A stretch of DNA of 64,000 nt. Origin: Rhizodiscina lignyota (taxonomy: Eukaryota; Ascomycota; Dothideomycetes; Aulographales; Rhizodiscinaceae). The stretch's first letter is position 1; the number at the start of each line of letters is the position of its first letter. The stretch covers positions 1,054,001-1,118,000 of the forward strand of contig ML978129.1 in assembly GCA_010015805.1 (NCBI GenBank). Direction: 5' to 3'. The notes beneath the pieces were generated by a model, which saw only the letters and a program-made list of their open reading frames with translations, had not been told where the DNA came from and did not search any database. The translations under genes were made by a program, and so were the position numbers. This document shows positions 1 through 64,000 of this stretch, one piece after another.

Positions 1-159
1 GATCGCGCTGCCCTGGTTTCCGGGACTGGACTTGTAATTTGCGGTCGTGCCTGGATGTTTGGTGGGGTTTGCGACTACATGGCCGAACGGCGCGAATGCT
101 TCATGAGTTAAGGGCTCAATGGGAATTTGGAGTGAAGGACAAGCAATTTTGGGAAGCAT
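1..159 (-). CDS. Ureidoglycolate lyase (ureidoglycolate hydrolase), 5' end only
   Basis: The first 53 codons of a gene whose remainder lies beyond the left edge. ATG is at 159..157 and the frame stays open to base 1. After a short leader the peptide reads IPIEPLTHEAFAPFGHVV, which matches the start of the fungal ureidoglycolate lyase family (allantoin degradation: ureidoglycolate to glyoxylate and urea). The match rests on the motif LTxEAFAPFG and the following loop; the catalytic part is not in the window. It is transcribed away from COG5 across a 258 bp shared upstream region, so both probably use a divergent promoter. Identification is from memory of the family and covers only the N terminus. 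Confidence 0.72.
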   Translation of the reverse strand, partial: MLPKIACPSLQIPIEPLTHEAFAPFGHVVANPTKHPGTTANYKSSPGNQGSAI

Positions 160-417
160 TTTGGTGGCAAGCTAACTGTATTCCAAGTCCGGAGAGGGAG
201 ATAGTGAAGATGAAGTAGAGTTGCGGGAGCAAGGGTGGGGGATCTTTTGACATCTGATATCTGAAAAAGTACCTAATGGATATCGATGCTCCGTACTCTA
301 AGCCTAATCCAGCTTAGTGGGTCCTCAATCTTCAGCCCTGTGGTAACGTCAAACCGAACTTCTAAACCGAACAAGTAGGGCATCAACTGCTTCGAGAAAG
401 ACCACAAAATTATCAAC

Positions 418-1785
418 ATGGCGGATGAAGATCCCTCATATATCGACTACGAAGCCTTCCTCGACCCATCTTTCTCTCCTACTTCTTTCGCAAATACTCT
501 TGTGCTTTCAACGAATAATCCTTCAGATACACCGCTAGACTTGTCCACGCCCTTGTCACGGGTCCTCTTCGATGTGCAAGAGATTGACACGCACATTGAC
601 ACACTTACGACCAAATCAGCACTTCCTCTGTTAGATCACACGAGAGAGCAGTCAGAAGCAGGAAACCGTCTCGTAGATGGCCTTGAAGCGCAGGTTGCAA
701 CTCTCACAGACGCATACAAGACGCTGGAGAAGGAAGTAATTGATCGGTATGAAGCAGCTGATCAAGTTAGAGTCGCAGCCGAAAGACTGTGTGCAACTCT
801 TAAGCTCGGCCGCGCTGTGGGACGCTGCCTGATGCTCGGACGTCAACTGGAAGCTCAAGTCACAGAGCTCACTGGAGGTGGCATTACCAGGAAGGGGGAC
901 CATAGAGCAATGGTGCGAGCATCAAATACGCTATTGGGGCTACGCCAACTTCTCGAGGCCTCGAAGCCTGGCGAAGAAGGGGAGGGCTTAGAGCGTGTCA
1001 ACGTTGTCAACTCACTACGCTCAGAGGTCATCTCACCTTCAGAACTTACAGTTCTGTCTCGTGCCCAGCAGACAGTGAGAGAATTCTCTATGTCGTCCCT
1101 ACTGGCTGCTGGAGCGTCGGCACCTCAAGCTTCAGGCGGCACAGCAACGTTTGCACAGACAGAAGACACAAAATCTCGAACTACGTCTGCACTCTTGACG
1201 CTCTATCTGCTCTCGCCAGCGTCACGGCAAACAATTCCGGTCAACTTCGCGCCGAAGCTGCTGATATCAGCGCTACAAGAGTATCTCCAGACGGCATTGA
1301 AATCCTCATTAGCTGCCATCTCTCGCTCACTGGCCACACTGCCAACGCTTGATCGGACGCTCTTGGAGATATCTGCCCGCTGTCAGAATATTGTAGCGTT
1401 AGAGGCTTTACTTGAGTCCATCAAAGCTCCCCCTCATCCGCTATTTGACTCTGCACAGAAGGGCGCCAAAGGCCAAACCACAATGAATTTCCTACAGCCC
1501 CTTTTGCAATCCCTGGACACTTCATCATTACCATCGTACTTTTGGAGATCACTTGCATCTGCACTCTCGCCCCGAGTTCAAGAAATCATGAACCGTGGCG
1601 GTGTGTCATCAAGGACATTGCGATCGAACAAAGATCGCGTACGAGATGCACTTCGTGAATGTGTCAACAGAGGATCACAGCTGCCTGCGATGGTTGTAGG
1701 ACGAGGCAAAGGAGCAATGGTTGGACACTGGGAAAGAGAAGCAGCAGTCATGGTTGGAGCTGTTTTTGGCGTCCTAGGACGATGA
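418..1785 (+). CDS. COG5: Conserved oligomeric Golgi complex subunit 5
   Basis: A single-exon 455-residue protein. The N terminus (DYEAFLDPSFSPTSFANTLV, about residues 10-29) is the characteristic opening of fungal Cog5. It is followed by a helical region with heptad-like spacing (about 50-140), as expected for a tethering-complex subunit. Cog5 belongs to lobe B of the eight-subunit COG complex, which tethers retrograde vesicles at the Golgi and so keeps glycosyltransferases in place. Length is normal for the fungal family. Its stop lies 48 bp from the stop of the convergent ECO1 gene. The ATG chosen follows an adenine-rich leader (tcaacATGgcg), a good fungal start context. Confidence 0.9.
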   Translation: MADEDPSYIDYEAFLDPSFSPTSFANTLVLSTNNPSDTPLDLSTPLSRVLFDVQEIDTHIDTLTTKSALPLLDHTREQSEAGNRLVDGLEAQVATLTDAYKTLEKEVIDRYEAADQVRVAAERLCATLKLGRAVGRCLMLGRQLEAQVTELTGGGITRKGDHRAMVRASNTLLGLRQLLEASKPGEEGEGLERVNVVNSLRSEVISPSELTVLSRAQQTVREFSMSSLLAAGASAPQASGGTATFAQTEDTKSRTTSALLTLYLLSPASRQTIPVNFAPKLLISALQEYLQTALKSSLAAISRSLATLPTLDRTLLEISARCQNIVALEALLESIKAPPHPLFDSAQKGAKGQTTMNFLQPLLQSLDTSSLPSYFWRSLASALSPRVQEIMNRGGVSSRTLRSNKDRVRDALRECVNRGSQLPAMVVGRGKGAMVGHWEREAAVMVGAVFGVLGR

Positions 1786-1833
1786 ACAGTTCAGGGTATC
1801 ATTTAGAAGTCGTGAAGAGTCATAGTCTACATA

Positions 1834-3000
1834 TCAGGCGTACACATGCCATCCCGTCTGCGCTCCGAACCATTTTCTCGCGAGAGCGCCGCCGCTTTCA
1901 GTCGGCTGGCTGAATGCCATCTGTTCCTTCGGTACTTGAATCCCATATAGGAAGTTTTCCTGCGCACACTGGAGCAAGCGTGTTGCTATACCTTCTTTAC
2001 GATGGCTGCTTGAGGTCCATATCCGAGAAACGCCGAGGAGTACGGGGTCTGTCTCTTCACTGGCCAATATCGATGAACTCTGTGCCGGCTTGACCGAGGA
2101 CGTACTGGTACTTTCAGGAGCAAGTACTCTAGCCGCCTTTGAAATTCGCTCGACAAGGCAAAGGCCGATACATTTACCTCCGCGAACGTACAGATACGCC
2201 TTGAACCGATCAACGTTGGCCTGTTCTCCGTTTGACATGCTCGGTTGCACAACAGTTCCCCATAACTCTTTCTCGGGAATATCCACAGCACCCAGTTCAA
2301 GATTCGCTAGCTCCAGAACGTTGCTAGATCTATGTCGTAGTGCTGTCCCGGATTTGCGACTGCATTCGACAACAGAGCTTCCACTCTCTCCATACCACAC
2401 TTGATTTTTACGAACGGCGTCCGAGTCCAGGAACGACTTCCCGAGGTCAACTCCTCCAAGATTTTGCGCATGGAATTTCTGATGGAGTGCTGCATCCTCT
2501 ATATTCGACGCGATGTAGCTCATGCCGCAAGTTTTGCAATGTCGTGTCATCAATTGGCCGAGGTCAATCTGCAGTTGGGTATATCGTTTCTTCGGTGGAG
2601 GCTTGGCCTTGACGGGCCGCTGTGCATTCGCAACTGTTTCAGAGAGGACGTGCTGATCGTTCGATGGGGAGATTGACTGTTTTAACTCTTTCGCCTTGAC
2701 AGCGGACTCCGCTTGTCGATGCGCGTTGGAAGGTGGAGCGTAAGTTGTAGCTGGCGGCGAGGACGGAGGAGTAGATTGACGAGACGGGACATCTGAGGGC
2801 GTAGTTTGCGTCTCTTGAACTGAGCTGGAACTTCGAGTAACTGGCGATTGATGTACATCTCTGGTAGCAGTGCTTGGGGTTGACTCGTGCGTCTCTTTTT
2901 TGTCGCACTCCTCCGCCGTATTCGAGATGCGCCTTCTCTTTGTAGGTGGTTCCTCTTCGGGAATTATCCTTTTCGCGCGTCTGGAATAAGTTTTCATCAT
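1834..3000 (-). CDS. ECO1: N-acetyltransferase Eco1 (sister-chromatid cohesion)
   Basis: 388 residues if started at the first of two Met codons at 3000; the frame is open upstream to 3222, but that part looks like leader and the MMKTYSRRAKR start is family-like. The N-terminal third is low-complexity and Ser/Thr/Pro-rich. A PIP-like and zinc-finger region follows: CKTCGMSYIASN...HQKFH is a C2H2 finger (two Cys, two His). The C-terminal GNAT domain shows an acetyl-CoA loop (HRKEGIATRLL) and the family's closing motif AFSQPTESGGALARKWFG. Eco1 acetylates the cohesin subunit Smc3 during S phase to lock cohesion. It is divergent from a small membrane protein gene, with 222 bp between start codons. 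Confidence 0.92.
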   Translation of the reverse strand: MMKTYSRRAKRIIPEEEPPTKRRRISNTAEECDKKETHESTPSTATRDVHQSPVTRSSSSVQETQTTPSDVPSRQSTPPSSPPATTYAPPSNAHRQAESAVKAKELKQSISPSNDQHVLSETVANAQRPVKAKPPPKKRYTQLQIDLGQLMTRHCKTCGMSYIASNIEDAALHQKFHAQNLGGVDLGKSFLDSDAVRKNQVWYGESGSSVVECSRKSGTALRHRSSNVLELANLELGAVDIPEKELWGTVVQPSMSNGEQANVDRFKAYLYVRGGKCIGLCLVERISKAARVLAPESTSTSSVKPAQSSSILASEETDPVLLGVSRIWTSSSHRKEGIATRLLQCAQENFLYGIQVPKEQMAFSQPTESGGALARKWFGAQTGWHVYA

Positions 3001-3222
3001 GAAATTGATAGCATCGTATAAAATGAAGCTGGTAGAATGAGAGTAGGCATGTTTGTAAATGGTCGCGACGCGTCGGCCGGATCTAAAAAGTACTCGCGTT
3101 GCGCGTGCGCACGTGCTCAGGCGGAAAATTCCGACCTCCACGAACGAAGCCCTTTCATCGTTCAAGACAACCTGCAGACATCTCTTGGGGCCATTCATGC
3201 CAGTTCTCCATACATTTGACAA

Positions 3223-3568
3223 ATGAGCAGGGCCCTGAACAACATAGTCCCTGCCATCCTGGCAGTAGGTATCGGAGTCTGGGTTGCGGACTACGTGTGG
3301 TCTCCTATCTTAAAAGAAGACGTCGAACGGAAATCTCAAGAACCAGCTAGGTATATACAAGAGTTTCATCCATTGCCAAATGCCTCATCTAATCATCTTC
3401 AGCATCTCTCAAATGACACAACCAAATGCGCAACTGTCCTCGCCGCTAGCGTTGGAGAAAAGCCTCGGCGGAACCAAAGCCAGTGAATTGGATGAATTTG
3501 CACGAGAAGAAATTAAAATGGACCCCCCGGCCGAATTGATGCCACGGGGATCTAGGTGGAGAAGGTGA
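3223..3568 (+). CDS. Small single-pass membrane protein, function unknown
   Basis: Two exons, 3223..3350 and 3403..3568, joined by a 52 nt intron (gtatat donor, ctaat branch, cttcag acceptor, phase 2) give a 97-residue protein. Residues 7-25 (NIVPAILAVGIGVWVADYV) form a hydrophobic segment near the N terminus. The rest is polar, with an acidic stretch (ELDEFAREEIKMDPP) and a basic end (MPRGSRWRR). The shape suits a small mitochondrial inner-membrane or ER protein; I do not recognise the family. The second exon keeps a coherent charged composition after splicing, which supports the model. It shares an upstream region with the divergent ECO1 gene. Confidence 0.6.
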
Positions 3569-5098
3569 AGGGCGATATTGGATAGATTCCAGTCCGGCAC
3601 CACATGTGGCCACCGCTAGCAATCAACAAATGCCGATGTCCTTGCCAACCACAAACCGAGCGTCAATCCTTCGGCAACTCGAGCAACTTCCTTAACAGCA
3701 TTGCTGCCAATGTAATATTGTACAGTTATATGCAGCAAATCTAGCAGAAAGCTCCTGCTTCGGTATCCACCGTTGGACCGCAGCAATCTGATATGACCGA
3801 GACCTCGAGGGGTCGACACTTGGACAGATCAGCCGATCTGAATATCTGAATTTCTGAGATTACAACATCATTCTTCTCGCCAGAATTGCAAGGAACATGA
3901 GGACGGATTTCCAGATTTCGAATTGGTTAATCCCTCCAGGGGATAGCACCACGGTTCTCGAATGTACCTATTACTCCCTTCGACACATAAAGTCGATGGC
4001 CGGACCTTGGTTCGTTGCATATACTACTCCATAATCGACGGAGCTGGCCTTGATGCACTCGCCATATAGAAGCTTTTTATATCATCACACTTTTCGCCAC
4101 ATGCGAAGCTGTCAGGAGCTACGCCGAAATTTCAATGGCCAACACGAAATTGGACATTCAGCAGTTGGCTGATCCTGCTTGTGTCCTTTCTCGAGCAGTG
4201 AAAATTAGTCACTGATCCATGGTAGCCTGGCCGTTCAAGACCATCAACATGTGTCTCCAACTACCTTTGGCGACGATTCGGAAGAATCCTCATGCTTTGA
4301 TGAGAAGGAGAGCATCCAAAAAATTAAAAAAACAACCTTCAATTTCGGTTCTTTTTGTGGTGAACAATTGTCAAAGTCTCCATATAACACGGTGTTTCTC
4401 TCTAAACATGTAAACTGATATGTAAAGTTTTCCTCACACAGCAGCCCCTGATGCGTAGTACACCCCTGTCGACCATATTCCCTGTGCGCCTACTGAGCTC
4501 TGACATTGTGGAAGCGACGCAGGACGTGCACCCACAATTTGGAATACACCCAGTGTGGGCTGTCTTGCTGAATTCAAGAGCAAAATATCTCGCGTCATTA
4601 TTGACAAAGCCAAGCTTCTCAAAAGCGCTCATAAGCTCTCGCGACATCATGGCAAATGAGCTCGTCTGGCGATATATCAATAGGGATTGTCCGCGACAAC
4701 TGTTTCTCAAGTCACGATGGAAGATGCGAGCTTTGCACCCTTGCTCATGCGACTAAAAGCATCTTTCACTACGAGCCGCACCTGTATCTTATTTTAATGA
4801 ACTGGCTGGAGACACCCTTCAAAATGGCGATCATATTCACATGCACTCCCTTTGAAGGATTCCCTCGTATATCGCATTGGAACCAGCATTGAGAAATCAA
4901 TTGCATTGTTCATCAAACTATATACAGATGGTGGGGGTATGAGTAATAATTGCAGATGCACCGTCTATGCAAGAGGAAAAAGAAAACGGACTAGGGCCAT
5001 TATGTCGATATCCCGCTCCACCAGCCAATGCCCAGGGCTTCCCTTCCCACGAGATGCAATTTTGGAAACAGTCACCAGCTCTCCCATCAGAAGGCAAT
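3569..5098. other. Intergenic, 1.5 kb, no gene recognised
   Basis: Only short ORFs in all frames, none with recognisable motifs. A 102-codon minus-strand frame (4402-4710) has a Cys-rich patch (GCIPNCGCTSC) but no domain, no splice partner and no start I trust. Some stretches look moderately AT-rich. It may hold decayed coding sequence, which I cannot establish by eye. Confidence 0.5.
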
Positions 5099-5838
5099 TT
5101 ACACAGCAACGAAGACTCCAAAGAGAGCAAGGATAACGCCAACCAAAGACCCACTGGCAACAGCGTTTGGTGCTCCGAGGCCGCCGGAAGGCGATGATGA
5201 AGCCGCGCTACCGCTGGAAGAGGCGACCTGATCAGCGGTGCCTACAATACCACCCTGTACGGAGGCCGGGTTGCTGCTAGTCGAGGCGTTCTTTGCAGCA
5301 TCCTTGAAAGCCTCGATGGTTTGGTTGCCGCCGCTTCTACGGAATGTTAGCGTATACTCTATAATCGCATCGTCGAGATAAGAGGCACTCACGGAGGGTT
5401 GATAACGCCGACCATTCCGCTCTGGCAATGCTTCAGGGTCGTCTGTGGGCAGTAGTACCAGATTGGCTCCGTGCTGTTGATCTTCAGCTTGAAGCTGGTG
5501 GAGCCAACACCGGACTGGACACTCATGAAACCGCTCCAAAATGCACTGTCATTCGCGGGGTGGCAAGGGTCGTCAAAGTTGGCCTGAGCGACACCGTGGA
5601 GGAGGGGGTGGAAGAAGAATTCGACAGTGTCACCCACGGGAACGGTCAAGGATTCTGGTTGGAAGTTGAAGCCACCGTTACCGACTTGGACAGCGTGGAC
5701 ACCGCTAGGAAGAGCAGTCGCCGTTGGCGATGGTGCTGCTGAGCTGCTGCTGCTGGATGAGCTTCCAGAACCACCGCTGTTGCCATATTGAGCAAGGGCA
5801 ACGCCGCCAAGGGCGAGGAGGGCGAGGATGGAAACCAT
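5099..5838 (-). CDS. GPI-anchored extracellular cupredoxin-domain protein
   Basis: Exons 5838..5393 and 5336..5099, with a 56 nt intron (gtgagt ... attccgtag, phase 2), give 227 residues. Residues 1-17 are a signal peptide (MVSILALLALGGVALAQ), followed by a Ser-rich stalk. A single cupredoxin fold covers about 45-150. Candidate type-I copper ligands are the His in LLHGVAQ, Cys in WYYCPQ, His in LKHCQSG and Met in SGMVG, so copper binding looks intact. A Ser/Gly/Ala-rich linker leads to a C-terminal hydrophobic tail (GSLVGVILALFGVFVAV) typical of GPI attachment. This is a common fungal cell-surface family annotated as extracellular serine-rich protein. Function beyond possible copper binding is unknown. 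Confidence 0.85.
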
Positions 5839-6586
5839 TATGGCGGTGGGATTAGCTGTGGGTATCGGCTTGGCGAAGTTCTGATGATGAGTGCCTGAAG
5901 CGTAAGTGCAGAAACATTTTCTTGGAATTTATCACATATTTATGAATCTCGCAATTGAAGTTCACGATCTCCCAGACAGTGTCGCACAGTTCGCATTCGT
6001 CCGCCAAGTTCTCCCATTTGGAATAAGGATGACTGGTGGCTTCGGAGCACACGCAACAAATTCATGCTGGTCTGGGTTAGCTAACGGTGAGAGATAAAGT
6101 AAATTGCGCCTTCTGGGAATTTGCAAGCGTGCAAAGGAAGCGCCGCAGTGGTCAATTCGGCATGCTCGGGGATGGAATTTGTCAATGGACCTCTTCTCAG
6201 CAGGAAACTGTGTGCACTGACAGCCGCAATGGCGTCGCGAGGCGGGCGTTAAGACCTCAAGTGGCTAATCCAGGAATTGCGATGACATTCGAGAGCGTCC
6301 AATGCAGAAGGTCTACCAAAGAGACTGTGCTGATGAGAGAAGAAGACGCGTCACTTACCCCGGCTGTCGGCAGCGGCTAGCCGAATGCGATGGTTCCGAA
6401 CGCCAATGGCTGCAAACCACTCTGACAACAATCTACCCAACAAAGCAAAGTAAGTTTTTCACGGGTACGAGAGCGCTTCGGTTAACCAATAAAAGGAAAT
6501 TCAATTCGTAAAAGCACGTTTCGTTGATATTGCCGCTGTCACCGTGCCACGTGCGAGATACCTACTTTCAATCTCCCCCGCGTGAG
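5839..6586. other. Intergenic, 0.75 kb, nothing recognised
   Basis: Lies upstream of the cupredoxin gene and downstream of the beta-carbonic anhydrase, both on the minus strand, so it should carry the cupredoxin promoter. A CACGTG E-box sits at about 6548-6553, close to the carbonic anhydrase stop. Short frames here show no domain. Confidence 0.5.
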
Positions 6587-7417
6587 CTAGCCCTCGACTG
6601 CGGTGAGGAGGCCTGTTTTCAGGTCGTACACGAACCCTCGAGCACAGTCTTTGAGTTCTTGCCGCACGAATGGCGAGGCATGAAGATAGGCGAGGTCGTC
6701 TCTCACACTCTGTTCCATGCTGCGGTTTGAGTCAGCAAATGGCCGCTCGAGACTACTGAAGGAGCAGCATGCTGTACGTACTCCCGGATCTGTCCTAAGT
6801 ACATCGCGTCGATCTCCGCCGCTCGGTCAGGAACGCGCTTCTTAAGCTCTGCGCGAATGACATCTTCCGAGAAATGCGTGGTGCCGCAATCTATGCAGGG
6901 TTCAGTTAGATCTCCCGTCTTACATATCTGAAGACCTGGATTTTTACCTGTATGGTGGACGATGAGGAGATTTGCAATAGTAACGAAGCTGTCGAATGCG
7001 AGAAGGCCGGTAATATTTGGAGCGACATGGCCACCGGGATTGCGAGATATTAGAACGGCATCTGATGTTTATCAATAATCGCGTCCTCGCATTCGAAGGG
7101 AGCCAACTAGTACCGTCTTGCTCCAACTTCAGGAACTTTTCAGGAACAGTTCGATGGTCTGAGCAAGTGACTTCGAGACATCGCTTAGCAACAGTTCTAC
7201 ATCGCACTGAAATTTAAGATCACTTACTGATTACAGTTCTATCCTTTCTCGGGGCTGGGAGACTCATGGCTCTCATTTCCTTGCCAGTAGGAAGTGGCTG
7301 GTGTGTGGCTGCATACTCCCTTTGTCGAACTGTTACCAAGTGGTGTCGTAGAATATGTCGAAGCAAACTTGCGTACCTGTTTCGCTCTAGAATCGCGTCC
7401 ACCGAAGGGCTCGCCAT
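6587..7417 (-). CDS. Beta-class carbonic anhydrase (six exons)
   Basis: Six exons joined by hand: 7417..7377, 7319..7228, 7170..7114, 7061..6948, 6890..6782 and 6719..6587. The five introns are 52-62 nt with GTACGC, GTAAGT, GTACTA, GTAAAA and GTACGT donors. Phases agree throughout and the sum is 546 nt, 181 residues. The product begins MASPSVDAILERNREYAATH. It carries the beta-CA zinc motif CSDHR (Cys47, Asp49, Arg51), the SRNPGGHVAPN loop, and HHTDCG (His100, Cys103). It ends with DDLAYLHASPFVRQ and GFVYDLKTG, all family hallmarks. The enzyme interconverts CO2 and bicarbonate with zinc; fungal members supply bicarbonate for biosynthesis and CO2 sensing. No targeting peptide is visible. No long ORF marks this locus. 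Confidence 0.9.
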
Positions 7418-8242
7418 TCTCTTTGCTTTGAGAGCTCAGATGGCCCAATGGCACTGCAGTTGATATACGATTCCTCCATTTCCGATATTTATAGACGAGA
7501 CTCGACGACGACAGAACGAAATAAAGGGTTCGCAAGATGATGTCAAAACTCTTCTTGCTTGGAAATTCGAAGCCTTTTAGCGACTTTAGCGACTCGAAAT
7601 GCTCGCCTGCGTTTGGAATCAAGAGGCGCAAACTGACCAGAAGTTAACTTGTGGTCTAGTTCAACTCAGTAAATACTCGCCGACCGAATTCGATCAGTCA
7701 ATTCTGATTCCTCATATTACACAGGCTTCGATCTACGGATATATATATGGCATTGCCTTCACATAAGCAGAGGTGCTTGTGCCTTCCTTCAACTCCGTTC
7801 AATCATATCAAGGCATATTGGTTCGCTAGAGAGGCAATTTGACCGCGTTTCGCCGGCCTGCTTAGGCGGACGAGGTTACGGAGCGGAGAGGACAGAACCT
7901 TACCATTTCGAGACTCTTGTACCCTGGTCTATGTCATCACGTGATGTCGGGCTTTCGCAAAAACAGCTAACCTCCGTTGCTGATTACACAATCTCTGACT
8001 ACTCGTTACGACGGTCCCTGGCGGCACTTGGGAACTTCGCATTTTCTTGCAAAAATATGGCCATGAGCACGGAGTTTAGCCAGAGGATTGCCTCCAGCTC
8101 AGGCAGGTCTAGTACCTTCTCTACTTTGGCGTGTCTTAAAGAGAGCTGCAAGTGCTTCTGTGGAGGGAGTTTGGTGAGAATGAACCGCTGCCCATTTTAG
8201 GGTTACACTTTCCGGCGACCTTCGAGACGTTATTCATAACAT
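7418..8242. promoter_or_regulatory. Divergent upstream region of carbonic anhydrase and regulator gene
   Basis: 825 bp between two divergent start codons, so it should hold both promoters. A TATA-like run (atatatatat, about 7739-7748) is the clearest core element. No coding frame here has a recognisable domain; an 89-codon plus-strand frame (7931-8200) has none either. Confidence 0.45.
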
Positions 8243-9814
8243 ATGGCTCCAAACGGAAAGCGTGAGGGAGAGGCGTTCACCTGGGTCAATTCTACGTCGG
8301 CACGTATCCCAGAAGATGCGCAGACCAGGACCCAGATTCGTCGACAGGCGATGAGGAACGTTGCCATCGTGCGGAAGCGAACAGGGATTAGGAGGAATCG
8401 CAACACTCGACAGTATCCAATTTTTATGACGGATGCTGTCGCTAGTGAACCCGAAGGCTCAAATGACCTCTTGCCTGTTCCCAGAAGGGCAAACAGTCAT
8501 GAAGAAGACACAGGCGAGCACCCATGGCAGGCATGGAGCATGCAAGAGTCCAGAGAGGTTTTGTCGGCATTTTCGAATCCAGAGAACCTCGTCATCGATC
8601 TCGACCTGTTGCAATCGCAGACTGTGAAAATTCAATACAGGTTTGATTTGCAGGAGCTGTCCGAGCTCCTCGAGCAACCTTCGAAAGTCTCCTCCTTCAT
8701 GGGACGTAAATCACCATCGTATCGGGCATATTTCCAATCACAGTACGGTCGAAGCGCATGCCTGACTGATGCAGCCGACGCTCTCATCGTGCTACTGCAA
8801 GGCATCTCCAAGTCGGGTTCCTTCCGAGGAGGGTATTTGTCGCTGGAATCGTACGGCCGAGCATTGGAGAGTCTTCAAAGAGCGCTAAATACCCCTGGGG
8901 AAGTAACCCCAGATATTCTGTGTGCGACAGAATTGTTGACTTTGTACGAGGTTGGTTTCCGGCGCCTGACATTTTGGCGTTTTATCCTAACTTCCAATGC
9001 ACAGCATATCAGTCCTCAAAGTGAAAATGCCTGGACCTCACATGCTAGCGGTGCAGCGTCCCTCATGTGCATGCGTGGTCCAGATGCATATGTTACCGAT
9101 CTTGAGAAGAGTCTGTTCATGTCCAATGTAGGACCAGTGATGGTCAAGGCGCTCCTCATAGACGAGGCTTGTTTCCTGGAGCGACCAGAATGGGCTGAAT
9201 TCATGCGTTCGATGATGGATGATAACAACTCTCCGCCGGAGCGAACCAAAATTGTCTTATCCCTGTATCTTTTGATCAGTCGCGTACCAAGACTGTTCAA
9301 AGATATTGGCAGTAGTTATTACAATGACACCGACATGGACCCTGTCATTCATCGAGAGCTCCTTTCCCGAGCTACCCGACTTCGAATAGAGCTCCGAGGT
9401 TGGCGAGAGGACCATTTCGACGTCCACCTGAAGCCAATGTGCGGTGGTCCAGAGACGGATGGCTACTGCAAGTTGCTCATATTCTTTTTTCACTGCTCTA
9501 TTTTGGCAAATCGATGTGTTGCCGCCCTCTCCTGGGCCGATCCAGCAGAGGTGGACACACTTGAAGAAGAGACGTATCGGTGGGCATGCACCATCCTAAC
9601 CATGATAGGAACAAATGATAAGGTCTACGCGAATCTTCAAGGAGCGTTCTATATGTCGCACAAGATTCGCATGGCCGAGTCTGTCCTTTCAACGCACACG
9701 GACTGGCAATCCGACGCAATCAATTCGGGAATTGGCCATGACATACCACAAAAGGTCATTTCGAAAGAGAAATTTCAACGCTGGTGCGAGGCATTCGGTA
9801 GGAAAGTCAATTGA
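8243..9814 (+). CDS. Fungal-specific transcription-factor-domain protein without zinc cluster
   Basis: The frame is open for 523 codons, but a good 54 nt in-frame intron lies at 8951..9004 (gttggt donor, cctaac branch, tgcacag acceptor), giving a likely 505-residue protein. The N terminus (FTWVNSTSARIPEDAQTR...RQAMRNVAIVRKR) is the short basic opening seen in fungal_trans_2 (DUF3468-type) proteins. The middle and C terminus are helical, with the family's ASGAASLM region. There is no Zn2Cys6 binuclear cluster, so sequence-specific DNA binding by that route is not expected. It may act as a regulator through partners. Target genes cannot be inferred from neighbours. Confidence 0.75.
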   Translation: MAPNGKREGEAFTWVNSTSARIPEDAQTRTQIRRQAMRNVAIVRKRTGIRRNRNTRQYPIFMTDAVASEPEGSNDLLPVPRRANSHEEDTGEHPWQAWSMQESREVLSAFSNPENLVIDLDLLQSQTVKIQYRFDLQELSELLEQPSKVSSFMGRKSPSYRAYFQSQYGRSACLTDAADALIVLLQGISKSGSFRGGYLSLESYGRALESLQRALNTPGEVTPDILCATELLTLYEVGFRRLTFWRFILTSNAQHISPQSENAWTSHASGAASLMCMRGPDAYVTDLEKSLFMSNVGPVMVKALLIDEACFLERPEWAEFMRSMMDDNNSPPERTKIVLSLYLLISRVPRLFKDIGSSYYNDTDMDPVIHRELLSRATRLRIELRGWREDHFDVHLKPMCGGPETDGYCKLLIFFFHCSILANRCVAALSWADPAEVDTLEEETYRWACTILTMIGTNDKVYANLQGAFYMSHKIRMAESVLSTHTDWQSDAINSGIGHDIPQKVISKEKFQRWCEAFGRKVN

Positions 9815-11102
9815 TTGGTGCTTTGCTTCCGTATGGGGGTATGGCTCGAGTTGTGAATGCGATTCTCGCACGGCCGCCTCACAAGTTTCGTCATTGATCG
9901 TACAACCAAAGAAGAGTTATCTACAAAGGTAAACTCCCGTGATTGGCGACGTAAAACTCCACAAAGCTGACCAAATAGACGCTAAAGCATTAAGTTCGAA
10001 CAGCTGGTATGTTGGTAGACCCGTGGCCGAGTCTAAATGTGCGAACCCCGGTGTATACGGGTCGAAGGACTTCGCGTCCATTGCTAAGATGGATGAGGAG
10101 CAGGACGGGAAGTTTATCTAGATACTTGGTTCAGAACTTCAGCCTAAGGGCGAACCTCGTCACTAATGGAGAGTGCGAGTTAGTATACAGATATCAAAAA
10201 GAAGCCTCAGTTACTTGATGCTTTGAATTTCGCAAAGACAGCCCACAAGGTTGTACAATATCTTATCTGGATATGAAATTCTGAATTGGCAACTGAAAAC
10301 CTTCGCACTCTTAAGGTCGTGATCACCGAAGAGGATTGTGATGCTGACTGGAGAGGTCTCTTGCTTATTCAGCTCCTCCTTGTGCCCCTGCGATTGAGAC
10401 TCAGGAGGCGTCACGTGCAACGATCTCGACTCCATATTACCGACATATTTTTCGAAATCAGATACAGCGAGGTCGCTTAGAAGCACAATGTAGGCAATCT
10501 TGTCTAATACCAGATCATGAGGTCTCTGTATAATAAGAAGGAAATCGTTTCACGTGACCGCAGGTTCAACCACACGACACGACGATAGATATTGAAAAAT
10601 GATGAAAAGATCGGCTGACAACTATCCTTTGACTGAATGCAAAAAGCGGTGAAACGGTATGCAGTGCCAAGAGGTGTGTAGTTGAGGTGCCAGCGATAGA
10701 CTGCGGCTCAGTGGGACGCAGCAGAGGGCAACAGGGCGGGTTGGATTGAATTCGTCAAAGGGCGGGGTTCGGAATGTCACAAGGAGTATTTTTCGGCGAA
10801 CTTCGTGATCCGTTGGCAATATTTGACCTGGAGACGTCTCTAATCAGCCAGTAGCCAATGCGGTGGAGGTAGGGAACTGGTTGTGTCCCAAAAGGGATGC
10901 CTGCCAAGGCTGCGCCATCGTCCATGCCTTATAAGCGGCCACACCCCCCAAACCAGCATCTCCATCCTCCCACTGCAACTTTCTTGGTCCCCATATACTC
11001 GACCCAAGTCTAGCACAGTCGTTTCTGTTTTTCAACAATTCGACTGGGCAGACTTGCGGTTCGCTCTTGCAGCCATAGATTGATATCAGGCAGCTACCAG
11101 TC
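9815..11102. other. Intergenic, 1.3 kb, with promoter of the next gene
   Basis: A TATA box (cttataag, about 10929-10936) some 170 bp upstream of the gene at 11103 is a plausible core promoter. A CACGTG E-box occurs at 10551-10556. On the minus strand 10211-10520 a frame reads coding-like (DKIAYIVLLSDLAVSDFEKY) behind a possible acceptor (ttatacag), but I find no start exon and no known domain, so it may be a gene remnant. Confidence 0.4.
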
Positions 11103-11693
11103 ATGGCTGGCTATGCGTCCTCGTCCACAATCGTGTCGACGCCGAGAACAACTGCGAAGTCGATGCCTGCAGGTCGCATCCGGCATTCTGAACGTAACAA
11201 CGTCGATTCCGAGATGAAATCCGATGGAGTGGTCCTTCGCGGTGATGGGGAGTGTCGGACCCATCACGTGATGATCAAATCGGTTCCTCCATTTCAATCG
11301 CGCCCACAAAAGCACCCAAGTGGTGAAAGCAGGTACAATTCAGCGCAACGCGTTGATCAATCTTCCGATCCGCAACCAAGACAATCTCTTCCCGGGAAAA
11401 TGCCATCGTGGGACCTGCCCCCTCTTGCTCAAAAAACGTTCCAACATGAGTTATATCCGCTGCACAATCCTGCAGCATCTCAGCAAACGCATGAGGCTCG
11501 TCAAGTAGCAATGCGACTGGACGCTAGAGCTCAAGACTCATCGACTTCGCCTTCAAGCTTGAGACCCCCACCAACCCCGCGCCCTGAAAGACTTCCAACA
11601 CCAGACCTCGATGACCCGCCAGAGGGCATGTTCTGCGACTGTTTCGAGCAGGACTTTGCCTCGAAGAGCAGGTATTGCTGCGGCCATTCTTGA
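11103..11693 (+). CDS. Hypothetical protein with Cys-rich C terminus
   Basis: A single-exon 196-residue protein that I do not recognise. The first 140 residues are polar, basic and probably disordered. Pro-rich residues about 150-172 (PPPTPRPERLPTPDLDDPPE) lead to a short C-terminal motif with five cysteines (MFCDCFEQDFASKSRYCC). That terminal block looks conserved in type, perhaps metal-binding or lipid-modified, but this is inference. No signal peptide or membrane segment. A TATA box about 170 bp upstream and a clean open frame favour a real gene. Confidence 0.5.
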   Translation: MAGYASSSTIVSTPRTTAKSMPAGRIRHSERNNVDSEMKSDGVVLRGDGECRTHHVMIKSVPPFQSRPQKHPSGESRYNSAQRVDQSSDPQPRQSLPGKMPSWDLPPLAQKTFQHELYPLHNPAASQQTHEARQVAMRLDARAQDSSTSPSSLRPPPTPRPERLPTPDLDDPPEGMFCDCFEQDFASKSRYCCGHS

Positions 11694-12099
11694 CTGTACT
11701 GAGATTGTACGACCAACAATCCTTCAGCGGCCAGAATGAGATCTGATAACGTAAATCAGATGATTGATGATTGCGGAGACGGCACGGATAAAATGAAATT
11801 GATGACGAGTTTCTTTGTGTAGGACTCTGATCGGACGGAGGAGTGCTTCCTGTAGGGTCGAATAATTAAGACACTGTGAGGCCGAATCTCTTTACTTCAA
11901 TATTTGCCGAGAGGCTTCTGATTTTGAATGGGCTTGGTCTTTCATGTGCGCCTTTTTGGCTGAGCAGAGGGAGAGCTGTTGGTTCGCCAAGGTCCTGCTC
12001 TCTGTGTTCACCTCTAGATCTGTTTCGATATATCCAAGGAGTTCGAGCAAATTAAATGTTGGGTTCTTCGCAATTTCGAAATTCGCTTCCGTGGTTCCG
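11694..12099. other. Convergent 3' intergenic region
   Basis: About 400 bp between two convergent stop codons. No gene or repeat seen; it should hold both 3' untranslated regions. Confidence 0.5.
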
Positions 12100-12729
12100 T
12101 CACTCTTCCCTTGGTGCGCCCTCAACAACGAAAAATCGCCCCACTTTTCGTTTCGCACTACCCAAAACGTCACAATCCTCTGCATTCTTGATACCCTCAT
12201 CCTGGATCCGTCTAGGCCGCCTCCTTATCCTCTTGTGATGGTTGCCCACAATCTCTTCCTGATCTAATGCATCCTGCATCTCAGCCATTCCTAACGTCCT
12301 CTCTTTGTCCCCGCGCTCTGATTCATCCCGCAAACTACGCAGAGGCTCTACTCCAGTAGTATCGATGCTCTGAATTGACCGCACGAAGTGTAATTGGGAT
12401 GAAAGAGTTTGGAGCATACGCGCTTCTTCGGCCTCGTCTTGTGGAGCTGGGAGTGCAGAAAGTCGGAGGAGATGGTGCAGTTGTTTGGACGTGATTTCTG
12501 GGGTCGTAGGTGCTGATGATTCTTGCGGCGTGGTATTCGTCGAATCATTTGAGGGAGGCAGGAGTGAGCGGACAGACCATGTCGGCTTCGAAAGGAGAGC
12601 TCCTAGTTTCTCCTGGGAGAGGCCCGAACTGGACCGGCATTGTGTAAATGTGACGTGCAAGCGTGAAGTTCTGCTCATAATCGATTTAGGAGCACGCGGG
12701 CAGCAAAGACGCGCTGCACAGATAGCCAT
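12100..12729 (-). CDS. Mitochondrial glutamyl-tRNA(Gln) amidotransferase GatC-like subunit
   Basis: 209 residues from the Met at 12729; the frame is open to another Met at 12783. I prefer 12729 because MAICAARLCCPRAPKS reads as a basic mitochondrial presequence. Residues about 75-135 contain the GatC-type core: ITSKQLHHLLRLSALP, then a helix ending LHFVRSIQSIDTTGVEP and LRSLRDE. In bacteria and organelles GatC bridges the A and B subunits that convert Glu-tRNA(Gln) to Gln-tRNA(Gln). In filamentous fungi the homologue is usually longer, as here, with a poorly conserved C-terminal extension (basic, about 160-209). Role in mitochondrial translation is inferred from family membership. Confidence 0.75.
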   Translation of the reverse strand: MAICAARLCCPRAPKSIMSRTSRLHVTFTQCRSSSGLSQEKLGALLSKPTWSVRSLLPPSNDSTNTTPQESSAPTTPEITSKQLHHLLRLSALPAPQDEAEEARMLQTLSSQLHFVRSIQSIDTTGVEPLRSLRDESERGDKERTLGMAEMQDALDQEEIVGNHHKRIRRRPRRIQDEGIKNAEDCDVLGSAKRKVGRFFVVEGAPREE

Positions 12730-12783
12730 ACTCTCCGAAGGGTCGCAGCGGTAGAACGCGCGCTGGAGGACAAGATATGACAA

Positions 12784-13124
12784 CCAAATTACAAGTCAAA
12801 CAAAATTATGTTCACACTTTCAGAGTCAGAGATTCACAGAAGGTCGTTTAAAAGATTTGCAAGACCGAAGTCTGTTATTTGGATAGAAGGCTCAGTAGAA
12901 TTCTTAGGTTGACGTTGAAAGAAGACTATCGGGCCGTTCGTCGGGCCGTTCTGAAATGGGAAATCACGCGACTAAGAAGAGACACAGAAATCCGATACTG
13001 GTAGAGGTATTTTGTAGGTTTGGTAATAATAAAGTGGATTTAATTTGTTAAATCTAATGTATAAAAGCAATCTCGTGCGCGCTACATGTGAAGGTTTCGA
13101 ATCCAAAAATAATCCATTGCACGC
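12784..13124. other. Short intergenic region, nothing recognised
   Basis: Upstream of the GatC-like gene and downstream of the SPX transporter (both minus strand). AT-rich towards 13020-13070, as expected for a 3' end. No gene seen. Confidence 0.45.
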
Positions 13125-15909
13125 TTATAGTCCAGCAGCGCGCATAAGCCCATATCCGAGTGTAATAACCACCATGAACGTGAGAATACTTGCTGGAACG
13201 CCTCTTGTAATGAAATGTTTGACACTAAGATATCTTTGACCGGTTTGGCTGTCCTCCATCATAATGGCCGCTGTAGTGACAAGGTCAGCACCGGCGATTC
13301 AGATTCAATCAACTCAGGAATGAGCACTTACTCATGTTCGGGAATCCGCTTGTAGGCAGACCCATAGCGGCAGAGCACATTAGTACACTGCCCATGACCA
13401 GCAAGTTAGGGTGAGGTTCCTTCATGCCCTGACCAACTTGTGCGACCAATGGTAACACGATGAGCGCAGCAACCGTGTGGCTGATGAACGTCGCGACCAC
13501 CAGAATGAGCGCACAGAATACAACCAGCACGCCGTATAAGCTAAAGCCTTCAACCTTCTCGGTGATGCTCCCAGCAATGGTGTGAAGAAGACCAGAACTA
13601 TTGACTGCTTTGCCCAAGGCGAGACCACCTGCTGCGAGAATGATGATGGTCCACAAGAAATTGTTGAAGTCTTCTTTCGTCAATATGCCAGTACCGAAGA
13701 ACATCACGAGAGGGATAATAGCAATAACACCCATGTCGCCGAAGACCGGCTGGAGCTGGTGACTCGCGCACCACAGTACAATGGTGACGAGAGTGACGGC
13801 AGAGATAAACCACTGGATGCCTGTGAACTTATCCTTCATCGGGCGAATCGGCACGATCGTCGTATTCCGGCCAGGGTGGAGAGTGATCAATAACAGGACC
13901 CAGATCAGCAGAAGCGAGATGATGCAAATAGGCAATGCAATGAAGAACCAGGTACCCCAGTTTGGCTGCGGCTGCATGTTCTGCAGAGCAATAAGATTTT
14001 GTGGCGAGGCGATTGGTGAGGCAGCACCGCCTATATTTGAAGCAAGTGCAATGCCGAGCAGTAGTGCTTTCGACATGTTCGAATCCGCAGGAAGATTACG
14101 GAGGATAGGCTACGAATGGTCAGTACAGATTACCGAAGACTTTTAGATCGATCCGTACCTGGATGATGGAAAAGCATAAAACGGGCGCTGCTACGTTACT
14201 GATCCACATGCTCAGAAATGTAGCCACGAACATGTTTGTCACTAAAACAGTCCGCGGTCGAGTGCCGGCTTTGCTGAGTACAAACGTCGCCATCATTTTG
14301 GCGATGTTATACTTTGATAAAGCAGCTGCGATCGTAAAGCCACCCAAGAGAAGCATAATCACCGGGGTCCACATAGCCGCAAAGACATAGCCCGCGGCTG
14401 CTTTGGAATCCAGACGATAATGCGGTTTCTCATCGTGTCGAACAACGCGTAGGATAACGGCAAAGAATGGGACGAGAAGGGATGTGACAAAGAGCGGTAT
14501 AGCCTATCAACACAATTAGTCTCCCCCATCAAATAGCCAAATTGACTGCTTTCTCACCTCTGTTGCCCAAAGCAAGCTCACAAAAATGACGAGAGCGAGA
14601 CAATTCTGCTGTTCCGGTTTCTCCATAATGGGAACGAACAAAATAACAAGAAATACGGCGGTAATAACCAAAGTGAGGAAAAAGCTCGCGCTCGTCATCC
14701 ACTGTGGAAGTCGATACCGTCCAATTGGTGTCTGCAGCTCCTTCATGTCCATTCCGGTCTCGTCACCTTGTTTCCGGGGATCCGTATCGACGCCAACCAT
14801 TGGCCGACGAACACCCATGTTTGCAGCTTGAGTTCTTCTCTCAATCCCAATGAGTTCACGCCACACAGTGTTACGCTCCCAGACGACATGTTCACGGAGG
14901 TGCAGCCGCAGCTCTTGCTTCGCCACAGTCGTATCACCATGAGTTACTAACGTCGCATACAACTTCTCAATGTTGTCTATGTTACTGTTCAAGTGGTCCA
15001 TGGTCGATTTTTGGAAGGGCTGCGCTGTGCCCACATTATGGCTCATGTAGCTGTCTTTCAGGTTTCGGTCCAGGATCTTGTCGTACTTCTTGAGGACTTT
15101 CTTGAAGCCAGTGTAATTCAGTTGGATGAAGCTTCTCAGTTCGCAGAGATTGACATATAGACTGATTGCGCGTTTCTTCAGTGTGAGGCCTGATTCGTAC
15201 AGCGCTGAGAATGCCATGTCGTTGTAGTCGTCAAATGCAGCCGTGCTCTCTCTCCGTTTCGCCGACCGTGTCTCGTGACGATGCTCTTCGTTATGTTGAG
15301 TCTCCCAGGCCGCATTTCCTGCGACTGTCTGCCTCCGCGCCAATTGCGTTCTCTCATCCGCCTCGTCCTCGTCGTCGCTGTCGAGGTCTTCAGACTGCCT
15401 CTCCTGGCGGTGACTACTCATTGTACTTGTCCGATTCCTCTGGCCCTGGCCAAAGGCAAAGCTCTGAAATAGACTGCTTGACCTTGGCCTCCCCTTTACT
15501 GACCGTGTCGCAGTGGGGCTGTCTGGATTTCCATCTTGCTCTGCCTCGAAGTTGTGCTCATCCCTCAACAAGGCGTCCAGTTCGCCATATATTTCCAATT
15601 CCTTTAATTGGAAGAACGAGCAAATCTTCTCCAGCTCATGGTCTAGCGCATTGGAGAAGACTTTGTCCGGATTATCAATGGACGATCCTGCGAGGAGCGG
15701 GGAGGATTCGGCATCTTGAGTGGTAGTGGCTTCGCTTTGTCGGATTTGCTTCTCGAGCTGATATATCCTGTGCGACTCAGCAAATATACTCTCATGAAGA
15801 TGTCAAACTACCAATATGGAACATACAGTTTCTTGAGATTACTATAGGCGATGTAGTGGCTACTCCAGTCCGGCACAGCATTAAATTGGATGCTATGTGA
15901 GAACTTCAT
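13125..15909 (-). CDS. SPX-domain low-affinity phosphate transporter (Pho87/90/91 type)
   Basis: Five exons: 15909..15827, 15767..14558, 14503..14159, 14109..13332 and 13270..13125. Introns are 49-61 nt; total 2562 nt, 853 residues. The N terminus MKFSHSIQFNAVPDWSSHYI is the canonical SPX opening, and the lysine cluster KKVLKKYDK (about 165) should bind inositol pyrophosphates. An acidic/Ser linker follows. From about residue 430 come a dozen hydrophobic segments of the anion:Na+ symporter (SLC13-like) fold, including NVAAPVLCFSII and the SNIGGAASPIASPQN signature loop. The protein imports phosphate at the plasma membrane or vacuole, gated by SPX sensing. Paralogue identity (Pho87, 90 or 91) cannot be settled here. 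The frame stays open about 95 codons upstream of the ATG. Confidence 0.93.
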
Positions 15910-16572
15910 CTCGTCCTCCTCTTGGAGCCGCGCGAGCTTCTCCTCCCGTTTCCTCGCTCTTCGTACTTCGCGAGGGTCGAGTAACTCAGATGGGCCTTCT
16001 CCTGGGTATAGCGACGCTTCGGGGAGTTCAAGGAGCTCGAATTCTTCGCCGACGGGTGCCTTTTGACTCTCTTTGGAGGAGTCCAGGGTGCAAGGCGCGT
16101 TGCGGCGAGCTGCGGGGCGTGACCCGATGTCCGCCGCGTGATGTTGAAGATGAAGTGAGAGAAGTGCTGCGCCTGTGCAGAATACGGTAAGCGACGTGGG
16201 ATCGCATTACTCGAGCATCTGCTGGTGGTGGGGTTGTCGATTTCGGGCGATCGATTTTAGTTGATTGTTGGCATGCGGACTTGCAGATGGGCGGGAGCCT
16301 ATGAGGTGTCGAGGGGCCAAAGCTGAAAGGACGCGTATGGGATGGGCATCAAAGCCGGGGCGGTCTTCGAAACAACTGTACAGAACCCAGGGAAGTTTTG
16401 TATCTTGTAGTATTTTGATATATACAATAGTGGAGTAAGATTTGACTGGGAACATATGTTGTCCCTTCTGAAACGCCACACCAATGCGTCCCAATGCCCA
16501 AACGCCTCAAAATGCTCAATGTATGCTGTGCCTAGTAACACTCAATTATAGCCTCTAGCTCCAGTAAATGAC
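15910..16572. other. Upstream region of SPX transporter with open in-frame leader
   Basis: Bases 15910-16190 are open in frame with the transporter ATG and encode a charged, coding-like peptide (VGEEFELLELPEASLYPGEG, then many Arg/Lys/Glu) but contain no Met. A possible acceptor (ctgcacag) lies near 16185. It may be a missed upstream exon or a GC-rich leader. The remainder up to the COA6 stop shows nothing. Confidence 0.4.
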
Positions 16573-16982
16573 TTATTTTCCCCTTCTTGCTGTTGCCGGA
16601 ATTTCTCCGCCTCTCTCTTCGATTTCCTTTATGATTTGCTCCTTCTTCCAGTCCGCAAGACGCTTTTGCTTGAAGTATGTGACCTGCGAAAGTCCATCAA
16701 ATGTGAGCGACATGCTACCCATAAGTCACGTATCTGTAGATGTGGATTACGTACCCAACTCTGTGCACAGTTTTGCTCGAAACCTTTCTCTTCCTTCGGG
16801 CAGTTCTGTGATGCGAGTTTGGCGTCCTTCACCGGATCAATGATATTTGACTTGTCCAGACACGCATAGTATGCATCCCGAGCTTCCCAACACTTTGCAC
16901 GTTCACTCCGGTCAGGAGCGATGAATCCTCCATCAGACGAAGCCGTGCGGGCTTGCTTTTCTGAACCCCATAACCATCCCAT
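16573..16982 (-). CDS. COA6: Cytochrome c oxidase assembly factor 6
   Basis: Exons 16982..16755 and 16683..16573 with a 71 nt intron (gtacgt donor, ttcgcag acceptor, phase 0) give 112 residues. The sequence begins MGWLWGSEKQ and carries SSDGGFIAPDRSERAKCWEA, typical of fungal Coa6. Twin cysteine motifs form the CHCH-like fold: CWEARDAYYAC is CX9C and CPKEEKGFEQNC is CX10C. Coa6 acts in the mitochondrial intermembrane space and helps deliver copper to the CuA site of Cox2 with Sco proteins. The C-terminal exon (TYFKQKRLADWKKEQI) is the family's basic helix. The GT-AG splice is unambiguous because the unspliced frame loses similarity. Confidence 0.93.
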
Positions 16983-18281
16983 TGTGTCTTCACCGCAAGT
17001 CGTTGCTCGATCGTGTGGGTGTGCGATTCAAATGGCAACAAAGATTCGAGAATAGCTTCGTTGCTAGTCGTTATTGATATAGGAGCAAGTCGTCTCGTCC
17101 GTTGGGCAGAGTAGACTGGAGTCGTTGAACTAGGGCAGCTTGCCCAAGTTGACAGAGTTTTCGGCCAATTCGGGGCGAGAGGCTCTCGTCGAGCGTTCGT
17201 AACGTCAATTTCAGCCAAAGTGATGTGCTGCCGGGTTCTTGTATGTAGCACCTGATAAAACTATTAGCAAGGGAGGTCATGAACAGGCGGCTGGTCGGGT
17301 CGGTCTTCCAGTTTTTGTAGGGCCCTTTCTTGAAGATGCCGAACCAGAGGGCGATGAGGATTACTATAGGCAGCGTGCGCTTTTTCAAGCCAATCACAAG
17401 AAAGACTACTGAGAGACAAGCAACCAAAAAGAACATATCGCAAAAGGTCAGAACAATCTAGCAGAAGCACTCAAGACTCCCGCCATTGCCGTACACAAAG
17501 TGAACTCTGGAATTCAAGGTGTCCATAGCCCCATCATTCCAACCGGCCGCATGACGCAGCGCCTCGCCGTAATGGCCTGAGCCATTGAGCGGGCAGTCCT
17601 AGACCCATGCGGTGGAGCGGATGCACAACATTTTACCCACGATTGGTGGCGATCGCGAGTGCGACAGAACACGATAACTTGCTTCCATTTGCAAAGTGCA
17701 ATAACTGGTGCAATTCGAGCCTGTCTTTTCGATGGCTTTCGGTGTTTTCTGTGACTCCACGTACTTCTACATTCTCAACCGGGCAAGCCCCGAAATGGGC
17801 TTAGACTCCGCACGTCTACAGCTCTTATGTCTCCGTCGGCCTGCTTTTCTTCCTATCCTTTCCTTCCACCTGTTCCCGTACTGTCCTTCCCCCGTCAATC
17901 GCGATATATTTACGTCCGTATATGAGCGAATGTCCTTCGGATTCAATGCGAAATATGGTCACTTGGTCGTATGGCGCTCGAGACGAAGAAAGTCGCCCGA
18001 GCCAATACCGAATTGCACATAGAGCTGTGCCATGAGACGGTAAAGTGTTAATAATCCGCGATGGGCTTTGAAATGCCTTGATTCGAAACTGTGGATGCTG
18101 CTTTGAAGCGTAAATTTATCTTCATTTTGTACCTTGGTATCGCCGGCGCTTGACTGCACTAGACCCGAGTCCATCACTATAAAAGAAATACCTCTTCTTG
18201 GTCGCAACCTCTCTTCAGACTCTCGGATTCAGCGTACTTGGAATTATCTTCCCTTACTTCTCCTACTTCAGATCATTCAAA
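16983..18281. other. Intergenic, 1.3 kb, one doubtful membrane ORF
   Basis: A 121-codon minus-strand frame (17071-17436) starts with two hydrophobic stretches (MFFLVACLSVVFLVIG and TLPIVILIALWFGIF) but then loses all pattern; it could be a small membrane protein or chance. The half before 18282 carries the promoter of the ABM gene. Nothing else recognised. Confidence 0.35.
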
Positions 18282-19049
18282 ATGCCAGTCACGGAAATCG
18301 TATTTGCACACTTTAAAGACGATGCTTCTCTCTTTGAAGAGAGGCGAAGGGCTATACCAGAGGCTTTCAAGTTCTTCTCTACGGTTCAGGGTACCTTGAG
18401 CCAGAATGCTGGCATAGTTCTGAGGGAGAACAATGTCGATATTTCGAAGGAAGAGAGAGCTGTTCTCGCACTGGGTGAGTCTCCCTGTCCGGTGGGACCG
18501 CCGCAAGTCATTGATAACTTTGGCATTATAGAGTGGGAGTCTCTGGAGCAATTCTACGATGTCATCAAAGGGCCCGGGTTTGCAGACTTCAGGCAGAAGA
18601 TTGCACCCTTCGCAGCGAAGCCCGCTACAATCGAGACATACTCTAACGACGGAAGATCGATTGACGCCATAACAACGCCTGTCACGCAGATCCTGAGAGT
18701 CAAGCCCTCAGCTGATATTAAGGCATGCGAAGCGGAATGGGCGGCCATTAAAGACCTGATCAAAGGCTCCTCCGGAGAGGCGAGATTCTATAGCGGAGTT
18801 GGCGTGGGAAGCGTGGGAGGCGTAGAGGGCTCTTTCCTCGGACTCATAGGCTGGGACAGTCTTACAGTATGCAGCTCCATTTTGTTCTCAGTACAACCGA
18901 TATACTATCGAGCAGCATCTCTAACATATCTGTAGGCTTGTGAGAAGACTTGGAGCACACCTTCTGCGAAAGAGAGGTTGAATAAGCTCCTTGCGACTGG
19001 TGAAGCTTCAGATCATATTGTACAACTGAAGTGTATCCAAAAGCCTTAA
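18282..19049 (+). CDS. ABM-type dimeric alpha/beta-barrel protein
   Basis: Three exons, 18282..18474, 18532..18866 and 18936..19049, with introns of 57 nt (gtgagt) and 69 nt (gtatgc, ctaac branch) give 213 residues. It starts MPVTEIVFAHFKDD and contains two related halves (about 1-100 and 110-205), the layout of tandem antibiotic-biosynthesis-monooxygenase-like (ABM) barrels widespread in Pezizomycotina. Conserved points include EWESLEQFYDV in the first half and LIGWDSLTACEKTW in the second. Some relatives are monooxygenases or stress proteins, but most are uncharacterised, so I assign only the fold. No targeting signal visible. Confidence 0.8.
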
Positions 19050-20048
19050 GATAGTCGTCCTGTTCTCATTATAGAAAAAATTAATCTCCACTCTGAGTAC
19101 ACACCCCGTGGTCAAATCATTCTCCAACAGCTGTCAGCAACATGCAACATGTTCTGGTTGAAGACGGTGAAAACCATCCCTACTCGGCCAGGAAGTACCT
19201 TACATTTCGCCACAGCTAAAATCACGAAATGCGCCCTGCTGCGGTAGCCGAGATCTCTAAATACTGACACGATGTAATGACTCAAAATGCAACATGTTAC
19301 AAAAGGGCCAGTTCCTCATGAACGGACGAACCAACCAAGTCCTGGCAAGCCCCTCCTATATCTGGATGATCTTATTAGGCCCTTACATGACGGACTTGTT
19401 GCGGACGAGCAGTCGTCATTGTTGTTCTTCCACGACATGTGCAATTTCGCTCCGACGTGGCCGTGATTGTGAGTTGTCGTTCTTCCATTGCCTTCACAAC
19501 GTCGCCCGAGCATCCCTTAGATCATGAACCTACACACTTCCGTAGCCTCCCCACCGCCGCTCGGTGATTGCTTGAATGATGAATAGATCCCTTTCATTGA
19601 CTCCGGAACAGTCTTTCGAGGCTCTCATAGACCGTAGGTTGACAGTCTCTAACACCTGTCATAGTGTCGGTTGAGCGTTTCTCGGATATGTACAAACGAT
19701 TCTTGTATCACATGGACGTAGACGCAAAAGTATTCCTTCAGCAACTGATGAACTTTCTTCCGCAAAGCAGGCCCAGTAAACGGAACACTGCTTCAAACAT
19801 GGAGAGAGTCTGTTAACGCAGCATAGATACCATGCGAAGTTTCACACCAAACCAAACTGCCATCCCCTCTAAGAACAAATCAATATCACATTGAGTCTCA
19901 CTCTCACGAATTCAGAAATACGCCAAAGATAGAGCTGTCGCTCAATTCGACATGCTGAACTCATTAGTATTTGTTCTCTACGCTCTTGCTATGCCGTTGG
20001 CCGCCCGCTTAACATTCATTCCTCTGCCCACCCACCCTCCTCCAGTGT
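19050..20048. other. Intergenic, 1 kb, nothing recognised
   Basis: Convergent 3' region between the ABM gene and the hypothetical at 20049. A 61-codon plus frame at 19952 starts with a signal-like run (MLNSLVFVLYALAMPLAA) but its second half overlaps the antisense gene and shows no domain. No repeats seen. Confidence 0.4.
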
Positions 20049-20852
20049 TCATCCCATCCAGTCTTCTTCCGCTGTCTGCTTGCGATGTTCCCACCATAGC
20101 ACGACACCGTCCACGAGCCTCGCCCACATCCCCTTGATTCGTCGACCGAAGGCTGAGGCCCGCTGGCTAGAACGATCGGCTTCGTGGGTGTGCTCTTCAT
20201 TGTTCGCCTCCCGACCATGCGTGTCGTAAGATTCGTGCACCACTGCCCTTGGCCACTCAGGACAGTCCCAAGCACCAGCCGAGTTGGCTTCTTGGATAGA
20301 GATGTCTGTGATGTTTTCAGAAAAGTGTGGGTGTCTCCCGATGGGGCTGCGTCTTCTGCGATTGCTCCGGATATCTTCATACTTAGGCGGCGGAGTGATA
20401 GATGAATGCCGACCGCATTGCACAGGGTATGAGGATGAACTGCTCTCACTCTGATAGGGAGGAGGAGGAGGAGTGTTTGTCGAGGTCTCTTCGCTCGCAT
20501 CTGATGTTGCAGATTCGTTCGTGGTTGGCACCTCTGGTGACACTGGCTGGGTCGAAGAGGAAGACGACGTCAGGGAAGAGATGTAAGCGGCCATCTCGTT
20601 GTCGGATTTATTCACTGCTTGAGAACCGTGAATGCCTCGGTGGCATAGAGCAGCAAAGTGGGTGCGAAGGGACGGTTCGAACTTGTTTGTATAAAAGGGA
20701 AGCTGCCGCAACCAACTGATATAATTTTCCGCGTTCAGAGCACATTCCGCGCAAGGGAGATCGGTTGAAGCTATCAGGGTTGGTGCCTCGTTGAAGCTAT
20801 GGAAGAAGCCGGATGAATTTATCGGGCGTGTGTTAGGAGCGGCAGACGTCAT
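20049..20852 (-). CDS. Hypothetical Ser/Pro-rich protein
   Basis: 267 residues from the Met at 20852 (MTSAAPNTRPINSSGFF); the frame is open to a further Met at 20933, which would add a hydrophobic stretch less likely to be coding. Residues about 30-85 form the only folded-looking part, with CAECALNAENYISWLRQLPF and LCHRGIHGSQ, possibly a small Cys/His-containing domain. The middle is Ser/Thr/Pro-rich with a PPPKYED motif of the PY-like kind. The C terminus is a helix (RIKGMWARLVDGVVLWWEH). I do not recognise the family. It could be an adaptor for a WW-domain protein, which is speculation. Confidence 0.6.
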   Translation of the reverse strand: MTSAAPNTRPINSSGFFHSFNEAPTLIASTDLPCAECALNAENYISWLRQLPFYTNKFEPSLRTHFAALCHRGIHGSQAVNKSDNEMAAYISSLTSSSSSTQPVSPEVPTTNESATSDASEETSTNTPPPPPYQSESSSSSYPVQCGRHSSITPPPKYEDIRSNRRRRSPIGRHPHFSENITDISIQEANSAGAWDCPEWPRAVVHESYDTHGREANNEEHTHEADRSSQRASAFGRRIKGMWARLVDGVVLWWEHRKQTAEEDWMG

Positions 20853-21238
20853 ATTTTGTAGAATTCCGCAGAGGTAGAAACTGAAAAAACTAGGACCAGG
20901 AGGGGTCACGATACACACTGTATATGAAGCCACGATACAACAATGGATGTCTCTGGTATTTCTTCAGTGGTTCGACAAGCAAGCAAGAGTCTCATTGATT
21001 CCCCGCAGACAACAGCTCTTTGGACTGAAGCATTATTGGAATGTGAACCAATAGAAGTAAAGTTGTCTCAGCAAGAAATATGCCGATGTTTGCGTACGAA
21101 CGTAGTGAAAGAACCTGGCTGTAAAACGTACTGTTCATTTACGCCCCATGAGGGCATGCATCTAGCAAATAATCAGCCCAATTAGGAATGCCTTCAAGCA
21201 TATGCAGTCGAAAGTGCAAGTGCTCCTTTTCTTCACCT
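20853..21238. other. Intergenic, nothing recognised
   Basis: Lies between the hypothetical start and the DSC3 stop, both on the minus strand. It should contain the promoter of the hypothetical gene. An 80-codon plus frame (20943-21185) shows no motif. Confidence 0.4.
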
Positions 21239-22132
21239 CTAACTTGTCAGGCGCGCAAACCCAAAAACAAGGTTGATGAGAATGCCCGTAAAGACTGCAA
21301 TTTGCCGTCTTCTTGTCCAAACTCCTTCTTCTCTGAAGCCCCATACGATTGCTCCTAGCGGCCAGAAGAATCCAAACACATTGCCCCAAAGGAAATCGTC
21401 CAGCGTCCTCCCATCATCAACGCCCCATGCTTCTCCATCTGCTTCACCGATACCGTTGCTCCCGCCACCATTGTTTGTGTCATTATCCAGCCAACGATCC
21501 TCGAGTGCCAGCAGCGCGGTTCCAGTGGGCATGTCATCAGGGGTGTGCGTGTGGGATAGAATAGCGAGGAATTGCGTTCGTAGGGCGGCGACTTCTGTGG
21601 CGGTGAATCCTGTCGTGAGGAGGCGATCGAATCCACGAGGCGCAGAAGACGTGGAAGTATCACGCTCTCCGTCATCCGTACTTCTGGCGTTGTCGATGGG
21701 TATAGACGCGCTCTGAGCTGGCGTCAGGAGGCCCTGCTCAGCAGCTTTGGCGGCAGTAGACTCGTCCGCTAACTCCTTCTCCGAAAGAGCGTCACCGATC
21801 GAGCAATGTATGTATAGTTTGATCGGAGGTGGACTCGTAGATCCTCGCACCGGCTGCTTCCCTTTTGCGCCATTCTGATTGAGGTCTCGATTGCTCTTGT
21901 GGAATGATAGATTGAGAGATGCTGAAAGACTCTCGGTATCTGGTAGCACTTTGCCAGCATATATGAGTCGGAGACGTCTCGAAGTGTATGCTACTGGGAG
22001 CTGTTTCCGGATGAGTTGCTTCAACGATAAGCCCGTCGTCCTGCGAGGTGCGTCAATCGTCAATGTTACATCGCCGATAGATGCCGTAAAGCGAACTATG
22101 AGCTCGAGCACCTCATCTGGAGGAGCGTCCAT
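21239..22132 (-). CDS. DSC3: Dsc E3 ubiquitin ligase complex subunit 3
   Basis: A single-exon 297-residue protein. Residues 10-70 are an N-terminal ubiquitin-like domain (VRFTASIGDVTLTIDAP ... RRLRLIYAGKVLPDTES). A Ser-rich linker follows, then the DUF2407 C-terminal domain: GFDRLLTTGFTATEVAALRT and WLDND precede a helical hairpin. Two membrane segments close the protein (NVFGFFWPLGAIVWGF and IAVFTGILINLVFGFA). The Dsc complex is the Golgi membrane ubiquitin ligase that activates the SREBP homologue in fission yeast and Aspergillus and supports low-oxygen and azole tolerance. Domain order and length match the fungal family. Confidence 0.92.
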   Translation of the reverse strand: MDAPPDEVLELIVRFTASIGDVTLTIDAPRRTTGLSLKQLIRKQLPVAYTSRRLRLIYAGKVLPDTESLSASLNLSFHKSNRDLNQNGAKGKQPVRGSTSPPPIKLYIHCSIGDALSEKELADESTAAKAAEQGLLTPAQSASIPIDNARSTDDGERDTSTSSAPRGFDRLLTTGFTATEVAALRTQFLAILSHTHTPDDMPTGTALLALEDRWLDNDTNNGGGSNGIGEADGEAWGVDDGRTLDDFLWGNVFGFFWPLGAIVWGFREEGVWTRRRQIAVFTGILINLVFGFARLTS

Positions 22133-22624
22133 GGAGGGCGTATCCAGAGTATCCCAATGTCAGACTGATAACGCGTGTCACTCTTAAGTTCATGGGACGA
22201 TGAGCTCCAATCGCGATCCGCGCATCATGGATCTGGGTAAAGATAGTCCTGCGAGCCTGAGGTCCAGAAATAGAGATCAGTCGTCGTGGCTCCGATCCAG
22301 AAACGTCGCAAGTCTCGATAGACGCGTCATATTAGTCTATACAGGTGTCTGTCGGGGGGAAAGGATCTCTGAGTGACGTTCCCCAAAGGGCTCTGGGCGT
22401 CTTCGGTTATATCAGGGAGCTTCTTCGGTCCCACCGCACCGAATGATCGAGCCAATGACATTGCGCCCTGCTTTCTCAGCGTATCCATTCGACCCGGATG
22501 TAATGCATATTCAGAGGCTTTGTCATCTTGAGGCTACAGTATCTCGACTATATGTAGTGTCAGTCGCGCGAGTGATACTTTGTACTCAAGCAACCAGGTT
22601 TTCCTCGCTGGATAAACTTCCAAG
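22133..22624. promoter_or_regulatory. Divergent promoter of DSC3 and Dabb gene
   Basis: 492 bp between divergent start codons. No coding potential that I can support. Repeated atctcga/atctctg-like words are seen but no clear core element. Confidence 0.4.
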
Positions 22625-23077
22625 ATGCCGATCGTACATATCGTGCTCTTTGAGTTCAAGCCAACAACTCACCACACTGAGATTCAAGATGTACGCCTTT
22701 CAAGCGCAAAGATATGTTGAGATATAGTCCTAAGAGTTTATAAACAGGCCTGTGCTCGGATGCTAGCCCTAAAAGACAAATGCCTTCATCCAACATCAAA
22801 AGCTCTGTACGTCAAGTCGATGGTCGGCGGGCGAGATAACAGCCCAGAAGGTCACCAGGTAGTTGCACAGTTTCTGAATCCATCAATTGGCTGTGATACA
22901 ATAGGACTGACGGTTTCATAGGGAGGATTCACTCATGGGTTCGTCGCGCAGTTTGAGAACGAAGAGGATAGAGCATACTACCTAAACGAGGATCCGGCGC
23001 ATCTAGAATTTGTGAAGAGTCTCGGTCCGATCATTCTAAACGTACGGGTCGTTGATTTTGAGCCGGGGGTATTCTGA
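22625..23077 (+). CDS. Stress-responsive dimeric A/B barrel (Dabb) protein
   Basis: Three exons, 22625..22690, 22748..22858 and 22922..23077, all phase 0, with introns of 57 and 63 nt, give 110 residues. It starts MPIVHIVLFEFKP and continues CARMLALKDKCLHP and VKSMVGGRDNSPEGHQ. It ends GGFTHGFVAQFENEEDRAYY, EDPAHLEFVKS and VVDFEPGVF. These are the Dabb signatures (HxVLFxF opening, the THGF strand, EDPAHxxF). Family members are small homodimeric barrels induced by stress in plants and fungi; some act as cyclases or ligand binders. No long ORF marks the gene because each exon is short. Its stop lies 110 bp from the convergent ISA1 stop. Confidence 0.9.
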
Positions 23078-23187
23078 TCATGAATGAATGGTATTTACAA
23101 ATGTATATCAAGAAGTCTACGACAGTCTGAGAAGATATCAAACGCCGTGCCAATGCGATTGTAAAACGCTCTTGAGCATCATCCATT

Positions 23188-23970
23188 TCAACTGACGCTG
23201 AACGATTCGCCGCAACCGCATTGATCTTTGATGTTTGGATTGTTGAAGACGAAGCGCCGGTTCAGTTTGTCTTCTACCCAGTCCATCTCGCTTCCAATGA
23301 TGCTGAACAATGCCTTCGAATCCACCAGTACTTTGACGCCATCTTGTTCTACTGTCTCGTCGAACATACTGGGCTTGTCGACGTACTCTAAATGATATGC
23401 CAAGCCAGAACACCCTCTGTTCTTCACGCCTACCCGGATTAGCTTCGGCTCAGGTCGGTCGAGGAGTTCTTTAAGTGCTTCGACAGCTGTTGGTGTAAGT
23501 GTCATTGCGGCCTTTCGTGGACGTAGTTTACTCCGTCTCGGTCTTGCTGAGGCGCTTTGGCCGTTCGTTGTAGGTTCGGTCGTGACAGGCTTTGTCTTCT
23601 GTGCTTCCCCTTCTGTCACGCTCACACTGGATGTAGCTTCAGACGAAGACCCTTGGTCTTTCCCATGTTGTTCGGTTAACCTCGGAGGCCGAGAGTCGTT
23701 AACTTCTGGCTTCCCTCCCGCTATTGAGGTATCAGGTATGCCCAAATTCCGAGGAGGCAGTGGTAGAGGTTGAGTAGGAAGAGAGGAGGGTTGATAAGCG
23801 GTAGCGGTTTGTATGTGTCTTCGGCTCGATTCTCTGAATGGGCGTGAGGAGGCGAATGTCCGAGAACATTGCGGACAGCGGAAACAGCCAAGGAATGGAG
23901 CTTGGAATGAAAATGAAGATTGCGTATTGACAGAACGCGCAATCCTACTAGCTACACGAGGAGTGGCCAT
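23188..23970 (-). CDS. ISA1: Iron-sulfur assembly protein 1, mitochondrial
   Basis: 260 residues from the Met at 23970 (MATPRVASRIARSV), which gives a classic Arg/Ser-rich presequence; an upstream in-frame Met at 24096 seems part of the leader. About 120 residues of low-complexity linker follow. The C-terminal A-type carrier domain covers about 150-260: MTLTPTAVEALKELLDRPEP, RVGVKNRGCSGLAYHLEYV with the first Cys, then NPNIKDQCGCGESFSV with the CGC pair. Isa1 works with Isa2 and Iba57 in the mitochondrial matrix to build [4Fe-4S] clusters on aconitase-type enzymes and radical-SAM proteins. The three ligand cysteines are present. Confidence 0.93.
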   Translation of the reverse strand: MATPRVASRIARSVNTQSSFSFQAPFLGCFRCPQCSRTFASSRPFRESSRRHIQTATAYQPSSLPTQPLPLPPRNLGIPDTSIAGGKPEVNDSRPPRLTEQHGKDQGSSSEATSSVSVTEGEAQKTKPVTTEPTTNGQSASARPRRSKLRPRKAAMTLTPTAVEALKELLDRPEPKLIRVGVKNRGCSGLAYHLEYVDKPSMFDETVEQDGVKVLVDSKALFSIIGSEMDWVEDKLNRRFVFNNPNIKDQCGCGESFSVS

Positions 23971-24332
23971 GGTAGAGAGTGGCGGTATAAATATAATGGA
24001 AATCGTAAAGAGGTTCGGGTAGATGTGTAATGGGAGGTTGCGGAAAGCGTCATGGCTTGGCGCGGTGTTTAGATAATCAAGTCGTATGTGGACCAATCAG
24101 CGCTTCGCATTTGTCATAATCCAGTACTTTAAAAGCAAACTCTATGTATTGATTCCTGTCTATCTAATTACCCTATACAAGTACACCAACCTATAATCTA
24201 AATTACAAGAGCCATATTCTAATGTTCACTCCATCCTAGTCGTACAACTGAAAACCGAAATTTTTGCATGCTGCTCATCATGACGGCCGTTGCACTTCGT
24301 ACACAGGTCGTGATGAATAACGCCCGAAACCT
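23971..24332. other. Intergenic, ISA1 upstream and GT2 3' region
   Basis: About 360 bp between the ISA1 start and the GT2 stop, both on the minus strand. AT-rich around 24120-24220. No gene seen. Confidence 0.45.
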
Positions 24333-26292
24333 CTACGACAGGCATAGCAAGCCAAAGGCGAAAACATAATACACCATGACAATAAACGGGTATTGATAAG
24401 AAGCCATCGAAGACACCGTGGGTATATTTTTCGCTTCTTCTTTCGGTCTAGCGACGCCAGTCTCCTTATCCCGAACAATGAATGCCTCTCGATCAGGGTG
24501 GGGGTTTGCAAAAATGCCGTACTGGAAAGGGACTGTGAACTGCTCCAGACACTCGAGCAGTAGCTTCAAGAATGAAGGGTATGCAATTGAGGTTAATGCC
24601 GATTTCCGAGGATCGAGAGCAACATGTCGAATGGACGATATTATAGCGATGCCGAGGAGCACCAGGTAAATCGCGTGGAGGTACGCGCCATCGTTCCAAA
24701 GAATGTAGGAAATGCGATTCAGTCCTTTCTTCTGAAGGGGGTCTCGTGCCCTCGCGCTCTCCGCACCAGTTGATGTGAACGCGGTCAATCTCTTGCAGCC
24801 GAAAATTTTCAGCTCAAGCAATTGGAGTGCCCCCTTCGCCTCATACGGCAAAATCCAGAGACGCTGATCACTTTCAATTGATAAGCTCCTTCCGGATGCG
24901 TGGCGTTCAAACCAGCCTTGAACGTATAGAGACAGTTGCCAGAGAGCGGAGAGAACCAGAATGGTTCGAGATGCGCGGGGAGTTTCCGAGGCCACCAATT
25001 CGAGGCCGGAGACCGTCAGCAATGGAACTAAAAGCGTCGCTGCCAGCAGCAACATCCTGGACATTCCCCACATGGAAACTGTGTATATCATGCCCAGCTT
25101 TTGTTGTAGTGGTGCCTTCCGCATGTCCGGCCCGAACACGAAACCGATTGTCGCTAAGTGGCCCACCATCCATTTAGCCGCCTGCTTTGCAACGTCGTTA
25201 AGCTTGATCACTTGCAGCCCATGCTGCATGCTCTCGGGTAGCTGTGCAATTCGCCATCCCCCGGCTTTGAGCAGGTATGATGGCACTACCGTGTCATCCA
25301 GCACTGGCGGATGAGGATATCCGCCAATCCTGTCAAAGGCATATCGCCTTGCGACAAATCCTGTACCAACGCAGTTCGCATTCCCGGAGCTGTCAAGGAG
25401 GTGTTCTCCGATGTCCTGAACTCGGAGGCACCGGTCTGAAAGGGAAAAGCCATCCGGGATGTTGTACCACCTTTGCGGCGTGTTGACAAGGGCTGTCTCA
25501 GGATCTGTCAGAAGCACCGGGATACTCGCACGAAGCCACTGACTATCAGGGATCATATCAATGTCTAGGACTGCAAAGTATCCTGCTGCACCTCCTTCGA
25601 GGTGCTGGAGATACTGCAAGCCGAAGTCGAGGTTTGCAGCTTTCGAATGGATTTGTACCACGTCTCCTCTTGCTGCATAATGAACTGCTGGTAGAGAATG
25701 ACGTGCTTTAAATCTTGCGACTTCTTGACGCAGGGCCGGGTTATTTCCGTCATCAAGGATCAACAATCGAAGTTTGTCGGCCGGATAGTCCAGGTGTGCC
25801 GCCGCATTAACAGTATCCATAATAATCTTCAGGTCTTCACCGCAGCACGGTAATAGCAAATCGACGGTTGGAAGCTCGTTGCCAAGCGCTCTCAACGACT
25901 GTCGCGGACGATACCTGCCTCGATTCGTCCAATAAAGCAGCGTCATGAACAGCGGTAGAGCTATCATCCCAGTTAGCGCAGGCGGCCAGTTGAAGTGTCG
26001 ATCACTTACTGGAAAATGCAACCTCGACGAACAGAAAAAGACAATAGGCCGAAATTTGTATCCATGTTGTGGAGTGTGAAGAACGAACGACGTGAAAGGC
26101 GCGAAGAGAGAAGTATATTGTTCCCATTGCGAGAACAAGTCCTGAAGACGAAGTTAAACCTCGGAATGCAGTTGTTCTTGCAGTCTCTGGAGTGACTGGT
26201 CCTTCAACGATTGTGGGTCGTTTCCTGGCAATAAAATTCGCCATTCCATCCATCTTCACGTCGGTGAAACTTTCCATAGCGTGTTGACCCAT
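24333..26292 (-). CDS. Membrane glycosyltransferase family 2 (cellulose-synthase-like)
   Basis: Exons 26292..26010 and 25960..24333 with a 49 nt intron (gtaagt donor, gctaac branch, phase 1) give 636 residues. Two N-terminal membrane segments (about 50-110) precede a processive-type GT2 domain. LPTVDLLLPCCGED opens the fold, LLILDDGNN holds the first Asp pair, and AVLDIDMIPDSQW the DxD metal site. VLDDTVVPSYLLKAGG is the acceptor-side Asp region, and QAAKWMVG takes the place of the usual QxxRW. Four or so C-terminal segments follow. Such enzymes polymerise sugars across the plasma membrane; relatives in cereal-infecting fungi are needed for hyphal growth on surfaces, though orthology is not shown here. 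Confidence 0.88.
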
Positions 26293-28215
26293 CTTCGTCC
26301 ACTCTCCTCTGGGTCATGGAATGCCGGAAGGCGGCGGTGGTGGATTTAACAACACTGTGACATGACAACTGGCGGTGCCCACCCGTAATATAAATTTTTC
26401 TCTCGTCCGCGGAGGGCCGTGCAATGTGCTGATTTCAATCCCCTTGGCGCCAACGACGCATGTAGCAGTAATCGAATATGATCGACTGCTATAAGCGACC
26501 CTGCAGGTTTCAGAGCTGACACTGGCCATTTTTGAAATGGCTCGAAATGCAACGACTTGTATACCTCGATGAGACCCGCAGACCTGGTATCGTTCCGAGC
26601 CGCATATGCGGCATGACACTCCCGACGAACCTAGACGGGGGCATTGATGGATATCGACAGGCGTGTGTCCACTGGAAATTCCACAAGCTCGTTTCACCAG
26701 CACACGTTCGGGCCAGTGCTGGTATTGATTCAGCATCCGGCAGATTAGCAATGCTTGTGGGTGATCTGCGCGATCCCTGCCTATCGGATACAACCACGCT
26801 GAATGACAACTGCCGTGCCAGCGTGTTGGAACTCAGGCGACGCCAGCATAACGGGCAGTCCCACCAACTTGGGATTCGCGTGCTGTACCGCGCCTGCGGG
26901 TCCACGTTAGTGATATCAGAGACCTGATAGAAAACAATTTAGATTCCGCACAGCATTCGTCTGGAAAGGGAGTCTGACGCCGTACCTTGTCCAGCGCACG
27001 GAATGTTCTCTCTCTTAGCTCACGGCCCTGTCCGGCACGTGGCCTCCATGTGCAGGGCCGAACTGTTCAAATTGGCCTTCGAGGCAGGGTTGCTGCGTCG
27101 TCCCGTCGCCGCGATGTCCTTGGGCGGCGTCTGGATGAATGTGGAAGATGTCGAGATACGCTTTGCCCTTTTTCCGTGCGTCAGCTGTGCGTCGCCGACA
27201 GCTCCACTCTTGCCCATCCTCATAAAGGCGCTGTCTCTCAGTCGGTCCACCGTCCGTCGGGCATAAGTTTCGAGTTCATTATCTGACTCGGTAAGCAGCC
27301 GTATCTGGCTGCCTAAGGGCCACTGAGGGCCACGGAGGGCCACTGATTCATGACTCGCACTCCCTCAACGGGCGTTTCTCCCCGACGTTCGTACAGCGCA
27401 GCAGTCCCGAGGGTAGAAATTGACTCAATCCGTTGTTTCCGAACACGTTTGCTGACTCCTGACCGCGGACATGGTTTCGGATGCATAATCAGGGGTCAGA
27501 GTAGGGCTGACCTGATCGAAGATTCCACCCGACGTTCTTCGAGGCGCCACGTGACGTGCCTTACCCCTGAACGGCTGTCTGTGCCGATGGCTTGCGAGTC
27601 AGTTCGCGAGGCTCCCTGCACACTTTCGACAACATTCCCGGAGGTTAATGCGAAGATATATCCACACCGCCAACGTCGAGGCATTATCACAAAGTCTATC
27701 AGGCAACTCATCAGAATGATTTCCTGTTCTTGTTTGTCTTGCAAGGCTGACCTAGATGATGTTCCGGGCGCCTGAGCACGGCCGAGGTAGGAGTTTTCGG
27801 GCTCGATTCCACAGCAGTATACATTTCATGCACACTTCCACATCGCTTATTTCCGTGTGCGCCTGCGACGGTGCAGCTGTCGTAAAAGCACCTCTCGTAA
27901 AGACTGTACTGCCGCCGAAGAGATTTAAAGGAATCGTGATATCACCACATATCGGGAGCTGAAAATTGCAGGCTCGGCACGCCGAAAATGAGTGGTTAGA
28001 ATGCCACGCCGGTAACGCCATGGCTTGAAGTTAACTCCTTTTCCGCACAGTTTTCGCTTGCCAACTACGAATGTGGAAGCGCCATCAAAGGTTCAGTTGG
28101 ACGAGCTGAACTAATTCACTGTGTAAAATGGCTATGTTTTCCCTAATCTCGCGCGGATGCGCGAGCAGCTCCCGTGTCTTCGCTCCTGCCATCAGGCATT
28201 ACACGTCCGACGATC
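26293..28215. other. Intergenic, 1.9 kb, no gene recognised
   Basis: One of the longest gene-free stretches. The frames on both strands are patternless, including a 131-codon pair on opposite strands at 26510-26927. A 10 bp unit (gggccactga-like) is repeated three times at about 27317-27346. It separates two divergent starts (GT2 and the surface protein), so both promoters lie inside it. Confidence 0.4.
27317..27346. repeat. Short tandem repeat, three copies of 10 bp
   Basis: Three near-identical units, gggccactga, gggccacgga and gggccactga, stand directly head to tail in the non-coding stretch between the GT2 and surface-protein genes. No other copies seen nearby. Confidence 0.7.
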
Positions 28216-29507
28216 ATGAAGTACCCACTTCAATTAACGTGCTTTGTGGGCTCGTTATTATGCAGTTATGTCCTGGCGAGGCCCTCTCATCCGATGATCA
28301 CGCCAGCCCCTCGGCTTCTTCGAAGAGATGATTCAATCGTGGGATACTCCTCGGATCCTGCATCCGGATGTCGGTAGACCATCGTATCCTCATCAGCAAA
28401 ACAGAGATTGACCTCCAATAGGGGAACCAAGAAGCTGCCAGGAAGGGTTTTACAGTAGCTCGAATGGACTCGGAAACTGCTGCGACTTGAGCGACTGCGA
28501 TTTCATCACCGAGTGCGATGCGGGCACCGCCTTCTTCGCCTCTGAAACCCCATATTTCTGGTAAGACAGAGGTCACAATCAACATAATCAATGACTAACC
28601 TTTACCAGCGGATTCTGTGGTACTGGGACCATCTACAATTCTGCAGGCGATCAAAACCCGGCCCTCATGTTCAATTGCGACGGCGACTGGGAAGCTACTC
28701 GAACAGTGTCTCTGCCAGCAACATTCAACACCAGCGTCCCCGCCGCTTCCCCCACCGACTATGTTGTTTCGGTGAATAATCCAGCCTATGAACAACCTGT
28801 GGGGACGGCCCAGGAAACAGGAGTTTCGACGCGGGTTCTTTCTTGTATGTCGGACCAAATGGGATCTCAGAGTATTTGACTGGTTCTAACGTTAACCAAT
28901 AGCTTCCTTCAACTCGCAACCCTCAGAGAGCGCTGGTACTGGAAATTCGACGGGTATAAATCCTCTTCCGTTTGTTGAATAGCACGTCGCTAATTAGAAG
29001 GCAGATGCATCTGCGTCAAGTTCAACTTCTCAATCCGGACCGAACAAAACCTCGAAGAGTAGCGTAAACATTCCTCTCGTCGTTGGAGTCACAGTGGGGG
29101 GCGTCGCAGTGCTTGCCTCCATCTGTCTGGCCGCGTTCTTCATCTTCAAACACCATAGCAACAAGCAACAGACGCCTCAAGCACCAGCAGCACAACCATT
29201 TTCGAACCAGCCTGGCAACTCGGGCAATGCAGGTATTGAATACAGCAACGGGACATATATGAATGGAGCAGCATCTGGAGGACACGATCCAAATATGCCG
29301 ATGCCACCAAACTATTGGCAAGGCGCAGGTGCCTACGTGCAAAACCAGGGACACCCGGAGTGGAAAGGACCGTATGTGGAAACGACGCAAGCACCACCAC
29401 CTACTCCTCCATACTCTGCATACTATCAGCCACCTGCTCGAAGCCACGAAGTTTTAGGAAGCGTTCCTCAGTATCCTTCAGAGCTACCTGCGCATAACCA
29501 GCGGTGA
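28216..29507 (+). CDS. Single-pass cell-surface protein with Cys-rich ectodomain
   Basis: Five exons, 28216..28369, 28422..28560, 28609..28844, 28903..28953 and 29005..29507, total 1083 nt, 360 residues. Introns are 48-58 nt (donors gtcggt, gtaaga, gtatgt, gtataa). Residues 1-22 are a signal peptide (MKYPLQLTCFVGSLLCSYVL). The ectodomain is Cys-rich: SCQEGFYSSSNGLGNCCDLS and CGFCGTGTIYNSAG are typical of a broad mould family of wall or surface proteins. A Ser/Thr/Asn-rich stalk follows. One membrane helix (about 218-240, LVVGVTVGGVAVLASICLAA) precedes a Gln/Pro/Tyr-rich cytoplasmic tail with PPPTPPYSAYY. The layout resembles Mid2/Skg6-type wall sensors, which is an analogy only. Confidence 0.82.
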
Positions 29508-30203
29508 TGGAGGAGCCATAATGTCAAGGGTCTGGAGTATCGGTGCTTTATTGGTCACGTTCTGGCGTTAGGTCATGAGGGGAATCGAGGACACTGTCAA
29601 TTCCAAGTACTTCATAGCATAGGGAGTTTATGTTTGACATAATGGACTTTAATGATGCCTCCGGATAGCCCTAACCCGGAACTGCGTCACAGTGCTGGTA
29701 CGGAGTTAAGAATACTTGTAGGGAGTCAGGGACACGGGTATGCCCTAACCTCAGGAACGTCGACAAAGGCATAGGTCAATTAGACAAATTTCTCTTTCTC
29801 CTTTTCTACTAGACCTTGAATGATGACGACAGCTCGTCTTGGTCATAGACAAAGCCCCAAACGCGAGTCCGCGCGGTCCTCGTATCGCAGCCAACTGCCT
29901 GGATGCATGCAGTCAAGCGAATCGCCAAGGGTGACGCTCAGCCACACAGAGCAACGTCGCTCGTTCTGTACTAACCTTTCGGGATACAATCCGCGACCAA
30001 CTCCGCCCTGATTCGTCTGTATGCAAGTTCGACGGGAACATGATGCACAGCCACGAGCCAAATCCCACGACGGGATGCAGAGAGCTCGCATGGCTGTAAG
30101 GCTGCAATATGTATCTTTCAATTGACTTCAGTCCACTTTTCCTAGGCCTGTTCTTCATTATTTCTTGATCGTCTGTATTTCTGACTTGCAGAATATATCG
30201 AAG
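29508..30203. other. Intergenic, 0.7 kb, nothing recognised
   Basis: 3' region of the surface protein and promoter of the next gene on the same strand. Short frames on both strands have no motif. Confidence 0.45.
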
Positions 30204-31359
30204 ATGGAGAAGAGAACTCGAAAACCAGTTGCAGCGCTATCGCCCAGCTCATCAGCTCCATCAACCGTTACTCCAACAGCGACTCCAACAGCAGCCCCGT
30301 CTTCGCCAAATCAGCAATATACCGATGAGCTGCATGATGATGGCGATTTACCTCCAAGTTACTCTGGTCCGTCTTTGGGCCCTTCTTCTTCTTCCACATC
30401 TGTACCGACAACCTCTTCACCTTCACTTCCAACCATACCGGGAATGCCCCCAGTAGACTTCGGCCTTTACCGCATCCCCTCAGTCACTATATCTAGTGAC
30501 AACATGACTCTCACAACAAATCTCGCCCAATATTCATATTCTGCTCCTTCCCTTCTCAATCTTATCCAAACTCAATCCAAACTGCCACCACATCCTCAAA
30601 TTCGGATCATAGGCAAAAGAGATGGAAGGACCGACTTCGATATCAAGATCAGCATGATGCGGTATCTCGCACGCCATCCAGAATCCAGAGGAGGCGGTGG
30701 ATGGAACTATGTTAAAATGCTGGGGCCGAAGGAGAAGGGATGGCGAGGCGGCAAGCAAGAATCTCAGATGCCAAGTGTGAATGGCGGACTAGAAGAGTGG
30801 GTCAATCGATATGTTGCTGAGGAGAGCAAAGAAAAGAGGTAATATTAGGAATCCTCTCTTATCTTGCCATAACGTAGCTAACTGTTTGATAAGCTTTACC
30901 CTTACCAAGCAAGTGATCAACTGGAACACTGAATACTTGGAAGGCCAAATCCGGAATCTCATTGCTGGTACCAACTACAAAGGCAAATTGACCATCACAT
31001 TCCCGGTCACGCATTCAAAACTTATTGTTCAATGTCCCTCGAGCAAACCTTGGTACCAAGCTCTGGCCGCCTGCTTTTCACCAACTCAGACTCGTCGTTT
31101 CGAAGTCATCACAGCCGTGTGGCCATACGCTGCTCTATCGTCAGAAGAAACAAGTGGTCAAGGCAATGCGTGGGCCGTCAAGAGCGAGATGGCATTCTGG
31201 GCTGAGTGGAAGGATGTGCTGAAGTTCGCAGTCCTGGATAAGAAAAGTGGATGGCTTTCAATTGAAGACTACATAGAGTTTGCTATGAGCGCAGGCTCGC
31301 AGGGAAAGAAGCAGACAAGAGATTGGGATTTGGATCAAAATGGGAGTCCAAGAAGTTGA
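30204..31359 (+). CDS. Conserved fungal protein of unknown function
   Basis: Exons 30204..30838 and 30894..31359, with a 55 nt intron (gtaata donor, gctaac branch, phase 2), give 366 residues. The start at 30204 is favoured because the preceding codons are not conserved in type. Residues 1-90 are Ser/Thr/Pro-rich with a PPSYSGPS motif. The folded part starts at about 95 (YRIPSVTISSDN) and includes HPQIRIIGKRDGRTDFDIKI, GGWNYVKMLG, then WNTEYLEGQIRNLIAGTNYK and the acidic C terminus. This architecture recurs in Pezizomycotina proteins with a PY-like N terminus and a WNYV core, but no function is known to me. No membrane segment or targeting signal. Confidence 0.75.
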
Positions 31360-31796
31360 GTTGAGCGCTCATGTTCATGCTGTTACGACTCCTCATGTTC
31401 TCCTTTTCGACATGTACATGTTTATACCATTGGATGATTGGGTCGGTGCACGGAATGATTGTCATTATGTAGTCTCTAGCATGGCTCGATCTCTTTGAAA
31501 AAACATCAGTTCGCGTACATGTTTCGGAGTCTCTATTATAGCTCGAACTCGCTACTAAACATAAGTACTCATACATCAAACCGCTTGCTAAATACCGGTG
31601 CATGTATAGATCGTGGAGTCTCCCTCGCAACCCGGGCTGAGCATCAGTACACCTACAAGTTGACTCTTCTTCCCAGCTCGAGCCGCATAGTGAATGTCAG
31701 TACACGCATCCATTAGAAAGGGCGGCGAAAATGCATAATGCCTTTTTCGTCGCATATCATATTTTAGACATGATCATTTGAAGTCCGCTCATATTA
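31360..31796. other. Convergent 3' intergenic region
   Basis: About 440 bp between the convergent stops of the conserved unknown and FMP52. Nothing recognised. Confidence 0.5.
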
Positions 31797-32568
31797 TTAC
31801 AGTTTCCACTCTGTACGTCCCAACCGAATGATATCGTGCGCAGTAACCTCCCATACCTTGCCATGTCCATCAGCCTTCCCTTCTGCACACTCCAGCCCAG
31901 CAGCAACAGCTGCTTTCGCAATCACATCTGCATCCTGCGCCCATGAGTCTTTCAGTCCATGGGCCACCATCCCCGCCGCCTCTGCAAGCTTCCTCGCGAT
32001 AAACTCTATCGGCCTACTGTCGTTCTCCCTCGTGCCAACAATCAGTCCAGGCTTCACAAGCACCGTATGCTCGAACCCCAGCTCAATGACCTCCTCCTCA
32101 ATCTCGCCCTTCATCTTCGTGTACGGCACCATGGAGTGCTTGGTCGCCCCTGCCACAGAGAGCAGCACGTACGTCTTCACGCCAGCGTCCTTGGCGGCTT
32201 TCGCGAGCGCAATGTTCAGGTCATGGTCGATTTTGCGCTGCGCTTCAAGGCCGCCCGCTTTGGCGCGCGTGGTGCCGAGGGTGGAGATGAAGATGGACTG
32301 GGAGGGATCGGCGAGCTTGGGGAATTGGGACGGCCATTGCGAGGAGTCGGACGAGACGATGGGTGCGAGTTTGGGAGACGTGGTGCGGACGTCGCGACGC
32401 GTAAACGCGTGCACTTGCGTGAAGGCGGGATGGGATATGATGGTGCTCAAGACGTTGTGGCCCTAGGCATGTACGTCAGCGCGGGCGCGGGCGTGGTCGC
32501 GTTGAAGCTCCAATTGGCATATCGCTTACGACGAGGCCTGTGCTACCCACAAGGACCGCGGTAGTCAT
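31797..32568 (-). CDS. FMP52: FMP52-like NAD(P)-binding protein (TIP30/HTATIP2 family)
   Basis: Exons 32568..32530 and 32462..31797 with a 67 nt intron (gtaagc donor, gcctag acceptor, phase 0) give 234 residues. The first exon supplies the Rossmann glycine motif: MTTAVLVGSTGLVGHNVL contains GSTGLVG. The rest follows the atypical short-chain dehydrogenase fold: SIFISTLGTTRAKAGG, IDHDLNIALAKAAKDAGVK, VLLSVAGATKHSMVPYTKMK with the YxxxK-like pair, and LVKPGLIVGTRE. In yeast Fmp52 is found at the mitochondrial outer membrane and ER, with little biochemistry known; human HTATIP2 is the distant relative. The unspliced frame lacks the glycine motif, which confirms the small first exon. Confidence 0.9.
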
Positions 32569-33138
32569 ATTTGGTTCTGTGCCGCTTGGGGAGCTAGGTA
32601 TTAGGCTGGTGGCTGTTATGGCTTGTGAATACTTGCTTCTGAAGTTGTTGAAGGAACTTCAAATTGCGCATGTATATAGCTTCCAGCGCGGCCGCCGACG
32701 GGGTTTCAGAAGTCTAATCATGACATCTAGGCTCGGAGCCGGGCAAATGCTGAGAAAACTTTAGAAATCCATCTACAGCTAGAGTAGCTACAAGGACAAA
32801 TTTCGGCGGTTCCTAAACATTATCTAACAGCCGCCAGTATGCGGTTCTCCGGAAATGGCTCGGGCGGGAGTGAATCATAGAAAATACTTAGCTACTGGAA
32901 CGCTCCGAGTAACTAGACAAGCAAGTGTGGTACGGGCCTGACGAATGACGTGTCCTGTCTACCCCGTACCGGCGTACATACGATAGCTGGTGCTGGGAGG
33001 CGTGGCTGGAGCCACTATGTCCCTGCCGAGCATGAAAGTTGGAGCCTGGAGCATCCTGCGCTTCATGTAACGTATTTCATTTCGAACAACCACTCTCTTC
33101 AATTGTCTAGTCCTTCCTTTTCAATTCCACCATCAACT
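32569..33138. promoter_or_regulatory. Divergent upstream region of FMP52 and P450
   Basis: 570 bp between divergent start codons. A CT-rich stretch just before the P450 start (about 33090-33135, tcttcaattgtctagtcctt) is a usual fungal promoter feature. No coding frame supported. Confidence 0.45.
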
Positions 33139-34957
33139 ATGATGTCTTTAAAGCGAATTGCACTGGCTGGGAGCGTGCTCGCAGCGCTCTTCGCAGCGCT
33201 GCTGGAGCAGAGATGGGCTCTTTCCCGCCTCACGTCAATTGGCCTTGCAGTCTCTCTCATTATTGTTCAAACAAGTGTCATTTGGTGTTATCATGCATTC
33301 ATATATCCTCGTTTTGTTAGCCCTCTCAGAGACATTCCAATGCCACCGGTACGTTTCGCCGCATACATCCTTTTTAGTATATCACATTTCATATAGATAA
33401 CAGATAAACCCTAGGGCGCATCAGCATGGTTCGGGCATACATTTATGGACATTAGAAAGGGCAAGCCACAGGGCACTTCGCTGCGCAAATGGCCCAACAG
33501 CGTGCCCAACGACGGCATTGTTCGCTTCCTGGATCTCTTCCGTATCGAAAAGTTGATACCAGTCAGTCCTGCAGCCCTTGCGGATGTGCTTGCGACAAAA
33601 TGCTACGACTTTGAGAAGCCAGAGCATTTCAGGTCTGGGAGTTCTGGGTTGATCTTGGGCCATGGGATTCTGTTTGCGGAAGGAGACCTTCATAAGGTGC
33701 GTCGACTTCGATATGGTCCCGAGACAATTGAGGTCTGATTAGATGCAGCGACAACGCAAGCAATTGAACCCTGCATTTACCTTCCGGCACATCAAGGATC
33801 TCTTCCCCACGTACTGGAAAGTCTCCGTGGACATGCTGAAAGCCATTGAAGCTCAGAAAGACAAGGAGACCGGCATCTCCATTGTCGAGCCAAATGACTG
33901 GTCCAGCAGGGTAACCCTCGATATTCTCGGACAAGCTGGACTTGGGCGAGACTTTGATGCACTTGCAAATCCAGACAATAAGGTGACTAAAGCGTATCGA
34001 GACGTCTTCAAGCAAGGAATCACGGACATACTGTTCCAAGTTGCAGAGGTCTTAATCTCCCCGACATTAGTTGTCCATCTTCCGTACGACGATACCATTG
34101 GAATTCTCAAGAACGTACATTTACTAACGGGTCACTAAAGCTTCGAGCGGAATCGTACGCTCCGTAAGAATATGCAAACCGTCCGCGACGTCTGCGCCGA
34201 AATCATCCAAGAGAAGCAGCAAAAGCCACAAGCAGACGACGTGCCCACGACCGACATTCTCAGCGCCATCCTCTCCTCCACAACTGTCGACTTCACGCAA
34301 AACGAGATGGTGGAACAACTCGTCACGTTCCTTGTCGCCGGCCACGAAACCACAGCGGCAGCACTGGCATGGGCCGTCTTCATCATCTGCAAGCACCCAG
34401 ACATGCAGTCTCGCCTCCGCGAGGAAGTCTGGGCGCATCTACCAAAGTCAGCATGGGAAGATAGAGACGCCGTGGTCGCATCCTCCGACTTCGACGCAAT
34501 GCCATATCTCCAGGCCTTCTGCAACGAGATCCTACGCTTCTACCCTCCCGTTCCCGCAACGATGCGGCACACTGCTGTCGACACTACCATCGCAGGCCAC
34601 CCCGTCCCCAAGGGTACAGATTTACTTCTCGCTCCATGGGCTGTCAACGTCTCTGCAGCGCTGTGGGGGCCTGATGCAGGAGAGTTCAAGCCCGAGCGCT
34701 GGCTCGAGTCTGCGTCTGGCGGGTGCAAGAGCAACTATGCGAACTTGACGTTCTTGCATGGGCCGCGGTCATGCATTGGGCAAAGCTTCGCAAAGCACGA
34801 GTTCGTATGTCTCGTTGGAGCGTGGGTTGGGCGGTTTGAGACGAAGTTTAATGTCGTGGAGGGCTGGAAGGAGCCGGTTGTTGATATGATGAGCGGCATT
34901 AGCCAGAGGCCGACGAGAGGGTGGAAGGTCGAGGTCAAGACGATTGAGCGGGATTGA
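33139..34957 (+). CDS. Cytochrome P450 monooxygenase
   Basis: Four exons, 33139..33348, 33415..33696, 33749..34083 and 34141..34957, total 1644 nt, 547 residues; introns 66, 52 and 57 nt. Two hydrophobic N-terminal segments anchor it in the ER membrane, followed by the proline hinge LRDIPMPPGASAW. Core motifs are all present: HKRQRKQLNPAFTFRHIKDL (C-helix), the I-helix LVAGHETTAAALAWAV, the K-helix NEILRF (ExxR), FKPERWL, and the heme loop FLHGPRSCIGQSFAKHE with Cys about 487. It looks complete and functional. The fungal P450 clan cannot be named without searching; sequence around the PERF and heme region resembles clans handling hydrophobic or fatty substrates. Substrate unknown. Confidence 0.93.
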
Positions 34958-35158
34958 TCTAGGTAGATTCAGACTTGGATATGAGGGAACGCGGATTGTG
35001 AGAATCAACTCTTGAAGACCAGTTGTAATGATACATGTGCCACTCAATGTAGATGTCCATATAGAAATTATGAAAACTCCTCTTATATTGGCACCCATCG
35101 ATGCAAAAGCAACATCAAGACCCAAGATCCATGAGTATATCACAAGCCTGTGTAGTAA

Positions 35159-37550
35159 TCACGGCGTCGGTGGCACCTCATCACCGTTCACAGCACTTCC
35201 CGTCAAGCCATCGGTAAGAGCAAACATCCTCCGTCCCAGCAGATCATCCGAGCTTGCCAACTTGACAATACTCTTATTCTTCTTCACGCTTCCAGGCCGT
35301 CCTTTCTCAACTCTGCCCTCGCCTGTGCGTCTCTCGCCATTCTGGTTGCCCCGCACACCAGTGTCTGTATGAGCTCTGCTAATACTGTCGCGCTTCGGCC
35401 TGATCACGGTCATCTCCAGTGGGCGATCCTCTTCTGCAGAGCTCGCTGTGCCCATGCGGCGGTGGTGTCTGCCACCAATGGAACCGTTCATAGCTAGACC
35501 CGGGGTGGGAGGGGTGACTGCAGGAGTTGGATTCTCCTCCGCGGCGCGGTCGGCGTGGTCGAAGATCTCGAGCATCCACTTGGCGCAACGAGAGATGTAT
35601 TGCCAACCCTCTGGAAAGATGCTGACGAACTGCAGGAAGCCATGGCTTATGCCAGGGATCAGCACCACTTCGACGTGCTCGTCCTCTCTAAATCCCATCT
35701 TCTCCTCTGTCCGGCTGAGCAAACCCATCTCTCTGCGCTCGACCCACGCCGCATACTTCGCTTGCCGTATACGACCAGCGAATATGACGGTGTCATCGAC
35801 GAGCGGGTCTCGTTCTCCCGTTAGGAAGTACGTCTTTGGGAATGCAGCAAGCAGATTCTCAGGCGCAAGCAGCGGAGAGAGAAGAAAGTCAGTTGAGAGG
35901 TCCGGACGGTTGTGCGGGCCGATATACAAGATGATCATGGCACGCATCATCTCTGGCGAGAGAATGCGGTCGTTGAAGTAGGATATCATGCTCGACATGG
36001 CCAATCTTGTCTTTAGGATGTGTGGCTTTCCTGCTTGGACGGCGGCCGTTTGCTCGGCTGTATCTTTTGCGGAGCCATTCGATGCAGTTTTCGTGAGAGC
36101 AGTCGAATCGACACCAGTATGAGCTGCAGTGAGTTTGATCGCAGTAGGAGATTCGGTCAGCGGCGCATCTTCATCTATCTTGCGAAATGCACGATTTGGG
36201 CGCATCTCAAGCGCGTTTTCATCGACATCCAGTTCGTCATCCGAAGGCTGCGGTGTGTGTGGCGTGAGCTTCTTATAATCTTCGCTCTTTCTCCTCAAGA
36301 CTCTTTCGTTAGTCTTGCGCATCTGTCTATCTCTAATCAAAGTCATTTGGTCGTCTGTCATCCAACTACTGATATTCACGTCAAGTGCCGGATATACTAA
36401 GACAACGCCTTCTGGTGGCGGGAGAGCTGTTTCTCCTAAGAATCTTCGTGTATCTGTGCTCCCGGCTTGCACAATCATTAGGACCATGCCAACTGCTAGA
36501 CTGCCACCAGCACTGTCGCCAGAGACGACAATCTGTGGTACGTCTTCGCCAGAAAATCCAACACACCGTCCTCTCGTAGCAATGATCGAGTGGTAGACAT
36601 CGTAACATTCGTTAAGAGCGTAAGGATATGGATTCTCCGGGGCCTTCCTGTACTCTAATGCCAGCACAGGCAAGTCAGTCTTTCCCGCCCATGCCTGTAG
36701 CTTGTCCTCATGACATCTTGGAGTCATTGCAACAAAGCCGCCACCGGGTATGTCTAAGATGATCTTATTATGTTTCTTCAATGCAGATATCGGCCCATTG
36801 AAATATAGCCATCCATGTACTGGTTCTGTGTAGCTCGAGGCATTCGGTCTCGGGATGCGTATCGCTCGTGGGGGGTAGCGCATAAGTCGAGGCCGCAACA
36901 TGGCGGAAATGAATTTCAAATATGGCGTTGTCGGTTTGTTCCAGCTGACCCTCAGATGATCCACTGTTAGACAACCTCTGACTTTGCGCACCTTCTCATC
37001 CGCTTGTTCTGCACAGAACAAGTAGTATACGCTGAAGACCATGCTTGACAAATCTTTCAGCCATTTTGGCCGTATATGCATGGCTGTCCAGAAACCCGCA
37101 TCCAACGCCGTTGTTATCCATGTCGCGCGGAAGTATGATCGGGAGTAGAGGTTCGCAAGTGGTTCGGGGCACTCAAGATTGATCAGCTTGCCGAAGTTTC
37201 GAGTGATGTATAGCCAGATGAGCGTTATGACAACCGTTTGCCAAGGAGTGAGGCGTCGAGACAGGGTCGCTGAGAGTCGCCGAATGACGGGTGGGCCATT
37301 ACGGTTACCTCTGTCAGAGTGTTAGGTCTCCTACGCAGTCTTCTCCTAGGACATCTCTTATGACGTACTTGTATAGGTAGAAGCTCCAGAGCAGCACAAC
37401 GGTGAGGACCTGGAATTTTCGGAATTTCACGCTCGGACGGCCCAGGACGTGATCTAGCGGTAGCAGAACTGTTAGCGGCATCGAGGAATTGGGATAGAGT
37501 CTACGAAGTAGCTGAAGCTTGAACCTAGTTATGGAAAGCATACCTATCAT
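35159..37550 (-). CDS. Alpha/beta hydrolase, hormone-sensitive-lipase type, with large insertion
   Basis: Three exons. The first holds only seven bases, ATG ATA G, at 37550..37544; then 37453..37369 and 37310..35159. Introns are 90 nt (gtatgc) and 58 nt (gtacgt, cctaac); total 2244 nt, 747 residues. Two membrane segments lie in the first 70 residues (VLTVVLLWSFYLY and VVITLIWLYI). The hydrolase core shows the oxyanion loop LDIPGGGFVAMTP (about 217), the nucleophile elbow GDSAGGSL (Ser about 297), and candidate acid and base in GERDPLVDD and ISHGFLQ. An insertion of roughly 130 residues, Lys/Glu/Asp- and Ser-rich, separates elbow and acid. Probably a membrane-bound lipase or steryl esterase; substrate unknown. 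Confidence 0.85.
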
Positions 37551-38088
37551 GACGGTAGTAGAAGAGCTCTATGCCATGCGGATCGCTCACGAGGGCGTGG
37601 ATACAAACGGCGTATAACGGCAAACAGCAGCAGAGTTTGTGAAAGCAGCGCAGTGACAAGTCACCCGTAATCCATAGCAAAGGCGAGAAATAGGCGCGCA
37701 GAAGCGTTGAAGGTGGAAGTTCGGCCTCGCTCCATCGGAATGGCTGTGTCGTTCAAGTCGATGCTTACAGTAGCTGCCGCATGCATGTGATCGAAGGGCG
37801 ATGATGAAAGAGACGCCGCACCTGGCAGCCGGGCCAACCCCACCGCCCACGCGACTTGCGCAGGCCGGCCCAGGCACATGTGAAAGCGCCAAGCCTGGCC
37901 GGGGTGACCCTTGTTCCTTCGCCGAGCATCCCCATGCCCCTGAAATCGCTTCTCTTCATCTCCGGCCTGCTTTCTCGGGATCGTTTCTATATGTAGCATA
38001 TTCTGTTTTGATATTGAAGAGCATTGGAATGGCGGGGTGATGGAGTATTAGTTCATCCTTATCGAATATCACCGGGATAGATCTCTTC
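37551..38088. promoter_or_regulatory. Divergent upstream region of hydrolase and PGAP4-like gene
   Basis: 538 bp between two divergent ATGs. GC-rich block at 37820-37900, no coding motif in either strand. An 80-codon plus frame (37801-38040) shows no similarity to anything I recognise. Confidence 0.4.
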
Positions 38089-39544
38089 ATGTCGAAGCTT
38101 CCCACTGCCTCGTCTCCCCGAATGGAGCGTCGAACTCCGGTTCCGTATCCTCTGCGCGTTTTTCTACTCGCATCTTTGAGTTTTCTCTTTTGTGTCGCGT
38201 ATGGTCGAAAGAATTTCTACCGCGACCCTCTTGGCATCTTCTTTGACCCGAAACGGGCGTACGAGCGACACTACAGCGGCGTACGTGAAGCGGAAGCTCT
38301 GGAATGGAGCAACGATGTACTCACAGCTTTTGATGATTTTGAGAACGGCCTAGGCGAAGATGCCAATATCTACAGAGTTGGAGACCATCCACGGATATGC
38401 GCTGTTTTTATCACCGCGAAGCGAGAGGGCGATAGGCAGTACATTGATGTAAGAAGGCCTCCAACCTTATTCGCAAATGAGTCCTGACAAGTTCACAGAT
38501 TGCCGTCGGCAGTGCGCTCGCAAACATCACAGAAGCAGAGCGCACAGACTTGGACCTGAAGATCTATTTCTCGAACACGCAACCAGAGATCCATCCTTCA
38601 TGGAATTCATGGATAGATCGAGTGGTGGACGAGTCTTTCCCAGTAACGGGCCTCGTTCCAGACAGCCAATTAGAGCACATGAAACAGCTCGAAAAAGAGT
38701 CCAAGTTTGTCGAGAAAGCCGGCCTCGACTACTCCATTGCTTTGCAACACTGCTACGCGAACTCATCTGCACCCTTCATCATGATCTTTGAGGGCGACAT
38801 CCTGCTCGCCGATGGCTGGTTCGCTCGCACCCTCAAAGGGCTGCGGCACATTGTCAACATCATGGAGCCTGATGCCTGGATGGACATGCGTCTATTCAGC
38901 TACGACAAGTCTATGGGATGGGGTTCGCAGAATCTGCTTGGCAACAACGTCCCGTGGATATGTCTCGCCCTCGGCCTAGCTCTCTACTTAATGCTCGTTC
39001 AACTCCGCCGCGTCTCATCAACGAGCTTGCGCCCGTACCTCTCCCCCTGGTGTGTCTTTGTCATCTGTGGTATCGCAGTACCGGCTTTTGTGATCCTGTT
39101 CTTCCGCGCTGGGAAAGCCTCGCTATTACCACCATCACCTGGCGTGCATAGGCAGGACACGTTTGGATGCTGTAACCAGGCGCTACTCTTTCCTCGAGAA
39201 CAGGTGCCAGGAGTGGCGGCTTTTATCACAGAGCACGCGGATAAGCGGCCGCACGATCACCTCCTCATGCATTATTCACAGGAGAAACAACTGGCAAGAT
39301 ATGCATTATATCCTGTGCAAGCTCAGCATCTCGGTAAGACATATCTGCCTTGCAATATTCCTGCCTGCTCACTATTAGTGCTAATCACGGAGGAATGACA
39401 GGGTTCAAATCGATTGTCAATCCAGAGCGGGACGAAAGTTGGGGCGTCTGGAATATGGGCTTCGAGAATCTTCAATCTTCGAAACTGGCTCGAGAACACG
39501 AACGCATGGTCAAAGAGATATATGGTGATGAGGCATGGGAATAG
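38089..39544 (+). CDS. PGAP4-like Golgi glycosyltransferase with tandem inserted TM segments
   Basis: Exons 38089..38448, 38499..39333 and 39402..39544, introns 50 and 68 nt (gtaaga donors), total 1338 nt, 445 residues. A type-II anchor (about 22-40) precedes a GT-A-like domain with NFYRDPLGIFFDPKRAYERH, ICAVFITAKREGD and IFEGDILLADGW (an EGD site replacing DxD). Two adjacent membrane segments (about 271-289 and 304-322, VPWICLALGLALYLMLVQL and VFVICGIAVPAFVILFF) interrupt the enzyme domain, followed by TFGCCNQALLFPREQV. This interrupted-domain arrangement is the hallmark described for mammalian PGAP4, which adds GalNAc to GPI anchors. Fungal relatives are known but their sugar donor is less clear; GPI side-chain addition is inferred. 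Confidence 0.85.
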
Positions 39545-40262
39545 GGCAGGCGCTAAGGTATATTTTTACATACCGAGCAATTTAATCGTAATGCCAAACT
39601 CGTTGAAGAGAGCGAACATCTGTCGAAGTATTTCGCGATCATGGTCTCCATCCCTTTCAGGTAGTGTCCAAGCAGCTCGAGCATAAGGGTGGTCAATGTG
39701 TGAGGGCCGAGGTGCGCTTGATGCACTTTAATAAAATTTAAGTTCAACAACTTGTATTAATTTCATCGAGGAAACGCCTCTAGCAATCGAACCCACCTCC
39801 GACTATGGGTCTGGTGCCACGAAATCCTTCCGCTGCCATGACAGATTGTGACTTGGTAACATTCCTCGAGCAGACCGCTCCCCTCATCTCCGTGCTTCTC
39901 TAGGTGAATACGCTTCATTGTCGCGGCCGCTATACGTCCGTCCAAGGATTTCAGGCCTTGTGTCGCCAGCGCGTTCGTATCGGCGTACGCATTCTTGCAC
40001 TTAAGTCGAGCTCCTTGTCTCCGTGTCTCCTCAGACTGAGTCGGTCATTTCGGTGGGTTGGCGATTGGCGTGCGATCTCGTAGTCATTCGTGCAATCCGG
40101 GTATGTCCCTGCAGAAAAGATTATGTTTTCGGTGTCGCCTCTTCGTAAGCACATCTTGCACATCCATCATAATGCCGACTTCGCAATGCTAATTGCATTT
40201 GCATCTCATCCTGCATGAGAACCACCCCTCAACGTCTCAGCATCATACATGGCCTTGCCCTT
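39545..40262. other. Convergent 3' intergenic region, nothing recognised
   Basis: About 720 bp between the PGAP4-like stop and the convergent GT8 stop. No long frame, no repeat and no tRNA that I can support; one T-arm-like word (gtgggttcgattgc, minus strand near 39783) lacks the rest of a tRNA. Confidence 0.45.
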
Positions 40263-41339
40263 TCATGTAGAGCAATCGTACGCCGCATAATAATCCTCCA
40301 TGTCCCTCTTTACAGCCATGAACTTCTCCTTCAACCGTTTATCATAAGGGCTCCACCATTTATCATGCAGACTCGCCACGCCCGCCTCATAATCCTCCAA
40401 ATTCGGAAACACGATGTTCCAGTGCGTTGGCAGGCGCTGCCACGGCACCGCCCCATCGCCTCGATGCGCAAAGTTGAGGAAGTTCTGCTGCGGAAATCGC
40501 CACGAGAAGCGGTCGGACGACAGGTTCGGCACGTAGTATTTTAGCATCTCGGCGTCAGGGCGCAGCACGAGGAAGCCCGAGTTGAAGTATATTGGGTCCC
40601 AGAAGCCGCCATTTTTCTCGGTCGGCGGAAAGGTGTGGTTGCGCGTGGCGTGCGTGACGGCGGAGAAGATGTACTGGCGGGAGGGCGGATGCTTCTCTGG
40701 CACCGAGGCGTCGCTGTCACGGAGCTGGGTCGATGGTTCGTCGAAGATGGCGTCCATACTACGCGTGATTATCATGTCGCAGTCGAGGAATAGCAGACGC
40801 GAGTAGTCAGTCAGGTCGTTGATGCGCAGCTTCGTCATATCGTGCTTCCACCGCGGCGAGCCTGGGTGAAAGATCTCGCCGTCAATCTCGAAGTCCTCGA
40901 CTTCGACCACGCGCGCACCATCCTGTTCGAGGCGGCGCCGCTTGCGCTGCTCGACGTCGCTGGTAACCATGACCACGAAGGGGATGCGACGTCGGGTGCG
41001 GGTTGTGGGCGCGTGGAGGAATTGGTAGGCGAGGATGCGCGTGGCCGTGAAATATTTGTCGTGCTCAATGAATGGGATCCAGCCTGTCCACCAGTCGGGT
41101 TGGCTACTCGACAGGAAGGTCACGTACGCCAGCTTTTCGGTCGACTTCGAGGCATCTTGATCTGTCGCTGTTCCGTCCACCGACGCGTCTTCGTCACTGT
41201 CAACCTCCCATACTGACGATTTCGACCCCGGCTTGCATCCTGACGAAGGGGAGAGACGCGATCTGAGAGATGAGAAGGTCAGAAATGCAAATATCAGGCA
41301 GGTCAGAGCCCAGAAAGAGACAAGACGACGTTTTCGCAT
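40263..41339 (-). CDS. Glycosyltransferase family 8 (type II membrane enzyme)
   Basis: A single-exon 358-residue protein. Residues 7-26 form the membrane anchor (VSFWALTCLIFAFLTFSSLR) with basic residues on the cytosolic side, so the enzyme faces the Golgi lumen. A Ser/Asp-rich stem follows to about 70. The GT8 domain begins at LAYVTFLSS. It contains IPFVVMVTSDVEQ, MTKLRINDLTDYSRLLFLD, and the metal-binding DxD at DCDMII. YFNSGFLVLRPDAEM and HWNIVFPNLEDYEAG complete the fold. Members transfer glucose, galactose or GlcNAc to lipids or glycans; fungal relatives are mostly uncharacterised. The gene is convergent with the PGAP4-like enzyme, so two putative glycosylation genes are adjacent. Confidence 0.88.
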   Translation of the reverse strand: MRKRRLVSFWALTCLIFAFLTFSSLRSRLSPSSGCKPGSKSSVWEVDSDEDASVDGTATDQDASKSTEKLAYVTFLSSSQPDWWTGWIPFIEHDKYFTATRILAYQFLHAPTTRTRRRIPFVVMVTSDVEQRKRRRLEQDGARVVEVEDFEIDGEIFHPGSPRWKHDMTKLRINDLTDYSRLLFLDCDMIITRSMDAIFDEPSTQLRDSDASVPEKHPPSRQYIFSAVTHATRNHTFPPTEKNGGFWDPIYFNSGFLVLRPDAEMLKYYVPNLSSDRFSWRFPQQNFLNFAHRGDGAVPWQRLPTHWNIVFPNLEDYEAGVASLHDKWWSPYDKRLKEKFMAVKRDMEDYYAAYDCST

Positions 41340-42169
41340 TGGAGCTGCGTCTGATTACTGCCAACAGAAGGCAGGCATACCTATGAAATCAACGAGCGTT
41401 CCAAAGGAAGAATATTTGAAAGGTTAGGTTCGCTGAAATCCAGTAGCACATGCTGGCAGGTATAAGCTGACATGGGTGGTAGCTGTTTCATTAAAGGGAC
41501 CTGCGCCTATCCCCCGCGTGGGTAATGGTGCCGAAATGCGGGTTGCCACGAGGGTGACAAAATAGCTGACCTGTTAGACGTCGAGAGCGTTTGCTCTTTA
41601 GCTTAGGAGAGAGCATTGTCGAAAGCTCAATGGGGTACACCTTAGCCTGCGTTTATTAGAGCTGTAAAGGCTTCACAAACACAATTCATCTTTGCTGTAG
41701 TGGCTGCGCACTCCAACAGCTCGATGGCTGTATGTCAACTTTTTAGTCACACCTCGGCGGTGTCTAAGGTCTAAAATGGTCCGGAAATTATATAAAGGAA
41801 ATTGATATATGGACTTATAGCCGTGACGCTTTATTGTTTCTTTGGGATCGAAGTTTTTTGATATACTTCTCCGCAAGAGCAGCCAAATACTAGGTGAGAA
41901 AAAGAAGAAACGTGAATGAAGAAGTGGGCTGTTGATAACAGATAGCTCGGGCCAACGATGGACCTGTATGTATGTACACACTCAGTCTTAGAAGAAATTG
42001 CTTTCCAATTACACAATATTTGAATCGTGAGACTTGAGTGATATTATAAAGGTTTGGGGCAATGTTTCTATGGCCTGACGTTCTGATAATCATCCTGTCT
42101 AAGGAAAGCTTCTTTTATCGTGAAGCTTAGCATTCCTTGGTACATATTTGATCACCCTAACCTTCAACC
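41340..42169. promoter_or_regulatory. Divergent upstream region of GT8 and NRK1
   Basis: 830 bp between divergent start codons, with AT-rich blocks at 41780-41880 and 41990-42060. Nothing coding recognised. Confidence 0.4.
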
Positions 42170-42973
42170 ATGTCCACCCTCCTCATAGGCATATCTGGCC
42201 CCTCCTCATCCGGCAAGACCACACTCTCCCGTCTCCTTCGGGATGTCCTCAACTCCTCGCCTCTACTCCATGCTTTCATCCTTCACGAAGACGACTTCTA
42301 CAAGACCGACGCCGAGATCCCGGTCAACACAGACGGTCTACAAGACTGGGACTGCCTCGAGTCGATAGACTTGCCACTCCTGGAAAAGACGCTTGCGCAC
42401 GTGAAAGAGCACGGGAGCCTACCGGCGGGATTCGAGAGCAAGGAGGATAAGAATGATGTCGGGAAGGTGGATATCGACTGGGGCGTGATTGAACGGCAGA
42501 CAGAGAACCTAAAGCAGAAAGTACAGACGCTACAACAAGGGCATGAACGCGGCAAAGAAGCTGCTGGAGAAGCATCTCCCGCCCTCACAATAGCAATTAT
42601 AGACGGCTTCCTCCTTTTCGCGCCCTCCATGGCTTCCATCCGCTCCCTCTTCAGCGTCAAGCTGTTTCTCCGTACCGACTATGCTACTGCGAAACGCCGG
42701 CGTGAGGCAAGAAGTGGCTATGTGACACTAGAGGGCTTCTGGGAGGACCCACCGGGGTATGTGGACAAAGTGGTCTGGCCGAACTACGTGAAGGATCACT
42801 CCTTCTTATTCAGGAATGGGGACGTCGAGGGCGAGCTGAACGAAGGGGTGTGCACGGAACTAGGTATCGTGGGGATGCCGAAGGGGCTGGAAGGAAATAT
42901 GACTGGTGTATTTGAGTGGGCGTTCGCAGAGGTTTTAGATGGCCTGCAAGGTAGGCTTCAGGATAGTTCATGA
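42170..42973 (+). CDS. NRK1: Nicotinamide riboside kinase
   Basis: A single-exon 267-residue protein. It opens with the Walker A loop of the uridine-kinase-like fold (MSTLLIGISGPSSSGKTTLS, P-loop residues 10-17). FILHEDDFYK carries the substrate Asp, DWDCLESIDLPLLEKTL follows, and LTIAIIDGFLLF is the second conserved strand. KLFLRTDYATAKRRREARSG contains the lid Arg residues. The enzyme phosphorylates nicotinamide riboside to NMN, the salvage route to NAD. Length is normal for fungi, with an acidic middle insertion (about 80-125). No intron was seen and the start is the first codon of the fold. Neighbouring genes do not suggest a link to NAD metabolism. Confidence 0.93.
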   Translation: MSTLLIGISGPSSSGKTTLSRLLRDVLNSSPLLHAFILHEDDFYKTDAEIPVNTDGLQDWDCLESIDLPLLEKTLAHVKEHGSLPAGFESKEDKNDVGKVDIDWGVIERQTENLKQKVQTLQQGHERGKEAAGEASPALTIAIIDGFLLFAPSMASIRSLFSVKLFLRTDYATAKRRREARSGYVTLEGFWEDPPGYVDKVVWPNYVKDHSFLFRNGDVEGELNEGVCTELGIVGMPKGLEGNMTGVFEWAFAEVLDGLQGRLQDSS

Positions 42974-43220
42974 ATCTTTTTAAAATCAGGATATATGTGT
43001 ACAAGTTTTAAAAGTGATATGCAGAGGTCAGTAGACCTAAAGTGCACAAGAAAGGCCAGAGAACACCATGTCCCAAAGTCTTTTCAATCCGATCCTAGAT
43101 GCATACCCAGCGCGAACCGATTAGGGGTATCTTGCGATGTAAATCAGAGACCCTCCACCCAGCGCGCCTTTTATCCGCTTCAACGGCTTTACTCATACCA
43201 AAATCATCAATTCATTCATT

Positions 43221-44923
43221 TCATGTACCCTCGCTCACTTGCTTCCCCGCTCGGCTTGGCATCTTCGCCTTTGACCGCCCTGAAGCATACATCGGCCGCT
43301 GCTGTGCTGAATTCCAGCTCGACCGCTTTGACCCTGATCGTCCAACAGTTTCCGGCGCTCCAGACGAAGAGCCTGGTCTTGTATGGTGCTGACTGTGTCG
43401 GCCAGTAGAGTCTGAAATATTCCGGGTGTGCCGTGAGACTCTTGAGTGTATGGAGTCTGTCGGTGACTGTGGCCGTTCAGCAGCTGGGTGGAGTTTATCC
43501 CCTAAGCTCCCTACGTCGTGCAAAACCAAGTCATCGTGCGCGGCTTGGCCCAGTGACGGATTGGATTGTATAGCTATCGAGCACCGCCTTCTTCCATCCA
43601 TGATCTCAAAGTCCTCCTCTTCCTCAATATCGCTACCCCAGGCCTCGATATCCTCTCTCCCATACACACCTCTTTCCCTCCAAGTTCTCTTAGCCGCAGG
43701 TTTGAGTGGCTCGACATGCATATGCATCTCCGGGCTACTCTTGCCATTGCTGTGCAAGGTGTCAAACGCACTATCTTTCCTTACTCCAGTGTCGCACTCG
43801 CTGCTTGTTTTATCACTTCCACTCAGACTCTCGCCTTGCAAAATCTTGGGTTTCGGCGGGTCGGTCGCTGCGCGGCGACCTCTTGCAGAGCGGGACGAAT
43901 GGTATTTAATACCATCTTCTGTCTCTGCATCGAATGCGCCGACATTGAAGACGCGACGAATGAGGTGCCAGGTATAAGGGAGGTTCGCGACGATGGTGGC
44001 AGTCGACGCTTCTCGTATGTACCAAAACGTCCACAGGCTGCCATAAGGATTGGTGAAGGAATAGTACTTGTTCAGAACGGCGGCGGTGATCTACTCTTGG
44101 GTTTAGCGTCGTCTTTGCGATATAAGCTTCGAAAGGACGTACAACAAAGATACCAAGCGCAAAGATGCAGTAGACAATGATTCTGCGCTTCCAAGGTAGC
44201 CTGCTCTTCATCGCCATAGAGAAGCCGATAGCGAGCATGACAATATCCGAAGTAAGATTGAAAACGGCGTTGGTGATCAGGTGGTCGGTCTAAATTTCGT
44301 AGAGCAAATCAGCGCAGGCTCTGGGCTTCATGTTTGCATTAGAGGATGGCTCTTTACATACCGCGGCGTCGCACTGTGGATTTGGAGTAGGAACAGCCCA
44401 GTAGTCATGAAACGGACGACACCAGACTCCGAAATAGAGTATCTCCATTACGGCGAAGCTGACACCGACGAACACAGCGAGGATTTTGACGGCGATATTC
44501 TGCGGCAATTGATAGGTTACTCGGTAGTACATGATGAGTAGCGTGGTCTTCATCGTCCAGATAGTAAAGCATTGCATCTGCTCAACGACGAGCACCAGCT
44601 GCAGAGACAATCAGTTACATTCGCAACTAGGAGTAGTGATACCCTGGCCGTACCTTGCTCCCTAGCACACGATCACTGATTTCCTGCGGAGTAAATGTAT
44701 TCACATCCACCCCAGGCGGAATCAAGTTGCTACTCTTATCCGCGACAATATTCATAATAACGACCAGAGCCGTGTACGTGCAGATACCGAAGCACATGAT
44801 CCAGTCGTCGACCTTTAAGTGTAGCGGCGAGCCGAATAGCAGACTCCGCGATACGAGACGACATATTGCGATGAAAACCGCAACGCCGTACCATATCCAC
44901 GACTCTACTGCCAGCGCAAGCAT
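43221..44923 (-). CDS. Pth11-like rhodopsin-domain integral membrane protein
   Basis: Four exons, 44923..44654, 44598..44362, 44289..44143 and 44090..43221, introns 52-72 nt (gtacgg, gtatgt, gtacgt donors), all phase 0, total 1524 nt, 507 residues. The N-terminal 280 residues hold about seven hydrophobic segments of the fungal rhodopsin-like (Pth11/SAT4) domain: YGVAVFIAICRLVSR, DDWIMCFGICTYTALVV, QCFTIWTMKTTLLIMYYR, and the Cys-bearing FGVWCRPFHDYWAVP. YSFTNPYGSLWTFWYIREAS precedes the last helix, which leads into VANLPYTWHLIRRVF. The C-terminal 200 residues are a polar cytosolic tail. Pth11-type receptors sense surface and nutrient cues in moulds; ligand and G-protein coupling are unknown here. 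An additional upstream exon cannot be excluded. Confidence 0.86.
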
Positions 44924-46619
44924 TTTGACGGCCGCAGAAGGCCAGATGGCCCGGTTAGGCGCGGTGAACGGTGCAAAGTCCCTGGAGCGGTGGCGAGATT
45001 ATCAATTGCGATGGTGGTGAGGCTGGGCGGACGTTATCATCATCGCGCAAGTCGATATCACCGCCACAGATGTTGCGCCATGTCCAGGATACGAGAGTGA
45101 AGGTACCCAGATATCAAATATATCTAGGGATAAGAGGAAACGAAGAGCCCTATGAGCGGTAAAAGGCGCAAATCCTCCTCGGCGGATCAGACACCACGAA
45201 GTTTAGAGTTGCAGTCAAAAGCAAAAGCAGTGGCCCAAGTGCGACGGATTGGAGGAAGATCAGCACTATCGAAGCCCATCGAGTCAAAGCTCGGCTCCAT
45301 TATCGCTTGGACGGCAGCGGATCACACCGACAGAACGTGGGAGGGTGCTTGCTCCTAGCTCTTATCTAACCGTGTTGTAACGACCCACGCTCGGTTGATT
45401 CCGCCGTTCAGGGCGTGCAGACATGCCGTTACTGGCTGAAGGAGCCAACGCGATGGCACGTTGGATATCCGCGCGGGTGAGGGTAGGCGTGCTCGAGAGG
45501 GGTCGAGTCCCGGCCAATGGGCACGGCCAGAGGGAACACATTGTCCGATGTTGGCCTGTGGCATATCTACGAATATGGATTGTGGAAATGGGGAATTACG
45601 ACGCCCCTGGACACTTGATCGCAGGTACCCGCTCTCGCCTATTAGGAATGCCCGGGCACGAAGCCTGCGATTCGGGGACCGAGGGCGCCTTAAATGCATC
45701 ATCGTTCCTCATCTGGGACGTGTGAAAATCCTTACGGGATGCAATCGCCAGCTCCCGGCACTCCGAACTATGCTCACGTGCCAACGTTGAGCTCATCTGG
45801 ACTTGCTCATGTAACTCAACCCGCCTCCACCACATCCAGCGCATGCGTGGAGAAGCGTCTGAAGAAGCGAACTGTGAAGAGCGCCGAACGAAGGATCCGT
45901 GGCGAAAAGAGATTGAACAACTATCAGCAAATTGCAGATCGCTTTCGAACAATGTGGTTCGCAGACTTTGAGGACTGTCCACACGACTGTTTCAATTAAT
46001 GCCGCGAACGTGGGATGTCTGCATTATTTGCCTCAGCCACCCACGGGGAAGCTATTCAGGAACCACACACAGCTGGGGAAGCGATCGCATTGGACGTCTC
46101 TTAAACAGAGCTTTCCATCGTCGTATCGCATTGCCATTATTTAAGCCGCTGCTATCTAGCAGTTTCCAAGATGGGATATCAGCGTCACGATACACGGCAC
46201 ATCGCGGCAAGAATGTAACAGCGCTCCCCACATATGCCTCAAGGACAATCTGCTGTGGTGGTCTGTGGCTGTCTGTGGCTGTCTGCGTAGTGGAGTCCTG
46301 TTCGCTTCTTTTCTCCAGGCAGATCCTTGTGGAGACTGAGATGCAATGAATCTCCTTGAGAGAAAGATAAGGCTGCTCCACATACACTCCACATGCCGTT
46401 CCTTTCAGCACAGAGCCGTCTGGAAGTCTCCGTATCAGTTAGGAAGTCTTTCATTCAATCTAAGTTATTAATACTCGCTGTTTGCTCATATGTGAAAGGT
46501 TGAGGGCCAAAGACCGTAGATGGAAGTTGAAGGTCGGTAGGTGAGAGAACGAACTACGCCTCAGCAGTGCTGTGGTGGTTGAGGCAAATGCAAGGAGGTC
46601 GCTCTTCTGGCAATTGAAT
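44924..46619. other. Gene-poor region, 1.7 kb
   Basis: No gene I can support. A 68-codon plus frame at 45152 (MSGKRRKSSSADQTPRSLE) and a 101-codon plus frame at 45694 with a basic middle (KRLKKRTVKSAERRIRGEK) are the least random-looking, but neither has a domain or splice partner. A short ctgtggctgt-type repeat sits at about 46255-46290. Confidence 0.4.
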
Positions 46620-47650
46620 GTTATTATCGGTGCTGTTTCAATATACATTTAACGCTCCTCTTGCCATTTAAGAGGACACGCGAACTACGGCGATGGTTTC
46701 GAGGTGCATCTAATCCGATTGAGCCTCCTCTTGAGGGCAAGAGTCGCTCGCATGGCGTAGCTCGATCGAAGTCACAGATCACCCTATTTCTAACACTAGG
46801 TTCGAGGGCCATAAGAGGCATTCTGTTGTGGGTAAACCTATTGACCAGCGGTGTTTCGATCTCTAATCGACGTTCCTCCTTTTTTGGCGTATGTTTGGAG
46901 GCACATCCAATCCGATGGAGCTGTCCCTCAAAGAAAGCACTTGCTCAAGGGGTGTAGCTCAATCGAGATCCTATATCGCCACCTCCCTGACATTGAAGTC
47001 GAGATCTATGAGGGTGCTTCTATTGCGAATACACCCAATGATCAGCGGCATTTGGATCTCTGTATGACACTCCTTTTGCTCTTTGAGACAGCATGCATGC
47101 TTGATACTTCGGATCCCGACGACCAGCCGCTTCGATTATTTACGTGAGGCTCCTTCTGCCCTTTGAGATGGCATTCGGGCTTTGGCAGCAGGTTGGAAGT
47201 GTATGACATCTGACATTGCCGTGCCTCAAGGGGAACAGCTCGGAAGAAGGGTCAGGTCAACCAAGCTCATAGATCTCCGCTTCTCAGGCCTTTCAGTCAA
47301 AGGCGATGGAGTTTGTTTGCTTCTAAACAAAGCCACTGATCAATGGTGTTTCGATTTGAATATAGCGCTCCTTTCGTGCTTTGAGATAGCTGGTGGAAGG
47401 TCGGCAACGATTTAGACATAGTCCTCCATTTGTGCCTTGCGACGGCAGGCTAAGGTTGACAAAGGTTCAGATAAAACCCACCTTTTGTGCCTTGAGATGG
47501 CAGGTTAACGTCGACAAGGGTTTGGATATAACCCTACGTCTGTGCTTTGGGATGACTGGCAAAGACTGACGAAGATTTGGATATGGCTGTCTACTTCTGC
47601 TTTGATATGGCAGGTAAAAGTCGACAGCGACGTTGAAAGGTGAGTGGTCA
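46620..47650. repeat. Decayed tandem repeat array, 55 bp basic period
   Basis: From about 47375 to 47640 five head-to-tail copies begin at 47375, 47431, 47486, 47541 and 47596, with a period of 55-56 bp. Each opens tgtgcyttgagatggcagg and carries a gacaagggtttggatata-type middle; identity is imperfect. Related words (ctcctyttgygctttgag) recur upstream at about 46655, 46880, 47071, 47151 and 47371. A longer unit, gcatctaatccgattgagc then gtagctcgatcgaag, occurs at about 46707 and, diverged, at 46901. So the 1 kb block is one repeat family at two scales. No terminal repeats, ORF or target duplication seen; it looks like an old minisatellite. Confidence 0.75.
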
Positions 47651-47850
47651 AGGGCAGACGTTACGGGCACGAAGCTTACATTACCATTGTATCACAGTGA
47701 AGGGATGGTCACTTCAGTGTCATCAGAGTAATTATGCGTGATAAGGAAAATCAAGTCTTGTTCATTGCTCCGTGCTATGTAGAAAACAATAGGAAACCCC
47801 AAAACCAAAGACAACGCCCCGACCAAACCCCCCCCGAACCCCCAGCAACA
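47651..47850. other. Flank of the repeat block, EAF3 3' region
   Basis: 200 bp with no gene. It contains a C-rich run (accccccccgaaccccc-like, about 47827-47845) just after the EAF3 stop, possibly part of its 3' untranslated region. Confidence 0.45.
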
Positions 47851-49350
47851 TCACTTCTTCGCGTTATTCTCATACTCCGAACTCACATTTTCGTACTCGT
47901 TGACGAAAACCTTGTCGGCGACGTCCGGGCGGCCAAGCCATTGTGTGATCCGGGTGAGTTCTTCGCGCAGGCGCGCGACGCCCTGCTCGTCGAGAGCAGT
48001 GTGAGCGATGAGCTCAGGAAGTGTGGCTGTAATGCGTTGTCAGCGTGCAGTCCTCGCAAAGGGATGAGTGATCAGACTTACTGAAGGAACGTAGCAGATG
48101 CTCGGCGCCGTACAAGTCTGATGGCTGCTTGCCGGCTAAGTCCCCAACGGGGTCATTGATCTGCTTGTGGATGTCGCGAAATTGTTCGCGCTCGAATTTG
48201 TAGAGAAGCATGCGGGAAAGACACTTGTCGAAATACGTGATGACGCCGTGGACAACTTCCTCGAGGATGTCGGCTTCGGCGCTTCCTTCTGTTCGGTTCT
48301 GACGTTCGGCTTGCAGATACTGGTCCATGACGGTGCGCACGTTGACTTTGACGGGCAGGCTGATGACTTGAAGGTACTTGGTGATGTTCTCCCAATCGTC
48401 GACGAGAATGCTCTTGAGTTGATCAGCCATCGGAATCGGTGCGACTTGGTCCTTCGTCATGTAAGAGCTCATCTATGAGTGTGTTAACATGTGCGAAGAC
48501 AATGGGGGATTGTGGGAAAGGCTTACATCTTCAAGCTCCATTTGCGCGATGTTCCTCTTGTAGCCGCGCATTTGGCCCGACGCTGCCACAGAGGAATGGC
48601 GTTCCTCACTGGCACGGGTAGAACCGTCATGCTTTCCCTTCTTACTGGACTTGGAGGCGTAGTATCGGGCACGGTGCATAGCTCGCATTTCGCTGATGAG
48701 AGTCCGGGCGAGAGCTTGATTTTCGTCGGTGAACTTTCGGAGACGGTCTTGCGGGACCCAGTCGTCCCAACTGAGAGGAGGGGTGTTAGTGGGTGATGGA
48801 GACGAAGACGAATTGTGATCCGCTCGGTCGGTTTGATGCGAAGTCTGATCTTCTGAATGGGGCTCTTCGACTTGAAGCGCAAGCGCAGCTTGACGGGGGT
48901 GCGTGATACGAGCTTGATTCTCTGAGGAGCCATTGAGGGCTGGGAAGATTGATGATGGATGTATGGATGTGAGAATTGATTGTGGGATGTGGAATTTGGT
49001 GGAATCTGGAGAAGAGAAAGAAAGGAAGAAGGAAGACAAGGTCAAGAGAGTTGTAGAACCCGTCACCAGCCATCTCAAAAGACGAGGCTGGTCAATAGGA
49101 CAATGGGAACAATAGCAAGCTCTCAGCCCCCTCGACCGTTTTGGGAAAACCTCGCTTTAGAGTTTGTGAATAATAGGAACCACACTACTCACGTATTCTT
49201 CCAGCCCTTGTAATGAACTAGATAGTGGTGCGGACTCCGCTTGTCATTCGGGTCGATGGGCTTCGTGTCAAGGATCTTCGCCTCGTAGAGCAGGTCGCCA
49301 TGGAAGCACAGGACTTTCTCGTCCTTCGCGAAGGGCGAGGCAGGCGCCAT
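47851..49350 (-). CDS. EAF3: Chromatin modification protein Eaf3 (MRG15 family)
   Basis: Four exons, 49350..49193, 48770..48527, 48472..48082 and 48026..47851, total 969 nt, 322 residues. Three introns are ordinary or nearly so (54-55 nt), but the first is 422 nt. The N-terminal chromodomain reads [32 protein letters not shown] across the long intron to [15 protein letters not shown] basic linker follows. The C-terminal MRG domain includes [50 protein letters not shown] and GAEHLLRSF. Eaf3 is shared by the NuA4 acetyltransferase and Rpd3S deacetylase complexes and reads H3K36 methylation. It is divergent from NKP2 across 320 bp. Confidence 0.93.
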
Positions 49351-49670
49351 GGTGTTGAATTCCTTCTGAATATGAGGCGCGATATTTCGAGCTCTTTTTG
49401 ATTCTTTCTAACCGATACCAGATGAGAGATTGATAACGCGTCAAGGAAATGGACAGGAACACGGAGATTTGAGGGGTTGGCCGAATGTGTTGTGAGGTGT
49501 TGTTGAAGAAATCGCGTAAGGAGCGCTCACGAGACTTCGTGGACATTTTTGTGATGCGCGCGAGTCATGCGCGTCTGCAGGCGCGTCGCACCCAGAGCCG
49601 CACCACCAACCCTCTCTCACATCCAGTATTGCCCCAAAATATCCCTCTTGACGCCTGGAAGATTTCCATC
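49351..49670. promoter_or_regulatory. Divergent promoter of EAF3 and NKP2
   Basis: 320 bp between two divergent ATGs. The NKP2 frame stays open upstream to 49485, but nothing in it is conserved in type, so I read it as leader. No distinct core element. Confidence 0.5.
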
Positions 49671-50310
49671 ATGGCGCCAACAGAGTCGACAATCCTCTCA
49701 AATTTCCTTCTCCCTCCGGCCCCGCTGCCGGCCATCATATCGCTGCGAAAGTTCACAGAACTCTTTCCCGCGTCGCAGCGTTGTGATCCACAGATTGCGA
49801 TCCTTTATCGCGAATTGCAGCATCAGCGCGCTATGGATACAGACGATGTGAAGCGCAACATTACTGCAGAAGTCAAGCGTGGTGAGGTGCAACGGCGAGA
49901 GGTTGTTCGCGCGAGAAGACGCGCGGACAACGTGGAGTTGGAAGGACTCAACAGGACCGAGTTACAGATGGAATTGGAGGTGCGCTTTATACTCTAAAAC
50001 TAGAAGGTGTGCTAATTCTGTAAAGCTCTCTGGCCCGAATGCGGATGGTGCTGCTCGAAGAGAGCACACTTTGAAGACTATCTTGCCAGAGATGGACCAG
50101 GCATGCGCAGATATGGAAGAAGAGATTGCATGTCTGGAAGAGGAAGCAGCAGAGCTGACGGCCGGCATCAAGAACACGATTGGCGATCTGAGTGATCTAC
50201 GATATGGTCGGTTCAATCGAACGTCAGGACTGGATGGTGATCTGGGCAAGGAAGTTCTCTCGAGTTTCAGAGCGCTGGAGGCGGCAGCAAAAGTCAGTAC
50301 GAACGACTGA
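49671..50310 (+). CDS. NKP2: Kinetochore protein of the CNL2/NKP2 family
   Basis: Exons 49671..49979 and 50026..50310 with a 46 nt intron (gtgcgc donor, gctaat branch, phase 0) give 197 residues. It begins MAPTESTILSNFLLPPAPLP followed by IISLRKFTELFPASQR, the conserved opening of the Cnl2/Nkp2 family. The rest is largely coiled-coil (about 60-175: DDVKRNITAEVKRGEVQRRE, then MEEEIACLEEEAAELTAGI). Nkp2 pairs with Nkp1 in the outer edge of the inner kinetochore (CCAN/Ctf19 complex) and is non-essential in budding yeast. The Met at 49671 is used because the preceding codons lack this character. It shares a promoter region with EAF3. Confidence 0.88.
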
Positions 50311-50765
50311 AGATCTGGTGAAAGAACAAGGTAAAGAACAATCTCATGGAGATCAGCTGTATCGAATTCCTGCTCTAGGCGCTCTATCTACCATTGGATC
50401 CATCCATCTCAGCATGGGGTCGCGAGGTCACCTCAACAGCCACGGTACCTCTCTTTCCTCGAGCTTCCAGTTTCGAGACGCATTCGACACCAGAATAGCA
50501 CTTCTAGGGCACAGCTAGTCTAGCAGCTTTCCGATGATGCAGTCAGTGTGGTCAGAGAGCCCTTTGCGTCGCGCTATAGGGACCTTTGCTGTATCAATAC
50601 TACGAGGCTTAGAAGAAACGACGAAAATGTCTAGCCGATAACAGTCCGTCTGGATAGAGCGGAACAATAATGTGGAAAGCGTCTTGACTTTCACACCCGT
50701 TAAAAATTGCCACGCTCTTGTGATGGTCTGTGCGCCTTCTACAACAACACGTCCAAGATAGTTCA
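50311..50765. other. Convergent 3' intergenic region
   Basis: About 455 bp between the NKP2 and DPH1 stops. Nothing recognised. Confidence 0.5.
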
Positions 50766-52210
50766 TCAACCAGCCACCTTAACCGCCGCCTGACCTTCTC
50801 TTGTCCTTCCCAGCCCCTCCTTAGCGTAGAAGTCCATGGGGTACACGGCCTCCTTCCCAACCACCTTGCTCTCCTCCGTCCACCCAGCCTCTCTTACGCC
50901 CAGAGCGACGAGCGCCTCGTACGGACTTAACAGTGGTCGCGAAAATGCATAACCCCAATCAATGCTGAGTCTCGGACAGGCGATTTGCACCCAACACTCG
51001 ACGTCGCTCATCAGCGCCAGTTTGCCGGGGAAGATTTCTGACAAGAGTAGATTTATCCACGGGATACCCTTCTCGTCCAACAGCTTCTCTATCATAGCGA
51101 GGGTGTGGGGGTTCCCTTGTCGCCCTAATGAGCCCAAAATAAGTCCCCATTTCCGCGCCTTGCGTGCCGTCGAGATAGCCTGCGATCGCAAGTCATACAA
51201 TTCGTCGTGGTCGTACGATTCGCGCGTGAGACGTCTTGAGTAAGGGTCGTAGCGGTACGCTGGCAAATGCGGATTGTGTATCATTGCAGACTCGAGATGG
51301 AATCTCCCATCGCCAAGGTACAACAGCATGTCTGCTGCGCTCTCTACTCCGTCAGTACTGCGCGCAAGTTGCGGCGATGTACAGCCGAGTATCTCTCCCT
51401 TGCTGAGCGGTGCGATCTGCGGCACGATGACATTGAAGCCCGCGCTTCGCAGTTGTGGTGCAACACCATGGATCGTAGCATTAAACTGTATCGTCCCAAC
51501 TAACGCAACTGTCTTGCCAGATTGAAAATTCTCGGTTATAGTGGCAAGCAGGTGTGGCACGTCGATGCCGATGTCTACGAAGACGTACAGGGTCTTGATC
51601 TTTGTGACATCCACAGGTATGAGGCAGCTGTGAGCATAGTGCACCAACAGATCGCAGCCCAATGCACGCGCTGTGTAGTCGTCTATACAGCATGCGCCAT
51701 ACGTTACGTCGCCCATGATGAGCGTTTCTGTGCCGGGGCAGAAGCGAGTGAGAATGTCGGAGATGGTGGTCGCAAAGAGGAGGAGACCTTCGGGAAATTG
51801 TAGAGCAATTTTCTTAGATCCGGCAGTGCGTACTCGGTGGATAGTCTTGTGGAGCTCGAAGTTGTAGTTCGAGGGAAGGAGGGCGATGGCCGCGTTGATC
51901 TCTTCATCGTGGAGGATTTCGGGAGGTATGTTGTTGAGCGCTCTTGCGCCTCTGCGAGGTTGTGCAACTGTGGTCACACATTTAACGTTACTAAGAGGCT
52001 CTGATATACGCTTCAATATCAAAGCTTGCCTTGTATAGCTCCACTGTCCTCTATGTTGCCATTTGACGGTTTGGGCGATTCACCTGCAGCGGCGGCAGCA
52101 GCTCGACGGCCGACAAATCTCCTCTTCGGCTGCTTCGATTGTACATTTTCTTCTGCCTCAAGTTCACTTGGAGCTGATGTTAAATTCGTCGCTTCCCGAT
52201 CCTCCTCCAT
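50766..52210 (-). CDS. DPH1: Diphthamide biosynthesis protein 1 with a GC-AG intron
   Basis: Exons 52210..52030 and 51967..50766, total 1383 nt, 460 residues. The 62 nt intron starts with GC, not GT: caag|gcaagc and ends accacag. A GT donor would leave a stop codon in frame, so GC-AG is required. The protein opens with an Ala/Arg-rich leader, then [20 protein letters not shown] and [16 protein letters not shown]. The [4Fe-4S] cysteines are in [28 protein letters not shown] and [17 protein letters not shown]. Dph1, with Dph2, is a non-canonical radical-SAM enzyme that transfers 3-amino-3-carboxypropyl to His of elongation factor 2, the first step of diphthamide synthesis. It is complete. Confidence 0.94.
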
Positions 52211-52447
52211 TATGAAGATTGTGGTTCAACTTCAGTGGTTTCCACGAACCCGCAAATATGTACGATACGTCAGAGTCACTGCGGAAGATTTCCGCTCATA
52301 AATTTCAAGCTGAGCTGCCCTACGACAATGCAAAGTAATCGACATTCGAAAATTCAGATTAACCCTTTAATATCTGGATATTTAGAGGCAAAGCTCAATA
52401 CAGTTATCGCAACCAGATGGACTTTAATGAAAAGACCTTACTCGTCA
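52211..52447. other. Short intergenic region
   Basis: About 240 bp between the DPH1 start and the stop of the next minus-strand gene. No gene; it should carry the DPH1 promoter. Confidence 0.5.
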
Positions 52448-54246
52448 TCAGCTCTTACGCCCATATCCGCCTTTCTCATCGTAGCCACCTTTCTCACCAG
52501 AGGCCCCCCTCTGAGGTCCATATCCTCCCTGCGACCCTTGCAACCCTTGCGCCTGTTGCGCCTGTTGTGCCTGTTGTGCCTGTTGTGCCTGTTGTGCCTG
52601 TTGGACCTGAGATCTATATTGCTGGGACTGAATCATCGTCCCATGTTGGCTCTGCAACTTCGCCATCGTATTCCTTGCGGCTGCAATCTCCTCATCGCTC
52701 GGCAGGTTCACGATTGTCAAGTACAACACATCCTTATGTAGAACTCTCCTCATGCCCCGTGGCGGACGCTGACCCCTCGGCATTCTCGGCATGCGGCCCC
52801 TTGCCATCCTTCTCTGGTTCTTCCTGTCGCGTTTTGCTTGTCTGCGAGCGCGTGGATCGTACGCACCACCGGTGACGAGGGAGATGATACTACCGCTATT
52901 GACGGGGTGGTTCGGGTCACTAAAGCGGGAAGCAAAGTGCTGCGGTTCCGCAGTTGCTAAGCTTGATCCGGGATGGCTGTATGCCTGTTCATGTCAAGTC
53001 AGCTCCTCTCGCAGTCGTAAGGTGATTGGAAGAGCTTACGAATTTCGCCACTGCTCTTCTATCAAGATAGTCTGCAACAAATTGGCCTGCGCCTTTGAGC
53101 GCATTCGGGTTCTTGCCCTGCGCACCATCCGCCGCTTGGTCGAGCGCGGGATATACTAGAGGTGCAGCTTGTGGTATCTGTAACTCTCCATAGGCTGTGC
53201 CGCTGCTGACCCTCAAGCTCTGCATCGCCTCCCTCATCCTCCCAGAATCGTGGCTCGTGTATCTCGCGATTGCTTCGTTCATATTGAGCTCTTGTGTGTC
53301 GATTGGCTTCATGGCGTCTGGTTTGAATGACATGACCATGGCGTAGAGCCCACGCGGCATAAAAAGGTCCTGGTTCATCTTGTCGAGGAAAGTGTTGGAG
53401 CGGTGGCGCCGTTGAACCTCTTGAGCTGTGCCGACTGCGACTTGGACGACGATTGTAGCGATTTGCGCATATATGTCTGGTACGAAACCAGCGGCAAATG
53501 CACCCAGCATGATAACATTGAGGTAAGCATCAGCCTTGAAAAACAGTCAGTATCTTCTACCAAATACTTGGAAAGGACGCAAATACCTCGCTGGATTTCG
53601 ACCAATTCTTCAAAAAAGTCATGAAACATTGTTGCGTGATACCAGTAACACCTAGATCCGGAGCATATGCTCTGACGAATCCTCTGCCCTTATCACCGGG
53701 TCTTCTCTGTGGCAAAATGATTGGATAGGGTATCTTTTGGTGCTTCTCCGAAGGTCCTGCAAGGCGGAGGACTTCGTCTACCAGAGTACTTGAACTCGCC
53801 TGGCGTGTGACTTCCTCATACGAAGGCGGGTCGACCCTTTCAGCAGCATCGTCCAAAGCCCATTCCGCCTCGTCGTTAAAGTCACTGTCTGAATCTGAAT
53901 CGCTGTTGTCGTCGTCGTGCGGTTTCTTCTTGAAATCTCTCTTGATGTCTCTCTCATCGACCGGAACAGCGTTTCCGGACGCAATCAGCTCCTCGGCGTG
54001 CTCGTCTGTCGTTTCGATGTACTCTGGGGGAGGTTCATTCGGGTCAAATGGCGGCTGATCATAGGATGGAGGAACAGCCCTCGAGGCGCCAGCTGAGGAG
54101 GATTCGGCTACATTCGAACCGTGGCCGCGGGATTGAGCTTCCCCTTGAGCTTGAGCTTTCTTCTGCTTGTGTGCCTCTATAGCTTCGGCAGCGAGGCCAA
54201 TGCCCCCGCCAACAAGCTTTACGACTCTGCCAATTGGGCCGACCAT
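52448..54246 (-). CDS. Conserved fungal protein with Gln/Ala-rich tail, function unknown
   Basis: Exons 54246..53587, 53534..53040 and 52984..52448 (introns 52 and 55 nt, both phase 0), total 1692 nt, 563 residues. It starts MVGPIGRVVKLVGGGIGLAA and continues with an AEAIEAHKQKKAQ helix. PPSYDQPPFDPNEPPPEYIE then carries two PPxY-type motifs, followed by an acidic run. The middle holds a hydrophobic helix (about 221-257, NVIMLGAFAAGFVPDIYAQI) and MNQDLFMPRGLYAMVMSF. The C-terminal exon is basic, then Gln/Ala-rich (about 510-533), then Gly/Tyr-rich. PY motifs suggest recognition by a Nedd4/Rsp5-type ligase, an inference. I recognise the type in other moulds but no function. Confidence 0.75.
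52550..52607. repeat. Nine-base coding tandem repeat
   Basis: Six or so copies of the 9 bp unit gcctgttgt (plus strand) stand in tandem inside the last exon of the unknown at 52448-54246. On the coding strand they give repeated Gln-Gln-Ala. Such arrays are prone to slip and may vary in length among strains. Confidence 0.85.
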
Positions 54247-54730
54247 TGTGCGAACTTGATAGAAGGAGAGGTGGGAGAAATTCGAGAGGAAAATTGAGAG
54301 GTGCGAAGGAGGAGAAGATGCGGGCTCTGCAATTCGGGAAGCTAGCCGTAGACAGGGCGACGTCTTTTATAGCCAAAGGAGCAGCTGTATGCACGCCACT
54401 CGCGAAATTGTCGTCAATGCCGTCCTGAGGCTATCATCGCGAAATGACACCATGCACCAACCAGCATGGCCACTTCAAGGGTCTACTAGCAAAGCTTAGC
54501 ATGCTTGGAGATCGAGCTTGTTCCCAACCGAATTTCTCCTACAAACAAGCTGCGCTGTTTCCGCACCGTCGGGAGGCGCAGCACTCAGACACAGCATCCG
54601 ATTCCCCGCACTAGCCCCAATGGAGAGTTGCTTGCGACCGTTCAACGAGAACATCGTGTGCGATACTCCATATTGCATAGCAGGAGGACCTACGACAGTA
54701 CAGCTGATGAGTCTGTGATCGGAGATCGAG
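54247..54730. promoter_or_regulatory. Divergent upstream region of unknown and RCC1-like gene
   Basis: 484 bp between divergent ATGs. No coding feature supported. Confidence 0.45.
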
Positions 54731-55932
54731 ATGGGCAGAATGGAATTGCTTGCGTGTGGCTTTAATGCGCACGGACAGCTCGGTGTAGAGCTTGAAGAGC
54801 CAATCACGGACTTCGCGCCTTATGTTTCTCAATTCAGAAAGGTTGCATCAGGGGAAAAGCTGCAAATCCTTCTAGCAGGATGGAGCCGAACTGTGTGTAC
54901 GTACGCAATGCAAATCCGCGAATTTTGACCAAGGATCCATGATGAGGTTCTAATTGAATTCTAGTATTGGAGGAAAACAAGCTCATTCTGTTCGGCCATG
55001 ATTACTCAAACCGAGACACGAAAGGCGTCTCCATTCCTATTGACTTCCCCGTTCGATGCACTTTCGAGTCAGACAAGCCTGCTCATGTAGGCATCGTCTC
55101 GACAAAAGGGGAGCTTTACTTCATCACCAGGAATGAAGATTCAAATCCCTCCAGTAGGTTCAGCCTCGAACGCCAAGGCGACGATGACAGCCCAATACTT
55201 TCCTACGCAGCTGTAACAGCTACGAATAGGACGTGTATATCTTTTCTCCAGTCTCCAGCATCCCAACTCATTCACCTGCTCGAATTCGAGCACTTCAGTG
55301 ACTTTTTGCACTGGTTCAGCAACCCTTCATCGTTCGCAGAGACCGATCTCAAGCAACCGACGCATTATATGGTGCAAGGCCGCATCACCGGTCTGCATGC
55401 TGGAGCGACATCTTTCACCATGCTTACTGAAGCGGGCAATGTATATACCTGGACGAACGATGCGCGTCACAATCGCTGCCTGGGTCGTTCGCCAAACGAA
55501 GAGTCGCCGTCCGACAGACCAGGGCTTATCGATGCCTTGGGTGGAGTGCCTATCTCGAAAGTCGCCGTCGGAGGCTGGATGAGCGCCGCGCTGAGTCAAG
55601 ACAAGGATGTCTACGTATGGGGCAGAGAAAAGCCTAAAGAGAACCCTGAAAGAATGGCCGCCTTGCCTGGTAATGATGAAGATCTCAAGCTTGTGGATTT
55701 GGGTGATGATATTGACTTCGAGGATGTCGGAGTGGGCTCAGGACATGCTGTTCTTCTCGCCAGTAACGGCAAGGTGTTCGTTGCTGGTGAGAATGATAAT
55801 GGCCAGTTTGGGTTTGAAACTAATGACAAGAAATTTGAGAGCGACTGGAGGGAAATAGAAGATCTTAGAGACAGGAAAGTAAAGCAGGTGTGGTGTGGGT
55901 ATAGCACTACTTTCGCGCTAGTGGCGAATTGA
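54731..55932 (+). CDS. RCC1-repeat protein
   Basis: Exons 54731..54896 and 54965..55932 with a 68 nt intron (gtacgt donor, attctag acceptor, phase 1) give 377 residues; a second Met three codons in (MELLACG) is an alternative start. RCC1-type blades are seen at LLACGFNAHGQLGVE, ILFGHDYSNRD, AGNVYTWTNDARHNRCLGR, KVAVGGWMSAALSQDKDVYV and GKVFVAGENDNGQFGFE. The whole protein is one beta-propeller with degenerate blades and no extra domain. RCC1 proper exchanges Ran nucleotide on chromatin, but single-domain fungal relatives like this are more often of unknown role (Ats1-like). I would not call it the Ran exchange factor. Confidence 0.82.
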
Positions 55933-56320
55933 AACGGAAAATCCATTGATAGCGTGAGGAGGTTCGCTGACGAATGATACCTATTCTTGAAAGAAAGCCA
56001 GTATCCAGAATAAGGAGGATGCGAGCAGCAGGTCCTGAATTAGGGCAGAATCACCTACCTCAATTAAATTTGGCAGCATCATTAGACGTCGTAGTCCCTG
56101 CCCGCTCTATAGCTCGCAGGAGGGTTGGTGGGTCACGGAGTTTCTCTGCTAGATACGTAGATTAGTTCGCCAGGGGATCACGCACTTGGAGTTGCTTCCC
56201 CCTAGAAAGGTTCTACGATGGTTTCATTAATTATGCTCGATCTCAATATACAAGGCGTCAGAGCCTACTAACCTCTCGTCATGAAACGCCAATAACTCCG
56301 TTGAACGAGATGATCTCCGC
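55933..56320. other. Convergent 3' intergenic region
   Basis: About 390 bp between the RCC1-like and SNU66 stops. Nothing recognised. Confidence 0.5.
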
Positions 56321-58342
56321 TCACTGCAGACGGACACCAGCCTGTCGGTTCTTCTTTGCTCGGTCGCCCACAGCGCTGTTCATGTTCGTGCTGTTCTGGC
56401 TGGCATCCAGAATGCTCATAGCTTCCTTCCTCTTCTCTTCTTCGATCTTCTTCAGCCTCTTCTCTGTCTTCTGCTTGCCACTGCCTTTGCCATGGAACTG
56501 GTGAGATAGATGCTTGAATGCTTCCTTCTGGTTCATGCTTCGGCCGTAGTCATCCACATATTTGAGCTGAACATCCGGCTTGTACTCGCGGTTGAAGACC
56601 TCGACCATCTGTCGAGACTCGTTCTGATCACGCTGCACATTGACACGACGTGCGTACTCCTCTCGGTCACGCGCAGACATACGATCCAGCTTGCCACTTT
56701 GACGATCCCGTTCACGCTGTGCACGGGCTCGTTGCTCTGCTTCTGTTTCTCGCTTCTGCTTCTCTGCGAGGAATCGTTGGCGGTCGCGGAAGTTGATGCT
56801 CATGTCTCCGGACTCTGGTGTCTTGATGAGGCCTCGCTGTCTGAGCATCTTCAGCGTTGCTCCAATGCCACTGGTAAGAGTGGCCTCATCCTCCAAGCCA
56901 GTCGCAGTAACCTCAGCAGGTGTAGACACTTCACGTGAAATTCCTCTCGATTGTGATCTTTCCTCATCCACTTCGTTGTATGACTGCTCCATATCGACAT
57001 CCTCGTCATCGTCTGGACTCCGAGCTCCAGCACCAACAGACTCAACGCCGTTCAAAGGCAGAGCAGAACGAGGTCGGCGTCTCTCTGACGCTGTGGGCTT
57101 CTGCAGATTTGCGACGAACTCTGAGGTCTCATCGATCACGAGGCCAGGTTCCTCTTCCTCCTGCGCCTCTATGCTATCGACAACGCCAGGCGTTGTAACT
57201 TCTTCTTGTCGCAGCTCCCGTGCAATATCTTCCGGACGCATCTTCTTTCGCTTCTTAAGGGCGGCTCGTCGCTGCTTCGCAAGGTCGGCCTGCAGATCCT
57301 CATCGTCCACGAAATTGGTGTCATCGAAATTCCGTTTGATGCCTGAGGGTGCCGCAACCGTCATGTCTTTGCCATCAATTTCCATTTCTCCTTGTTGGTC
57401 ACCCATCTCTGCGCCAGCAAAGATATCCTCATCGTCAAACACTTTGCGCTTCGTCGACTTGGACTTCTTTTTCTTCGGCTTTTTGATCTTCATCTCCGAG
57501 GCATCCACGTAGTCGGAGATGGGCGCATCTTCCTTCAATATATCCAGTGAGATTGTAATGCCTTTCAGCTTCGCAGATGATGAGTCGACGTCCATCGCGG
57601 CTTCTCTGGTGCTTCCATGTCCGTCGAGGGTGAACCGCTGACGCTTCCTGCCATCAATCTCCTCATCATACTGCGCAAGAATGCCACGCGAGGTGTCATC
57701 ATCTTCAGCGTTCGGATCGTATACCGGCCTCTTCTTCTTCGATTCTAGTCGTTCTTCGAGCTTTTCGCGTTCGCGAAGATTGACGTTCTCCAATTCGTCC
57801 TCTTCAGAATCAGCGTCGACAGCTGCATCTTTGAGTATCAGAATTTGCTCGCCGGCCTCTTCATCGAATTGATTTAGCTCATGACCGACTCGAACACCGG
57901 CCAGATCGGCTGCTGTATATTCGGCTTGCCGTTCCCTCTCCGCTAGTTCCTGCTCGAGCTGCTCAAGCTTCCGCGCCTTCTCCAATTTTTTCTTGCTCTT
58001 ATTGTGTTGCATAAGCCATGCCTTTGTGTCCACCTCATCGTCATCATCGGCCAGCCCTTTGCCTTCAAGCGTTGCATTGCGTTGCGCTATATCTCGCGCC
58101 TTTTTTATCGCATCCTTTTGCGCCTGCCGCTTTGCCTTGGCCTCCTCTTCATCTCTCAACTTCTTCCAGTTGTCTGATGCCGCTGCCTCCCGTGTCTCGA
58201 GTGTGCTCCCAGGTTCCTCGTCAGATGCCTGGTCTTCTGCGTCTTTGAACACCGGTCCACTTGGAGCGCCTGGCACAGGCAAGGGCTTCATGCCCATTGC
58301 CAGGCGCACCTTGTTGACTTGCTCGACATCGAATTCTGGCAT
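56321..58342 (-). CDS. SNU66: U4/U6.U5 tri-snRNP protein Snu66 (SART1 family)
   Basis: 673 residues from the Met at 58342 (MPEFDVEQVNKVRLAMGMKP); the frame is open to 58543 but that 67-codon part is Ser/Pro-rich leader-like. The N-terminal VRLAMGMKPLPVPG resembles the Hub1-interaction region of Snu66. The body is highly charged, with coiled-coil stretches (KKKLEKARKLEQLEQELAER) and KKRPVYDPNAEDD. The C terminus carries the SART-1 block: LKYVDDYGRSMNQKEAFKHL, SHQFHGKGSGKQKTEKRLKK. Snu66 joins the tri-snRNP before spliceosome activation; in fungi and animals its Hub1 binding influences use of weak 5' splice sites. Intronless over this length. Confidence 0.9.
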   Translation of the reverse strand: MPEFDVEQVNKVRLAMGMKPLPVPGAPSGPVFKDAEDQASDEEPGSTLETREAAASDNWKKLRDEEEAKAKRQAQKDAIKKARDIAQRNATLEGKGLADDDDEVDTKAWLMQHNKSKKKLEKARKLEQLEQELAERERQAEYTAADLAGVRVGHELNQFDEEAGEQILILKDAAVDADSEEDELENVNLREREKLEERLESKKKRPVYDPNAEDDDTSRGILAQYDEEIDGRKRQRFTLDGHGSTREAAMDVDSSSAKLKGITISLDILKEDAPISDYVDASEMKIKKPKKKKSKSTKRKVFDDEDIFAGAEMGDQQGEMEIDGKDMTVAAPSGIKRNFDDTNFVDDEDLQADLAKQRRAALKKRKKMRPEDIARELRQEEVTTPGVVDSIEAQEEEEPGLVIDETSEFVANLQKPTASERRRPRSALPLNGVESVGAGARSPDDDEDVDMEQSYNEVDEERSQSRGISREVSTPAEVTATGLEDEATLTSGIGATLKMLRQRGLIKTPESGDMSINFRDRQRFLAEKQKRETEAEQRARAQRERDRQSGKLDRMSARDREEYARRVNVQRDQNESRQMVEVFNREYKPDVQLKYVDDYGRSMNQKEAFKHLSHQFHGKGSGKQKTEKRLKKIEEEKRKEAMSILDASQNSTNMNSAVGDRAKKNRQAGVRLQ

Positions 58343-59055
58343 TGTGGCAGCAAGTGAAATCGGCGAATGAGGGTGAGGTAGAGGGGAAGACGGGTATTGT
58401 GAAGCTGAGGTTGATGAGGCAAGTTTCGGCAGGTGAGAGCTAGCAGCGGAACCGGAATTGTCCGATTCTCTGGCACGAAATCTTGGCGCGGCCCATATAA
58501 ATTTTCTATCGACGAACTTTGCGCCTTCTTCTTTACCAAACAACAGATCTGTGTTCAGAAGTCCTGCCTGTTCTCTGAGCAGTGTGGTTGCATTTCTGGA
58601 CAGCTCGACCGTGTTATGGAGCCATCTTGCACCACCATGATGTCAATCTTCCGGTTGACAGATCTTAGAACAATCGGCGCCTGTTGGCCTGAGTTCCTCT
58701 GGGTCTAACCTGGTGTTGAGCTCGGTTGATGGGACTGCTGAGGGCGTCATATTCCGCATCCCTTTGCTGATTTTTGGGCCGTCGGCTCGTGAAGTTGGGG
58801 AAAAACCATGACTTGCCTACAGACATGCACTTTTATATATACTGAAAAGACGGCAGACGATTCAATTGTAATACTCTCATTTATGCTGTCATACAATTGG
58901 GACAGAACATGACCCGGCTTTGTGACCGAGCCAGAGAGCCAGAATGTCGCTGGTAAAGCGTTCCTAGCGACAGCATCTCTGATACACTTCGTTGGCGGGC
59001 GTTGAGTAGCTAGCAATAGACACACTTCATGTTGAATTGTCTTGCAGTGTCTTCT
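58343..59055. other. SNU66 upstream region
   Basis: About 710 bp between the SNU66 start and the methyltransferase stop, both on the minus strand. The stretch 58343-58543 is open in frame with SNU66. Nothing else recognised. Confidence 0.45.
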
Positions 59056-59984
59056 TCATTCCTTCTTCGTCAATGTACCGACAATGAATGGCACACACGC
59101 CCATGAATTCACCCATTCCAGGTCGACCTTTGCCCAGCCGCCATCTTGCTTTGCTGCATTCAGCAGCATGCTCTTCGTATCCCGGTTTAGCTGGCATCCA
59201 CCCATTAAATATTTCCAGCCACCAACATGTTGCCAGAAAAACTGCATCACACGTCCAATGACGTTGCCCTGAGGTTGTGGCCAAGGATTTACTACGTGCT
59301 CGCTCACGATGAACCGACCGCCAGGCTTCAGTGCCTTGTACAGTCCATTGACAGTCTCCTCAGGTTGTGGAACACCGCAGATGACACGGATCAGACAGAT
59401 ATCATCGAAGATACCCGCACTACCGCCGGACATTTGTCCCATCAAGCCCGCCTTTGCCAATGCTGGGACAAGACTCTCCGGCTCGGCGCCACAAGCTAGA
59501 GGATGAAACTTGTCTCCAAATCCTAACTTCTTTGCTGTCTCTCTAAGCAGAGGGTGCATATCTGTAGCCGGTTCCACACCCCAGAGCTCAGTTATCTGAC
59601 CATCGTTGAAGTTGAAGCGGTGGAGTTGCTCGCCGGATCCAGGCCCGATGTCTAGCACTCTTCCCCGCGCAAGACCAATGAGTGCAACGGTCTTTCCAGG
59701 CATTTCTGCTGACATTGCCCTCCCCTTTGCGAGCCATAGTTTCGAGAAGGCACGGTGCCTCAGAGTTTGGAGGTCTTTAGGATACGGTTGTTCGATGGGA
59801 AGGAGAACGAGTGTAAGTATCCAATCTGTGAAAAATTGTTAGCATATGTGAGCCCCATCCTGTCAATTGACATGGAACCCTTACAGTAGACCGCAGCACT
59901 GAGTAGGAAGAACGGCCCGATCCAGGCCAGTGCCCTTTCTTTTACGGTGGGGTTAACTGGTGGTTTCAAGGTGGCCGCCTCCAT
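59056..59984 (-). CDS. Membrane-anchored SAM-dependent methyltransferase (METTL7-like)
   Basis: Exons 59984..59885 and 59825..59056 with a 59 nt intron (gtaagg donor, tttcacag acceptor, phase 1) give 289 residues. A hydrophobic N-terminal stretch (about 20-45, WIGPFFLLSAAVYYWILTLV) across the splice junction anchors it to a membrane. The Rossmann methyltransferase fold follows: motif I VLDIGPGSGEQLHRF, acidic loop ELWGVEPATDM, motif IV IFDDICLIRVICGVP, post-motif ALKPGGRFIVSEHVVNPWP. This matches the class of METTL7-type enzymes, which in animals are thiol methyltransferases at ER and lipid droplets. The fungal substrate is unknown. The unspliced second exon would lack the anchor. Confidence 0.85.
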
Positions 59985-60573
59985 GGTAAGAGATTTTTTG
60001 TGCGATGGCGACAGCTCGCGAGCTTTTCTGAAGAGCAGTTAATCGCAGTGTTCTTCAAGTGTCTTAACATCACAAATGCAGACTCAGGGGTGGGCTGAAA
60101 GATATAGCATTCCGTCGCTGCGGCTAGTTTGGAACACAAGCTCGGCCATGATAAAAGCAGCGGGGCCTTCCATGCGGGGTGGGTAATCTTCAGCTACGGT
60201 CCAGGACGGAGTAGATTTCTTGGAAAGAGACGAGGTCGGCGACCTGGCAATCCACGCCTTTCCGGCTTATGATTAGTCTCAAACTGGCTCTTTCACTCCC
60301 TATGTTTTATCTGATAGTTGATCAAGCCTGTCTCTTCAAATCTGTCTCAGTTGCAAGGAAACATGAACAAGATGACATATTCAGAACCACTCATGAATTT
60401 CTTGATACCCTCCTCCGTAGCCAAATCTCTAATAAAAAGTCATATATGTAGTCTTACCTTTCATGACTAGGAGTGGGAATGCCCAAACGACCTGACCTGT
60501 AACTGCCAACGCGGCCGTAAGCATCGTTCATGTCATGTTCCTTTCTCTCCTGCAAAAGTGGTCGAGCCAATTT
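59985..60573. other. Intergenic, 0.6 kb, nothing recognised
   Basis: Between the methyltransferase start and the kinase stop, both on the minus strand. Contains the methyltransferase promoter. No coding frame supported. Confidence 0.45.
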
Positions 60574-62196
60574 CTAGAAATGGGTCGGCTCTCCGTCCCT
60601 TTCCAATACGTCCAACCATGTCTTTACCTTGTTCAGCGAGAGCTCGCTCTCACAGTGGGCAACTGCAGCTTCGAATCCTGCCTTTGTTTGCTCGATCTTA
60701 TACGCTTCGATCCAAGCTGGCTCGAGCTGCTCCATTTCCGCAAGCCAGAGTTTCCTTAGCTGCGTTTCTTCGTAATGCCTCAAGTGCTCCCAGTACAATG
60801 TCGTCACTTCGACGCGCTCACAATGTGCGTATGTCTCCTCATCTGGCTTGTCCGCTCGATCAACATCATTGATGAATTTTGGAATCCGCACCGCGGCCCA
60901 ATATGGAACTGCTGAGCTGAATTCCCAGTCAATGACGGCTTTGAGATTTCCTTCGCCATCGACAAGGATGTTAGCTGCGCTGAGGTCGCTGTGAACAACA
61001 ACAGTACAGACAGAAACTTGGTCATTCGGGAAGACCATGGGCAAATTCAGGCGAAGTCTTTCAATGGCATGCAATATCTTGTTCCCGAGCTTCAAGTCTG
61101 GGTCGTCTTCTTCTTCCGCCATCCATCTTCGTGTCTCGATCTCGCTCAGCTGTAGTCTCGCAAGAAGCCACTCTGAAATACGATTAAATGGCTCGCGATG
61201 TACCTCTTGGTGAATATTGCGGTGCCAGAAGAAGTGTCTGTCAACGGTCCTGCCCAGGAACAAAGCACTAGTCGACTGCTGGACTTTCGACGATACGGAG
61301 ATAACAGTCTGTGTGTCGATATCGCGCCTTGGCTCTTTCTTTGGGCATGCATTACCTCCATGATTGCCATTGTGCTCCTGCATGGTCCTTGATTCGCTTC
61401 TTTGGTTATCATTCCTTTTTCCGATGCTTAGCTTCCCATCAATAATGACAGTCTCGTCAAAGGTGAAGTCTCCTTCGATAGAAAGTTTTCCTTGAATGGC
61501 AGGGCCGCCATCGACAATGACCTTCCCGTCAATGGAGAGCATCCCATCAATAGTCCCCTTTTCGAATGTGGTCTTCCCTCGTATGGCCAGCGTTCCCCGT
61601 TCCGTAGTGTCCTGCACGATAGGTTCTATTTTTGTCACCACCTCATTCTGAGCCACTAACGTTGAATCTTCCGGAGCGGAGTCCCCGAGAAAGAGGCTGC
61701 CAATCGCATCGAATCTGACGGCGTAGAGTTGTGCGGCGTATAATGCTAATTGTTTCACCAACTTCTCTTTCGTACTCCACGGTATTGTCCACCACACGTC
61801 ATATAGCGGCTTTCCCGGTATGAATTCCATGAGTATCCACTCAAATCCAAGTTCGTTGTCGGCAGAGGCATCATACGCAACCACTCGTGGTACAGGACAT
61901 TTAGAGTTGCGCCGAGCGAATTCCATCGTAGCAATGCCGCTTAAGGTCTTGTGCTTCGGGTCGACTGGGAGAGCCACGCGCATCATGAAGGTTCCCTGAG
62001 CGCTTATAACCTTGTAAAGCTTGTTGAAGCCGCCTTCGCTGTACAACTCAACCTGACATTCCGACTCAGGCAGCGCAAGTGTGCGCCGGCAGATTGCTCG
62101 AATTGTCGAAATATCAGTTTCTTCTGACCAATTCGGCTCGTAATGCAAAAGTCCCTCTTCCCACACAAGGCCGCGCTGAGGTATGATTGTCGCCAT
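60574..62196 (-). CDS. APH-fold kinase with internal beta-solenoid-like repeat insertion
   Basis: A single-exon 540-residue protein of the fungal aminoglycoside-phosphotransferase-like family. GGFNKLYKVISAQGTFMMRV forms the nucleotide-binding lobe and FEWILMEFIPGKPLYDVW the hinge. VVVHSDLSAANILVDGEGNL carries the catalytic loop (His402, Asp404, Asn409), and VIDWEFSS the metal Asp (423). Residues 200-260, in the loop between SLFLGDSAP and LFLGRTVDRHFFWHRNIH, contain four units of 17-18 residues of the pattern IxGxLSIxGKxxx. A second linker (260-310) is polar. Family members are many in moulds and their substrates (choline, sugars or small alcohols) unknown. The catalytic residues are present. 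It is divergent from the small gene at 62583. Confidence 0.85.
   Translation of the reverse strand: MATIIPQRGLVWEEGLLHYEPNWSEETDISTIRAICRRTLALPESECQVELYSEGGFNKLYKVISAQGTFMMRVALPVDPKHKTLSGIATMEFARRNSKCPVPRVVAYDASADNELGFEWILMEFIPGKPLYDVWWTIPWSTKEKLVKQLALYAAQLYAVRFDAIGSLFLGDSAPEDSTLVAQNEVVTKIEPIVQDTTERGTLAIRGKTTFEKGTIDGMLSIDGKVIVDGGPAIQGKLSIEGDFTFDETVIIDGKLSIGKRNDNQRSESRTMQEHNGNHGGNACPKKEPRRDIDTQTVISVSSKVQQSTSALFLGRTVDRHFFWHRNIHQEVHREPFNRISEWLLARLQLSEIETRRWMAEEEDDPDLKLGNKILHAIERLRLNLPMVFPNDQVSVCTVVVHSDLSAANILVDGEGNLKAVIDWEFSSAVPYWAAVRIPKFINDVDRADKPDEETYAHCERVEVTTLYWEHLRHYEETQLRKLWLAEMEQLEPAWIEAYKIEQTKAGFEAAVAHCESELSLNKVKTWLDVLERDGEPTHF
61417..61599 (-). repeat. In-frame 54 bp repeats inside the APH-fold kinase
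   Basis: Coding-strand units of 51-54 bp give the peptides RGTLAIRGKTTFEKGT, IDGMLSIDGKVIVDGGPA, IQGKLSIEGDFTFDETVI and IDGKLSIGK. The Gly, Leu/Ile and Gly-Lys positions keep a constant register over about 61 residues. At DNA level the copies have diverged, so they are not a recent expansion. Confidence 0.85.
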
Positions 62197-62582
62197 TTGA
62201 ATTTGGATGTCGGTGGAAGTGGAAGTGTGCGCAGGATATAGTGTCTGGGCGGATGTGGTTGTTTGTCGTACCCTGATTCAAGAGCAAAGCGCTAGAACCG
62301 TGCAACGTTGACAAGGAGAGGGAGGCACGGTCATCGGCGGCCTGGCGCTGCAAAGATCGTGTGCGACAGACTGATCAGGTTGTACTGGGTGAGCCAAGAT
62401 CTATGATAATTATAGAGCTAGAGGGAGGAGTATTTGAAGGGCCAGTATGTCCGCAGAAGGTCATTATTGCGCTTCATCGTGGATACCAACTCTCAAGCAT
62501 TGTCGACTCCGACTAAGACCTAATATCAAATATACAGCATTGAAGTCGTAGTATTCGAGAGCCTCAACTGACGCTCGACATC
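62197..62582. promoter_or_regulatory. Divergent promoter of kinase and small unknown
   Basis: 386 bp between two divergent start codons; no coding feature. Core elements not clear. Confidence 0.45.
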
Positions 62583-62977
62583 ATGGGCAGGAAACTGTTG
62601 AAGCTCCTACGGGAGTTCATCGACGAGATCCCCGATGACAAGTTACTTGGCCTCAGGATATATCCAGGCAATATCTACAAGAACCAGACGTTTCGCTTCG
62701 ATCTTGTCAATGTTAGTCAAATAGACATCGCCAGGCGTTCTGTCACTGGCCGTGAAGCTCATGCTGAACATGTTGTTAGATTATCTCTACCGTTCCGGCC
62801 ATCTACAATGTGCATATCCAGCTCAACAGCGGAGCTAAGATCCCAACGACAATGCATGCAGATGAGTTGGAGAAGAGCAACCCACTGTCGCAACTGTACA
62901 TCCCGGGTGACTTCTCTTTTACACCGGACATGATTCGCCTGATGCTGTACGCCACTAAGCTGCCATCACCTTTGTAG
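62583..62977 (+). CDS. Small hypothetical protein
   Basis: Exons 62583..62711 and 62780..62977 with a 68 nt intron (gttagt donor, tgttag acceptor, phase 0) give 108 residues. It starts MGRKLLKLLREFIDEIPDDK and continues GLRIYPGNIYKNQTFRFDLV, IISTVPAIYNVHIQLNSGAK, then FSFTPDMIRLMLYATKLPSP. I do not recognise the family. The pattern of an N-terminal amphipathic helix followed by beta-type segments, and a coherent sequence on both sides of the splice, support a real gene, but expression is unproven. Its start lies 386 bp from the divergent APH-fold kinase. Confidence 0.55.
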
Positions 62978-63311
62978 TACGCGGGTGTCGTGGGCAGAGA
63001 TCCCGGTTAGCAGAAAGCAATTGCTAGATTGTCAGCAGACGAGGGGTGGAGGAGGAATCATGAACATTTAAGGTTGTTGATCGATAACGATTGGATGACC
63101 CTGTAAGATGAATGTTGGATCGATTTCAGATAAGCTTTGGGCCATCTGTCGGAGCGAATATACGGCATTGACAGGCTTGGAACTTTTAATACAAGAATGA
63201 TGGAATGTAGGAGACAACTTGATTTTGATTCCTAGAAGAAAGCTCTTTTACCTAAGCTCGCCGGTATCCGAATTTGCCAGTGAAATGCATGTGATCACAA
63301 AGTGCACAGCT
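62978..63311. other. Convergent 3' intergenic region
   Basis: 334 bp between the small unknown and RPS8 stops. Nothing recognised. Confidence 0.5.
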
Positions 63312-63986
63312 CTACCTCCTGATAGCACGCTGGTAGAAGGCAAGCTCTTCGCCCTCCAGGACATAACCATCGCAACGGCCGCTCTGTCCAGGCCTCGACG
63401 AGACCACCGCATATAGACGACCTGCCTCGAACTGTCTCTCAAGCGCGTTCTCAACCTTGCCGTGAGCCGTCATTCTCGCCGCCTGCTTCTTCTCGACGCT
63501 CTTGCTCTTCTTCGTCTCCTCAGTCGTCTCACCGGCCTTCTGCTGCCTCTTCCTGCCCAGGTTTGCGCCGTAGTGTGCCTCGTACCACTGCCTGAAGGGT
63601 GCCGCGTCGATCTGGACCACAGCGCTTCTCGTCAAGGTGTTTGTGCGCACGAGTTCGTTGTTGGAAGGATGGAAGACGACACCGATGACACGCGTCTTGC
63701 GGGAGACGCTCTCAGATCCCCATGAGAAGTTGCCGGAGTCGAGGCGAAGGGCACGGAACTTGCGGTTGCCGCCACGGGTGCGGACAAGATGGATGCGCTT
63801 TGCGCCGATACGAGTGTTGGCCGGCTGGCGACCTTTCTCGAAAGCTCTGTATCATGCCATGTCAGAACACGGCAAGGGCAGAAGCGATCGGGTTACGAGA
63901 TATGAGTGGGTGCATACCTCTTCTTGCGATAGTGAGCTCGCTTAGCACCAGAGGCGGACCTCTTATGGCGCGAGTCACGAGAGATA
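63312..63986 (-). CDS. RPS8: 40S ribosomal protein S8 (eS8), 5' exon outside window
   Basis: Exons 63986..63918 and 63846..63312 are inside; the first exon, expected to end ATG GG, lies beyond base 64000, since 63987-64000 is intron ending ttaacag. The 71 nt second intron has a gtatgc donor. The peptide reads ISRDSRHKRSASGAKRAHYR, KKRAFEKGRQPANTRIGAKR, GGNRKFRALRLDSGNFSWGS, RVIGVVFHPSNNELVRTNTL and VVQIDAAPFRQWYEAHYG. It ends RCDGYVLEGEELAFYQRAIR, all typical of eukaryotic eS8, a small-subunit protein near the 18S rRNA. An intron directly after the second codon is common in ribosomal protein genes. About 200 of the expected residues are present. Confidence 0.95.
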
Positions 63987-64000
63987 CTGTTAAATGTTAG

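Follow-up and report, generated by a model that had tools for sequence, protein, structure and literature searches.

A regular repeat of beta-solenoid-like pattern within a fungal kinase of the APH family

Kinases of the APH family usually carry an ATP-contacting lysine on strand three of the N-lobe, and to our knowledge the substrates of the fungal APH-like kinases are mostly unknown. The kinase of L-fucokinase/GDP-fucose pyrophosphorylase (FKP) has the GHMP fold, which is other than that of APH, and in HET-s the signalling amyloid lies at the C-terminus. FKP unites a kinase and a three-turn beta-helix in one chain, and this helix is reported to have no direct part in oligomer formation (PMC11982464). 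HET-s is a fungal beta-solenoid amyloid with two 21-residue repeats (PMC4518210, PMC4055769), and PMC12978214 describes ice-nucleating proteins of fungi that are beta-solenoids and probably came from bacteria. Bactofilins, whose right-handed triangular beta-helix is some 110 residues long, are counted among the polymer-forming proteins typically absent from eukaryotes; since UniProt entries of non-bacterial origin were left out of that study, non-bacterial bactofilin entries must exist (PMC12448750). For Myxococcus xanthus, PMC4372379 gives four bactofilins with six repeats of 16–18 residues each. We found nothing on a bactofilin in Ascomycota in the open-access literature. The FunK1 kinases are treated in PMC6001611, and the protein considered here falls outside FunK1 by Pfam. 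Judged by titles and the starts of abstracts, the papers listed from the open-access literature include no kinase of a build similar to the one presented here, in agreement with the earlier note on this DNA, which knew of none.

Within the window, that is, the whole 64,000-nucleotide stretch of DNA analysed, one open frame encodes a protein that we take to belong to the fungal branch of the APH family (Table 1). The whole protein gave six Pfam matches at E up to 1; the APH phosphotransferase profile PF01636 (E 4.9e-18) passed its curated cut-off, with 66.2 bits against 23.2, and no FunK1 fungal protein kinase profile was among the six. In NCBIfam the APH(3') model matched the whole protein at E 1.1e-6, with 28.3 bits against a cut-off of 205. 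The protein carries the HxDxxxxN loop and the subsequent aspartate by which membership of the APH family is judged (H402, D404, N409 and D423, as in the bacterial relatives L001 and L002). These residues belong to the catalytic loop and, in the case of the aspartate at 423, to the metal-binding motif IDWE. From its motifs the enzyme looks active, with one reservation, namely R73, which stands where lysine is expected in the APH family (a placement made by eye where the alignment is unreliable).

Table 1. Features of the kinase gene, in positions of the window
Feature	Positions	Strand	Basis
Kinase open reading frame with inserted repeat, 540 aa	60574..62196	-	ATG start, open frame; PF01636 match
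Kinase part 1, residues 1-175	61672..62196	-	PF01636 match to residues 53-184; edge 175 by eye
Insert lead, 25 residues, 176-200	61597..61671	-	Whole-protein model (low confidence) has neither helix nor strand long enough to report
Repeat, residues 201-260, 3.3 units of 17-18 residues, 6-residue sub-period	61417..61596	-	Shuffles, register; predicted strands
Insert tail, 51 residues, 261-311, polar, probably disordered	61264..61416	-	Composition; whole-protein model (low confidence) has neither helix nor strand
Kinase part 2, residues 312-540: LFLGRTVDRHFFW segment, helical region, catalytic loop	60577..61263	-	PF01636 resumes at residue 333
Catalytic loop HSDLSAAN, residues 402-409	60970..60993	-	H402, D404, N409 common to bacterial relatives L001 and L002
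IDWE, residues 422-425	60922..60933	-	Common to bacterial relatives L001 and L002
Hypothetical GT..TAG pair that brackets the repeat and keeps the frame, CDS nt 537-929, 393 nt	61268..61660	-	Possible exitron

The two bacterial relatives were found among 79 pattern matches to the catalytic-loop segment in genome contigs, and because BLASTP gave significance over 29 residues only, they say little about the loop. A full-length alignment (A1) was poor and was excluded from the argument. The whole protein and its insert had no relatives in viral contigs, where a catalytic-loop alignment was tried as well, or in plasmids, and the insert had none in phages. Against PDB sequences, the best E values were 0.17 for the whole protein (an APH-like protein), 2.2 for the insert and 0.32 for the last 241 residues. 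A tblastn search of the window returned no second copy, the best other match having E 9.0 for the insert and 0.19 for the whole protein.

The gene is located among conserved housekeeping genes of a presumed filamentous ascomycete. Pfam identifies a ribosomal protein S8e fragment upstream of it (63315-63650, minus strand, E 1.4e-14), a SART-1 family gene downstream (56324-58642, minus strand, E 4.3e-184) and a diphthamide synthesis protein (50769-52079, minus strand, E 5.4e-115), while a methyltransferase-domain frame adjoins the kinase on the same strand (59059-59838, minus; PF13489, E 5.9e-10). Antisense to SART-1 runs a 269-residue stop-free frame (56703-57512, plus strand), most likely an effect of the codon bias of SART-1.

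Scanning the two ends of the protein separately delimits the insert. In residues 1-200, residues 53-184 match PF01636 profile positions 6-134, and in the last 241 residues, residues 333-428 match positions 113-198. The profile is exhausted to about 113–134 before the insert and resumes at 113 (residue 333), so that no profile columns fall to the insert, and nothing in the APH profile corresponds to some 135 residues (approximately 176-311, both edges being judged by eye). Residues 312-332 are also outside its coverage. The part that precedes the insert is presumably the N-lobe with the first helix of the C-lobe, and for the tail of the insert Pfam gave nothing with an E value up to 1. The earlier note had proposed an APH-fold kinase interrupted by four regular units of 17–18 residues at 200-260. 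The PF01636 match over its cut-off and the intact catalytic motifs bear out the kinase, and the interruption is likewise borne out, by a segment larger than the one claimed; the regular repeat holds at 201-260, but it numbers 3.3 units, the last of them partial.

In register, the units read TLAIRGKTTFE-KGTIDG, MLSIDGKVIVDGGPAIQG, KLSIEGDFTFDETVIIDG and KLSIG. They start with LAIRG, LSIDG, LSIEG and LSIG, and the L[AS]I motif recurs at 203, 220, 238 and 256, that is, at spacings of 17, 18 and 18. At an offset of 18 residues, 13 positions are identical, a value that shuffling of residues 201-261 did not attain once in 20,000 trials, while the best identity and the best substitution score at any offset from 5 to 30 were reached by 34 and 7 of 20,000 such shuffles, respectively. 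The ten 61-residue segments of the protein that rank highest by repeat substitution score all overlap this region. These data confirm that the repeat is real and far above chance. Within the 18 residues there is a further 6-residue sub-period, which was absent from the earlier note: six of the 11 glycines of residues 201-260 are at 218, 224, 230, 236, 242 and 254, with large hydrophobic residues mostly two positions to either side. Over residues 214-260, a range picked after the pattern had been seen, none of 100,000 shuffles attained this period-6 placement of glycine and large hydrophobic residues; when odd and even positions were shuffled separately so as to preserve strand alternation, 16 of 100,000 did. 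A 6-residue period is that of the hexapeptide repeats of left-handed beta-helices. No hexapeptide-repeat profile matched the whole protein or the insert segments at E up to 1 in Pfam, and in NCBIfam an acyl-ACP-UDP-GlcNAc acyltransferase model matched weakly (E 0.098, 11.7 bits against 226).

The units resemble one another in amino acids and not in codons. TRF (minimum score 30) detected no tandem DNA repeat in the repeat region, where a DNA-level search gave only matches of 12 and 15 nt. The in-register residue pairs, which comprise all pairs of units and so are not independent, share the amino acid in 33 of 70 cases, and nine of those 33 also share the codon, against 10.5 expected from codon usage; no two of the four leucines in the LxI starts share a codon. 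Nucleotide identity in register is 0.67, 0.64 and 0.33 at codon positions 1, 2 and 3, compared with about 0.24 at all three for pairs at offset 18 in the rest of the gene, and GC3 is 0.53 in the repeat against 0.57 and 0.58 in the kinase parts. Since the likeness is one of amino acids and not of codons, the pattern is either old or held at the protein level, and the codon and nucleotide evidence together indicate that the repeat is no recent product of slippage and behaves as coding sequence. The codon evidence also favours use of the segment as protein in at least some transcripts.

That last qualification touches on the gene model. If the segment were an exitron or a missed intron, splicing would yield a kinase of ordinary length and retention the longer form, and GTTAGT at CDS nt 537 (the only GTNNG[TCA] site in nt 482-960) does bracket the repeat together with a frame-keeping TAG at nt 929. 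However, 19 of the 35 GT-YAG pairs examined around the repeat keep the frame, so that such a pair is expected by chance. CDS nt 451-1020 hold no GTRNG 5' site and no CTRAY branch site, and none of the eight looser YTNAY sites in that range falls between nt 756 and 929. As the codon evidence in addition speaks for a repeat maintained as protein, we regard splicing of this segment as quite improbable; it is compatible with our main reading of the protein and does not exclude it.

A possible origin of the repeat is the bactofilin family, whose periodicity the earlier note had seen in it. The bactofilin profile PF04519 matched two 82-residue segments (residues 183-264, E 0.0017, 19.0 bits; residues 185-266, E 0.0015, 19.2 bits) below its cut-off of 27.9 bits, and it matched the 62-residue core of the insert at E 0.0033 and the whole protein at E 0.43. 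The profile search of the insert alone that the earlier note had suggested thus did return bactofilin, in the 82-residue segments and the core, and missed the cut-off. Residues 185-266 read in reverse scored higher than the real segment (E 7.9e-5, 23.3 bits against 19.2), and the reversed segment also matched FapA, which Pfam names as a solenoid family, and MinC_C, another solenoid family, while the real insert matched bactofilin among solenoid families. When shuffling kept only the places of hydrophobic residues and glycine, three of four sequences still matched bactofilin (E 0.0048–0.024, weaker than the real one) and the fourth had no match; the two unit permutations and the three plain shuffles all failed to match it.

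A bactofilin profile of our own gave a similar picture. It was built from 33 bacterial loci, less one (L021) without a usable frame. With these 32 frames, the score was 12.8 bits for the real 82-residue insert and 12.3 for the reversed one. Of 3000 shuffles of each kind, 485 pattern-keeping, 371 unit-permuted and 0 plain ones reached the real score; switching off the composition correction gave scores of 15.3 and 13.3 bits and counts of 328, 224 and 0 of 3000 in the same order. One locus (L011) has two hxGxh motifs against 7–10 in the other 31 frames and is therefore probably read in the wrong frame. Once it had been removed, the real insert scored 12.2 bits and the reverse 13.8, and 678 of 3000 pattern-keeping, 494 of 3000 unit-permuted and 1 of 3000 plain shuffles reached the real score. 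The insert has five hxGxh motifs at spacings of 6 and 12, and the 32 bactofilin frames have them mainly at 4, 6, 11–12, 17–18 and 20, with 4 the commonest.

The reversed and pattern-keeping controls indicate that the bactofilin likeness is one of pattern and not of descent. The pattern is of the kind recognised by beta-solenoid profiles, as far as such matches go, and to that extent the periodicity claimed earlier stands; the link to bactofilins themselves falls short, with a score below the cut-off and a reverse that does better in Pfam. Acquisition of a true bactofilin domain, for example from a bacterium, and its insertion into the kinase would fit the Pfam E values for the 82-residue segments and the core, the near absence of plain shuffles at the real score (0 and 1 of 3000 with 32 and 31 frames) and the slight lead of the real insert over its reverse with 32 frames. 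Against it stand the E value of 0.43 for the whole protein and the sub-cut-off scores of the segments, the higher reverse both in Pfam and with 31 frames, and the 678 pattern-keeping shuffles. The repeat, moreover, offers about 60 residues to a 98-position profile and lacks the 4-residue motif spacing, the insert found no match in plasmids or phages, and GC3 in the repeat (0.53) is set against 0.57–0.58 in the kinase parts. Among 398 bacterial genomes, 23 matched the insert at E up to 0.1, the best at 6.4e-4 per genome, which is about the chance level for that number of genomes and belongs to a frame unlike bactofilin by eye; in PHROGs the best E for the insert was 0.036. We consider acquisition highly improbable, and bactofilin descent has been set aside as unproven.

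Of ten bacterial loci matching the insert, the three that were inspected look by eye like a tail-spike-like protein, a repeat protein of autotransporter type and an acidic frame. The autotransporter-like bacterial protein (L037, 220-2496, plus strand, E 0.0018 per genome; assigned by eye) has long glycine- and valine-rich repeat runs.

Searches of PDB sequences, plasmids, phages, viral contigs and the 398 bacterial genomes gave no homologue of known fold for the repeat, and AlphaFold2 was run from the single sequence, with no alignment, on residues 189-267 and on the whole protein. In the shorter run, four strands were predicted at 203-211, 214-228, 233-246 and 250-259, with block means of pLDDT of 79–81 for residues 209-258 and 61 for 199-208. 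The mean pLDDT of the five insert models ranged from 68.8 to 51.5, which shows that the prediction had not converged. The whole-protein run, which the earlier note had named as a check, placed the strand limits within one residue of these (the third strand at 234-246) and, like the shorter run, made the repeat entirely beta; the model as such is poor, with block means of 36–43 in the repeat, and its mean pLDDT of 35.7 is too low to place the insert on the kinase. Foldseek with the insert model gave nothing at E up to 0.001 in PDB or BFVD, and nothing under E 0.07 in BFVD. The best 50 of 600 PDB matches began at E 0.15, were mostly of cyclic-nucleotide-binding, cupin and nucleoplasmin type, and included no beta-helix by title.

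Predicted strands of 9–15 residues with a turn about every 18 residues look more like an antiparallel meander than a solenoid. Each 18-residue unit would then be one long bent strand plus a turn, and the four strands a small sheet or roll on the kinase. Both AlphaFold2 runs have the four strands, with turns near 212-213, 229-233 and 247-249, and the best Foldseek matches, none of them significant, are, among the best 50 of 600, mostly what we take from their titles to be antiparallel beta-rolls. Because both runs lacked an alignment, the meander has to be weighed seriously against the solenoid. Its own support comes from single-sequence models, and it would need another cause for the 6-residue register across the turns and for the identity at offset 18. 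We think it rather unlikely. The solenoid is favoured because the 6-residue register runs across the supposed turns and because like residues fall in columns at the offset of 18.

We therefore prefer, though tentatively, to read the protein as an APH-fold kinase with an extra surface domain, a short beta-solenoid repeat that serves docking or self-association. Both the solenoid fold and its placement on the kinase are what we infer. Residues 201-260 would form a three-sided beta-solenoid of about 3.3 rungs with six residues per side, its hydrophobic residues pointing inward, its glycines near the corners and like residues stacked 18 apart. This domain would sit in the loop between the first C-lobe helix and the helical substrate region of a small-molecule kinase, and the leads at 176-200 and 261-311, if flexible, could hold it away from the kinase. 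The role is our guess: the uncapped ends of a solenoid may offer a face for docking or self-association rather than for catalysis.

A short, regular, glycine-rich and beta-prone repeat between polar linkers could also be an aggregation-prone or amyloid-type motif, or be disordered until it meets a partner, with a function like that of HET-s in fungal amyloid signalling. HET-s does provide the precedent of a fungal beta-solenoid amyloid (PMC4518210, PMC4055769), but its repeats are unlike the present ones in length, number and sequence, no receptor-type gene appeared in the seven window frames scanned with Pfam (one of which overlaps the kinase), and the AlphaFold2 confidence for the repeat folded alone is fair. 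An amyloid-type or partner-dependent motif accordingly appears improbable to us. More speculative still is a small-molecule kinase whose activity is controlled by clustering, in filaments or defined oligomers that form through a solenoid evolved within its substrate-side loop and without descent from bactofilins; we rate this extension of the docking or self-association idea as a long shot.

If the solenoid domain is as we propose, the gene would be an example of a beta-repeat domain that arose inside an enzyme loop and was maintained by selection at the protein level, our searches having given no sign of descent from a known solenoid family, and it would provide a handle on the fungal APH-like kinases.

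Set beside the described systems, the protein resembles the APH family (PF01636) in its profile match, which falls in two stretches, and in its HxDxxxxN and IDWE motifs; it differs in the approximately 135 residues with a beta-repeat between those stretches and, as placed by eye, in R73 at the site of the usual lysine. With HET-s it would have in common short beta-solenoid repeats in a fungus, but PMC4518210 gives two 21-residue repeats, against 3.3 units of 17–18 here. The hxGxh motifs and 17–18-residue units of the insert recall bactofilins, from which it is set apart by its length of about 60 residues against about 100 (98 profile positions) and by the missing 4-residue spacing that is commonest there. 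FKP would share with the present protein a kinase and a short beta-helix in one chain, whereas the helix of FKP belongs to the pyrophosphorylase half and does not lie within the kinase (PMC11982464).
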